This document shows, in pieces, positions 1 to 37,466 of a stretch of 37,466 nucleotides of DNA. Numbering within the stretch: position 1 is the stretch's first letter; each line of letters begins with the position of its first letter. This DNA comes from a virus. The notes beneath the pieces are model-generated. The model searched no databases, had not been told where the DNA came from, and worked only from the letters and a program-made list of their open reading frames with translations. The stretch is from positions 1 through 37,466 of the IMG/VR virus record IMGVR_UViG_3300047678_000250. The stretch is one strand, 5' to 3'. The position numbers and the translations under genes are program-made.

Positions 1-76
1 GCGTCCGCCCGCTCGTCCGCGCCAGACGAACCGCCTCAATCTCAAATTCCTTCGTTAGCCGCTTCTGCTTGGTCAT
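1..76 (-). CDS. IS3-family transposase OrfA, N-terminal fragment (cut by window edge)
   Basis: Read on the minus strand from an ATG at 76, the 25 visible residues begin MTKQKRLTKEFEIEAVRLAR. This is the typical start of the helix-turn-helix OrfA subunit of IS3-type transposases, which binds the terminal inverted repeats. A purine-rich GAGGACC lies just upstream of the ATG. The gene runs off the left edge, so OrfB and completeness cannot be judged. In IS3 elements OrfA starts shortly inside the left end, so the IS end probably lies between about 90 and 140; I could not identify its terminal repeat. Its presence suggests the left flank is host DNA or an IS-disrupted phage end. Confidence 0.72.
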   Translation of the reverse strand, partial: MTKQKRLTKEFEIEAVRLARTSGRT

Positions 77-129
77 AGAGGTCCTCTTTCATAACAAAGA
101 ACTCTCCACTTTTCCGAAGCAAGTCCAAC

Positions 130-390
130 ATGACATATATTTTGACAGCGATCCTTGCGTCCCTGATTTTGGCTTGCCTTCTGCTAAGTATGCTTGCCAG
201 CCTATTTTGGGAGATGCTCCGCGAAATGCGGCTATTTCGCCTTCAAATGCTTGACCACATGATGCCGGGGACTGGTGACACAAGCTACCTTCAACAGATG
301 ACTAGTGATCTGGCGTCAATTTCTTACTTAATAAGCGAAATCCAAGATCACCAAGCGAACGGGCAACGGAAACCCTCCGAACCTCCATAA
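130..390 (+). CDS. Possible small membrane protein (unrecognised)
   Basis: An 86-residue reading frame with a strongly hydrophobic N-terminus (about residues 4-27), then a charged amphipathic part and a Pro/Ser-rich tail. No Shine-Dalgarno sequence precedes the ATG, and the frame stays open upstream towards the IS fragment, so this could be the 3' remnant of a gene interrupted by the IS. Codon use is AT-richer than in the phage genes to the right, which suggests host or otherwise foreign DNA. No family recognised. A chance open frame is possible. Confidence 0.3.
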   Translation: MTYILTAILASLILACLLLSMLASLFWEMLREMRLFRLQMLDHMMPGTGDTSYLQQMTSDLASISYLISEIQDHQANGQRKPSEPP

Positions 391-640
391 CGCCTCAATA
401 CTCCGCTTCCATTCGCGCGAAGCCGCCACAAATGTGTAGCAAAAGGTGTAGCTATCATAAATTGAAACGATTATTTGTCCTTGTTTTTCAGTTACTTACA
501 AGACAATCGTGGCGGAGAAGGTGTCTGTCACATGAATTAACTTACAATATTGTTTTTATTGCGTTTTCAAAAGCGCCCAATGCACTCATACCCCGGAATA
601 TACCCCACCCTTCCGACAACAACCAATCGAAATCGGGCAC
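391..640. other. Non-coding AT-rich flank between the IS-side DNA and the phage late operon
   Basis: About 250 bases with clearly lower GC than the phage genes and no convincing gene. It holds a stretch at 510-523 (TGGCGGAGAAGGTG) resembling the 3' acceptor end of a serine tRNA read on the opposite strand, but no tRNA body is present. A phage-host junction could lie here, but no core repeat is visible because the other end of the prophage is outside the window. Confidence 0.4.
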
Positions 641-670
641 AAAAAAAAGCCCCCGGATCACTCCAGGGGC
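641..670 (-). terminator. Intrinsic terminator of the late (leftward) operon
   Basis: On the minus strand a GC-rich hairpin (arms 649-656 and 663-670, one bulge, six-base loop) is followed directly by eight T residues (648-641). It lies 27 bases beyond the stop of the DNA methylase gene, the last gene of the leftward late operon, and is the natural end of that transcript. Confidence 0.85.
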
Positions 671-696
671 CATCAAATCACTACCAAGGCACCAAA

Positions 697-1539
697 TCAA
701 TCAAACAATCCACCACCGCTGCGGCCGTCACTTATCAGCAACTCGGCCGCCTTCCCTTGTGCGCCGCCATTGACCGAATAGCTGGTCTCAACCGCCTCAA
801 TACGAAAAGCCGCGAAGATTTCTCTCACCTCGGGCACATCGTTTAACGAGAGCAGGAACCGCCCCTTGATGCCCGCCAGCAGCGCGGCCAGGCGTTCAAA
901 GTCCGCCGGCGCAAACACGCCATCGCCATAATCAGTCTCGCAGCCCCAATATGGCGGGTCGAGGTAAAACAGCGTTTCCAGCCGGTCATAGGTCTCAATC
1001 AGCCGGCCGAACGGCAAGCACTCGATCACCACGCCGGCCAGGCGTTCATGCACATCCTCCAGGATGGCGCCCAGCTTCGTTACGTCGAACCGGCCGCCGT
1101 CGGCCGTGCTGGTGCCAAAATTCCGGCCGGCCACCTTCCCGCCGAACGCCGTTAGCTGCAGGTACAAAAACCGCACCGCCCGCTCGAGGTCTGTCAGAGT
1201 ATCCGGATTCGCAGCCTTCAGCCGCTCAAACTCGGCCCGGCTGGTCACCTGCCAGCGCAGCATGTCCATCAGCGGCACATAATGCCGCTGTAGCACCCGG
1301 AACAGCGTTGCCACGTCCCGGCTGATATCGTTCACCACCTCAGCCTGGGCACGGAACGGGCGGCGTAGGAAAACGCCGCCCATGCCCACGAAAGGCTCCA
1401 CGTAGCAGGTGTGAGAGATGGTGGAGATCCGCTGGATAATTCGCGCCGCCAGGCGGCGCTTGCCGCCCAGATACGGCGCAACCGGTTCCACCGGCGTAAC
1501 AGATATTGACTCCATGTCGATTGTCCGGTCATTCTGCAC
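697..1539 (-). CDS. D12-class N6-adenine DNA methyltransferase
   Basis: A 280-residue protein with the hallmarks of D12 (Dam-type) adenine methylases: PYLGGK at residues 22-27, the SAM-binding FVGMGG at 50-55, and the catalytic DPPYWG at 194-199. It would transfer a methyl group from SAM to N6 of adenine in a short DNA site; the site cannot be read from sequence. No restriction partner is nearby, so it is probably an orphan enzyme protecting phage DNA or altering methylation-dependent regulation. It is the last gene of the late operon. The start is a GTG three bases after GGAGG; an ATG at 1515 (residue 9) is an alternative. A perfect 14-bp palindrome (1543-1556) overlaps the ribosome-binding site and might be a site for autoregulation (inference). 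Confidence 0.9.
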   Translation of the reverse strand: MQNDRTIDMESISVTPVEPVAPYLGGKRRLAARIIQRISTISHTCYVEPFVGMGGVFLRRPFRAQAEVVNDISRDVATLFRVLQRHYVPLMDMLRWQVTSRAEFERLKAANPDTLTDLERAVRFLYLQLTAFGGKVAGRNFGTSTADGGRFDVTKLGAILEDVHERLAGVVIECLPFGRLIETYDRLETLFYLDPPYWGCETDYGDGVFAPADFERLAALLAGIKGRFLLSLNDVPEVREIFAAFRIEAVETSYSVNGGAQGKAAELLISDGRSGGGLFD

Positions 1540-1619
1540 CCGCCTCCGGCCGGAGGTGCGGGGCGGTTAATACCGTGCGCGGACAACTTCGCGCGGCTTT
1601 GGCTGCTCGCAACAGCCAG

Positions 1620-1638
1620 GCCCCCGCGCTACGGGGGC
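1620..1638. other. Perfect 7-bp GC hairpin between endolysin and methylase
   Basis: GCCCCCG (1620-1626) and CGGGGGC (1632-1638) form a perfect inverted repeat with a five-base loop, just after the endolysin stop. No T-run follows on either strand, so it is not a standard intrinsic terminator. It may be an mRNA 3'-end stabiliser or attenuator. Confidence 0.45.
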
Positions 1639-1645
1639 AGTCTCG

Positions 1646-2200
1646 TCACACCGGCGCCGGTGCCTCGTTCACGCCTGCCAGCTGGAAGGCCAAGGCCAGA
1701 AAAGAATTCACCCGGTCAAGCCAGCCTTTGCCGTAGATCGAAAACTGCGCAAGGGTGCGGTAATGCGCTGCCTGGGCGTTGCCAATCGCCTGCAGCGCGG
1801 TTTTGGTGCCCACATAGCCGGTATAGGTCGCCAGCGCCGCCAGCGTGCGCGGGCCGATCACGCCATCCTGCTTCACGGCAACCAGTGCCTGCAATTCCGT
1901 CGCCGCCACGGCGCCGGCATTCACCTCGAAATGCATCAGCAGCGCATCCACGCCGGCCGGCAAAAAATCCCCGTCCACCATATTCCAGTATCGCTGGCGG
2001 TAAAGCGGGTCTGTATCAGCCTGCGTTAACCCCTGCATCATCTTGGCGCTTACCAGGGACAGCGGAATCCCCTTCCACGCCGCCCATTCCCGCGCCGTCA
2101 CGCCCAGGTTCGTCATGCCGCCAGGGTCTCGCGGATCGTTAGAAAAACCACCCTCCGCCGCATAAAGATGCGGCATCACCAGTCCAAAATCCTGCTGCAT
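1646..2200 (-). CDS. Endolysin, glycoside hydrolase family 108 with peptidoglycan-binding C-terminus
   Basis: 184 residues. The N-terminus carries the GH108 signature EGGFSNDPRDPGGMTNLGVT starting at Glu16, the presumed catalytic acid of this muramidase-like family (ZliS-type). The region around residues 105-122, with a DGVIGPRT motif, matches the usual peptidoglycan-binding half. It cleaves the glycan chains of murein at the end of the lytic cycle. No signal peptide is seen, so export would depend on a holin; holin-like genes lie directly upstream in the operon (2203-3150). Length is normal for the family. Confidence 0.93.
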   Translation of the reverse strand: MQQDFGLVMPHLYAAEGGFSNDPRDPGGMTNLGVTAREWAAWKGIPLSLVSAKMMQGLTQADTDPLYRQRYWNMVDGDFLPAGVDALLMHFEVNAGAVAATELQALVAVKQDGVIGPRTLAALATYTGYVGTKTALQAIGNAQAAHYRTLAQFSIYGKGWLDRVNSFLALAFQLAGVNEAPAPV

Positions 2201-2202
2201 AT

Positions 2203-2526
2203 CTATTTTCCAAAAAGGAGCTTGACGACTTCGATCAATGCGCCGCCCGAAATCGCGGCCAACATGATCTGAAAAAAATTCCCGCGCGCTGCCTCCCGCT
2301 GCGATTTTGCCCCATTTGCCGTGGCCGTTTGCAAAATCAGCTGATCAAGCTTCGATCCATTCAATGAGCTTAGCGTTTTAACTTCCGCAAGATCGTTCTT
2401 TTGGTCCGCAAATGAATTGACATTCTGCTGGTGCCGCTGCTCATCCAAAACATCCTTCGCGGCGCGCCACAACTCCAGCCTTGTCAACCGGGCGTTCATG
2501 TCGCGAACATCATGTTCATCAGCCAT
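2203..2526 (-). CDS. Small XhlA-like protein with C-terminal membrane segment (lysis cassette)
   Basis: 107 residues. The first about 75 are highly charged and predicted helical, probably coiled coil. A hydrophobic stretch near the C-terminus (about residues 86-104, FFQIMLAAISGG...) is followed by a short basic end. This layout, next to an endolysin, resembles XhlA-type lysis accessory proteins or single-span holin/antiholin partners. The assignment rests on topology and position, not on a specific motif. The endolysin gene starts three bases after its stop, so the two are co-translated. Confidence 0.6.
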   Translation of the reverse strand: MADEHDVRDMNARLTRLELWRAAKDVLDEQRHQQNVNSFADQKNDLAEVKTLSSLNGSKLDQLILQTATANGAKSQREAARGNFFQIMLAAISGGALIEVVKLLFGK

Positions 2527-2541
2527 TTCGTCTCCAACCAG

Positions 2542-2567
2542 AAAAGCGCCCCGGCTTGCGCCGGGGC
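2542..2567 (-). terminator. Intrinsic terminator or attenuator inside the lysis region
   Basis: On the minus strand GCCCCGGC (2567-2560) pairs perfectly with GCCGGGGC (2555-2548) across a four-base loop, followed by GC and four T residues (2545-2542). It lies between the genes at 2575-2880 and 2203-2526. The short T-run suggests partial termination, which would lower expression of the downstream lysis genes. Confidence 0.6.
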
Positions 2568-2574
2568 CAGGTGG

Positions 2575-2880
2575 TTATTTCTCGACGCCGATCAGCTCCA
2601 GGAAGTCATGGAATAGCAGCGCCATGCCGGAAAGCTTCGCCGCGATCACAGGATTGTTCTGCACGGCCGGCGTGGCCGCCAGCGCGGAAAGCCCAACCGC
2701 GACATCGGACGCCGCGGTATGATGGTCCAGGTTCGCTTCCACCGCATTGGCCACGTTCTCGGCGGCATCCAAACCCGCAATCGCGGGTGCGGCTGCGGGC
2801 AGGGCAGCGGCAACAATCGGCGCAAGGCCATTGATAACACCCTCCACGGTCTGTGTGGTACTCTGCAAAGTGCTCGACAT
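2575..2880 (-). CDS. Alanine-rich hypothetical protein of the lysis region
   Basis: 101 residues, rich in Ala and Val, with a mildly hydrophobic stretch at about 18-40 and an overall helical, amphipathic character. No family recognised. Similar small Ala-rich proteins are common beside phage holins, and it lies between the holin-like gene (2920-3150) and the XhlA-like gene. The start is an ATG preceded on the minus strand by AAGGAG, a strong ribosome-binding site. It might be a second holin or an antiholin, but nothing in the sequence proves this. Confidence 0.6.
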   Translation of the reverse strand: MSSTLQSTTQTVEGVINGLAPIVAAALPAAAPAIAGLDAAENVANAVEANLDHHTAASDVAVGLSALAATPAVQNNPVIAAKLSGMALLFHDFLELIGVEK

Positions 2881-2919
2881 TTCATGCTCCTTTTCAAAAC
2901 GCGGGTCCGCCGCGCACGG

Positions 2920-3150
2920 TTAGGTTTTTTCCGCAACCACCTGCTGGGGCGGCGGCGGATCGCTGGGCACCGCCGGCAGAATTTTCAGGGCGATGAGGTA
3001 GTGAAACAACATCGTCAGCAAGCTCGCGAACGCGAGAGCTACGGTATCCGGAATTTGAATCCCGCGCAGCGAAAGAACCCAAACCACAATCACGGTAAAC
3101 AGCCCTGCCCCGCCAGCGGCGCCCTGGCCGCTACCAAGCGTCGTGTTCAT
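2920..3150 (-). CDS. Holin-like membrane protein
   Basis: 76 residues with two hydrophobic segments: about 15-28 (AGLFTVIVVWVLSL) and about 36-59 (ALAFASLLTMLFHYLIALKIL), then a short Pro-rich charged tail. Size, topology and position upstream of the endolysin fit a class II-type holin that permeabilises the inner membrane. The start at 3150 is chosen because GGAG lies a suitable distance upstream. A longer frame from 3231 would overlap the tail-tip gene by about 55 bases and has no ribosome-binding site. Confidence 0.7.
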   Translation of the reverse strand: MNTTLGSGQGAAGGAGLFTVIVVWVLSLRGIQIPDTVALAFASLLTMLFHYLIALKILPAVPSDPPPPQQVVAEKT

Positions 3151-3175
3151 GCGTAAATCTCCAAAATTTTGAATT

Positions 3176-6100
3176 TTAAGCAATCTGAATCGCTGCCAGG
3201 GTAGTAGGATAGGCGCTTCCCGCCGGCACACTATTCATCGACCCTGACGAAACAAAGCACGTCATCTGAATCGTGTGGGTGGCATTATCGCCGGGGATAA
3301 CCACGATTGTATTATTCGGCGCGGCGGTGTAGCTGCCGGCGTTGGACCCATAAGCCACCCCAGCCAAAGTAGTCCCATCGATCAGGAACTGGTTATTACA
3401 GCCTTGCGTGCCGCTTAACAGCATGTTCGATATCAGCAAAAAGGTACGCGCATTTGCGGATGCCGGCAGAGTGATTTTACAATTTGCAACCGTGATATTA
3501 GAGCCTGACGAAAATGTCTGCGGCGTGATTGTCGAGGCAGAATAATTTTGCAAGCCGCTGCCGCCACCAGAACCGCTGGCGCTTATCGTGCCGAACCCGC
3601 CACTGCTCCCGGTGATCGAAACATTTGCTCCTGCCACCAGGCCGAGCATATTGCTGAAAGTCGTTGCGCCATTGATGAACTCAAGCGTCGTTCCACTCAG
3701 ACTCAGCGTGTTGCCAAGTGTGCTGGCAATCGTCGACGCATTTAAACCGCGTCCAATACCGATATCGACGATCATCCCCAGATCGACCGTGCCGAACTGA
3801 GCCCGCAGGCCAGGCCAATCCAACGCCGGGCCGCTTAATGAGAGATGCGGCCCAATCGTCACCGTCGACCCGCCGGTTACCGTCCCCTGCACCAGCGCCG
3901 TGCCGCCACTCAGTCCTGTCGGCGTAGCAGTCACCGGCCCATCCGGGCTGCTGGCGCCCGCCTCGTTGAAGGCCTGCACCCAAAAATAATACAGCGTTCC
4001 GGCCGTCAGGCCCGTCACCAGCTGGCCGGTGCCGCTGGTGGTCACCGGATACACCGTCGCGGCGCCAAAACTGCTGCTGGTCCCGTAGGACACTTGATAG
4101 CCCTGTGTCGTCAGGCTGCTGCTGGGGCTCCAGTCCACCATCGCCCCACCAGCCACGCCGTTGGCCGCAATGCCGCTGGGCGCGGCCGGCACGCTGTTCA
4201 CTAGGCTGCCGCTGCCGGTGGCCGCACTCGTCACCCATGCGCCCACAGCCTGCCCATTCTGGCTCACCGCCCGCACTTGCACCTTATAGCTTGTGGCGGC
4301 CAACGCCGGCGCCAGCACGGTCTGCAGGGTTGCTGCCCCCACGCTGCCGCCATGCGTCCAGGTGGTGCCCCCGTCAGTGCTCCACTGGTAATCATAACTG
4401 CCAAGGTTTGGCCCGGCGCTGGCCGTCCACGCGGCCGTCAGGGAAAGGATCGTCGTGCCATCGCTTTGCGTCACGGCGCTGGGCGTAATGGTCGGCGTCC
4501 CCGGCGCGCCGATTGTGAACGCCGTTCCCACCGACGTGTAGGTGTATACGGCAACGTCGGCGATATCCTGGCCGGCATTCCCAAAATTATTGAACGAGAC
4601 GAACTTAAAATAAAGCGTCTGCCCAACATAGGCTTCCGGCAGATCGTATTTAAAAATAAAATTCGGGTCGAGCCGGGTGAACATCGCGCCGGCGGCATGC
4701 GCCGCCACAGCGGTGCCATATTGCCCGCGCCGCAGATACGTCAGGTCGAAGGAATAGCTGTTCAGCGCGCCTTGCGCCACCGCGCCATAGGCCATGACCT
4801 CGCTATCCACCAGCACCAACGTGCGCAGCGCGTCAGCATCAGCATGACTCGCGGTGGCCGGCAGAATCCCAACACTCTCTGTCAGGTCGACATACAGCGT
4901 ATCCGTGGTGTCCGGGTCCGCGCTGCTTGGCAAGCTGGTGATCAGCGTGCCTTGCAGCAGCCCGCCAAGCACGGTCCCGATATCGGAATAGGTGGTGCCA
5001 TCGAACGAGATATAAACATTCGCCCCGCCCCAGTTGGCGCCGCCGGACGCGCCCACCCACACCTGCGCGACGCCGCCGGTCTGCGCCGCACTCGGCTCAA
5101 AAATCGCCGGCGGATTCACATCGCCTGGCGGCACCAAGCCGTTGAACGTCGGGCCAGCGCTGGATGCCTGGGTGGTATAGACGGATGCAGTGCCCACCCC
5201 ATAAGGAAATTCTTCCGCAGTCACGGTCAAAATCCGGTCCGTCCCGCTTTTCACAGCGGTAATCCGCACCGGAAAATTCACCAGGCCAATATTCGGCTCA
5301 GTGATCGAATAAATATCGCCCGGCTCCATGAAAATAAACCGGCGCGGCAGCTTGAACGTATAGCTTTTTGTGATGTAGGCGGCGCGCTGGCCAATTAGCA
5401 CGGCGCACGTCTGACCAATGCTTTGCAAACATATCTCACGGGCCGAAATTACGTTGGACTGCAGAGGCCCATATTGGTCAATCGAGGTCTGGTCGTACCA
5501 ATGAATCGGCGTGTTATTGTACGCGTTCAGCCGGTCATTGATATCAATCTCGACCTGGTTGAATCCATCCGCCGGGTCAATAATATCCACCTCGACCGGG
5601 TTTTCACCCTGCGTGACGATAAAGTCATCATAACCCAGGTTGTAAATCGGCGTCAGTTCCGGCGTGTAAGTGGCGCCATTCGCCGTGATGGCCGAATCCC
5701 CCAGCGGCACGAATTGCAACTGGTCGCCGGACCAAAAAATCCAGCTATTCGTCAGTTGCGCCCACCGCTGAATCGTCTGGGTCACTTGCTCCGGCTGGTC
5801 ACATGGCGGGGACATAAAAATGCCCTGGGCCTGGCAATAGGTTTTGTAATTTGCGAGGTTCCCCGCCAGCTTCGCGGTCGTCAGCCCAATCGAATATTGC
5901 GGATTGGTCAGATAGTCTTTGATGATATCCGCGGGGTTGGCGTCCGGCAGCCCGGTGCCCGTGCTGTTATACAGCACCCCCATCACCTCAAGATTATGGG
6001 ATGGCAAATCCGGGGAAGAGCCAAGCTGGTATGCGCCGCTCGCCACATAGGCCGTCCGCGCGTAGGCCAACGCCTGCGTCGGGTGCCGGGACGTCAAATA

Positions 6101-6454
6101 GCTCCAAGGCGCTTGGCTCGCAGTCCCGTAAAACAGCGTCAGGTCAAGCAGCGCCAGGTTGGTTATGTCCGTGCCGGCCCATACCTGGTTGATGCCGTAA
6201 ATCGGCCCTTCGCAAATCCCAAGCACCACAGCGCAGGAATAATAATAGCTGCTGCCGCCCTTGCCGAGCGAGCCACCCTTGCCGGACTGCTTGTTCGTGC
6301 GGGATGTGAAATCCCCATACCAAAGCAGATTATCGCCCAGGCGGTTCATCCCGTATAAAATCGGAATAACAAGGCCCTGCGCGGAGGTTTGCAGATTAAT
6401 ATCGGTATAGCGTGGGGTTTTCTGCCCGCCACCACCGCCCAGAAAATTTGCCAT
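3176..6454 (-). CDS. Tail-tip / host-specificity protein with fibronectin type III domains
   Basis: 1092 residues, the largest virion protein. The first about 420 residues match the phage tail baseplate-hub type seen in GTA gp15 and lambda J relatives (start MANFLGGGGG, then conserved hub motifs such as the DIIDPADGFNQVEID region). Residues about 650-750 and 755-848 are two FN3 domains (VPAAPSGI...GLTAGTLYYFWVQAFNEAG). The final about 240 residues are Gly/Ser/Thr-rich beta sequence and probably form the receptor-binding end. It would sit at the tail tip and determine host attachment. It follows DUF2163 and NlpC/P60 genes as in GTA clusters. Its start directly abuts the stop of the NlpC gene. 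Confidence 0.88.
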   Translation of the reverse strand: MANFLGGGGGQKTPRYTDINLQTSAQGLVIPILYGMNRLGDNLLWYGDFTSRTNKQSGKGGSLGKGGSSYYYSCAVVLGICEGPIYGINQVWAGTDITNLALLDLTLFYGTASQAPWSYLTSRHPTQALAYARTAYVASGAYQLGSSPDLPSHNLEVMGVLYNSTGTGLPDANPADIIKDYLTNPQYSIGLTTAKLAGNLANYKTYCQAQGIFMSPPCDQPEQVTQTIQRWAQLTNSWIFWSGDQLQFVPLGDSAITANGATYTPELTPIYNLGYDDFIVTQGENPVEVDIIDPADGFNQVEIDINDRLNAYNNTPIHWYDQTSIDQYGPLQSNVISAREICLQSIGQTCAVLIGQRAAYITKSYTFKLPRRFIFMEPGDIYSITEPNIGLVNFPVRITAVKSGTDRILTVTAEEFPYGVGTASVYTTQASSAGPTFNGLVPPGDVNPPAIFEPSAAQTGGVAQVWVGASGGANWGGANVYISFDGTTYSDIGTVLGGLLQGTLITSLPSSADPDTTDTLYVDLTESVGILPATASHADADALRTLVLVDSEVMAYGAVAQGALNSYSFDLTYLRRGQYGTAVAAHAAGAMFTRLDPNFIFKYDLPEAYVGQTLYFKFVSFNNFGNAGQDIADVAVYTYTSVGTAFTIGAPGTPTITPSAVTQSDGTTILSLTAAWTASAGPNLGSYDYQWSTDGGTTWTHGGSVGAATLQTVLAPALAATSYKVQVRAVSQNGQAVGAWVTSAATGSGSLVNSVPAAPSGIAANGVAGGAMVDWSPSSSLTTQGYQVSYGTSSSFGAATVYPVTTSGTGQLVTGLTAGTLYYFWVQAFNEAGASSPDGPVTATPTGLSGGTALVQGTVTGGSTVTIGPHLSLSGPALDWPGLRAQFGTVDLGMIVDIGIGRGLNASTIASTLGNTLSLSGTTLEFINGATTFSNMLGLVAGANVSITGSSGGFGTISASGSGGGSGLQNYSASTITPQTFSSGSNITVANCKITLPASANARTFLLISNMLLSGTQGCNNQFLIDGTTLAGVAYGSNAGSYTAAPNNTIVVIPGDNATHTIQMTCFVSSGSMNSVPAGSAYPTTLAAIQIA
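4515..4527 (+). repeat. Dispersed motif copy: GTGAACGCCGTTC
   Basis: Exact 13-base copy of the motif at 12699, here followed by CC instead of AC, within the tail-tip protein gene. Confidence 0.55.
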
Positions 6455-6985
6455 CTACGCGGCGTCCATCAGCCGCAACCGCTGCCAAACGGAGAAAAAT
6501 TTTCGTGGCCGCGCGCCGCCGGTTCCAATCTTCGCCAACTGCACCTCAAACAAATCGCCATAAGTGCAGAATTTCCAGGCAGCGTTAGAATGCACGCACC
6601 TGGAATCGGAAACCATGATGCCGCCATGCGAGAAACAGCGGCCGAACTGAAACAGCACGATATCACCAGGTCGCGGCGTCTCCACTTCCCGCGCCACGGT
6701 TTCAACCCAACGCAAATACCGCTCCTCCGGATTGTGCAGATGCCATTCCGGGGGATACGGCCGCGGGTCGAACGGCATAAACACGCCCGCATCCATCCAG
6801 CAGCGCACCAGCAGCATGCCGCAATCCACGCCAACGCCTTTGGTCGCGCCCAATTGCCGGTACGGCGTACCCACCCACGTTTCAGCTTCACGCACCACCG
6901 CCGCGCGCTGCGCGGCCTCGATGGCATCCGTCATCGGCAACGTCCCAGGCGTGGGCGTCGGCAAGTACGGCGGCGGCGAATCCAT
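6455..6985 (-). CDS. NlpC/P60 family tail peptidase (GTA gp14-like)
   Basis: 176 residues. The catalytic Cys is at 55 in GVDCGMLL and the catalytic His at 120 in FSHGGIMV, with a later His (132) as probable third residue. This is the NlpC/P60 cysteine peptidase fold used by tailed phages to open cell-wall peptides during DNA entry. Order (DUF2460, DUF2163, NlpC/P60, hub protein) is that of the R. capsulatus GTA genes 12-15. Its ATG overlaps the stop of the DUF2163 gene (TGATG), implying translational coupling. An internal Met at residue 18 is an alternative start. Confidence 0.92.
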   Translation of the reverse strand: MDSPPPYLPTPTPGTLPMTDAIEAAQRAAVVREAETWVGTPYRQLGATKGVGVDCGMLLVRCWMDAGVFMPFDPRPYPPEWHLHNPEERYLRWVETVAREVETPRPGDIVLFQFGRCFSHGGIMVSDSRCVHSNAAWKFCTYGDLFEVQLAKIGTGGARPRKFFSVWQRLRLMDAA

Positions 6986-7863
6986 CAGGTCGCGGTTTCG
7001 GCCGGCGGAATAAAGTCGAACCCGCGCCTGTTTTGTAAGTTATTGAACACGCCGCTGCAGGTCACGCTGCGCTTGTCGCAGCCATAGGTCGCCGTGAAAG
7101 TGTCGCCGATCGCCGGCACAGCATCCAGCGGATACACGAGGCCAATGCCAGCGGAATTCGCGGCCTGGATCGTGCGTGCTTGTCCGGCGCCTGCGCCGCT
7201 GGTGATCGTCAGCGTACCCTGAACGAACCGAATGGGCGATCCCGGGGCCGTGCCCCACGGCACATAAACCTTGTTCACGCCGCCGGCGCCTACCGCATTG
7301 GTATCGGTGAACGCCGCGCGGGAAGCACCGCAATTCACATCGAACAGCGTATGGATGCAGCCAAGCGAATATTTATTTTTCGGCATATATTGCTGCATCA
7401 GGACATTATCACCCTTCACCGTCAGCTTCACGCCAGTCGCGGTAATCGTCGCGGGCCCAGCCCGTCCGGCAAACACCAGGCAACTGCCTAGCGAAACATC
7501 GCCATAGGTCGGCATCAGAATTTCCGAAATCGTGATGTAGGCGCCGGTCAAAAGCCCTTGATGAACCAGCGTCTTAAAATTTTGCCCGCCCTGCCAATCA
7601 GTCCCGTCGGAATAAAACTGGATATCGCAAGTCGGCACGTCGATCGTGTTGACGACGCTCCATTCCCCAACATCCACGGCTGGCACGCCGTTCGGGCCAG
7701 CGCCCGTCGCCTGGTAGACGTTGCCGCCATAGGTGATCGGTTGGTCGAGCGTGGTCAGGTAAATCGTGCCCCCGGCCGCCAGATCGATTGTGATTAGGCT
7801 GGCATCGATGCACGGCTGCCCAGACAGCGCGAAGCTGATAAAGGCCGAAGATACAGCGCGCAT
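6985..7863 (-). CDS. DUF2163 / phage BR0599-family tail hub protein (GTA gp13-like)
   Basis: 292 residues. The N-terminal half has the DUF2163 pattern (LTTLDQPITYGGNVYQA...). The C-terminal half has the cysteine-containing BR0599 signature (NCGASRAAFT and GCDKRSVTCSGVFNNLQNRRGF). In the R. capsulatus GTA this protein forms part of the hub at the distal tail. Its C-terminal cysteines could bind a metal, as described for the GTA homologue (family knowledge). Position between DUF2460 and NlpC/P60 genes supports the call. Start ATG at 7863, three bases after the stop of the preceding gene. Confidence 0.9.
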   Translation of the reverse strand: MRAVSSAFISFALSGQPCIDASLITIDLAAGGTIYLTTLDQPITYGGNVYQATGAGPNGVPAVDVGEWSVVNTIDVPTCDIQFYSDGTDWQGGQNFKTLVHQGLLTGAYITISEILMPTYGDVSLGSCLVFAGRAGPATITATGVKLTVKGDNVLMQQYMPKNKYSLGCIHTLFDVNCGASRAAFTDTNAVGAGGVNKVYVPWGTAPGSPIRFVQGTLTITSGAGAGQARTIQAANSAGIGLVYPLDAVPAIGDTFTATYGCDKRSVTCSGVFNNLQNRRGFDFIPPAETAT

Positions 7864-7866
7864 GCG

Positions 7867-8787
7867 TCAGACCCGCACGGACCGCAGCGTGACTTTCTTC
7901 AAACCCCAAATCCGATACATCATCTTTTCAAAATCATAGCTGTCATCCTTGAAGCGCACGCCGTAATAAAACGAAAAATCGGCGGTGATGGCGGCGCCGG
8001 ATGCCGGTGCCGTGGTGAACTTTACCACCTGCGCGTAAAGCGTGGCGTTCAGGATCGTGTAGGTGGTTGGGCTTTGCAGCGTACCGTTGACATAAATGTT
8101 CAGCGTCTGGCTCTGGTTGACATACCCCACCGGCTCGGTGGTGCTGCCATCGCCACCACCAAATGCCCGCACGAAGGTAAAATTTGTGGTGGTGCCGTCA
8201 CCCGTTCCCAGCATCTGCCCCGTCACGGCGCAATCATCCGGATCTGTGAACAGAAAGGAATATAACCCGCCGGCGACCGAATTATAGAACCCCATCAGCG
8301 TTTTCAAATCGCTGTTATAGGTGCTGTTGATTCCCTGCGCGGAATCGCTCAGCACATCATAGGTCAGGTCCCATTCATAAATCGGATACGTCTGCATCCC
8401 CGCGCGCGCTTCCCGCCCGCTCGCCGCGGTGCCAACGCTCGTATTCCAAATCGGGCGCTTCACGGCCGAATAGCCAAGGCCAATCAGCGTGGGATAAATC
8501 TGCGGCATCGGAACCTGATAATTGGAGAGGAGGAGTTCGACAGCCACCTGGCTGACCCGCACGAAACCGAGCGTACCAAACAGGCCTTCCGCCACCACTT
8601 GGCTCGCGCGCACATACCCAAGCGTGCTGACCAATGCTTCCGCGACCACTTGGCTGGCACGCACGAACCCGAGCGTGCAGATAAGTCCCTCGACGGCAAT
8701 CTGCGATGCACGCACCACATCGCCACCGCCCGCCAACAACGCCTCGGCGACAATCTGGCTGGCGCGTGCATTATTGCTACCTGACAC
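7867..8787 (-). CDS. DUF2460 distal tail protein with N-terminal 17-residue repeats (GTA gp12-like)
   Basis: 306 residues. Residues from about 115 match DUF2460 distal tail proteins: conserved reshaping around YEWDLTYDVL, the FTDPDD motif, and the C-terminal GVRFKDDSYDFEKMMYRIWG. The first about 90 residues are unusual: five tandem copies of a 17-residue unit beginning R-A/V-S-Q-[IV]-x-V/A-E and ending near TLGFV. Such RVSQ..VEVL units occur in other phage structural proteins but here are fused to the distal tail protein. The start codon is GTG, two bases from the stop of the upstream gene. Function: ring joining tail tube to hub. Confidence 0.85.
   Translation of the reverse strand: MSGSNNARASQIVAEALLAGGGDVVRASQIAVEGLICTLGFVRASQVVAEALVSTLGYVRASQVVAEGLFGTLGFVRVSQVAVELLLSNYQVPMPQIYPTLIGLGYSAVKRPIWNTSVGTAASGREARAGMQTYPIYEWDLTYDVLSDSAQGINSTYNSDLKTLMGFYNSVAGGLYSFLFTDPDDCAVTGQMLGTGDGTTTNFTFVRAFGGGDGSTTEPVGYVNQSQTLNIYVNGTLQSPTTYTILNATLYAQVVKFTTAPASGAAITADFSFYYGVRFKDDSYDFEKMMYRIWGLKKVTLRSVRV
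8524..8772 (-). repeat. Five tandem 51-base coding repeats in the DUF2460 gene
   Basis: The five copies encode R-[AV]-S-Q-[IV]-x-x-E-x-L/G-x units. Spacing between equivalent bases is 51 for the left copies (about 8547, 8598, 8649, 8700) and 54 for the rightmost, which has an extra Gly codon. Copies differ at many third positions, so the repeat is old and kept under protein-level selection and is not a recent duplication. Confidence 0.85.
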
Positions 8788-8788
8788 A

Positions 8789-9817
8789 CTACGTCACCAC
8801 CACGTATCCGGCGACCAGCGCGTTGACATCCGCCGCGGTCCAGCTGGCGGACGTATGCGGGTTAATCGGCCAAAGCGTGGTGATGTATAAATAAGTCACG
8901 TCTACCGAAACAGCCGTCCCCACATAATAGCTGCCACCAATATAAAGCACCGGGGCCACTGTTCGCGCGCCCGCATCTTCCTTACGCAGCGCGATTTTCA
9001 TTTGCAGGCCAAGCACCTGATTGACGTCGATATCGAGCGCGCCAAAATTGAACAAGTCTCTCGCGCCTGCGGTTGCGGTAAAATTATAGCTGGCGTCCCC
9101 GTCCATCGCTGTCTCGGACACTTCTTGCCAATTTGCATTGGCTAGTGGTGTCCATCCCACTGAACTATCGGAAATCGGAAATAAGGCGGAACTACGAACG
9201 TCGCCGAGAAAGGAATTATTCGGGTAGCTGCCAGGCCCTGTCGTGCCATCGGCAAAATAAACGTCATCAAATTGCCAATTTGTTGGGCTTATTTGTGACC
9301 AACTTACGCCTGAAACGCTTGCATTGCTTGATGCTTGGGTGTCGATCCCTGTTAAATCAGGAAAACTGGCAACACCTTGCCCATTGACACGTATGGCTGC
9401 GGCTCCGATCGAAATTGCCACTTTGATTTGCAATTCAATAAAGTAAAAACCTGTTTGGCTGATAGAATTTAGCGCGGTGGCGAGAACTGCGCCACTTGGG
9501 CCATTCAACTGGATCATGCCATTGAGCGGGTTAATAACCCAATAACATTGTACGGTATCAGTGATTTGGTCGATAAAACTACAATTCAGCGCCCCCGCCT
9601 GACCGTTGAAGTTGATCGCAAATCCGCATGTCAGTTGGCTAACAGGTAAACTAAGCCCGGCGGTGATTCCTCTGCATTGAAAATATTTTCCATAACCTGC
9701 CCGGCCAGGAGCCTGAAGATTCCCGTTCACATTGTACCATTGAAGAGCATCAAAATTTTGCTCCATATCGCTCGTTGAGTTGTAATTATCAAACCCATCG
9801 TACCTTATCAGCGCCAC
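8789..9817 (-). CDS. Putative virion protein, lectin-like beta-sandwich (unrecognised)
   Basis: 342 residues, beginning MALIRYDGFDNY. Composition (many Asn, Ser, Gly, aromatic residues, alternating beta patterns, NWQFDDVYFADGTTG near residue 185) resembles concanavalin/LamG-type phage decoration or carbohydrate-binding proteins. No catalytic motif is seen. It lies between tape measure and the distal tail protein, an extra gene compared with the GTA order, so it probably decorates the tail tip or tail. The coding strand is AT-richer than its neighbours, which suggests separate acquisition. Confidence 0.65.
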   Translation of the reverse strand: MALIRYDGFDNYNSTSDMEQNFDALQWYNVNGNLQAPGRAGYGKYFQCRGITAGLSLPVSQLTCGFAINFNGQAGALNCSFIDQITDTVQCYWVINPLNGMIQLNGPSGAVLATALNSISQTGFYFIELQIKVAISIGAAAIRVNGQGVASFPDLTGIDTQASSNASVSGVSWSQISPTNWQFDDVYFADGTTGPGSYPNNSFLGDVRSSALFPISDSSVGWTPLANANWQEVSETAMDGDASYNFTATAGARDLFNFGALDIDVNQVLGLQMKIALRKEDAGARTVAPVLYIGGSYYVGTAVSVDVTYLYITTLWPINPHTSASWTAADVNALVAGYVVVT

Positions 9818-9820
9818 GAA

Positions 9821-12457
9821 TCAGCCCCGTCCCGGTAGCCGCAACGTCCCGTTGCGGGTCAGGTCGATGATCGAATTCATCACCGCGTTGCCCGCCTTCT
9901 CCATCATACCGGCGTCAACACCAGCGCCGCCGCCATGAATATGCTGGTTCAGGTTTAAATTGACGTTGCTTTGCGAACTGTTGTCCGTGCTGGAATTGCT
10001 CAGCCAGCTTTGCAGCGGCTGAGCGATATGCGCCGGCAGCACAGTTTCGTTTTCGTGCAGTTGCACCAGCGGGTTTTCGCCAGGACCAATCGCCAGTCCG
10101 CCGGCGGCTGAAAGCACGTCATACGCCATCACCGCGGCGTAAGCCGTGGTTGCCGCGATCGGCGCCAGAACTGGCCCGACATAGGGTATGCCCGCCACGG
10201 CCGCATATGCGCCGGACGCGGCTTTCATGGCATTCCCATTGATCTGCGCGGTGCCGAGCGCGATATCCTCGGCCCGCCCCGCCGCATCGGCCGATGTCTT
10301 CGCCGCCATGCGCGCCGTGTTGCCGGCCACCGTCGCGGTTGTAAGCCCAACCTCAGTGGCCACGCCGCGCGCCAGAATCATCGCCTCACTTGCAACGAAA
10401 GCCGTCAGCTTCTTCGCCTCGGCATCGATATACGCCAGGGCGATGCTTTCAGCCGCCTTCACCTCGGCCTGCTGCAGCGTCTGCGTGCCCTGCAGCACAC
10501 CATTGATGGACGTGTCGAAAGCCTGAGCAATCGGCTGGAACGCACGTTGCCAGGCCTGCTGCGTGGCCTCCGCTGCGGCCTCCTGCTGCTCTTGCAGCTT
10601 CTTGGCGTCGTCAACCTGCTGACTCACCAACTGGCTGTTCAGGCTGGCAATCTCGGCATTGTGGCTGGCCGTCAGCACCGTGATATCATCCAGCGCCTTG
10701 GCCTTCGCGGCCGTGCCGGCGGTATCGAGCGCGGCCTCTTTCTGCGCTGTCGAAAGCTCTACCTGATACATTTGGTTTTGCGCGGAAATTTCCGCTTGCA
10801 CCTCCTGTACCTTCGTCATCTGGCCAGTGGAGACCTCGGCATCCCAGGTCGAGACTTTCACCTGATACTCGCTGGCGGAAATCTGCTTTCGCGCCTCGGC
10901 CGCCGCTTGGGCAATCTGCGTTATCTGATCCTGCGCCGCCTGCGCCTTCGAGGCACCCCCATCACCTGCGCCACCAGCAGAATAATCGTACGTGTTCCCG
11001 CCAAGATTGCTGTTATCTTGTCCAGCAACGCCTTGTCGGTCGCCCAGCGAAACACCGCCGGAGAGGCTCGGCGCCTGAATTTTCGCTTCCGTCACCTCCG
11101 GTGCGGCGACTTTTCCCAAAAGCTGCGCGGAGGTACTGGCGAATAATTTCCCCTGCTCATCCATCTTGGTGAGCATGTTGGACCAGGAATTTCCGATATC
11201 AGTCGTGGCGACCTTCACCGCAGCATTTGCCAGTGCGAATTTGCCCTCCAAAGCCCATGCCAGGCCATCGGCAGCAAGGGCGACATCGCCGAAAACATTG
11301 CCGACAAAAGTCGCGGCATCGGCGATATCGGTTATCGCCGTGACGGTCAGCAGCGCCGCCTCAATCACCACCCGTAAACTCACATCAAGCACCTGCGCCG
11401 CGTCGGAGAGCACCCCGCCGCTTTGCGCTGAAATGACAAATTCTTGTTCCAGTGCGGCAAACGCAGGCAAAGACCCACCAACAATCTCGGTTCGTAAGCC
11501 GATCGCGGCAGCGCCAGCATCCTTCTGCGATTGAATGAACTTTTCCGAGGCATCAACCGTTTCAGTCGACATGGTAAGGCCCAGTGCCTGGGCCTTCGCT
11601 TCCAAATCCGCAAACTTGTCGCCAACCTCGTTCATGATGGGGATAAGTGCCGACCCGAATTTGGCTCCCAGCATATCGCCAGCCAACGTAGTCTTTGCAC
11701 CAGAATCCTGGAACGAAGCCATTTTAGCGGTAATCTGTGTAAACACGTCCACGATCGGCAACATTTGGCCAGTGGCAGTATCTTGAATCGAAATTCCAGC
11801 CTTACTAAACGCCTGGGCCGCTACCGAACTGGGGTTAGCTATAGCCTCTTGCATTTTCATGCCGAGCTCGCGCAACCCCTTGCCGACCATATCAAAATCG
11901 GTATTTGTCTCCATCGCCGCGAGGCGCAAACCACCCAACTGCTGGATTGTGGCCCCAGTCTTTTGGCTCAACTGAGCGTAGCTTTCACCAAGCTCAGCCA
12001 CCTTATTGACTTGTTCAGCCAGCGCCTCAACGCCAAAGCCAACCGCTACGAGTTCCCCAACTGAACTCGCCACGCCTGAATACACCGAAAGCTTAGCACT
12101 CAGCCCCTCGATACTTTCCCCGGTGAGTCGCACGCTCTCATGGAGCTTTCCGAATGCGGTCTCTACTTTTTGATTAGACCCGACCAGTTCCTGATTAGCG
12201 GCAATTTCAGCCTGCATTGATGCAACCGCCGCTCTATTGGCAGCCACGGTGGCCTTTTGTTGAATTTCCGCTTCGACTGAAGCTTGTAGTGCCGCCATAG
12301 CCGCAGACTTTTCTTCTTCACTTGCACTCACTGCAACTTTGGCGAGGCTCCGGGTGTTGGCCTCGATTTGCTTCAGAACAACACCAGCCACAGCGCCTTT
12401 CGTCTGCAGATCAGTGACGTCGGCTGTCATTTTGACTTGTAATGCGCTATCCGGCAT
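9821..12457 (-). CDS. Tail tape measure protein
   Basis: 878 residues, largely alpha-helical. The N-terminal 130 residues form Ala/Glu/Gln-rich coiled coils. Hydrophobic and Ala-rich stretches lie at about 355-400. The C-terminal part has the usual tape-measure ending (hydrophobic VYAAVAGIPYVGPVLAPIAATTAY-type segment, then LVQLHENETVLPAHIA). It sets tail length and is ejected with the DNA. By the usual 1.5 Angstrom per residue, 878 residues correspond to a tail of roughly 130 nm. Gene order chaperone, tape measure, distal tail fits, apart from the inserted plus-strand gene at 12498. The longest hydrophobic helices could act in membrane passage. Confidence 0.92.
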   Translation of the reverse strand: MPDSALQVKMTADVTDLQTKGAVAGVVLKQIEANTRSLAKVAVSASEEEKSAAMAALQASVEAEIQQKATVAANRAAVASMQAEIAANQELVGSNQKVETAFGKLHESVRLTGESIEGLSAKLSVYSGVASSVGELVAVGFGVEALAEQVNKVAELGESYAQLSQKTGATIQQLGGLRLAAMETNTDFDMVGKGLRELGMKMQEAIANPSSVAAQAFSKAGISIQDTATGQMLPIVDVFTQITAKMASFQDSGAKTTLAGDMLGAKFGSALIPIMNEVGDKFADLEAKAQALGLTMSTETVDASEKFIQSQKDAGAAAIGLRTEIVGGSLPAFAALEQEFVISAQSGGVLSDAAQVLDVSLRVVIEAALLTVTAITDIADAATFVGNVFGDVALAADGLAWALEGKFALANAAVKVATTDIGNSWSNMLTKMDEQGKLFASTSAQLLGKVAAPEVTEAKIQAPSLSGGVSLGDRQGVAGQDNSNLGGNTYDYSAGGAGDGGASKAQAAQDQITQIAQAAAEARKQISASEYQVKVSTWDAEVSTGQMTKVQEVQAEISAQNQMYQVELSTAQKEAALDTAGTAAKAKALDDITVLTASHNAEIASLNSQLVSQQVDDAKKLQEQQEAAAEATQQAWQRAFQPIAQAFDTSINGVLQGTQTLQQAEVKAAESIALAYIDAEAKKLTAFVASEAMILARGVATEVGLTTATVAGNTARMAAKTSADAAGRAEDIALGTAQINGNAMKAASGAYAAVAGIPYVGPVLAPIAATTAYAAVMAYDVLSAAGGLAIGPGENPLVQLHENETVLPAHIAQPLQSWLSNSSTDNSSQSNVNLNLNQHIHGGGAGVDAGMMEKAGNAVMNSIIDLTRNGTLRLPGRG

Positions 12458-12497
12458 TTTAAACCCTAAATTGTAACATGTTTATGGGAGTTGTTCG

Positions 12498-12818
12498 GTG
12501 CTGGTCATTTGCCTTTGGCTATTTTGCGGAATCATCTGCGCCGTGATGGCGTCGAACAAAAACCGGAACGTGCCGGGGTGGCTGTTCATCGGCTTCATCT
12601 TCGGTATTTTCGCCGTCATTCTACTGGCAGTCATGAAGTCACTGCCGGCGGATGCGTCCACCGCACCAGCGTCCACCGCACCAGCGATCACCGCACCAGT
12701 GAACGCCGTTCACATGGGCGAAACTAAAACCTGCCCGCAATGCGCGGAAACCATCAAGGCAGCAGCCATCAAATGCCGCTTCTGCGGCGCGGACCTCACC
12801 GCCGCTGCGCTGCCTTGA
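12498..12818 (+). CDS. Membrane-anchored zinc-ribbon protein, probable moron
   Basis: 106 residues on the plus strand, opposite to all neighbouring late genes. Two hydrophobic segments (about 1-18 and 27-46) are followed by a Thr/Pro/Ala linker and a zinc ribbon with CPQC and CRFCG pairs (residues about 80-100). This two-span plus zinc-ribbon layout is common in small bacterial membrane proteins of unknown role. The start is GTG seven bases after GGGAG. Its 3' end overlaps by 23 bases the end of the frameshifted tail chaperone frame on the other strand, and its start lies 40 bases from the tape measure start. Own transcription from the prophage is likely, so lysogenic conversion or superinfection exclusion is possible (inference). 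Confidence 0.75.
   Translation: MLVICLWLFCGIICAVMASNKNRNVPGWLFIGFIFGIFAVILLAVMKSLPADASTAPASTAPAITAPVNAVHMGETKTCPQCAETIKAAAIKCRFCGADLTAAALP
12699..12713 (+). repeat. Dispersed motif copy: GTGAACGCCGTTCAC (perfect palindrome)
   Basis: A 15-base palindrome with a single central base. Its first 13 bases, GTGAACGCCGTTC, recur at 4515-4527, 24195-24207 and 37049-37061, all within genes of unrelated function. This copy lies in the linker of the zinc-ribbon gene. It resembles a TetR-type operator, but the role is unknown. Confidence 0.6.
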
Positions 12819-13310
12819 ACCACGCTGCCAGCACAACTTGCGCCGGCGGATTGTCTTTCCAATGGTCGCACAGTGCCCTATAATGGTCCCAGCTCATCGC
12901 GTCGATCTGAGCCTCATCAAAACATAGTGCGGTCGTAATTGTGGCCCTTATCTTCGGCCAATCAAACTCACTTAAGGGGACTCCGCCGCCCCGGTAGATT
13001 CCCCCGGCGCGGCATCCTCCGGCACGTCCTGCGCATAATGCCCGACGATTTGACCGATCTTTTTTTGCGCCATGTGAAGGTCTTTCCAGCCTACTCCTTC
13101 CAATGAAAGGAATTGCTGGTAATCGCCGGAATATCCCCCACCCCGCACAATCTCGGTATGCACGAGCTGCGTTTGGCGCTCAAGCTCTTTTATGGTCTGC
13201 GCCGGCAGGTTGGCTTCCACAAGCTGCGGCACCAGCGTCATCACATCCTTAATCGTATAGGTCGCCAGCGGGTACTTTACCCCACCCAACGTCACGCTAT
13301 GCTGTGCCAT
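12796..13310 (-). CDS. Tail assembly chaperone, long G-T form made by -1 frameshift
   Basis: Shifting -1 at the A-AAA-AAG run (13065-13059) gives an open frame that continues past the short-form stop to a TGA at 12798-12796, making a protein of about 171 residues (84 shared, 87 new). The extension includes FDWPKIRATITTALCF, then SWDHYRALCDHWKDNPPAQ and VLAAWFKAAQRR. It is Trp/His-rich and clearly protein-like, as in phage T domains that bind the tape measure. This extension has no start codon of its own in a suitable place and would be missed by ordinary gene calling. The arrangement matches lambda G/GT. Confidence 0.85.
12972..13310 (-). CDS. Tail assembly chaperone, short form (G-like)
   Basis: 112 residues ending in an acidic, Gly/Ala/Ser-rich tail. 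It lies between the tail tube and tape measure genes, the invariable position of tail assembly chaperones, which coat the tape measure during tail assembly. Residues 82-84 (Q-K-K) are encoded by the slippery run described separately, allowing production of a longer G-T form. Its ATG overlaps the tail tube stop (TAATG), implying coupling. The family is very divergent, so the call rests on position, size and the frameshift signal. Confidence 0.85.
   Translation of the reverse strand: MAQHSVTLGGVKYPLATYTIKDVMTLVPQLVEANLPAQTIKELERQTQLVHTEIVRGGGYSGDYQQFLSLEGVGWKDLHMAQKKIGQIVGHYAQDVPEDAAPGESTGAAESP
13059..13065 (-). promoter_or_regulatory. Programmed -1 ribosomal frameshift site, A AAA AAG
   Basis: In the zero frame the codons are CAA AAA AAG ATC (minus strand 13067-13056), giving a canonical X-XXY-YYZ heptamer A AAA AAG, one of the most efficient bacterial slippery sequences. 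Both tRNAs can re-pair fully after slipping one base back. The zero-frame stop is 28 codons further on, and the -1 frame stays open for 87 codons. No clear downstream pseudoknot was identified by eye. Confidence 0.85.
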
Positions 13311-14281
13311 TAGTTCACATCCCCGCTGAAAGTAAACACCCGTCCCTGAAAATCCTGGCTGGCTGACCAGGAGCTTTCCGGAATCGTCCAGTCCTCGTTT
13401 TTGAAATCGAGGCTGAATTTATCGATCCCGGCATTCCACACGGTCAGTGAAAATCCGGTGCCCGGATAAGCTGGATTGTTGGTGCGGGAAGGATTGCTGG
13501 CCACGATCATGAACGTCGGCCGGAACCCCATCGGCTGGGCATAATAGGTGAAATTATTCCCGGTCGTCTTGGTGCACACATAACTCGGCAGCACAAACAG
13601 CCCAGCATCAGCTGCCGCAAAAGTGTAGACGCCAGCGTTAACCGCATATTGCCCCGTGGTGGGGGCGGACGCGACACATTTTAGCTGGATTCCCGTCGCC
13701 GCATAAATCACCCCTGCATCCTCAATAAACGTCGCGGCATTGGCAACAGTGATGGACGGCCCGAAGGTAATGGACGCACCGCTGGCCACGGTGCCCGTCA
13801 CGGCCTGGCTCAACGTCACCGTGGTGCTGGTCAGGGACGCCACGGTGGTGCCGGCGGCAATATTGGTGCCGGAAACGCTCTGCCCCGCCACCACGCCGGT
13901 CGTGGCGGAAAATGTCAACGTGCTACCGGTCGCCGTCGCGGCGCTGGTGACCAGCGTGGTCGGCGTCGGAATCGCGGTGCCTGTCGGCGCACCTTCATTA
14001 TCCGCCGTCACCGTGGACCCAGTGCTCATCGTCTGCCCGAACATCAGATTATTGACATCCAACAGCTTGAATTTCGCGGCCTTCAACGATCCGGAAATTT
14101 TCATCGCCCCGCTGGCAATCGCAACCGGCGCATCGGTACCGCCTTGCAGCGGCTTGCTGCTCTTATCGATATCGAACGAAAAATCCTGCGTCACACCCAC
14201 CTGCACCGGCTGCGGCACGGCGACACCATTCTGGAACATGTAGATCTTGCTGGTGCCGTACAAAAGGGAATCGAGAGCCAT
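13310..14281 (-). CDS. Major tail tube protein with inserted beta module
   Basis: 323 residues. The start (MALDSLLYGTSKIYMFQNGV) and the C-terminus (SLDFKNEDWTIPESSW..FSGDVN) are typical of siphophage tail tube proteins, and the gene directly precedes the chaperone. Residues about 116-175 form a Thr/Ser/Val-rich module (TTGVVAGQSVSGTNI...TSTTVTLSQ...ASGASITFG) that closely resembles two modules in the head-tail connector of the same phage. It is probably an extra surface domain on the tube. A GTA-like homologue without the insert would be shorter, about 260 residues. Confidence 0.85.
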   Translation of the reverse strand: MALDSLLYGTSKIYMFQNGVAVPQPVQVGVTQDFSFDIDKSSKPLQGGTDAPVAIASGAMKISGSLKAAKFKLLDVNNLMFGQTMSTGSTVTADNEGAPTGTAIPTPTTLVTSAATATGSTLTFSATTGVVAGQSVSGTNIAAGTTVASLTSTTVTLSQAVTGTVASGASITFGPSITVANAATFIEDAGVIYAATGIQLKCVASAPTTGQYAVNAGVYTFAAADAGLFVLPSYVCTKTTGNNFTYYAQPMGFRPTFMIVASNPSRTNNPAYPGTGFSLTVWNAGIDKFSLDFKNEDWTIPESSWSASQDFQGRVFTFSGDVN

Positions 14282-14299
14282 CTCACAAAATCCTTGTTC

Positions 14300-14593
14300 T
14301 CAGGTTGAGGTTGAAAATGCCGCGATAATCGCGGCGACTAGATCCGGCGCGGCTTGCTCGACCTGGCGAAAAGCATCCGGCGACAATGTGCCCAGCCGCG
14401 CATTCCGCCAGCCCTGGTAAACCCGCCAGGCGTCCGCCTCGGCCGCGCTGGCGGTCAAAATCGGCGCCACCACTGCCACCGACGTTTCCTTCGCCAGCGC
14501 CTCTTCCACAGCTTCCGCAATGGCACTCGCCTCGGCAGACCGCACAGCCGCACCCTTCGCCGCGGCAGCGCCAGCGTCGTTCGTCTCGCTCAT
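14300..14593 (-). CDS. Small Ala-rich tail-region protein (unrecognised)
   Basis: 97 residues, very Ala-rich at the N-terminus (ambiguous, probably disordered or helical), with a more ordered part at about 55-90 (ADAWRVYQGWRNARLGTLSPDAFRQ). It is located between the tail terminator and the tail tube, a place usually held by small tail completion proteins. No family recognised. Its stop is 18 bases from the tail tube start. Confidence 0.6.
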   Translation of the reverse strand: MSETNDAGAAAAKGAAVRSAEASAIAEAVEEALAKETSVAVVAPILTASAAEADAWRVYQGWRNARLGTLSPDAFRQVEQAAPDLVAAIIAAFSTST

Positions 14594-14608
14594 TTGTGTC
14601 TCCGAATT

Positions 14609-15052
14609 TTAGGAAATCGCGACAATCCGAATCGGCACCCGCGCCACGGCCTGGCGGGTGGACTGCGTGGCGCCATCATCGATATCGATTTTGCTATTCT
14701 GGATGTAGCAGCTTGAGACATAGCTCAGGCCAAGATTTTGGTAGTCCATGGAAGGCAGCGGTCTCAGCGCATCCTCAAGGTTGGTCACCAGCTCGGCAAT
14801 CTTCCGGCCTGGCGCTTCCGTCAAATCGCTGGCTTTGTAGTAAATCCAGATCTCGAAATGCATCGTCACGGCCACCGCGGCCATCCGCCCTGGCCGGTCG
14901 CCATATTCATCGCCAAGCCAGCGCAGGAACAGCGCCGGCTGCGCCGGCACATCGGTCCACAACCGCAACCGCTGGTCCTTGGTCACAAAATCGCCTGAGC
15001 TCACCGCCAGGTCATACAGCGCGTCCATAATCTGCACGCGGTTCAAGCTCAC
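14609..15052 (-). CDS. Tail terminator / minor tail protein
   Basis: 147 residues. Size, order (after the gp10-like gene and before the tube) and a central pattern of the form RMAAVAVTMHFEIWIYYK, ending in a beta-rich C-terminus (ARVPIRIVAIS), fit tail terminators of the lambda U / GTA gp8-10 type, which cap the tail tube and join it to the head. It overlaps the upstream gp10-like gene by four bases (ATGA). Confidence 0.7.
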   Translation of the reverse strand: MSLNRVQIMDALYDLAVSSGDFVTKDQRLRLWTDVPAQPALFLRWLGDEYGDRPGRMAAVAVTMHFEIWIYYKASDLTEAPGRKIAELVTNLEDALRPLPSMDYQNLGLSYVSSCYIQNSKIDIDDGATQSTRQAVARVPIRIVAIS

Positions 15053-15534
15053 AGCGCCGCGGCCTTATCCACCGCCTCATGCATAGCCGCCAAGGCATCG
15101 CCCTCAATGTCCCGCAGCGGCCCGCGCAGAAAATTCCGCTGCTGAATATTCAAGCGCCTGTCATGCGCTTTCACGATCACATTCATCGGCTCAACAATTT
15201 TCGCCCATAAATGGCCAAGCCGCGCATGATGCTGCCGCACCCGCGTGCTGCCATGCGCGCCATATTCCTCGGCCGCCGCTTTGGCCATCTCATTATGGGT
15301 ATCGCCGCGCACTTCAACGATGCCGGTGATGCGGTCTGGATAATCCAGCACCCGCATCTCAATCTCGCTGGCCAGCTTTCCGGTCCGTTTCGGGGCAGCA
15401 CCTTCAACCATGTCGCGCAGGCGCTCAGTCACCTGCGTGATCGCCGCTTTCAGGTTGGCATGCGCCTCGGCCGGAAACTCATCAAACCGCAGCGCAACCT
15501 TCCGGTCGGTAACAATCTCGATGCCAATTTCCAT
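15049..15534 (-). CDS. HK97 gp10-like neck / minor tail protein
   Basis: 161 residues. It has the HK97 gp10 family features: an N-terminal FDEFPAEAHANLKAAI helix, APKRTGKLASEI near residue 50, and a central EVRGDTHNEMAKAAAEEYG stretch. Members are head-tail joining or tail completion proteins. Start ATG overlaps the connector stop by one base. Order connector, gp10, terminator, tube is the standard siphophage module. Confidence 0.85.
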   Translation of the reverse strand: MEIGIEIVTDRKVALRFDEFPAEAHANLKAAITQVTERLRDMVEGAAPKRTGKLASEIEMRVLDYPDRITGIVEVRGDTHNEMAKAAAEEYGAHGSTRVRQHHARLGHLWAKIVEPMNVIVKAHDRRLNIQQRNFLRGPLRDIEGDALAAMHEAVDKAAAL

Positions 15535-16619
15535 CAGCCCACCACCGGCACGCGATAGCTCTCCAGCAGGTCCTCAATGTCCGGCGGCAAATTGCCGCCC
15601 TTATTGTCATCAACCCAATACCGCGTGGTCCCCGCCGGCTGCGCTTGCTCCATGATCGAGGGATCACGCCCGCGATTCCAGAACATCTTTGTCACCATGC
15701 GGATGCAGGCATCCGTCAGGTCACCCGGCAACGTGGCGTAACCGGCCGTGTAGGTCACGGTCGTTGGCCAGGCATCCCAGTCCATTGCCGTGCCGGTGAA
15801 TGGGTTCAGCCGCATCAACTGCCCGCTCTGCGGCTTCACGAGATAATCTTTGTTCGGCGTCAGCGTCTGCACGGACCCTGGCGCCGTCTGCACTGTCACG
15901 CCCGGCGCGAAATACACCAATGACCCGCTTGCAACAGCCGCCGCGATCGGCTGGCTCAAGGTCACGCTGGTCTGGCCCACGGCGGTAATCAGCGTGCCGT
16001 CAGGGATATTCGCCTGCACGGCCGCCATGCCAGCCACCAGGCCCGCCGTGCTGGCAAAATTCAATACATCGCCAGAAGCCGCTGCTGCATTTGTCGGCAG
16101 CGTCGCCACCAGCACCGGCCATTCGGAAAGCTGGATCATCCAGATGCTTCCCGGCACCTGGCCCGGATAATCGTCCCGCTGCGGAAAAACCTGGTCCTGC
16201 AGGGTCTGCACGCCGAACACCCGGTCGCAATGCTTCTGAATTGCCCAGGAAGCCTTGCTAATCTGGTCCGTCAAAAATATGTCCAGCAGCTGGTCGTTGC
16301 CGAACGTAATCACGCTGCCCGCCGGCACATCTCCGGTCACCGGCAAGCTCAGCGTCACGGTGGTTGGGGTAACTGCCGCCACCACCGTGCCGGTCTGAAT
16401 GTTCGGTCCCGCCACGTTGGTGGGCGACCCATCGGTGGAGGATTTCAGCGCTATCCCGGCAGTCCCCAAAAACGGCAGCACCTGGCCGGACGGCACATCG
16501 GCGCTCGTCACATAATTGGTACCGCTGGGCACGCCAAGCTGCGCTTTCACCTGCGCCAGCGTCGCCAGGGCATAGCTCGCCGGCGGCGTGATCACCGTCT
16601 TTATGGTTTGCACGCCCAA
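15534..16619 (-). CDS. Head-tail connector (gp6-like) carrying two inserted beta modules
   Basis: 361 residues, almost twice the usual size of gp6-like connectors (about 190). The core is recognisable: LAQVKAQLGV near 20-30, then DQLLDIFLTDQISKASWAIQ at about 109-128, and a C-terminal helical part with MVTKMFWNRGRD. It is split by two insertions of about 65-70 residues, at 36-108 and 173-239, that resemble each other and the module in the tail tube protein (shared TSVTLSQ / TTVTLS and GTLITAV / GTVVAAV patterns). The connector ring bound to the portal would thus carry two extra beta domains, perhaps for surface decoration or stabilisation. Confidence 0.8.
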   Translation of the reverse strand: MGVQTIKTVITPPASYALATLAQVKAQLGVPSGTNYVTSADVPSGQVLPFLGTAGIALKSSTDGSPTNVAGPNIQTGTVVAAVTPTTVTLSLPVTGDVPAGSVITFGNDQLLDIFLTDQISKASWAIQKHCDRVFGVQTLQDQVFPQRDDYPGQVPGSIWMIQLSEWPVLVATLPTNAAAASGDVLNFASTAGLVAGMAAVQANIPDGTLITAVGQTSVTLSQPIAAAVASGSLVYFAPGVTVQTAPGSVQTLTPNKDYLVKPQSGQLMRLNPFTGTAMDWDAWPTTVTYTAGYATLPGDLTDACIRMVTKMFWNRGRDPSIMEQAQPAGTTRYWVDDNKGGNLPPDIEDLLESYRVPVVG

Positions 16620-16631
16620 GCTGGAAGCGCC

Positions 16632-16916
16632 TCAGCTCATGCCGACGATATTGGTGGCGGACGTGCCAGTGGCCATCACGCACCCTGCCCGCACATGCAG
16701 CACGGTCCCGGCGGGCACGCTGGAAAACGTCACGGGCGCGGTATCCTCCACCCCGATGATCGTCAGGCTTCCGGCCCCACCCACGTAAATCGATTTCGTG
16801 GCCAGCAGCAGCGGTGTGTTATCGGCCGGGGTGATGGCCCGGAAGCGGGAGCACGGCCCATTCAGGTCATCGCCCATACCCGCGAACGGGTCGGTAGCGG
16901 CGTAATTATTCGCCAT
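16632..16916 (-). CDS. Spike-base-like protein (RCAP_rcc01079 type)
   Basis: 94 residues matching the pattern of the spike base family described for the R. capsulatus GTA: an N-terminal DPFAGMGDD part, FRAITPADNTPL, ATKSIYVGGAGSLTIIG, VTFSSVPAGTVLHVRAG and a final ATGTSATNIVGM. In GTAs this protein sits at capsid vertices and supports head spikes that bind host capsular polysaccharide. Here it lies between capsid genes and connector. No spike protein of the second kind is recognised next to it. It overlaps the downstream neighbour's frame slightly. Confidence 0.78.
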   Translation of the reverse strand: MANNYAATDPFAGMGDDLNGPCSRFRAITPADNTPLLLATKSIYVGGAGSLTIIGVEDTAPVTFSSVPAGTVLHVRAGCVMATGTSATNIVGMS

Positions 16917-17100
16917 TGCCCGCCCCCTTCGTTTTCAGTCGCTTTGCAGGCGGCGGCGTCAGTGATGCCGCTTCCGGCCACGCGGCCGGGTTTTGCGCAT
17001 CACCATTCGCGACCAGGGAGTCGGCCACGTCATCCGGCAGCACGGCCGTATCGTTTTGCCGATACGGCCGCATGTCGCGCGTCATCGTCACCTTTTTCAT
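16906..17100 (-). CDS. Small basic head-region protein (unrecognised)
   Basis: 64 residues, starting MKKVTMTRDMRPYRQND and ending in a Pro/Lys-rich tail. The N-terminal part (MRPYRQNDTAVLPDDVADSLVANGDA) resembles the small proteins found after the capsid gene in many alphaproteobacterial phages, but function is unknown. It overlaps the spike-base-like gene by 11 bases, so the two are co-translated. Confidence 0.65.
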   Translation of the reverse strand: MKKVTMTRDMRPYRQNDTAVLPDDVADSLVANGDAQNPAAWPEAASLTPPPAKRLKTKGAGNGE

Positions 17101-17103
17101 GGC

Positions 17104-17580
17104 TTACGGGGACGCCGCCAACCGGTCGAACCCGGCGAAGAATGCCACCGCCCGCAGCGCCGCGGTGTCGACCGAACCGGCGGAGAACGTCGGGGTGTAA
17201 TTGCAGCGCACATACCGGTTCGCACCCGCCAGGTCGACCGCCAGCGTGATCTGGCCCGTCTGCAGCGTGCCCCCGGCATTACCGGTCGCCGCCACGGTCG
17301 CGGTCTGGACAAGGTAATCGGTCCAGGTCGAACCATCCGGCGAGTGCTGCACGTCGAACGCCACGGACATGGTGTGGCCGGTCGCGAGCGTGGTATCGAA
17401 TACCACCGCCAGTTCCGCGGAAATCGGCGGCGAACCATTGGCAAAGCTGAACCGGTCAAAGGTAATGCCGTTCACCTGCGTGCCGGCACCAGTGCCACCG
17501 GCCGTGGCGGTGGAAGCCGCACTCATCGCGCGGCTGGACCCCAAGCCGCCGATATTATGTTGGGTAACAATGTCGGCCAT
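17104..17580 (-). CDS. Head-region structural protein, possible capsid decoration (unrecognised)
   Basis: 158 residues, beta-rich, with Thr/Gly-rich loops and a segment (AFDVQHSPDGSTWTDYLVQT) seen in many phage accessory capsid proteins. It lies directly downstream of the major capsid gene, the usual location of decoration or stabilising proteins. No catalytic or binding motif was seen. Start ATG at 17580 is preceded by GGAGGC on the minus strand. Confidence 0.65.
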   Translation of the reverse strand: MADIVTQHNIGGLGSSRAMSAASTATAGGTGAGTQVNGITFDRFSFANGSPPISAELAVVFDTTLATGHTMSVAFDVQHSPDGSTWTDYLVQTATVAATGNAGGTLQTGQITLAVDLAGANRYVRCNYTPTFSAGSVDTAALRAVAFFAGFDRLAASP

Positions 17581-17623
17581 CTAAAAGCCTCCTTGAAAAG
17601 AAAGGTTGAATTGAACCTGGAAA

Positions 17624-17641
17624 CCCTGCCGGTCAGCAGGG
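17624..17641 (-). other. Hairpin after the major capsid gene
   Basis: CCCTGC (17624-17629) and GCAGGG (17636-17641) form a six-base stem, followed on the minus strand by TTT. It lies 20 bases beyond the capsid stop. It is too weak to be a full terminator, but it could protect the abundant capsid mRNA or reduce expression of the genes beyond. Confidence 0.4.
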
Positions 17642-17660
17642 CGCCAGCATCAAAAACGAA

Positions 17661-19031
17661 TTACGAAATCGCCGGCGCCCACGCGACGAACTGGTTGACC
17701 GCCACCGATGCATCATGCCGGATTTGGAAGTCGTGTTCCGCAACCGCGCGGATCAAGGTCAAATCCTTCTGGAACGCGCTTTGCGTGGTGCCCTGGGTGT
17801 CGATATAGGTGCCCTCGAGCGAGACCGAGAGTTCAAGCTGCATCGAATCCAGCACGATCGCCTCGGTCATCTCCACCAGCATCACGAAAGACGTGCCGGT
17901 AACACCGCTCGGGTTCTGGATGTTGATCGGGATCTGCGTGGATTTTTTGTACGGATACCCAAGCAGCGTGCCCTTGCTCAGCTCATCCCGGTACACATAA
18001 ACGCCCAGGCTGTTCTGCACATTGTTGAGATAGTTCCAGGACCGCGGATGCATGAACCAGCAGCGCTTGATATCCGGGACGTTCGCCGTATCGAGCTTAT
18101 TCACCATGCCGCCCAACTCTTGCGCGACGGTCCCCAGCGTATAGGTGGCGTTGGATGTGATGAAGTTACCGCCGCTGGCCGCGGTGCTGTTGGCGCCGGT
18201 CAGATAATTGCCCGCATTCCCGCCATTGCCGCTGGCAAAGCCGTTCGCGAAGCTCAGGAAGCCGCGCGGCTGGTACGCCGTACCAACGCCGAACATGAAT
18301 GCATAATCCTCCGCCAGCGCGATCACCTTCACCAGGTCATCCCGCACAAAGGCGTCGATCGCCGGGTCGGCATAGCGCATCATGTCGTTGGAAACCGGCA
18401 CCAGCGCCGTCAGCTTTTTGAAGCTGGCGACGATATCATTCAGAGTCTGCTGGCTGGAGGAGATCGCCTGCGCCTCGCCGGCATAGCTGGCGGTCGCGGC
18501 GCTCGCCTGCCCGGGCAGCGTCATCGTGCCGCGCGGCATCGGAATGTTGCGCGGCCCTGCGGCCCGCACCACGGCCTGGGCGCGCAGCAGCTCGATAATC
18601 TCGTTCATATAGTCGGGCGGCACGATAAAGCCGCCGGCCGAGCCGGTACCGGTCACCAGCGCCTTGGTGACGGGATGGTTTTCACCATAAATTTCCTGGG
18701 CGATGCTGCGCGCTTCCCGGACGGAGCCACGGCCCTGCCCGATCATTTTGATCACGCCGCCCACCACCAGGCTCTTCTCGGTCAGATATTTATCGCCTTC
18801 CGCCTGCGCCGGCACGGTCTGCCCGGCCACCGGCTTTGCCGATTTCGCCGCCAGCGCCTGCGCTTCCTGCACGCGCTCAATCTGCGCGTCGAACGCCTGC
18901 ACCTCGGCCTTTTTTTCGCCAAAGGCCTTGATCTCGTCGGGGGTCAGATCGTCTTTGGTTGCCAGCGCGTCGAGCTGCTCGAACGCCGCCTGACGCTGCT
19001 TGCGGATGTCCGCCAGCTTCTGCACGTGCAT
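17661..19031 (-). CDS. HK97-fold major capsid protein
   Basis: 456 residues from the preferred start. The first about 65 residues are a charged coiled coil (delta/scaffolding domain, KLADIRKQRQAAFEQLDALA). The body has the HK97 pattern: GGFIVPPDYMNEIIELLR, NIPMPRGTMTLP, a P-domain/A-domain core, and WFMHPRSWNYL near the C-terminal third. The delta domain is expected to be removed by the protease encoded just upstream. The start at 19031 is chosen because GGAG lies six bases before it; an ATG at 19043 would add four residues but has no ribosome-binding site. The gene ends well before the 17624 hairpin. Confidence 0.95.
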   Translation of the reverse strand: MHVQKLADIRKQRQAAFEQLDALATKDDLTPDEIKAFGEKKAEVQAFDAQIERVQEAQALAAKSAKPVAGQTVPAQAEGDKYLTEKSLVVGGVIKMIGQGRGSVREARSIAQEIYGENHPVTKALVTGTGSAGGFIVPPDYMNEIIELLRAQAVVRAAGPRNIPMPRGTMTLPGQASAATASYAGEAQAISSSQQTLNDIVASFKKLTALVPVSNDMMRYADPAIDAFVRDDLVKVIALAEDYAFMFGVGTAYQPRGFLSFANGFASGNGGNAGNYLTGANSTAASGGNFITSNATYTLGTVAQELGGMVNKLDTANVPDIKRCWFMHPRSWNYLNNVQNSLGVYVYRDELSKGTLLGYPYKKSTQIPINIQNPSGVTGTSFVMLVEMTEAIVLDSMQLELSVSLEGTYIDTQGTTQSAFQKDLTLIRAVAEHDFQIRHDASVAVNQFVAWAPAIS

Positions 19032-19108
19032 ATCAGTCTCCATTTATGGATAAGGCGGCTTGCCCAAGGCCGGTTGGGGCATCCGGCTATGCGCCGGAAT
19101 TCAAAAAA

Positions 19109-20608
19109 TCAGGCGGCTTTCGCCCGCAGCTCATGCACTTCCTTGCGGCGCGCCTCTGCGGACTTCCCATTGGCGGAACCGCCCGAATCACCATCACCAT
19201 CGGAAGTCTGCACATCCGTGGCGTCCGTATCCGGCGGCATCAGGTCATTGATGCATTTTGCCGCCTTCACCAGGCTCTTGCCGGTCTCCCGGTGCGCCTC
19301 CATCGCTTTGTCATGATGCGCCAGCGCATCTTTCAGCGCATCGGCCGTCGCGGCCGAAATCTTCTTGCCATCCTTCACCCGTGTGGCGGAGGCTTTGGTC
19401 CTGTAGAACCCCGCACGAAACTTCCGCACCATCGGGTTGCTGCCGGCCGTCACCAGCACGGCATCATCCACCGCCAGCCCATCCATCTGTTCTTCCTGGC
19501 CCAGCGTGCCCTGCGCCTCCGCAATGGCTTCCGCCACCTCTTCTTCCGTCATGGCGATCAGCGCGGCGCCCAAATCCTGCATCACGCCTGCCAGAATTTC
19601 CGGCAGCTTGCTGTTATCGCCCTCCAGCGCGGTTTCAATCCGGGCGGAGGTCTGGGCATAGCCCAGCGAAGCCAGCAACCAGGCGAGCTGGCCGATATCG
19701 TAAAGGTCCTTCACCACCGGCGCGCCACCGCGCCGAAGCACGCCTTTCACCACAGTTTGCTGTGCGGCCTTCTCGTCTGCTTCTGCCATTTTTTCCTCAT
19801 ATGCATCGATCACCGATTGCGCGGATTTTTTCACCGCATCCGGAATATCTGTCTGGCTGACTCGCGAGGCGGCTGCCCGAATGCCGGACGCCACGGCGAC
19901 AAGCTTGCCGTTTTTAATGTCCGCGAAAGGCAGCTTGTAACTGCCCTTCAGCGTGGCGTTGGCTTCGTCATAAGCCAGAAATCCCAGCTTCGCTTTGTCT
20001 GGGTCCGGATTATCGCCGTTAAAGCCGGCATCATCCAAAATCCGGTCCGCCGCGTCGCGTCCATCCCAATCGGATTCGGTGTCGATATCCAAATCCTTCG
20101 CTGGCGCACAGCGCCAATCTTCCGAATTCGCCGCGCGCAGCCTGCGCTGGGTGATCACCGTATCCTTATTGGCCGGGATGGAAACGATGCTTGTCTCCAT
20201 CAGATCGATTTTCAAATAGCGCTGCGGCGCATTGCGCTTCCCGGCTTGCGCCGGGTTCATTGCTTCGGTCTCGATCGGATCAAACCCGATCGAAACCGTA
20301 TTCAGCACGCCGGCCTTCACCAAGCCGCAAATCTCGTCGGCTTTTTTACTCACGCCCTCCGGCGCGAACTCGATATCCATCTGCAGCGCATCCGGCAGCT
20401 GCACAAAATTGCTCGCCCGCCCGATCGGATGCTCAGGGTCATGCTGCCACAAGATGATCGGGTTGGCCTTGAACCCCGACAGATCGATGCCGCTCTGCAC
20501 CACTTGTTCGCCCGTGCGGTCCACTTCCCCGGTGGAGCAGATAACCCGGATTTGCCGCGGCCCCAGATCAACCGTCTGACTTGCAAAGGCCTTCCTAACC
20601 CGGTCCAT
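19109..20608 (-). CDS. HK97-family prohead protease with long C-terminal extension
   Basis: 499 residues. The protease domain is residues about 1-160. Candidate catalytic residues are His56 (WQHDPEHPIG), Ser106 (TVSIGFDP) and Glu138 (METSIVSIPAN), as in U35-type prohead proteases. The remaining about 340 residues contain a helical domain (KLPFADIKNGKLVAVASGI...DIPDAVKKSAQSVIDAYEEKM) and an acidic Ser/Asp-rich end. This may act as scaffold or be cleaved in trans. The start is the ATG at 20608, one base after the portal stop, with GAGG seven bases upstream; a longer frame would run into the portal gene. Confidence 0.9.
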   Translation of the reverse strand: MDRVRKAFASQTVDLGPRQIRVICSTGEVDRTGEQVVQSGIDLSGFKANPIILWQHDPEHPIGRASNFVQLPDALQMDIEFAPEGVSKKADEICGLVKAGVLNTVSIGFDPIETEAMNPAQAGKRNAPQRYLKIDLMETSIVSIPANKDTVITQRRLRAANSEDWRCAPAKDLDIDTESDWDGRDAADRILDDAGFNGDNPDPDKAKLGFLAYDEANATLKGSYKLPFADIKNGKLVAVASGIRAAASRVSQTDIPDAVKKSAQSVIDAYEEKMAEADEKAAQQTVVKGVLRRGGAPVVKDLYDIGQLAWLLASLGYAQTSARIETALEGDNSKLPEILAGVMQDLGAALIAMTEEEVAEAIAEAQGTLGQEEQMDGLAVDDAVLVTAGSNPMVRKFRAGFYRTKASATRVKDGKKISAATADALKDALAHHDKAMEAHRETGKSLVKAAKCINDLMPPDTDATDVQTSDGDGDSGGSANGKSAEARRKEVHELRAKAA

Positions 20609-20609
20609 T

Positions 20610-21968
20610 TCAATCCTCTTCTGGCGTATCGGTCGCGGCCGGCGCATTGCCGATCGTGATATTCGTTCCGTCTGTCGGTACACCTGGCGCCGGCAGCAGC
20701 CCGCTACCCGGCCGCCCTGCCCCATCGGCCGCCGTGCCGCTCACATCGCTGCCCAGCGCTGCCGTGTTCGTTGGTACCAGCAGCTCATCGCCGCCTTTCT
20801 TCGGCGGCAGCCCTTCCGTCTTGCGCGCCTCATTCGGCGTCAGGATCGAGGACAGCACGCCAATCCGCGCGGCATTATAGCGGGTCATAATATCGGCCCG
20901 CAGCAATTGCGTTTCGTCGAAGTCGAGAAGCACGCTGTCCGCTTCGAGGTCGAACGTGAACTCCATCCGGGTTTCCCAGCGGTCGAGCTCCGGCGCGATC
21001 GTGCCGTTCACATATTCCTGGTTCTGCTCCGGCATGGACTTTGCGGAGGTTTTTTCCATCACGCCCAGCTTGAACAACGGCACGCCCCACCAACGCGCAA
21101 CGTCCGCGACCTGGAAATTCCGGCCAGCCAGAAATTCGAGATCCACCGATGTCAGACTCAGCGACTGATACTCGATGCCCTCTTCCAGCACCGCGGTCTT
21201 ACCGACATTCTGGATTCCGGAGTTAAAATCGTTCCACGAAGTCTTCAGCCGGGTCACTGTATCGTCGTTCAACCGACCTTTGGCCTTCAGAATACCAGAA
21301 TTGCGCGCGCCGTTCCGCATCCAGCGTGCCGCTTGCTGTTCCTGCCCCATCGCGAGGCCAATCGAATCCCGTGCCAGCCCGATGGTCGATGCGCCGACCA
21401 GCGCGTTGAACGTCAGACCGCGAATATGCAGAATATCCTCGGCCGGAATCGCCGTCGGAAAATCCTGCAACATGGCAATCTGCCATAGGCCGAGCCGGTT
21501 GACATTATAGAAAATCGACCCGTCGCCCGCTTCCAGCACCATCACCGCGTCAGGATTGATCGGGATCAGCTCAATCGGTTCTCCAGCTTTGTTGCGCCGT
21601 ATCGCCGCATAGGCATTCCCCCGCAGCAACAACCCGGCCTGCAACATCTCGGCGAACTCAAACCATCCTTGCTGCCGGTTCGGCTTTTTCAGCAAAGGCG
21701 AAAGCCAATGGTCGGTAACGAGAACTTTCTCTTCGTCGGCATTCAGCCGGTACAGGGACGGCGTGCAGCGCGCCAGGTCGATCGAAATACAACGCACGCA
21801 TCGATACACTGCGGACACCGCCATGGCCGTCGCCTGGCTTATCAGCAGGCCGGTGGCTGATGGCACGGAGCCCAATGGCGGAATCATGCCATAGCTCGGC
21901 ACGCCGCCCCCGCTGGACCGCGTCACGCTGGCGCTGGCCCCGCGTGCAATCGATGAAAACAACCCCAT
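20610..21968 (-). CDS. Portal protein, HK97 family
   Basis: 452 residues. It has the expected features: an N-terminal SAVYRCVRCISIDLA helix, PNRQQGWFEFAEMLQAGLLLRGNAYA, AEDILHIRG, a GQEQQAARWMRNGARNSGIL clip/stem region, and a C-terminal extension rich in Gly/Pro/Thr. Twelve copies would form the DNA channel at a capsid vertex. It overlaps the upstream membrane gene by one base (TGATG) and is followed directly by the protease, the canonical order. Slightly longer than typical because of the low-complexity tail. Confidence 0.95.
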   Translation of the reverse strand: MGLFSSIARGASASVTRSSGGGVPSYGMIPPLGSVPSATGLLISQATAMAVSAVYRCVRCISIDLARCTPSLYRLNADEEKVLVTDHWLSPLLKKPNRQQGWFEFAEMLQAGLLLRGNAYAAIRRNKAGEPIELIPINPDAVMVLEAGDGSIFYNVNRLGLWQIAMLQDFPTAIPAEDILHIRGLTFNALVGASTIGLARDSIGLAMGQEQQAARWMRNGARNSGILKAKGRLNDDTVTRLKTSWNDFNSGIQNVGKTAVLEEGIEYQSLSLTSVDLEFLAGRNFQVADVARWWGVPLFKLGVMEKTSAKSMPEQNQEYVNGTIAPELDRWETRMEFTFDLEADSVLLDFDETQLLRADIMTRYNAARIGVLSSILTPNEARKTEGLPPKKGGDELLVPTNTAALGSDVSGTAADGAGRPGSGLLPAPGVPTDGTNITIGNAPAATDTPEED

Positions 21969-22174
21969 CAGCCGTTCGCGCGCGCCAACAGGTACGAAAC
22001 GCCCACCATTTCAACGCCGGCCACGATCGCGCCCGCCGGCAAATAAATCTGCGCCGCGCCATAGGCCACCAGCCCCAGCCCAACAATCCCAACCAGGTCC
22101 TGAATGAATCCCCGCGCCAGCCGCACCGCAACCCCAAGCGCATATGCAGCGGAAACGCGGCCAACTTGGCTCAT
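21968..22174 (-). CDS. Small membrane protein between terminase and portal
   Basis: 68 residues with a largely hydrophobic stretch (about residues 24-64, likely one or two membrane spans) and no charged cluster in the middle. No family recognised. It overlaps the large terminase by four bases and the portal by one base, so all three are probably co-translated. A membrane protein in this position is uncommon. It could help packaging or act on the host envelope, but nothing in the sequence shows this. Confidence 0.7.
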   Translation of the reverse strand: MSQVGRVSAAYALGVAVRLARGFIQDLVGIVGLGLVAYGAAQIYLPAGAIVAGVEMVGVSYLLARANG

Positions 22175-23742
22175 ATAATCAGCAACCCTCTTTCCGCATA
22201 AACTGTTGGTTGCACCGGCGCCGTCGCCGTTGCCCGCCCTATGCCCATGATCAAGCCCACAATGCCGTCGATCCGGTCACCGGATTTTTCCTTGTCCGGT
22301 TTCTTGTTACCGGCGGGGTCCGTCCGCGTGGCGAAATTCGTCGCGTTCCAGGTCAGCACCGGGTGCCCGCCATGCGTCAGCTTCTGCCCGGAAACCAACC
22401 GCAAAAACTCCCGTGTCGGCCCCGCCATGGAAGTCATGCCTTGCCGGAATTCGAACATCGGAAAATCCTCGTCCTGCAGCTCCAGCGCAATCTGCGAAGC
22501 ATTCCACGGGTCGTACCCGATGCTCCGAATATCGAACTTCTTCCGGTCCTCCTCGAGCACTTCGCGGATCGCCCGGTAATCGACCACGTTCCCTTCAGTC
22601 GCCAGCAGCGCGCCATCCTTGCGCCACAGCGGATAAGCCACACCATCTCGCCGCGCGCGCTTCTCCATGTTTTCTTCCGGCACGAAGAACCGGCACAGTA
22701 CGTACCACGGGTCATCTTCGGTTAACGGCTCAAAAACATGGATCAGCGCGGTCAAATCGGTCGTGCTGGCCAGGTCCAAACCAGAATGGCACGTCCGTTC
22801 TTCCAAAAAATCTTCCAGGTCTTGCCAAGGCACATCGCCTTCGCAGGCTTTCCATTCTTCCAGGCTAATCTCGCGGCTGGCTTGCTCAACCCACTGGTTG
22901 AGATGCATCTGCCGGAATGTGTTTTCGTAGGCCCGCAGCTCGACCGCTTTCTGCGCTTCCTCGGCCAGATAGGACGGCTTGACGCTGATGCCATACCCGG
23001 GATTCGCCTTGCGCCAGGTCTGTTCCTGGTGCCAGTCATCCGTCTCGTCGGCGCCGTAGATGCATACCAGCAGCGTGGGGTCGGGTATCACGCCCGCTCT
23101 CACTTTCAGCGCGTATTCGTGCATCTCCCAGCCGAACGATTTTTTGCTGTTGCCGGCCGTTGTCGCCATGAACTCGATCGGCTGGCTGCGCGCGCCCTGG
23201 CTGGTATGCAGCACGTCGTACAGCGTCCGGTCGCGGTAGGCATGGACTTCGTCCATCACCAGGCCGGATGAATTCAACCCGTCCTTGTTTTTTGCATCGG
23301 CCGAAAGCGGCCGCAGCGAAGCATTAAGCTCGCCGCAATAAATCGATTGCTTGAACAGTTCGCAATGCTTAAGCAGCTCCGGGCTGGACCGGATCATCGA
23401 ATAGCTCTCGTTGAACACAATCCGCGCCTGGTTTTTATCCGTGCCGGCCGTATAGACCTCGGCGCCGTGTTCCCCATCCGCCAGCAGCGCCAGAATGCTC
23501 ACCCCGGCGCACAGCGTGCTTTTCCCGTTCTTGCGCGGCAGCTCCAGCCAGCAGGTCCGGTACCGCCGCAGCCCGGTCTCGCGGTCGATCGTGCCGAAAA
23601 ACGGCGCGATAATCTCTTTCGCCTGCCAGTCCGAAAGCCGGAACGGCTTGCCTGCCAGCTCGCCCTTCGAATGTCTCAGGTACCGCGGGAAAAACTCAAC
23701 CGCCGCCTCAGCCTTGGCGTGGTCGAAATAATAATCAGGCAT
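22171..23742 (-). CDS. terL: Terminase large subunit (HK97/Terminase_1 type)
   Basis: 523 residues. The ATPase part has Walker A PRKNGKST at residues 69-76 and Walker B GLVMDEVHAYRDR with the catalytic Glu after Asp. The nuclease part has acidic motifs SGLDLAS, SIGYDPW and a C-terminal GDRIDGIVGLIMG. The protein drives DNA into the prohead and cuts concatemers. It overlaps the small subunit by eight bases. HNH plus P27-type small subunit suggests a cohesive-end packaging system of the HK97 kind (inference); no cos site was identified. Confidence 0.96.
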   Translation of the reverse strand: MPDYYFDHAKAEAAVEFFPRYLRHSKGELAGKPFRLSDWQAKEIIAPFFGTIDRETGLRRYRTCWLELPRKNGKSTLCAGVSILALLADGEHGAEVYTAGTDKNQARIVFNESYSMIRSSPELLKHCELFKQSIYCGELNASLRPLSADAKNKDGLNSSGLVMDEVHAYRDRTLYDVLHTSQGARSQPIEFMATTAGNSKKSFGWEMHEYALKVRAGVIPDPTLLVCIYGADETDDWHQEQTWRKANPGYGISVKPSYLAEEAQKAVELRAYENTFRQMHLNQWVEQASREISLEEWKACEGDVPWQDLEDFLEERTCHSGLDLASTTDLTALIHVFEPLTEDDPWYVLCRFFVPEENMEKRARRDGVAYPLWRKDGALLATEGNVVDYRAIREVLEEDRKKFDIRSIGYDPWNASQIALELQDEDFPMFEFRQGMTSMAGPTREFLRLVSGQKLTHGGHPVLTWNATNFATRTDPAGNKKPDKEKSGDRIDGIVGLIMGIGRATATAPVQPTVYAERGLLII

Positions 23743-24286
23743 GTCCCGCCGCGCGCAGCGCGCCGAGCGGAGAATTGGTTGGCCCCGCCGGCGCCGGCTT
23801 GCCGTCGCCCCCGCCTTGAAGCGGCAACGCCGGCTGTTCCGGCCTGGTCGCAGCCACCACCATATGCGCGCGGATGCGGCTGATCGAGGTCATGCCGAAT
23901 TCCCGCTGCATGTCCCGAATATGCCGCCGGCATTCTTTTTCGATATCGACTTCCGGCCGCTTGCGGCTATAACTGCCGTGGTTGGAAACGACCTGGTAGG
24001 TCATCCCCTGCTCATCGATGACCTTCTTGCAGTCTTCGTACCGTTTGATCGTCTCGACGTAGATTTCAAACGCGCTCATATCGCTCTGGCGCAGCAGGTT
24101 CAAATTCCCGACCCGCTTGATCTCGGTGCGCCAGATCAGCTTTTCCTGCTCGCTCAAATGCGCCGGCGCCGGAAACTCTTCGGGCGGTTCAGCAGTGAAC
24201 GCCGTTCGCGCGGCCTTATTGATCTTGCGCTTCCCCGGATTTCCTTGCGCAGCCTTCAGCGCATCCGGTTTGGCACGCCGACCCAT
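23735..24286 (-). CDS. terS: Terminase small subunit, P27 family
   Basis: 183 residues, with the P27 pattern at the start (MGRRAKPDALKAAQGNPGKRK), then AHLSEQEKLIWRTEIKRVG and a helical DNA-binding core. It binds the packaging site and recruits the large subunit. The ATG at 24286 is chosen with GGGG upstream; a GTG at 24292 would add two residues. The leader on the minus strand is unusually AT-rich. A copy of the 13-base dispersed motif lies within its 5' part. Confidence 0.93.
   Translation of the reverse strand: MGRRAKPDALKAAQGNPGKRKINKAARTAFTAEPPEEFPAPAHLSEQEKLIWRTEIKRVGNLNLLRQSDMSAFEIYVETIKRYEDCKKVIDEQGMTYQVVSNHGSYSRKRPEVDIEKECRRHIRDMQREFGMTSISRIRAHMVVAATRPEQPALPLQGGGDGKPAPAGPTNSPLGALRAAGHA
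24195..24207 (+). repeat. Dispersed motif copy: GTGAACGCCGTTC
   Basis: Exact 13-base copy, followed by GC, in the 5' part of the small terminase gene. It differs from the full palindrome at one base. Confidence 0.55.
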
Positions 24287-24405
24287 CCACACCCCGTTTA
24301 AAGAAAATGAAAAAAAATGTTTTTAAGAATTTCGCGGTCACACACGTCCGACCCAAACGCGGTTTCGGGCAGCCTTCGGCTCAGAACTTTAAACCCGCCC
24401 CACCC
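24287..24405 (-). other. AT-rich gap between HNH and small terminase genes, possible cos region
   Basis: On the minus strand this 119-base gap contains a T-rich run (CATTTTTTTTCATTTTC around 24300-24318), unlike the rest of the late region. In HK97-like phages with an HNH protein, the cohesive end site usually lies beside the terminase genes. I see no confirmed cut site, so the assignment is positional. Confidence 0.35.
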
Positions 24406-24714
24406 CTACCGGTTCCAGGATTGGTCCCGCGACGTCCTAGCCGAGTGATGCGCATGGCAGAACGGCCGCAGGTTCGACCACGAGAGCCGCAGGTCTGGCC
24501 TCTCGCGCACGCCCACCACATGGTCCACATCCGTCGCAGGCTGGCCGCAGCCATGCTCGCAGCAGATCGGATACTCACGAAGGAACAGCTTCCGGCACTT
24601 CCGCCACGCCGCGTCATAGATCGCATTCTTCTGAGGTGCCCGCGCCCGGTCATACTCGCGCCGCTGGACCTCCGGTGGCTTCCATCCCGGCGGCCGATGC
24701 GCAGGCGGCCTCAT
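24406..24714 (-). CDS. HNH endonuclease of the packaging module
   Basis: 102 residues. It starts MRPPAHRPPGWKPPE, a usual beginning in phage HNH proteins. The His-Asn-His region is DVDHVVGVRERPDLRLSWSN followed by LRPFCHAHH. A CC-x3-C group (ICCEHGCGQ) probably binds zinc. In HK97-type phages this nuclease works with the terminase in cos cleavage. A longer frame from a TTG at 24768 would include the terminator hairpin at 24735-24765, so the later ATG is preferred. Confidence 0.88.
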   Translation of the reverse strand: MRPPAHRPPGWKPPEVQRREYDRARAPQKNAIYDAAWRKCRKLFLREYPICCEHGCGQPATDVDHVVGVRERPDLRLSWSNLRPFCHAHHSARTSRDQSWNR

Positions 24715-24734
24715 CGGCACGGCAGCACCAATAG

Positions 24735-24765
24735 AAAACGCCCGCATCCTGTTCGGGTGCGGGCG
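24735..24765 (-). terminator. Hairpin with T-run directly after the late promoter (tR'-like)
   Basis: On the minus strand CGCCCGCA (24765-24758) pairs perfectly with TGCGGGCG (24746-24739) across 11 bases, followed by TTTT (24738-24735). It lies about 15 bases after the predicted start of the late transcript and before the HNH gene. In lambda-like logic it would stop late transcription until an antiterminator acts. It also ends the early operon. Confidence 0.65.
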
Positions 24766-24784
24766 CAACTCAACCTCATGCTTT

Positions 24785-24813
24785 TTTAAAATCTAAACCG
24801 TCCGATTCGTCAA
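24785..24813 (-). promoter_or_regulatory. Predicted late promoter, TTGACG-N17-TTTAAA
   Basis: On the minus strand TTGACG (24813-24808) and TTTAAA (24790-24785) are 17 bases apart, a good sigma70-like match. The -35 box overlaps the last bases of the gene at 24810-25358, and transcription would start near 24778 towards the HNH, terminase and all structural genes. Confidence 0.6.
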
Positions 24814-25358
24814 GCGGCATTGATAGACCGCCCGCAATGGTCCACCCATTGCCCAATCTCCGCATAGCGCTGCAGGCTCACCCGTGTCAGCTGCTTCACG
24901 CGGTCCCGATGCATATGCCACGCGCTGGCGACCTGCTGACAACCGTAATTGTCCACGACGATCTTGAACGTCAAATCCGCCAGCGTGTATTGCTTCACCG
25001 GGATTTTCCCAGCCTCTTCCCGCCACGGCACGTACCGCTCATGATACGCGCGTATCAGCCCCGCCTGCCAATCCGTATGCCCCACACCCGCCGGCTGCCG
25101 TTCGTACTTCTGCACGGTTGCCCACAACCCGCTGGTGATCTTCACCCACAGCGCGCAAATCTCTTGCCCCGCCCGATATTGTTCTGGCGTCAGATTTCCC
25201 CGATTGAACAGCTCATCCATCACGCACGCGCGCCGGTGCCGCAGCGTCTCCGGCGTGGCATTTTCCTCCAGCTCGACAACCGCCTGTGTGCGCCGCGCGG
25301 CTTCCTGCTCGCGCCGCACACGGTCTGCCTCCTGGATGCGCTGCCATTCGGCGCTCAT
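24810..25358 (-). CDS. Putative late transcription regulator in Q position (unrecognised family)
   Basis: 182 residues, strongly charged, with an N-terminal coiled coil (EWQRIQEADRVRREQEAARR) and a C-terminal helix-turn-helix-like part (IVVDNYGCQQVASAWHMHRDRVKQLTRVS). I do not recognise the family. It is the last gene of the early operon, directly before a strong promoter and a terminator that precede the terminase genes. That is the place of Q in lambdoids and of RinA/ArpU regulators in Gram-positive phages. Role as late antiterminator or activator is inferred from this context and the HTH-like part. Confidence 0.6.
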   Translation of the reverse strand: MSAEWQRIQEADRVRREQEAARRTQAVVELEENATPETLRHRRACVMDELFNRGNLTPEQYRAGQEICALWVKITSGLWATVQKYERQPAGVGHTDWQAGLIRAYHERYVPWREEAGKIPVKQYTLADLTFKIVVDNYGCQQVASAWHMHRDRVKQLTRVSLQRYAEIGQWVDHCGRSINAA

Positions 25359-26218
25359 GCCGCGAACTTCGCCTTAATCTCCGCCAGGTTTGGCCTTGGG
25401 ACCGTCCCGCACATCAGTTCGTAATACGCCTGCTGCCTGTCATATTCCTTTTCCCACGCTGGCTTTTTCGCCGGTTGCGCCGCCTTCGCCTCCCAAATTG
25501 CCCGGGTGAAATATTTGAGCGTGGTGATTTTCTGGCCCTTCCCGCGCGCCGCCGCGCTCAACCGCTTCACCACTTCCAGGATGGTCTCGCGGTCCGACCC
25601 ATCGGCCAGCCATTGCCGCACAAGCCCGTAATCGAGGTACGACCGTGCAGGATCAATCTCCATCGCCGCCAACACCGCCTCACCCACCTCGCGAAATTCG
25701 GTTTCCGAGACAGTTATCTTATCTGATCTATTATCTTGATTAGATAAGATAGAAGACGCTTCCGCCGCGCGTTCGCTTAGACTTTCGGTATCGGTTTCGG
25801 TTTTTTCGGTTTCCATCTTCCCTCCATTGATCGGCAAAATCAGGCTTCGCTGGCCCGGCGGTTCGCCATTTTTCCTGGGCCTGCCGCCCTTTGAGCCATT
25901 GATTCTGTTGATCTCGGACCGCGCCGCCGCGTTCACAAGCATCGGGCACATCACCGCCCCATCCGCGCGCCGCATCAGCAACCCGCGATCGATGATGGTT
26001 TCCAAATGGGTTTCAATTTCGCTTTCCGCGATCGCGGAGAACAACGCGATACCGGTTCGGTTCATAATCTCTGAACCGAAACCCAAAACCGAAATGCTAC
26101 TCCCTTGCATGGCGGTCACGATGCGTATCCACACCGTTTGCGCGGCCGCCGGCAGCGTCACGACGCGCGGGTCGCGCAAAGTCTCCAAAATCGCTGCACT
26201 CGCGCATTTTCGTGCCAT
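25355..26218 (-). CDS. Replication initiator-like protein (O-type), with internal AT-rich repeats
   Basis: 287 residues. The N-terminal half (to about 115) has a winged-helix character (TVWIRIVTAMQGSSISVLGF, ETIIDRGLLMRRADGAVMCPML). A Gly/Pro/Arg linker (GGRPRKNGEPPG) follows, then a Ser-rich acidic stretch, and a C-terminal helical domain (RQWLADGSDRETILEVVKRL, TTLKYFTRAIWEA) like the DnaD/primosome-type C-terminus of replication proteins. Together with a DnaB helicase upstream, an initiator or loader role is likely. The linker region is encoded by the AT-rich inverted-repeat cluster at 25713-25752, as in phage O genes that contain the origin. Confidence 0.65.
   Translation of the reverse strand: MARKCASAAILETLRDPRVVTLPAAAQTVWIRIVTAMQGSSISVLGFGSEIMNRTGIALFSAIAESEIETHLETIIDRGLLMRRADGAVMCPMLVNAAARSEINRINGSKGGRPRKNGEPPGQRSLILPINGGKMETEKTETDTESLSERAAEASSILSNQDNRSDKITVSETEFREVGEAVLAAMEIDPARSYLDYGLVRQWLADGSDRETILEVVKRLSAAARGKGQKITTLKYFTRAIWEAKAAQPAKKPAWEKEYDRQQAYYELMCGTVPRPNLAEIKAKFAA
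25713..25752. other. Candidate replication origin: AT-rich TATCTT repeats and 10-bp inverted repeat
   Basis: Within the initiator-like gene, TATCTTATCT (25715-25724) and its exact complement AGATAAGATA (25742-25751) flank a 17-base loop that contains another TATCTT (25732-25737). The 40 bases are about a quarter GC in a strongly GC-rich surround. Iterated short repeats in an AT-rich block inside the initiator gene are the lambda-type origin arrangement. Confidence 0.5.
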
Positions 26219-26484
26219 TACTGCTCTCCCTCAATAATCACCTGTCGCACCAGCGTGCCGCCATGAGAATGGCGCGGGTCCGCAAAATGCCGGTCCACAA
26301 TCAGCTGGAACAGGTCTACTTCCCGCCGCAGCTCCGCCATCTGGCGCTTGAACCGCTCGACATCGCCGACACCATCCACGGCCGCTTCAAATGCCTTGCA
26401 GGCATTGGCCGCAACCGCGAACAGGCCCCGCACTTCCACCGGGCACGCCATGCACGTCACCGGCCCATCGAGCGGATCGTTCAT
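26218..26484 (-). CDS. Hypothetical early protein with CxxC and central coiled coil
   Basis: 88 residues, containing a CMAC motif at residues 11-14, a predicted coiled coil in the middle (VERFKRQMAELRREVDLFQLIVDRHF) and a short tail. No family recognised. It overlaps the initiator-like gene by one base and the upstream gene by four, as everywhere in the early operon. The single CxxC pair is not enough to claim a zinc site. Confidence 0.65.
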   Translation of the reverse strand: MNDPLDGPVTCMACPVEVRGLFAVAANACKAFEAAVDGVGDVERFKRQMAELRREVDLFQLIVDRHFADPRHSHGGTLVRQVIIEGEQ

Positions 26485-26831
26485 GGTGGAAACCCTTTCT
26501 GCCGCATGGTTTCCTGCGCAATCTGCACGTCGAAAATGACCGGCCCATCCATGGATGTCCGAAACCCGGGAAACAACCGCTCCATCTGCTTATCCAGCAG
26601 CGCCGCCTCTTTATAGACTTGATTGGCAAATTCCTCGGCCGAGAAAACGCCCTTCTCAACCAGCAGCTCTGCCAGCGCGGAGCTCTCACATCGCATCACC
26701 AGCCATTTATCCATCAGGTCCCGCATCGCCTTGGTCCCAGGGGCAGTCATGGACTTCGTGCCATGGTGCCACCCCGCCAGCACGCTGCGCCACTTGCAAA
26801 GCTTCTCCAGCGCGTCACGCGTATATTTCAT
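26481..26831 (-). CDS. Hypothetical early protein
   Basis: 116 residues, charged and mostly helical (MKYTRDALEKLCKWRSVLAGWH, then FSAEEFANQVYKEAALLDKQ). No conserved motif or family recognised. Coupled to neighbours by four-base ATGA overlaps on both sides, so it is translated as part of the replication operon. Confidence 0.65.
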   Translation of the reverse strand: MKYTRDALEKLCKWRSVLAGWHHGTKSMTAPGTKAMRDLMDKWLVMRCESSALAELLVEKGVFSAEEFANQVYKEAALLDKQMERLFPGFRTSMDGPVIFDVQIAQETMRQKGFPP

Positions 26832-27214
26832 GTCCCCACCTTCGGCCCTTCGCTGCCATCCATTTCGTACCAGGTGAACTCACCATGCTCGCCAACCGGA
26901 AAATGCTTGCGGCAGGTGCTGCAGAACGTCCCGCTGTAAAAATAGGGGTCGCGCGCATAGGTCTCCGCGATCTCGCGGTTCATCACCGTAATCGCCTGGC
27001 ATGTCAGATGCCGGTAAGCATCGCGAACCGGCCGCACAAACCCGCGCGCCCGTTCCGCTTCACTCAGCACCACATAGGCTTTTTGCAGGCCCGTCGCGGG
27101 GTTGATCTGGCGGTGATCCGGCGTCTCCGGCTTGCCACCCACCAGCGCGCGGTTCGTGCGGTCCACCGGCCAAATTCCAGCCTTCAATTCCTCGATCGTT
27201 TCCTTGTTGCCCAT
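26828..27214 (-). CDS. Hypothetical early protein with CxxC/His, possible zinc binding
   Basis: 128 residues from the ATG at 27214 that overlaps the upstream stop (TGATG). The C-terminal part has GTFCSTCRKHFPVGEHGEF (about residues 98-116), a CxxC with adjacent His residues that could bind zinc. Before it is a helical region containing RHLTCQAITVMNREIAE. No family recognised with certainty; similar small Cys-motif proteins occur in the replication regions of alphaproteobacterial phages. A longer start at 27262 would overlap the membrane gene by 49 bases. Confidence 0.65.
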   Translation of the reverse strand: MGNKETIEELKAGIWPVDRTNRALVGGKPETPDHRQINPATGLQKAYVVLSEAERARGFVRPVRDAYRHLTCQAITVMNREIAETYARDPYFYSGTFCSTCRKHFPVGEHGEFTWYEMDGSEGPKVGT

Positions 27215-27384
27215 CACAGCACCCGCGTAACAGGCGAAATCGACCACGCCAGCATCAACCAAAAAAGCCCATCCGCAAACAGTTCAGCCGTCGATTGCGG
27301 AACACGATGCCAGCCGAAATATCGGTTTTCCTCAAACCACCATCCAATCGCCATCAGCATTCGCCACCAGCCAAAGAACGTCAT
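27214..27384 (-). CDS. Small Trp-rich membrane protein
   Basis: 56 residues with seven Trp. A hydrophobic N-terminus (MTFFGWWRMLMAIGWWF) and a C-terminal hydrophobic segment (ADGLFWLMLAWSI) make two possible membrane spans. The ATG at 27384 overlaps the DnaB stop (TGATG), which decides the start; an in-frame start at 27414 would lie in the helicase gene. No family recognised. Its place beside the helicase gene is curious, but a membrane link for replication is speculation. Confidence 0.6.
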   Translation of the reverse strand: MTFFGWWRMLMAIGWWFEENRYFGWHRVPQSTAELFADGLFWLMLAWSISPVTRVL

Positions 27385-28919
27385 CACATCCCTCCCAACC
27401 ACTTCTGGCCCCACGCCGGCGACGCATCGCCTTCGCTCTCATCGCGAAACCAGATGGTCCGCGCATCGAATTTCATCCTGGTCATGCCGGTGGGGCCATT
27501 GCGGTTTTTCGCCAAGGAGAACATGGCCAGCCCTTCGGTGTGCGCAACCTGCGCATGCCAACGTTCAGTGCGCTCATCAAAATCCTCGACTTTTTCCTTA
27601 GCACCCCGCACCGGCTCGCCTTCCTGCATCAGGTAGTAATGTGGCCGGTGCGGAAAAATCACGACACTCGCATCCTGCTCCAGCGCGCCGGTCTCGCGCA
27701 GGTCACTCAGCTGCGGCAGCTTGTTCTCCCGCCGCTCATTCGCCCGGCTCAGTTGCGAAAGCAGCACCACCGGCACCTGCAGCTCCATCGCCAGCGCCTT
27801 GATATCCCGGCTAATCTCGGTCACCTGCTCATACAGACCCCGCTGCAGCAGCATCTTGCTGGCGCGCATCAGCCCCACGTAATCGATCACGATCAAATGC
27901 AGCTTGCCCGCGCGCTTCAACCGCCGCGCCCGCATCCGCAGTTGCGCCACCGTCACGCCTGACCGGTCATCGAAATAAAGCGGCAAAGTGGCAGCGTCGC
28001 GTTCCGCCTTCGTCAGCCAGTCCCACTCATGTGGCGTCAATTCACGTAATATTTTGGCAGCGCCAGGGTTGACACCATCTGGCAACTGCCAGCTTTTACC
28101 GCGGAACACATTCTGCACATCCAGCCCGGCATGCGCCGCCGCCAGCCGCGTCCCCAGCTGCACGGAGCTCATTTCGCCACTCCACAGCAGCACATGGTGG
28201 CCAAGGCTGGCCGCGCGCGCCGCGACACCCAAAGCCAGGCCACTTTTGCCCATCGCCGGCCGCGCCGCGATAATATGCACGTCCCCGGCCATCCAGCCGC
28301 CCATCATCCGGTTCAGCGCGGCATAGCCGGTATCCAGCCCCGCCAGGCTGTCAGCCCGCTTGCCGGCCGTGTAGCTGGCCTCAAGCGCCGCCTGCACCGC
28401 TTCCCCGGCCGGCACGGCCGGCACCACATCCCCAGCGCCCTCCGCAATCTGCGTCAGCCGGGTCTCCACCTCTTCCATAATCTCAACGCCCGACGCATCC
28501 CCCGGCGCGAACGCCCGGTTCACCATTTCCTCACCCATCTCGATCAGCTGCCGGCGCAGCCAGGCATCATGAATCGCCCGGCCATAATCCCCGGCGTTGA
28601 TAATCCCCACCATCGCGCCCAGCAGCCGGGTGATGTAAGCCATCCCACCAACCTCATCCAGCACGCCGCTATTCTCGAACGCCTTGTGCAGCGTTACCGC
28701 GTCCGCCACCTGGCCAGCATTCACCAGCTTCGCCAGCACGCCATAAATCCGCCCGTGGATCGGGTCCGCGAAATGCTCATCCCGCAAAAATTCACCCACG
28801 CGGTCATAGGCACGGTTATTGTTCAGCAGCGCGCCCAGCAGCGCCTGTTCCGCCTGCACATTCGCCGGCGGCAGCCGCTGGGAAATCCCCAGCAGCGGAT
28901 AATTGGAATCGTTATTCAC
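27384..28919 (-). CDS. dnaB: Replicative DNA helicase, DnaB type
   Basis: 511 residues. The N-terminal domain has the DnaB start (PPANVQAEQALLGALLNN), then a linker, and the RecA-like domain with Walker A ARPAMGKSG near residues 219-227, Walker B LIVIDYVGLM, and the LSQLSRANERRENKLPQLSDLRETGALEQDA motif. It unwinds DNA at the phage fork as a hexamer. It overlaps the upstream AAA+ gene by four bases. Length is close to host DnaB (about 500). Confidence 0.95.
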   Translation of the reverse strand: MNNDSNYPLLGISQRLPPANVQAEQALLGALLNNNRAYDRVGEFLRDEHFADPIHGRIYGVLAKLVNAGQVADAVTLHKAFENSGVLDEVGGMAYITRLLGAMVGIINAGDYGRAIHDAWLRRQLIEMGEEMVNRAFAPGDASGVEIMEEVETRLTQIAEGAGDVVPAVPAGEAVQAALEASYTAGKRADSLAGLDTGYAALNRMMGGWMAGDVHIIAARPAMGKSGLALGVAARAASLGHHVLLWSGEMSSVQLGTRLAAAHAGLDVQNVFRGKSWQLPDGVNPGAAKILRELTPHEWDWLTKAERDAATLPLYFDDRSGVTVAQLRMRARRLKRAGKLHLIVIDYVGLMRASKMLLQRGLYEQVTEISRDIKALAMELQVPVVLLSQLSRANERRENKLPQLSDLRETGALEQDASVVIFPHRPHYYLMQEGEPVRGAKEKVEDFDERTERWHAQVAHTEGLAMFSLAKNRNGPTGMTRMKFDARTIWFRDESEGDASPAWGQKWLGGM

Positions 28920-29863
28920 GCGCCCGCCTCACCCCGCACCGGCGGCCAGCTCAGCGCGCTCAGGCTTTGGTTTGCCACCCCCCACAGCGGCGGCCGCTCG
29001 ATCTCGGGCGGCGGCGCCACGGTCGTGACGACGCGTTCAAACACCTCAACCGGATTCGTCACATCCAGCCGCAACCGCGCCGCCAGCACCAGCTGCCGCT
29101 TCACGCCCTCCATTACGCCCCGCAACAGCGCCGGGCTCGCCCCCACCGTCAGCCCCGCCAGCAGGTCGAGGTCATCATCGGTAAATTCAAACGGCAGCAA
29201 GTACCGCTTGCAAATCGCGAAACGCTCATCAAAGCCCGGAATCTCAATCGGAATCTGCAAATGAAACCGCCGCCACAGCGCCTTGTCGATATCCTTCGGC
29301 CGGTTGGTCGCACCCAGCGCATACCCTTCATATTGCTCGATCTTGCGCAGCAGCACGCCCAGCAGAGACGTTCGCGCATTATCCGCGCCGCCATAGGTGT
29401 TTTTATCCCGACTGCCGCCAATCGCCTCCAGCTCATCGATGAACAGCACCGCCTCGCCAAAATTCCTCAATGTCTGAAACATCTTCGCCAGATTCTGTTC
29501 CGCCGCACCCCAGCCGGAACTGATGATATTTTCCGGCCCCATGCACACCAGCGGCAACCCCAGCCGCGCGGCCAGATGATGCGCCAACGTGGTCTTCCCA
29601 CAGCCCGGAGGGCCAAAAAGCAGCGCCGTCCCGCGCGGCCGCAATCCCACCGCTTTCAGCTCATCTTTCGCGCGAATTTCCGCCAGCCAGGAAAACAGCG
29701 CGCCCCGCACATTCGGCGTTAAAATCGGCTCTTCCGCATCTTCCGGCCGGCGCACTTCGCCCAGGCTGCCAATCAGCCTCTGCAGCTTGCTGCATTCGTC
29801 ATCGGCCTTGTCGCGCCCACGCGCTGGGGTATCGCCTTGCATCATCCGGTAGCCATCGCTCAT
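28916..29863 (-). CDS. AAA+ ATPase of classical FtsH/Cdc48 style, candidate helicase loader
   Basis: 315 residues with Walker A GPPGCGKT at 84-91, Walker B VLFIDE at 139-144, sensor-1 Asn187 in GATNRP and arginine finger candidates Arg198/199. This is the classical AAA type (as in FtsH or p97), without protease domain or membrane span. It sits directly before dnaB in the same overlapping operon, where a phage DnaC-like loader would be expected. Such loaders normally belong to the DnaA/DnaC clade, so this would be a different solution if true. A chaperone or unfoldase acting on host or phage proteins is the alternative. Confidence 0.8.
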   Translation of the reverse strand: MSDGYRMMQGDTPARGRDKADDECSKLQRLIGSLGEVRRPEDAEEPILTPNVRGALFSWLAEIRAKDELKAVGLRPRGTALLFGPPGCGKTTLAHHLAARLGLPLVCMGPENIISSGWGAAEQNLAKMFQTLRNFGEAVLFIDELEAIGGSRDKNTYGGADNARTSLLGVLLRKIEQYEGYALGATNRPKDIDKALWRRFHLQIPIEIPGFDERFAICKRYLLPFEFTDDDLDLLAGLTVGASPALLRGVMEGVKRQLVLAARLRLDVTNPVEVFERVVTTVAPPPEIERPPLWGVANQSLSALSWPPVRGEAGA

Positions 29864-30447
29864 GGCGCGCTACCACCTTCACTTTTGCCATCCGGCTTCT
29901 TTTTGCTCCTCCGGAACGCCGGCGGAATATCCATCCCATCGCTGCCGGCCTCCGCGCACCATCCCTCATCCCACGCAGCGCGCCTGGCGTCGCTGGCCGG
30001 CCACGGATTCGCGGAAATTTTCGCACCCGCCAAGGCAGCCTTGCCGCCCTCAATCCGCGCTCCCGCAATCTGTTCCGGCGTTGCCGGCGGGGTGGTTTTA
30101 GCCTTCTCCTTGCGCGTCTCTGGGGGCGCCTCTTCATCCGGCGCGCTGCCCGCCTCACCCTCCGGTTTCGGCTGCTCGCTGAATCGCTTGCGCGCATATT
30201 CACCCAGCGGCGTGCCATCCAGCATCCCCAGCGCCGCGCGGTACACTTCCAGCAGCGCCTGGTGCTCCGCCCGGTCCGCCGGGTCCATCCGCCGCTCACG
30301 GATCATCTGGTTGATCACCTTCACATCAAACCCGGCGCTCTTCGCCTCGCGCTTGATCTCGCCAATATCGTTGCTGATATTTGCCTTCTCTTCCTCCAGC
30401 CGCTCGATCCGTTCAACAATCGAGATCAACCGCTGATTCCCGCTCAT
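29860..30447 (-). CDS. GapR-like DUF2312 protein with C-terminal RMF-like domain
   Basis: 195 residues. Residues 1-85 match DUF2312/GapR, the alphaproteobacterial protein that binds overtwisted AT-rich DNA (IVERIERLEEEKANISNDI, KSAGFDVKVINQMIRERRM). A charged Pro-rich linker (90-125) follows. Residues about 128-166 resemble the ribosome modulation factor fold (A...GGKAALAGAKISANPWP, then AWDEGWCAE). The start ATG at 30447 overlaps the upstream stop (ATGA), which decides it; a frame from 30462 lacks a ribosome-binding site. The fusion would link a nucleoid-binding domain to a small RMF-like module whose target is unknown. The second domain is less certain than the first. Confidence 0.82.
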   Translation of the reverse strand: MSGNQRLISIVERIERLEEEKANISNDIGEIKREAKSAGFDVKVINQMIRERRMDPADRAEHQALLEVYRAALGMLDGTPLGEYARKRFSEQPKPEGEAGSAPDEEAPPETRKEKAKTTPPATPEQIAGARIEGGKAALAGAKISANPWPASDARRAAWDEGWCAEAGSDGMDIPPAFRRSKKKPDGKSEGGSAP

Positions 30448-30713
30448 GCGCTCCCCCTGCATTGTTCTTTTTCAACCGCCGTCCGCGCCCGCTGGCCCAT
30501 ATCCGCGCCATGCGCCATCAGCACGCCAATCCCTTCCGCCGCTTGCGGAATCACCGGGTAAACCGCGTTCGCGTAAAACATGCCGGTGCAGATCGCGAGG
30601 CTCACATACATCTGCGTGTCCGAAACACCGGGGTATCGCGCCCGCAGCATCTGCTCGATATCAATCGCCCCCTCATCCAAAAGCTCCAGGTTGCTGCGCG
30701 CCTTTTCGCTCAC
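30444..30713 (-). CDS. Hypothetical early protein
   Basis: 89 residues, helical, with a moderately hydrophobic centre (MYVSLAICTGMFYANAVYPVI) that may be a membrane segment or a buried helix. No family recognised. It lies between GcrA and the GapR-like gene and overlaps both by four bases. Its tail (GADMGQRARTAVEKEQC) is charged. Nothing indicates the function. Confidence 0.6.
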   Translation of the reverse strand: MSEKARSNLELLDEGAIDIEQMLRARYPGVSDTQMYVSLAICTGMFYANAVYPVIPQAAEGIGVLMAHGADMGQRARTAVEKEQCRGSA

Positions 30714-31150
30714 GCCACGCCCTCCCGCCGGTCATGCGGCCGCACATAGGCGATGTCGCAATGCGCTTCGCAATACGGCCGCCCCGGCACGCTGCGCACA
30801 TCGCAAAACCGGAATGCAGAGGTGCCCGGATTACCGAACGGAAAGCAGCACGGAATAGATTTTTGCGATATTTTGGCCGGCAAAGGCGCGGGCGGCGGCA
30901 GGGGATAATCCGGCATCTCAATTTTCAACTTCGGCACCACTGGCTTTTCGCGCTTTGGCTTGGATACCTTCCGCTCACCCTCCGCGCCACGCCTTATCGG
31001 GCTGGGCCGCGCCGGCAGATTAAGCCGGTGCGCCTTCCCGACCACAGCGTTTTTCGAGATGCTCATGCGCCGGCCAATCTCTGTGGTGGAATGTCCGTCG
31101 CCCCACAGCCTGGCCAGCTCCGCTTTCTGCGCATCGTTCCAATCCGTCAT
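30710..31150 (-). CDS. gcrA: GcrA-family cell cycle regulator (phage-borne)
   Basis: 146 residues. The N-terminus (DWNDAQKAELARLWGDGHST, then AVVGKAHRLNLPARP) is the GcrA helix-turn-helix. A basic Pro-rich linker is followed by a Cys/His C-terminus (CCFPFGNPGTSAFRFC at 101-116, then C127 and H130 in RPYCEAHC). GcrA is an alphaproteobacterial co-regulator that acts with sigma70 at promoters carrying GANTC methylation by CcrM. Here it would help direct host RNA polymerase or interfere with the host cell cycle. The gene overlaps both neighbours by four bases. Confidence 0.92.
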   Translation of the reverse strand: MTDWNDAQKAELARLWGDGHSTTEIGRRMSISKNAVVGKAHRLNLPARPSPIRRGAEGERKVSKPKREKPVVPKLKIEMPDYPLPPPAPLPAKISQKSIPCCFPFGNPGTSAFRFCDVRSVPGRPYCEAHCDIAYVRPHDRREGVA

Positions 31151-31767
31151 AGCGCCCCCGCGATCACGAATTTCGGCATGCCCGCGGACACCCGCGCCGC
31201 ATTCACATGCACCAGGTTCAGCCCGCTATATTTCCCGCACAGCCCATTCAACCGCGCCCAGCGCCGCGCATCCTCATAACTTACCTTCACCGCATTCCTC
31301 TCAAAAAATGCCTCCGGCTCTTTTGGGGCCGGAGGCAAGGTAAGGGAGGAAACGCCAGTCACACTGCCCGCATCAGCCCCGGGCCCGGCATCCGTCCGCT
31401 GCGCCACATTGGTCGCCCCGGCCGAATCTGTTTGGCGCGCATCATGCCGCACGCTTTCATATTTCTCCTGCAGAGTTCTACGCGTTCTAACAAACCGGCC
31501 AGGCAGCGCGTTAATCGCAGCCTTTATCTCAATCCATTCCACCCCCTGGCGGCGCAGAGCCAGAAGCGTATTCACTTGCTCATCGGTCCAAGGGTTTTTG
31601 GTCCGAACTAAAAATGAGTATCTCGTTCGCATAGCGGCGCAGGATGGTATCGGCAGCCCAGGCATTGCATTCAGTTGGTCCAATAGCCAATCCGGAGAAA
31701 AGCTGGCGAGCTTTGCCAACAGGAGAGCATCGCGTGCTGGCGTCCATGTGCTTCCACCACGCATCAC
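31147..31767 (-). CDS. Hypothetical protein with two SANT/Myb-like helical segments
   Basis: 206 residues. Two segments look like SANT or GcrA-type DNA-binding units: STWTPARDALLLAKLASFS at about 6-24 and NPWTDEQVNTLLALRRQGV at about 58-76. A Ser/Thr/Ala-rich linker and a C-terminal part (VKVSYEDARRWARLNGLCGK) follow. It might regulate phage or host transcription. Not assigned to a known family. Overlaps neighbours by four bases on each side. Confidence 0.6.
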   Translation of the reverse strand: MMRGGSTWTPARDALLLAKLASFSPDWLLDQLNAMPGLPIPSCAAMRTRYSFLVRTKNPWTDEQVNTLLALRRQGVEWIEIKAAINALPGRFVRTRRTLQEKYESVRHDARQTDSAGATNVAQRTDAGPGADAGSVTGVSSLTLPPAPKEPEAFFERNAVKVSYEDARRWARLNGLCGKYSGLNLVHVNAARVSAGMPKFVIAGAL

Positions 31768-32225
31768 GCCGCCTCATCCTGTTGCAAATGTGCAATCGCC
31801 TCATCCGCCGCGCGCCTTAAATCATCCAGCTCCCGCAGCATCGTGGCACGCTCTTTGGCAGTGGGCTTTTTATGCCCCAGCGCCAGCGCGGCCGTCGCGA
31901 ACAATTCCCCGGCATCCTGGCCAATCCGCGCCAGCAGCACCGCCAGTTCGCTACGCGCGCGCACCGGCTCGGTCATCACCAGCGCGCACCCTTGCGCCCG
32001 CGCAAGTGCCGCCGTCACAATCGGCTCCCCCGCCACGCGCTCCAGATCCATGATCACGTCGCACCGCGCGAACCGCTCACTGGCAACGGACCCATAATCC
32101 GCCAGCAGGCTTTTCTTCACGCCCGTGCAGCTGGCGGCTGCCTCCACGCCGCCCAGCCGCAGCAACAGCAATTTAAATGCCGTTTTAATGGCATTATAAT
32201 CCGCCGGCGAAAACGGCCGGCTCAC
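31764..32225 (-). CDS. CII-like phage regulatory protein
   Basis: 153 residues. The part at about 20-65 (LRLGGVEAAASCTGVKKSLLADYGS, then CDVIMDLERVAGEPIVTAALA) resembles the CII/Cro-type regulators of alphaproteobacterial phages, with a helix-turn-helix followed by the LE..AG.P.VT..LA segment. The start is a GTG at 32225 overlapping the previous stop (GTGA) with GGGGTGG upstream; a GTG at 32252 is the alternative. It may decide between lysis and lysogeny or control the early operon. Confidence in the family is moderate. Confidence 0.62.
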   Translation of the reverse strand: MSRPFSPADYNAIKTAFKLLLLRLGGVEAAASCTGVKKSLLADYGSVASERFARCDVIMDLERVAGEPIVTAALARAQGCALVMTEPVRARSELAVLLARIGQDAGELFATAALALGHKKPTAKERATMLRELDDLRRAADEAIAHLQQDEAA

Positions 32226-32902
32226 AGAAACCACCCCAGCACCCGCCGCCACGCCGTACGAACAACACCGAATATGCCGGGCGGCCTTGCAGCGGCCAGT
32301 TTCTCATCCAAGAGTTTCATCTCAGCTTTCGATAAGCCGCGGCATTCATCCAGTGAAATGACCTCGATCCTTGCCTGATTATCCATTTCCGCCAGCCAGC
32401 GCTTTTGGAACCGTTCCAGTGCGGCCTTATCGATCTTTCCAGGCTGTCGGGGCCATTCCACAACATGGCATGGCGCCTGCCACCGATCGGCCAGATAGCC
32501 TGGCAGGCCGTCACCGGAACCATGCAGACACCTCATTTCGTTTGGCGAAATAAAATCCGAATCGACAGCAAATGGACCCGTCCGCAAATGCGCATTCAAC
32601 CGCGCATCGCCCTCTTCATCCACCAGCCAGAATTTCGGTTTTTTCTCCGGCGCGCTCTCCACAACCACGGTCGCATCACCCGCCGGATGTCCCATATCCA
32701 CCCCAATCATGTCTGGCGGATCAACAACCGCGCCGCCGGAAACCCGCATGGCGCCCGCGCCCATATCGACAACCTCGCCAACAATTTCCGGGACTTCCCC
32801 CATGCCAACCCAAAACCTTCGCCATTCGAGCTCAGTGGTCTCGACATCCTGGTCGAGCGCGGCCGCCATATTGCGCAGCGCGGCGGCGGAAATCCGGCTC
32901 AT
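32222..32902 (-). CDS. Hypothetical early protein
   Basis: 226 residues. It starts MSRISAAALRNMAAALDQDVE (amphipathic helix) and has a Trp/Asp-rich centre (KKPKFWLVDEEGDARLN), an FISPNEMRCLHGSG segment, and a basic C-terminus (WRRVLGWFL). No domain recognised. Second gene of the leftward operon; four-base overlaps with neighbours. The C-terminus could touch a membrane. Confidence 0.6.
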   Translation of the reverse strand: MSRISAAALRNMAAALDQDVETTELEWRRFWVGMGEVPEIVGEVVDMGAGAMRVSGGAVVDPPDMIGVDMGHPAGDATVVVESAPEKKPKFWLVDEEGDARLNAHLRTGPFAVDSDFISPNEMRCLHGSGDGLPGYLADRWQAPCHVVEWPRQPGKIDKAALERFQKRWLAEMDNQARIEVISLDECRGLSKAEMKLLDEKLAAARPPGIFGVVRTAWRRVLGWFL

Positions 32903-33120
32903 CGGGTTTTCCCTTGCACCGCTTTAACCCGTATCCGCGGCAACCCTCGATCATCGAAAGATTGCCCCGGCGCCGCACCCCGAAACCCAATCGGCTGCGT
33001 CCGTCGTACGGCTGAACCCTGCAGCGTGCTGGCGGATGAACTTCCGCTTATCTCACCAGCCGCATAAAACGGCGCCCATCCGCCCCACCCATCCCTGTAC
33101 CGGTCATGGTCGTTACTCAT
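32899..33120 (-). CDS. Hypothetical early protein, first gene of the leftward operon
   Basis: 73 residues, Gly/Arg/Asp-rich, starting MSNDHDRYRDGWGGWAPFYAAG. The ATG at 33120 is preceded by AGGGCG at a fitting distance, better than the TTG at 33135. No family recognised. It opens the leftward operon about 60 bases after the terminator at 33183-33207. Confidence 0.55.
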   Translation of the reverse strand: MSNDHDRYRDGWGGWAPFYAAGEISGSSSASTLQGSAVRRTQPIGFRGAAPGQSFDDRGLPRIRVKAVQGKTR

Positions 33121-33182
33121 GCCACGCCCTCGCAATCCGCAACGGCTAACGCCGGGAGTACAATCCTGTCATGTGATTGGCC

Positions 33183-33207
33183 AAAAAAAAGGGCCGCAAA
33201 GCGGTCC
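33183..33207 (-). terminator. Intrinsic terminator upstream of the early operon
   Basis: On the minus strand GGACCGC (33207-33201) pairs with GCGGCCC (33197-33191) across three T residues with one mismatch, followed by eight T residues (33190-33183). It would stop leftward transcription arriving from the cro-like promoter before the replication operon. A weak promoter may follow it (TTGGCC, 16 bases, TGTACT at about 33182-33155). Confidence 0.75.
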
Positions 33208-33343
33208 ATCTGCCCAGGGTCCGGCGCGCGGGCAGCCCTTGCTATCTCAACCCGCGCGCCGCCCTGCATCGCCGGCCGCCGCGCCGCGCCAGCGAGAGCC
33301 CAAAACCCCTTACCCGCCGGCGGGTGCCGCAAGCCCATGCTCC

Positions 33344-33371
33344 TTGCAGCACCCGCGCGCGCATCTACTAT
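33344..33371 (+). promoter_or_regulatory. Predicted promoter for the gene at 33403
   Basis: TTGCAG (33344-33349), 16 bases, TACTAT (33366-33371) on the plus strand. A strong AGGAGAT ribosome-binding site (33393-33399) and an ATG at 33403 follow. Confidence 0.55.
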
Positions 33372-33402
33372 GGCAGTTGCGAGACAATCCATAGGAGATA
33401 CC

Positions 33403-33636
33403 ATGACCGAGCAGAGCCCGGACGTTGCCGACCTAATCGCCAAATTGAACGCGACGGAAATTGTTTTATCCGCCATCCTGGCGCGGCTTCGATACCAGAA
33501 TATCATGACCGCCGACGACATCGACGAAATCACCCAACGCTGCACTGATCGTGCTGCGCAGTTGGATGAGAACACGGAGTCCGCAACGTTCGCGGACATC
33601 AAATCGATCCTTTCAGACGCGGCCGCTCAAGCGTAA
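33403..33636 (+). CDS. Small acidic hypothetical protein
   Basis: 77 residues, acidic and helical (VADLIAKLNATEIVLSAILARLRYQNIMT, then DDIDEITQRCTDRAAQLDEN). The start is set by AGGAGAT four bases before the ATG and by its own promoter. No family recognised. It is convergent with the minus-strand gene at 33599-33940, overlapping 38 bases at the 3' ends. It is transcribed opposite to the early operon and may therefore be active in the lysogen. A small helical regulator or inhibitor is possible, not shown. Confidence 0.65.
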   Translation: MTEQSPDVADLIAKLNATEIVLSAILARLRYQNIMTADDIDEITQRCTDRAAQLDENTESATFADIKSILSDAAAQA

Positions 33637-33940
33637 ATCCTTCATCGCCCAACCATGGCGACGGCTCGATAAACTGCGGCTTGCCGATCGGGCGCCTGGC
33701 AAGCTGCGTTTTTAGGTTTCGGTGCCTGGGCTGTTCCCATCCGCCGGCGCGCAACCGGCGGATGAACGGCGACGGGTTGTTGTACTTCAACAACAACTTC
33801 GCGTAGTAAGCTTTCCGCCGATCTTCCTTCGTGCCCAACTCCCGCCATACAACCGGAATCGGAACAGCCGGCGCGATCTCGGGTTCAAGCGACTCAACCT
33901 CGAGCACCTGCTCCCGCGTCAAAAAAGCCTCGCCGCTCAT
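33599..33940 (-). CDS. Hypothetical basic protein of the immunity region
   Basis: 113 residues, basic in the second half (FIRRLRAGGWEQPRHRNLKTQLARRPIGK). The N-terminal part is acidic (EQVLEVESLEPEIAPAVPIPVV). No family recognised. It would be transcribed from the cro-like promoter and end before the terminator at 33183-33207. That is the place of an N-like antiterminator, and its size and basic nature are compatible with one, but no RNA-binding motif is evident. Confidence 0.5.
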   Translation of the reverse strand: MSGEAFLTREQVLEVESLEPEIAPAVPIPVVWRELGTKEDRRKAYYAKLLLKYNNPSPFIRRLRAGGWEQPRHRNLKTQLARRPIGKPQFIEPSPWLGDEGFTLERPRLKGSI

Positions 33941-33984
33941 GCTTGCAACTTCCCATTGCCAAACCCTTCTGGCAGAATACCGGA

Positions 33985-34614
33985 ATGATTTTTTTCCTCA
34001 TCATCCTGGCCGGCGCGGTCATCTGGGGCCTGATCAAACTCGGCAACCCGCTGAAACCACCCAAACGCACCAAGCTGCCGGAGCCGATCACCCCGGACAA
34101 TTTGCACCAGGCGCTGGCCCACATCGCCGAAACCTATGGCCGGCACGAGCATGAGGACGCGCACGACGAGGCCCACGGCCCCGCACCCATCCTCACGCCG
34201 GTAAAACGCGCCCGCGGCCGCCCGAAAGGTGCCAAAACCGCGACGCCATCCCACCTGGTGCCAAGATGGGACGTGCCGCCAACCGAGCCGGCCGCCCCAA
34301 AGCCGGTGGCCGAAACCACCCCGGCACAAGCCACGCAGGTTCTGGCCACGGCCCTCAAAATCCCGGCCATTCTGGTTTACGGCGCCGGCCACCACGCGGG
34401 TGAAAGCCGAGAGGTCATCATCACATCCGTGCTGGGCCACCACGCAGCCGGCGGCGAGTTCGCGATCGAAACCATCCGCTGCCTCTGCATCAAGGTAAAA
34501 CAGTTCCGCACCTTCAAGGTCGACAGCATCATCAGCCTGGCGGACGGCGCCACCGGCGAGATCGTCCCGGACGTTCAATCCTGGCTTAACGAAAAACTGG
34601 CCGCCTTGGTCTGA
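33985..34614 (+). CDS. Membrane-anchored protein with AT-hook and WYL-like domain
   Basis: 209 residues. Residues 1-18 (MIFFLIILAGAVIWGLIK) form a membrane anchor. A His/Glu/Asp-rich stretch (51-64) and a basic KRARGRPKGAK at 74-84 follow; RGRPKG is an AT-hook core. Residues about 127-192 (IPAILVYGAGHHAGESREVI, then RCLCIKVKQFRTFKVDSIISL) resemble a WYL ligand-sensing domain, including the RTF..DSI motif. The start at 33985 is chosen as the anchor start; an earlier ATG at 33943 would add 14 residues. Plus-strand gene between two minus-strand genes, so possibly a lysogen-expressed gene. Confidence 0.6.
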   Translation: MIFFLIILAGAVIWGLIKLGNPLKPPKRTKLPEPITPDNLHQALAHIAETYGRHEHEDAHDEAHGPAPILTPVKRARGRPKGAKTATPSHLVPRWDVPPTEPAAPKPVAETTPAQATQVLATALKIPAILVYGAGHHAGESREVIITSVLGHHAAGGEFAIETIRCLCIKVKQFRTFKVDSIISLADGATGEIVPDVQSWLNEKLAALV

Positions 34615-34673
34615 TTCTGCGGAGAGTTTCCGCATGACGAGACCACGGTATTCGGTCATATCGCCTGCCATGC

Positions 34674-34874
34674 TCATGCTGCGTCCGAAGGTGGATACAA
34701 ATCAGGCCGAAGAACTTCCCGCCGAATTCCGGTTACCCTTTCCACATCAATCACCCGCCCGCCGGGAATCCGATTGGCGTTTCGCCACCCAATCACCGAG
34801 GTGTGGTGAACCTTCACGCTATCGGCCAGCTTCGCCACGCCACCGGCTAGTTGAATGACTTCTGAAACGTCCAT
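34674..34874 (-). CDS. Cro/YdaS-like DNA-binding protein
   Basis: 66 residues. It follows the YdaS/Cro pattern: VIQLAGGVAKLADSVKVHHTSVIGWRNANRIPGGRVIDVERVTG, with a helix-turn-helix at about 12-32 and the RIP motif. It would bind the operators next to its promoter and oppose the repressor at 34969-35316, to which it is divergent. The start codon lies only about 10 bases from operator 34885-34899, leaving no room for a Shine-Dalgarno sequence, so the mRNA may be leaderless. It is followed by the terminator region on the way to the replication genes. Confidence 0.85.
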   Translation of the reverse strand: MDVSEVIQLAGGVAKLADSVKVHHTSVIGWRNANRIPGGRVIDVERVTGIRREVLRPDLYPPSDAA

Positions 34875-34884
34875 GAGCCAATTA

Positions 34885-34899
34885 GTGGGAGATTCCCAC
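34885..34899. promoter_or_regulatory. Operator O1 (GTGGGAGATTCCCAC)
   Basis: Palindrome with GTGGGA/TCCCAC arms. It overlaps the -10 region of the leftward promoter whose -35 box is at 34911-34906. Confidence 0.8.
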
Positions 34900-34905
34900 C
34901 TATTT

Positions 34906-34911
34906 TGTCAA
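34906..34911 (-). promoter_or_regulatory. Leftward early promoter -35 box (TTGACA)
   Basis: Perfect TTGACA on the minus strand, between operators O1 and O2; the -10 (ACTAAT region, 34886-34881, spacing 19) is weaker. It would drive the cro-like gene and, if read through, the leftward operon. Confidence 0.65.
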
Positions 34912-34920
34912 GCGCCGAGT

Positions 34921-34935
34921 GTGGGGACCGCCCAC
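34921..34935. promoter_or_regulatory. Operator O2 (GTGGGGACCGCCCAC)
   Basis: Second copy of the GTGGG(N5)CCCAC operator, with a longer palindrome (GTGTGGG...CCCACAC). It lies nine bases upstream of the leftward TTGACA and before the repressor start at 34969. Confidence 0.8.
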
Positions 34936-34968
34936 ACATTAAATTCCGCCTTGGTTTATCCGATTCGT

Positions 34969-35316
34969 ATGAATTCAATCGCAGAACGCTTGAGATCATT
35001 ACGGGAACAACGTAAGGTGTCCCAGGTAGACGTTGCAGTTGCCGTGGAGATTGCAAGGTCAACCCTATCAAAATATGAAACCGGCGGTGATATTCCGGGC
35101 AGGGATACACTTATGAAATTGGCTCAATTTTATGGTGTGACTGTAGATTGGTTGGCCGCCAGCGCTGGCGATATGCTCGATCGCGAGGCCGGAACAGCAA
35201 AAACTGAACAAGAAGCCTTAATGCTTTGGGCGTTTCGCTCTCTCCCCGCGGACGAGGCCTCGGCTCATCTGAATCTGCTAATTAGCCGCGCCAAGAAGAG
35301 CAAACCTTCTTCGTAA
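34969..35316 (+). CDS. Short CI-like repressor (HTH_3), without peptidase domain
   Basis: 115 residues. The helix-turn-helix at about 17-38 (VSQVDVAVAVEIARSTLSKYE) and following GG.IPGRDTLMKLAQFYGVTVDWL are typical of XRE repressors. The C-terminal 50 residues are too short to form an S24 peptidase, so RecA-triggered self-cleavage is not expected. It is the obvious lysogeny regulator, and the four GTGGG(N5)CCCAC sites are its likely operators. The start at 34969 has no Shine-Dalgarno sequence, so leaderless translation is possible; an upstream frame from 34855 would read through both operators and is rejected. Confidence 0.88.
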   Translation: MNSIAERLRSLREQRKVSQVDVAVAVEIARSTLSKYETGGDIPGRDTLMKLAQFYGVTVDWLAASAGDMLDREAGTAKTEQEALMLWAFRSLPADEASAHLNLLISRAKKSKPSS

Positions 35317-35326
35317 CAAAAGAACA

Positions 35327-35758
35327 GTGCCAACCGCGCGAACAAAGATTTTTTGGGGTATTATCGGTTTTTTGGGCGCGGTGACGATCGCAACCCAAAT
35401 CTCTAAACCGTCCCAACCAGCTACAACGCCTGCATCACCATCGAATCCAGCTCTTTTTAAACAATGCCAAGAGGTCATTAACGGTTTCAAAAGCGGCGGC
35501 ATGATAAAATCTCTGACCTGGTCGCAGGGCGGTACGATGACAAACTACAATATGGTCGTTAATCAATCGATATGGGATACCATTGATTTTCCAACAAAAA
35601 GTGGAGTTGCCAAGGCTGCGGCGTGCGAAGCCGTAAACGGCAATCAGTCCGCGCAGGTCGAAGGAACAATTTACGACAGCATGAACAACAATGAGTTGGG
35701 CGATTTTTCAGGGTTCACAGGCGAATTCACATCGAAGGAACCACTTACCGGCCCTTAA
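35327..35758 (+). CDS. Membrane-anchored or secreted protein, probable lysogenic conversion gene
   Basis: 143 residues. An N-terminal signal/anchor (KIFWGIIGFLGAVTIATQI) is followed by a Pro/Ser linker and a Cys-containing folded part (FKQCQEVINGFKSGGMIKSL, ACEAVNGN). It starts with a GTG 10 bases after the repressor stop on the same strand, so it is probably made with the repressor in lysogens. Codon use is AT-richer than in the phage late genes. No family recognised. Its position suggests a role in the lysogen, such as superinfection exclusion (inference). Confidence 0.65.
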   Translation: MPTARTKIFWGIIGFLGAVTIATQISKPSQPATTPASPSNPALFKQCQEVINGFKSGGMIKSLTWSQGGTMTNYNMVVNQSIWDTIDFPTKSGVAKAAACEAVNGNQSAQVEGTIYDSMNNNELGDFSGFTGEFTSKEPLTGP

Positions 35759-35800
35759 GCGCGAAATTTCCGCGAACCGGAATAAATTTTAGCGGCGCAT

Positions 35801-35815
35801 GTGGGGAAACCCCAC
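35801..35815. promoter_or_regulatory. Operator O3 (GTGGGGAAACCCCAC)
   Basis: Third copy of the operator, perfect palindrome within ATGTGGGG...CCCCACAT. It lies seven bases upstream of TTGACA at 35823. Confidence 0.8.
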
Positions 35816-35822
35816 ATTTCTG

Positions 35823-35828
35823 TTGACA
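35823..35828 (+). promoter_or_regulatory. Rightward early promoter -35 box (TTGACA)
   Basis: Perfect TTGACA between operators O3 and O4, mirroring the leftward promoter at 34911-34906. The -10 is weak (ACTAGAT region, about 35847-35854). It would drive the chain of small genes from 35881. Confidence 0.65.
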
Positions 35829-35833
35829 AGAAT

Positions 35834-35848
35834 GTGGGAACTCCCCAC
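35834..35848. promoter_or_regulatory. Operator O4 (GTGGGAACTCCCCAC)
   Basis: Fourth operator copy, five bases after the -35 box, so a bound repressor would cover the -10 region. Confidence 0.8.
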
Positions 35849-35855
35849 TAGATGC

Positions 35856-35875
35856 CCTCCATCACCCGATGGAGG
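35856..35875 (+). promoter_or_regulatory. Perfect 8-bp hairpin hiding the first ribosome-binding site of the rightward operon
   Basis: CCTCCATC (35856-35863) pairs fully with GATGGAGG (35868-35875) across four bases. The right arm contains GGAGG, the only Shine-Dalgarno sequence for the next gene. Translation of the first gene, and coupled genes after it, could be restricted until the hairpin is opened. If transcription starts inside the left arm, the element may instead be a DNA-binding palindrome. Confidence 0.55.
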
Positions 35876-35880
35876 TTTCA

Positions 35881-36126
35881 TTGCACCCCGTTCACCGCAT
35901 CCTCAGCATCAGCGGTTTAGCCGGCCTTCTGCTTGACCGTATCGCGCTTCCACCACTTTTGCCCGTCGCTCACCCGCCTGACCACGGCGGTAAGCGCCTT
36001 CCCGAATATCGGCATATCTCGGCCGCGCGCCGTGAATGGATGCAGGGCCATCTCCGGCCCGAAAGCCGCGAATGCCAGCGCCGCGCCCGCCAGATTGCCG
36101 CCGGCACTCTGCAGGTGTCCAAATGA
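35881..36126 (+). CDS. First small gene of the rightward operon (unrecognised)
   Basis: 81 residues from a TTG start five bases after GGAGG; the alternative is an ATG at 35869 in the same frame, with no ribosome-binding site. It is His/Arg/Pro-rich, with a predicted helix in LSISGLAGLLLDRI and a basic tail (RRARQIAAG). No family recognised. Its stop overlaps the next start (ATGA). It is under the twin operators O3/O4. Confidence 0.5.
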   Translation: MHPVHRILSISGLAGLLLDRIALPPLLPVAHPPDHGGKRLPEYRHISAARREWMQGHLRPESRECQRRARQIAAGTLQVSK

Positions 36127-36284
36127 TCACCCCGCACCGCCAGCCGGAATCCCCCTGGCAATTCCTCCGCCGCAGCAAGCGTGAAGCCGCCATCGGCCTC
36201 ACCGCCGGCATAACCATCGCCGCCGGCGCCAAATACATCTGCGCGGCCTTCCTCATCCTCTGGCTCGCGGCCGGCGGCCAATGA
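36123..36284 (+). CDS. Small membrane protein, rightward operon
   Basis: 53 residues. A hydrophilic start (MITPHRQPESPWQF) is followed by a basic FLRRSKREAA and one or two hydrophobic stretches (AIGLTAGITIAAGAKYICAAFLILWLA). It overlaps both neighbours by four bases (ATGA). Too short for family assignment. Confidence 0.5.
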   Translation: MITPHRQPESPWQFLRRSKREAAIGLTAGITIAAGAKYICAAFLILWLAAGGQ

Positions 36285-36430
36285 CCCCGCGCCAATACTT
36301 GCCCCGAGGCCATCGCGCAGTCCGCTTGGCCGCCACGCTTGCCATCATCACCGGCATATTCGCCGGCCTGTTCGCCATCGGCGTGATGATCGGCCTTGGC
36401 CTGCTGGTCTTGCATGGCGGCGCCAAGTGA
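36281..36430 (+). CDS. Very small membrane protein, rightward operon
   Basis: 49 residues with a single long hydrophobic stretch (LAAT..IITGIFAGLFAIGVMIGLGLLVL) after a basic N-terminus (TPRQYLPRGHRAVR). Coupled by ATGA on the left and GTGA on the right. The gene is too short for automatic calling; no family recognised. Confidence 0.5.
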   Translation: MTPRQYLPRGHRAVRLAATLAIITGIFAGLFAIGVMIGLGLLVLHGGAK

Positions 36431-36735
36431 AAGCGCGGCGACCCAGCGTGGATGAATACCGCTGCACCGGCCGCAGCACGCACCAGATGCAGGAGGCACC
36501 ACCCGGCGCGGTCTTCGTATGCGCGTTCCATCACCAGTTGCGCTATTTCCGCCGCCTCGCAAAATATCGCGGCCGGCCGGACCTGCGGATTGTCTCCATC
36601 CACGAAATGGTCAGCTCCGAGGCTCCCGCCGGGTACCAAAGTCCCATCGTGGTGGACCACGCCGCGCTGGCCCTCCTGCGCCCGGAAATGCTGGCCCGCA
36701 TCCACATCCACAACTGCACGCAGGTGCCCGCATGA
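36427..36735 (+). CDS. Hypothetical protein, rightward operon
   Basis: 102 residues starting from a GTG that overlaps the previous stop (GTGA). Contains Cys and His (EYRCTGRSTHQ, VFVCAFHHQ, HIHNCTQ) and a basic helix (LRYFRRLAKYRGR). The Cys/His arrangement might bind metal, but no family is recognised. It ends with an ATGA overlap. Confidence 0.55.
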   Translation: MKARRPSVDEYRCTGRSTHQMQEAPPGAVFVCAFHHQLRYFRRLAKYRGRPDLRIVSIHEMVSSEAPAGYQSPIVVDHAALALLRPEMLARIHIHNCTQVPA

Positions 36736-36905
36736 GCAGCTTAAGCTTCCGCGTCCGCATGCCCCGCGCCACGCCGCCAAAACCAGCCCGGCCGCCACGC
36801 CACAACTGCGCAGCCTGTTGGGCCACGGCCTTTGCGCTGTGCTGCCTGCTGCTGGCCATGCTGGCCTACACCATCGCCTCCGTCGCGTTCGGGGCGCCGG
36901 TATGA
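36732..36905 (+). CDS. Small membrane protein, rightward operon
   Basis: 57 residues: basic first half (RVRMPRATPPKPARPPRH) and a hydrophobic Cys-rich second half (CAACWATAFALCCLLLAMLAYTIASVA). One membrane span is likely. ATGA overlaps on both sides; no family recognised. Confidence 0.5.
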   Translation: MSSLSFRVRMPRATPPKPARPPRHNCAACWATAFALCCLLLAMLAYTIASVAFGAPV

Positions 36906-37102
36906 CCCGCCGCATCCAGGATAACTCCCTGTTCGCCGCGCGCCACGCGCTCCAAATCGCCCGGGAACGTCTCGAAATCGCGCAATTCATCCTGCGTGAA
37001 CGAGAGGATCACCTTCGGGCGTTACTCGCGGGCCTCACCGCCGCGCCAGTGAACGCCGTTCACTCTCAAACACCGGAAAGCCCGCGCCATGCCCTGGACT
37101 GA
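36902..37102 (+). CDS. Small coiled-coil protein, rightward operon
   Basis: 66 residues with a charged amphipathic helix in the middle (ALQIARERLEIAQFILRERE, then DHLRALLAG). Overlaps the previous gene by four and the next by 14 bases. A copy of the GTGAACGCCGTTCAC motif lies near its end. No family recognised. Confidence 0.5.
   Translation: MTRRIQDNSLFAARHALQIARERLEIAQFILREREDHLRALLAGLTAAPVNAVHSQTPESPRHALD
37049..37063 (+). repeat. Dispersed motif copy: GTGAACGCCGTTCAC
   Basis: Full 15-base palindrome near the end of the small gene at 36902-37102. With three flanking bases it matches the copy at 12699 over 18 bases (CCAGTGAACGCCGTTCAC). Confidence 0.6.
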
Positions 37103-37466
37103 AATCACCGACATCAAGCCGGTCAAACAGAAAACCGCTGAAATCGCCATGGGCATTTCCACCAACGGCGCCGGCGGCCGGTTCGCGCAAACCCTGCGCT
37201 TCCTGTTCCGCCCGTCCGCGCTCAACCTTACGTGGTTGCAGACGGGCGAAACCGTCAAAGTGGAACTCGGCACCGGCGAGGATAGCGGCTTCCTCCGCAT
37301 CACGCCGAACGGCCCCCACACGCTGCGCAGCCCGCCAACAAAAACCTCCAGGCACGCCAGCACTTTAAAAATACCGGCCCCGCCACGCATGCATCCGCAA
37401 AAACGCCCGCTGGAGGCAGCGGACTATAAAATCGCCGGGGGGGGGGGTATCGTCAGCACCTTGCCG
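37089..37466 (+). CDS. Hypothetical protein, rightward operon (continues past the window)
   Basis: The first 126 residues are visible, starting MPWTEITDIKPVKQK. The N-terminal part is beta-like (AQTLRFLFRPSALNLTWL, VKVELGTGEDSGFLRITPNG) and resembles small regulatory-region proteins of alphaproteobacterial phages that end in a LPDW-like motif, which is consistent with the visible VSTLP, but this is only an impression. An 11-base G run lies near the window end and encodes Gly-Gly-Gly-Gly. The 3' end is missing. Confidence 0.55.
   Translation, partial: MPWTEITDIKPVKQKTAEIAMGISTNGAGGRFAQTLRFLFRPSALNLTWLQTGETVKVELGTGEDSGFLRITPNGPHTLRSPPTKTSRHASTLKIPAPPRMHPQKRPLEAADYKIAGGGGIVSTLP
37437..37447. 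repeat. Homopolymer of 11 G
   Basis: A mononucleotide run inside the last visible gene. It is the only long G run seen in the window. It could be a sequencing error, or a phase-variable tract if the length differs between cells. Confidence 0.6.

Follow-up and report, generated by a model that had tools for sequence, protein, structure and literature searches.

A candidate start-site-embedded Shine-Dalgarno lock at the pL-type early promoter of a temperate phage group

The phage and its immunity region

The window analyzed here is the whole of the IMG/VR virus record IMGVR_UViG_3300047678_000250 and comprises 37,466 bases. Its minus strand encodes tail, capsid, portal, terminase, DnaB, AAA, GapR-like and cII-like genes, a set that indicates a siphophage-type temperate phage. 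The phage is lambda-like, and its host is probably an alphaproteobacterium, since the GapR family was matched in Caulobacter alone among 14 control genomes and the nearest plasmid-borne relatives of DnaB came from Azospirillum and other alphaproteobacteria. No relative was found when known phages were searched with the DNA or when bacterial genomes were searched with cI and with the terminase, and tblastn of cI in phages and plasmids returned just distant HTH proteins.

At the right end of the window, a cro-like gene on the minus strand and a cI gene on the plus strand diverge around repeated operators. The plus-strand order is cI, one further gene and then a chain of small genes. The features in front of the chain were as follows:

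34674-34874, minus strand: cro-like gene that opens the divergent lytic operon of rightward type, with a homologue in the related phage L003
34885-34899 and 34921-34935, unstranded: OR, two exact GTGGGNNNNNCCCAC predicted operators, enclosing the minus-strand pR -35 box TTGACA
34969-35316, plus strand: cI-type repressor, a small HTH protein of 115 aa, with PHROG transcriptional repressor/regulator matches to 3e-18
35327-35758, plus strand: lysogeny-operon-type gene between cI and OL with a secreted or membrane-anchored product; homologue at the same place in L003 (46% identity)
35801-35815 and 35834-35848, unstranded: OL, two exact GTGGGNNNNNCCCAC predicted operators, flanking the pL -35 box TTGACA (35823-35828)
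35856-35875, plus strand: hairpin masking a Shine-Dalgarno (SD) sequence; left arm 35856-35863, loop 35864-35867, right arm 35868-35875

The longest ORF of cI begins at 34855, but the ATG at 34969 sits just beyond OR. The GTGGGNNNNNCCCAC palindrome has four mismatch-free sites in the window, two per promoter, and none elsewhere in it. As identical operator pairs and TTGACA occur at both promoters, the two sites before the chain were assigned as OL, and these elements identify the chain as the pL-type early operon of this lambda-like phage. We infer that cI represses at the OL and OR sites.

The records behind four terminase relatives (L016, L017, L018 and L021) contained neither this cI nor these operators. 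The record behind L016 (L155) belongs to a sister phage with 92-98% identity to the window over long terminase and replication stretches. It diverges from the window past 34687 (compared region 34441-34687) and carries a different HTH gene set without these operators; as read from the two sequences, the difference is an immunity-module swap.

The chain of small genes

The chain begins 5 nt downstream of the hairpin-embedded SD and runs to the end of the contig. Its genes, all on the plus strand, were:

35881-36126, plus strand: gene 1, TTG start, 81 aa, no family, strong SD; absent from L003
36123-36284, plus strand: gene 2, ATGA junction, 53 aa, hydrophobic stretch, likely membrane protein
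36281-36430, plus strand: gene 3, ATGA junction, 49 aa, hydrophobic stretch, likely membrane protein
36427-36735, plus strand: gene 4, GTG start, GTGA junction, 102 aa
36732-36905, plus strand: gene 5, ATGA junction, 57 aa, hydrophobic stretch, likely membrane protein
36902-37102, plus strand: gene 6, ATGA junction, 66 aa, weak PHROG match of unknown function (E = 0.004)
37089-37466, plus strand: gene 7, 14-base overlap, running off the contig end

The seven overlapping ORFs from TTG 35881 that the first-pass annotation had listed were reproduced exactly, with four ATGA junctions, one GTGA junction and one 14-base overlap. The contig end at 37466 cuts the chain, so at least seven is a lower bound on the gene number. 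A run of G at ~37438-37448 lies near this end inside gene 7, and the end of that ORF may be an assembly error.

The suggestion that these genes hold anti-defence or host take-over functions found no support, as no Pfam, PADLOC or informative PHROG match was obtained. Gene 4 had no relative in viral contigs and no family match, and gene 1 was not conserved even in L003, the nearest relative. The homologue of gene 2 is the first pL gene of L003 (39% identity, E = 7e-6), and L003 encodes a comparable 43-aa protein at a position like that of gene 5. ATGA coupling was discarded as a special feature of the chain, because the same 4-base overlaps occur among the minus-strand ORFs of the window (for example 25355-25358, 28916-28919, 29860-29863, 31147-31150 and 31764-31767). 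The anti-SD energy was -10.0 for gene 1 and -3.5 to -5.0 for genes 2-7; weak SDs are usual among the genes of this phage. Coupled translation would carry any control of gene 1 to the downstream genes.

A hairpin masks the SD of the first gene

The leader of gene 1 contains a perfect 8-bp hairpin, CCTCCATC-ACCC-GATGGAGG, whose 3' arm includes the GGAGG at 35871-35875. The fold z-scores of this hairpin were -3.0 to -4.2, and the predicted cost of opening the SD was 12.9 kcal/mol compared with 6.3 ± 1.7 in shuffled leaders (p = 0.007). The earlier observation that the sole strong SD of the chain sits in the arm of a perfect 8-bp hairpin was thus upheld, and by the fold and shuffle tests the arrangement is beyond chance. 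Masks as strong as those of this phage and its relatives were found for ~1-10% of ordinary SD-led ORFs. Rfam gave no match above a family threshold. A leaderless start at the ATG at 35852, upstream of the hairpin, was considered as an alternative and rejected as not common to the relatives: at the equivalent position, L003 and L047 have an ATG in the reading frame of gene 1, the ATG of the window is out of frame, and L097 has an out-of-frame GTG.

Relatives share the layout of the locus

Relatives were collected by scanning IMG/VR for paired operators and then for TTGAC 9-14 nt before an operator, and also by searches with the repressor. Most of the listed loci with paired GTGGGNNNNNCCCAC were set aside because they had no TTGAC at this distance; many of them were repeats of the GTGGGCGGGACCCACC type. 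At least 12 promoters in at least six distinct phages were retained, namely the window, L003, L047, L097, L116 and L123. L003, of which L004 is an identical copy, has the same layout as the window and a cI that is 64% identical to that of the window. The window cI shared 38-68% identity with the cI of the five relatives, and the six proteins, with 34-79% identity, formed three groups (window and L003; L047, L097 and L116; L123).

The geometry of operator and TTGAC recurs at pL and pR of the five other phages. The operators at pL are paired in L003, L047 and L097, and L116 and L123 have an operator at the same TTGAC spacing. The cI side and the chain lie on one strand in six of six phages, and 27-64 nt separate the upstream stop codon from the pL -35 box. 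The lysogeny operon in front of pL consists of cI with or without one further gene; other signal-peptide-like genes stand between cI and OL in L047, L097 and L116.

Downstream of pL, all six phages carry a run of small ORFs, mostly linked by 4-base overlaps. Gene content hardly overlaps between the runs, which in the relatives were chosen by a simple greedy script, so that single genes may be wrong. Gene 1 of L047 matches gene 2 of L097, and gene 14 of L047 matches gene 13 of L097, an excisionase-like HTH gene (HTH_17); judged by eye, the L097 run reaches an integrase-like ORF. Comparison of the locus in relatives therefore bore out the chain as a shared layout with overlaps, and not as a set of genes, since the individual genes differ. 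The genes that fill this common layout are, by the same comparison, accessory and fast-changing.

Two further observations were made among these contigs. Paired GTGGGCGGGACCCACC-type repeats ~35-45 bases apart and without the TTGAC promoter geometry form a separate repeat family in viral contigs (L038, L052, L065, L074, L075, L080, L082, L084, L095 and L106). A stretch of 46 bases in L047 (11082-11127) is 96% identical to Ruegeria plasmids and is possibly a tRNA or attachment-site remnant.

The hairpin is conserved in structure and variable in sequence

The leaders after OL2 fold into a hairpin with GGAG(G) in the 3' arm at the same spot in six of six phages. The hairpins of the relatives, each with its shuffle p value (SD kept), were:

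L003: CCATCG-TTC-CGATGG-A-GG (p = 0.001)
L047: CCATCGC-ACCCC-GCGATGG-A-GC (p = 0.017)
L097: TCCATCGT-TCACCC-ACGATGGA-GC (p = 0.011)
L116: CCATCAC-ACCAC-GTGATGG-A-GG (p = 0.043)
L123: GCCTCCA-CCGAAGC-TGGAGGC (p = 0.044)

Together with the window, the combined p value was 3e-7 when the six phages were treated as independent, which holds only partly: identity is 71-79% among three of the cI proteins, and the DNA across pL is still similar between L047 and L116. Two pairs changed on both sides, the inner G-C to A-T in L116 and the next C-G to T-A in L097, in a small sample of six leaders compared by eye. Arm sequence and loop length differ among the phages, and the spacing from CCATC to GATGG ranges from 4 to 10 nt.

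A hairpin at this place might also act on transcription, as an intrinsic terminator or attenuator of read-through or as a nut- or put-like antitermination signal on the pL RNA. The leaders of lambda and HK022 pL bear antitermination elements, the terminator scan listed the window hairpin with a TTTCATT tail, and TTTTT follows the hairpin in L047 and L116. However, the U-run is weak or absent in L003, L097 and L123, whereas SD masking is found in all six; a simple boxA pattern occurs near pL in one of the six phages, and a put or nut element would need to lie entirely within the pL RNA. We consider a role of the hairpin in transcription quite improbable.

The predicted pL start lies inside the left arm

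The position of the transcription start decides which RNA would carry the mask. In each of the six phages, the cro ATG has its A at a distance of 36-37 nt from the first T of the pR -35 box and 10-11 nt past the operator (region 34872-34911 in the window). The +1 of lambda pR and pL is at offset 35 by the same count. The cro ATG thus coincides with the expected pR +1 in six of six phages, and its mRNA probably has no leader or almost none. Offsets 31-41 at pL are spanned by the left arm of the hairpin. Five phages have the A of CCATC (CCACC in L123) at offset 35-37, the window has it at 38, and the A of CA in the left arm is 10-13 nt past OL2, similar to the A of the cro ATG at the six pR. The pL +1 is accordingly predicted to fall within the left arm in all six phages, at ~35858-35861 in the window. 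The -10 boxes are poor matches to TATAAT at both pL and pR, and pL was not called by an automatic promoter scan, so the predicted start rests on the -35 box and the comparison with pR.

An mRNA from a start inside the left arm should lack the full hairpin, and the mask would then act on read-through RNA of the lysogeny operon. The predicted cost of opening the SD was about 8-13 kcal/mol in the read-through RNA of five of the six phages and 0.2-6 kcal/mol in RNA from the predicted +1; L047 is the exception, as a competing upstream pairing cuts the predicted mask in its long RNA to about 3.4 kcal/mol. The drop in cost falls just inside the range of plausible starts. A start at offset 34 or earlier in the window would leave the mask in pL mRNA, which is the weak point of the argument. 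As the leaders are just 19-25 nt long, the position of the hairpin relative to +1 is also partly forced.

These positions bear on the earlier proposal that opening of the hairpin turns on the whole chain. The SD mask itself stood, as did its possible leverage over the coupled chain, in which only the SD of gene 1 is strong; with +1 predicted inside the left arm in six phages, a trigger on the operon's own mRNA became less likely. For the mask to act there, pL would have to start upstream of the hairpin, and a protein, an sRNA, temperature or the ribosome would open it and switch on the chain. The strength and conservation of the hairpin and the weakness of the internal SDs agree with such a switch, and a precedent exists in the isrK/anrP region of Gifsy-1, where a translationally inactive read-through mRNA is activated in trans by a short sRNA (PMC4825925). 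It requires, however, a +1 at an offset of at most 32 from the -35 T (spacer ~14 bp), against the ~35-37 indicated by the cro ATG at six pR and by the lambda promoters, and the variable left arm shows no conserved opener site. A mask on the operon's own mRNA was therefore regarded as unlikely.

The dyad could instead act at the DNA level, for instance as an additional operator by which Cro or some other regulator binds the transcription start. It adjoins OL2 and spans the predicted +1, and five of the six phages have CCATC and GATGG. A dimer of fixed geometry could not tolerate half-sites spaced by 4-10 nt, however, and it is the complementarity that is kept: the letters differ in L123 (CCTCCA/TGGAGG). 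There is also no such dyad at pR, and this explanation appears very improbable.

A proposed translational lock on read-through RNA

The operators, -35 boxes, gene order, hairpin with its SD and predicted change in SD accessibility found in the six phage sequences are best explained by a start-site-embedded SD lock on the chain, a pL-type operon putatively repressed by the small cI, and we consider this explanation rather likely. The small cI would repress pL at the two OL operators that flank its -35 box. Because the pL operon follows the lysogeny operon head-to-tail and the gap leaves little space for a terminator, transcripts begun at the cI promoter could extend into the chain in the lysogen. 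On this read-through RNA the hairpin after OL2 would form a second, translational lock, as both arms would be present and the RNA silent. Since the hidden SD is the sole strong one and the downstream genes are ATGA-joined with weak SDs, much of the chain should be silenced with it. Upon induction, pL would start inside the left arm and produce an mRNA without part of that arm, in which the SD would be free and the coupled chain translated. cI bound at OL would block pL and perhaps slow read-through.

For the group as a whole, temperate phages probably of alphaproteobacteria, we hold it moderately likely that the lytic early operon is insulated from lysogeny-operon read-through by a pL start lying within an SD-masking hairpin's 5' arm, with promoter identity read as translatability, and that pR makes leaderless cro. 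A repressor operon points here into the early lytic operon, and leaky read-through could harm the lysogen. If the proposal is true, the conserved promoter-specific translatability would give lysogeny a second lock in addition to the repressor. The model predicts which transcript gets translated, and paired GTGGGNNNNNCCCAC sites with TTGAC and a hairpin over +1 would serve as a signature for finding such switches in unannotated phages.

Comparison with known systems

The locus resembles the lambda immunity region in its divergent cro and cI, its paired operators at two promoters and its early operon of small genes, which in L097 continues to the excisionase-like gene and the integrase-like ORF. 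Unlike in lambda, cI is head-to-tail with pL on the strand of the chain, cI is one small HTH protein, and cro looks leaderless. To our knowledge, no SD-masking hairpin is known at lambda pL.

The principle of the lock is already known from T4. The SDs of T4 e, soc, 49 and I-TevI are hidden in transcripts initiated upstream, transcripts begun at a nearby late promoter are missing the structure's 5' portion, and SD hiding lowers lysozyme synthesis from gene e 100-fold (PMC3014915, PMC2988022). The arrangement proposed here is like that of e, soc and I-TevI, in that a helix hides the SD in the long RNA and the gene's own promoter starts, here by prediction, within or after the 5' arm. The T4 locks delay late genes within one lytic programme, whereas the present one would separate lysogenic from lytic expression and heads an early operon under cI operators. 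Transposable elements offer a second parallel: IS10/Tn10 is protected from impinging transcription by occlusion of the ribosome-binding site. The same protection is ascribed to IS200 in work cited in PMC3196728. In the present case the threat is the phage's own lysogeny operon rather than host promoters, and the protected gene is no transposase. Gifsy-1 isrK/anrP shares with the proposed lock an inactive read-through prophage RNA and differs in that activation is by an sRNA in trans and not by another start site. In the literature on read-through masks, temperate-phage early promoters and lambda-type switches, covered in part and mostly as titles and abstracts, no such lock at a temperate-phage pL was found, and its placement there is apparently unreported.

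The OL1 operator of the window can itself fold: the terminator scan listed an 8-bp stem at 35799-35817 on the strand of the lysogeny operon, with TTCTGTTG after it, and TTTTT follows OL1 in L097. Speculatively, OL1 of the window could double as a weak terminator and form a third barrier to read-through.
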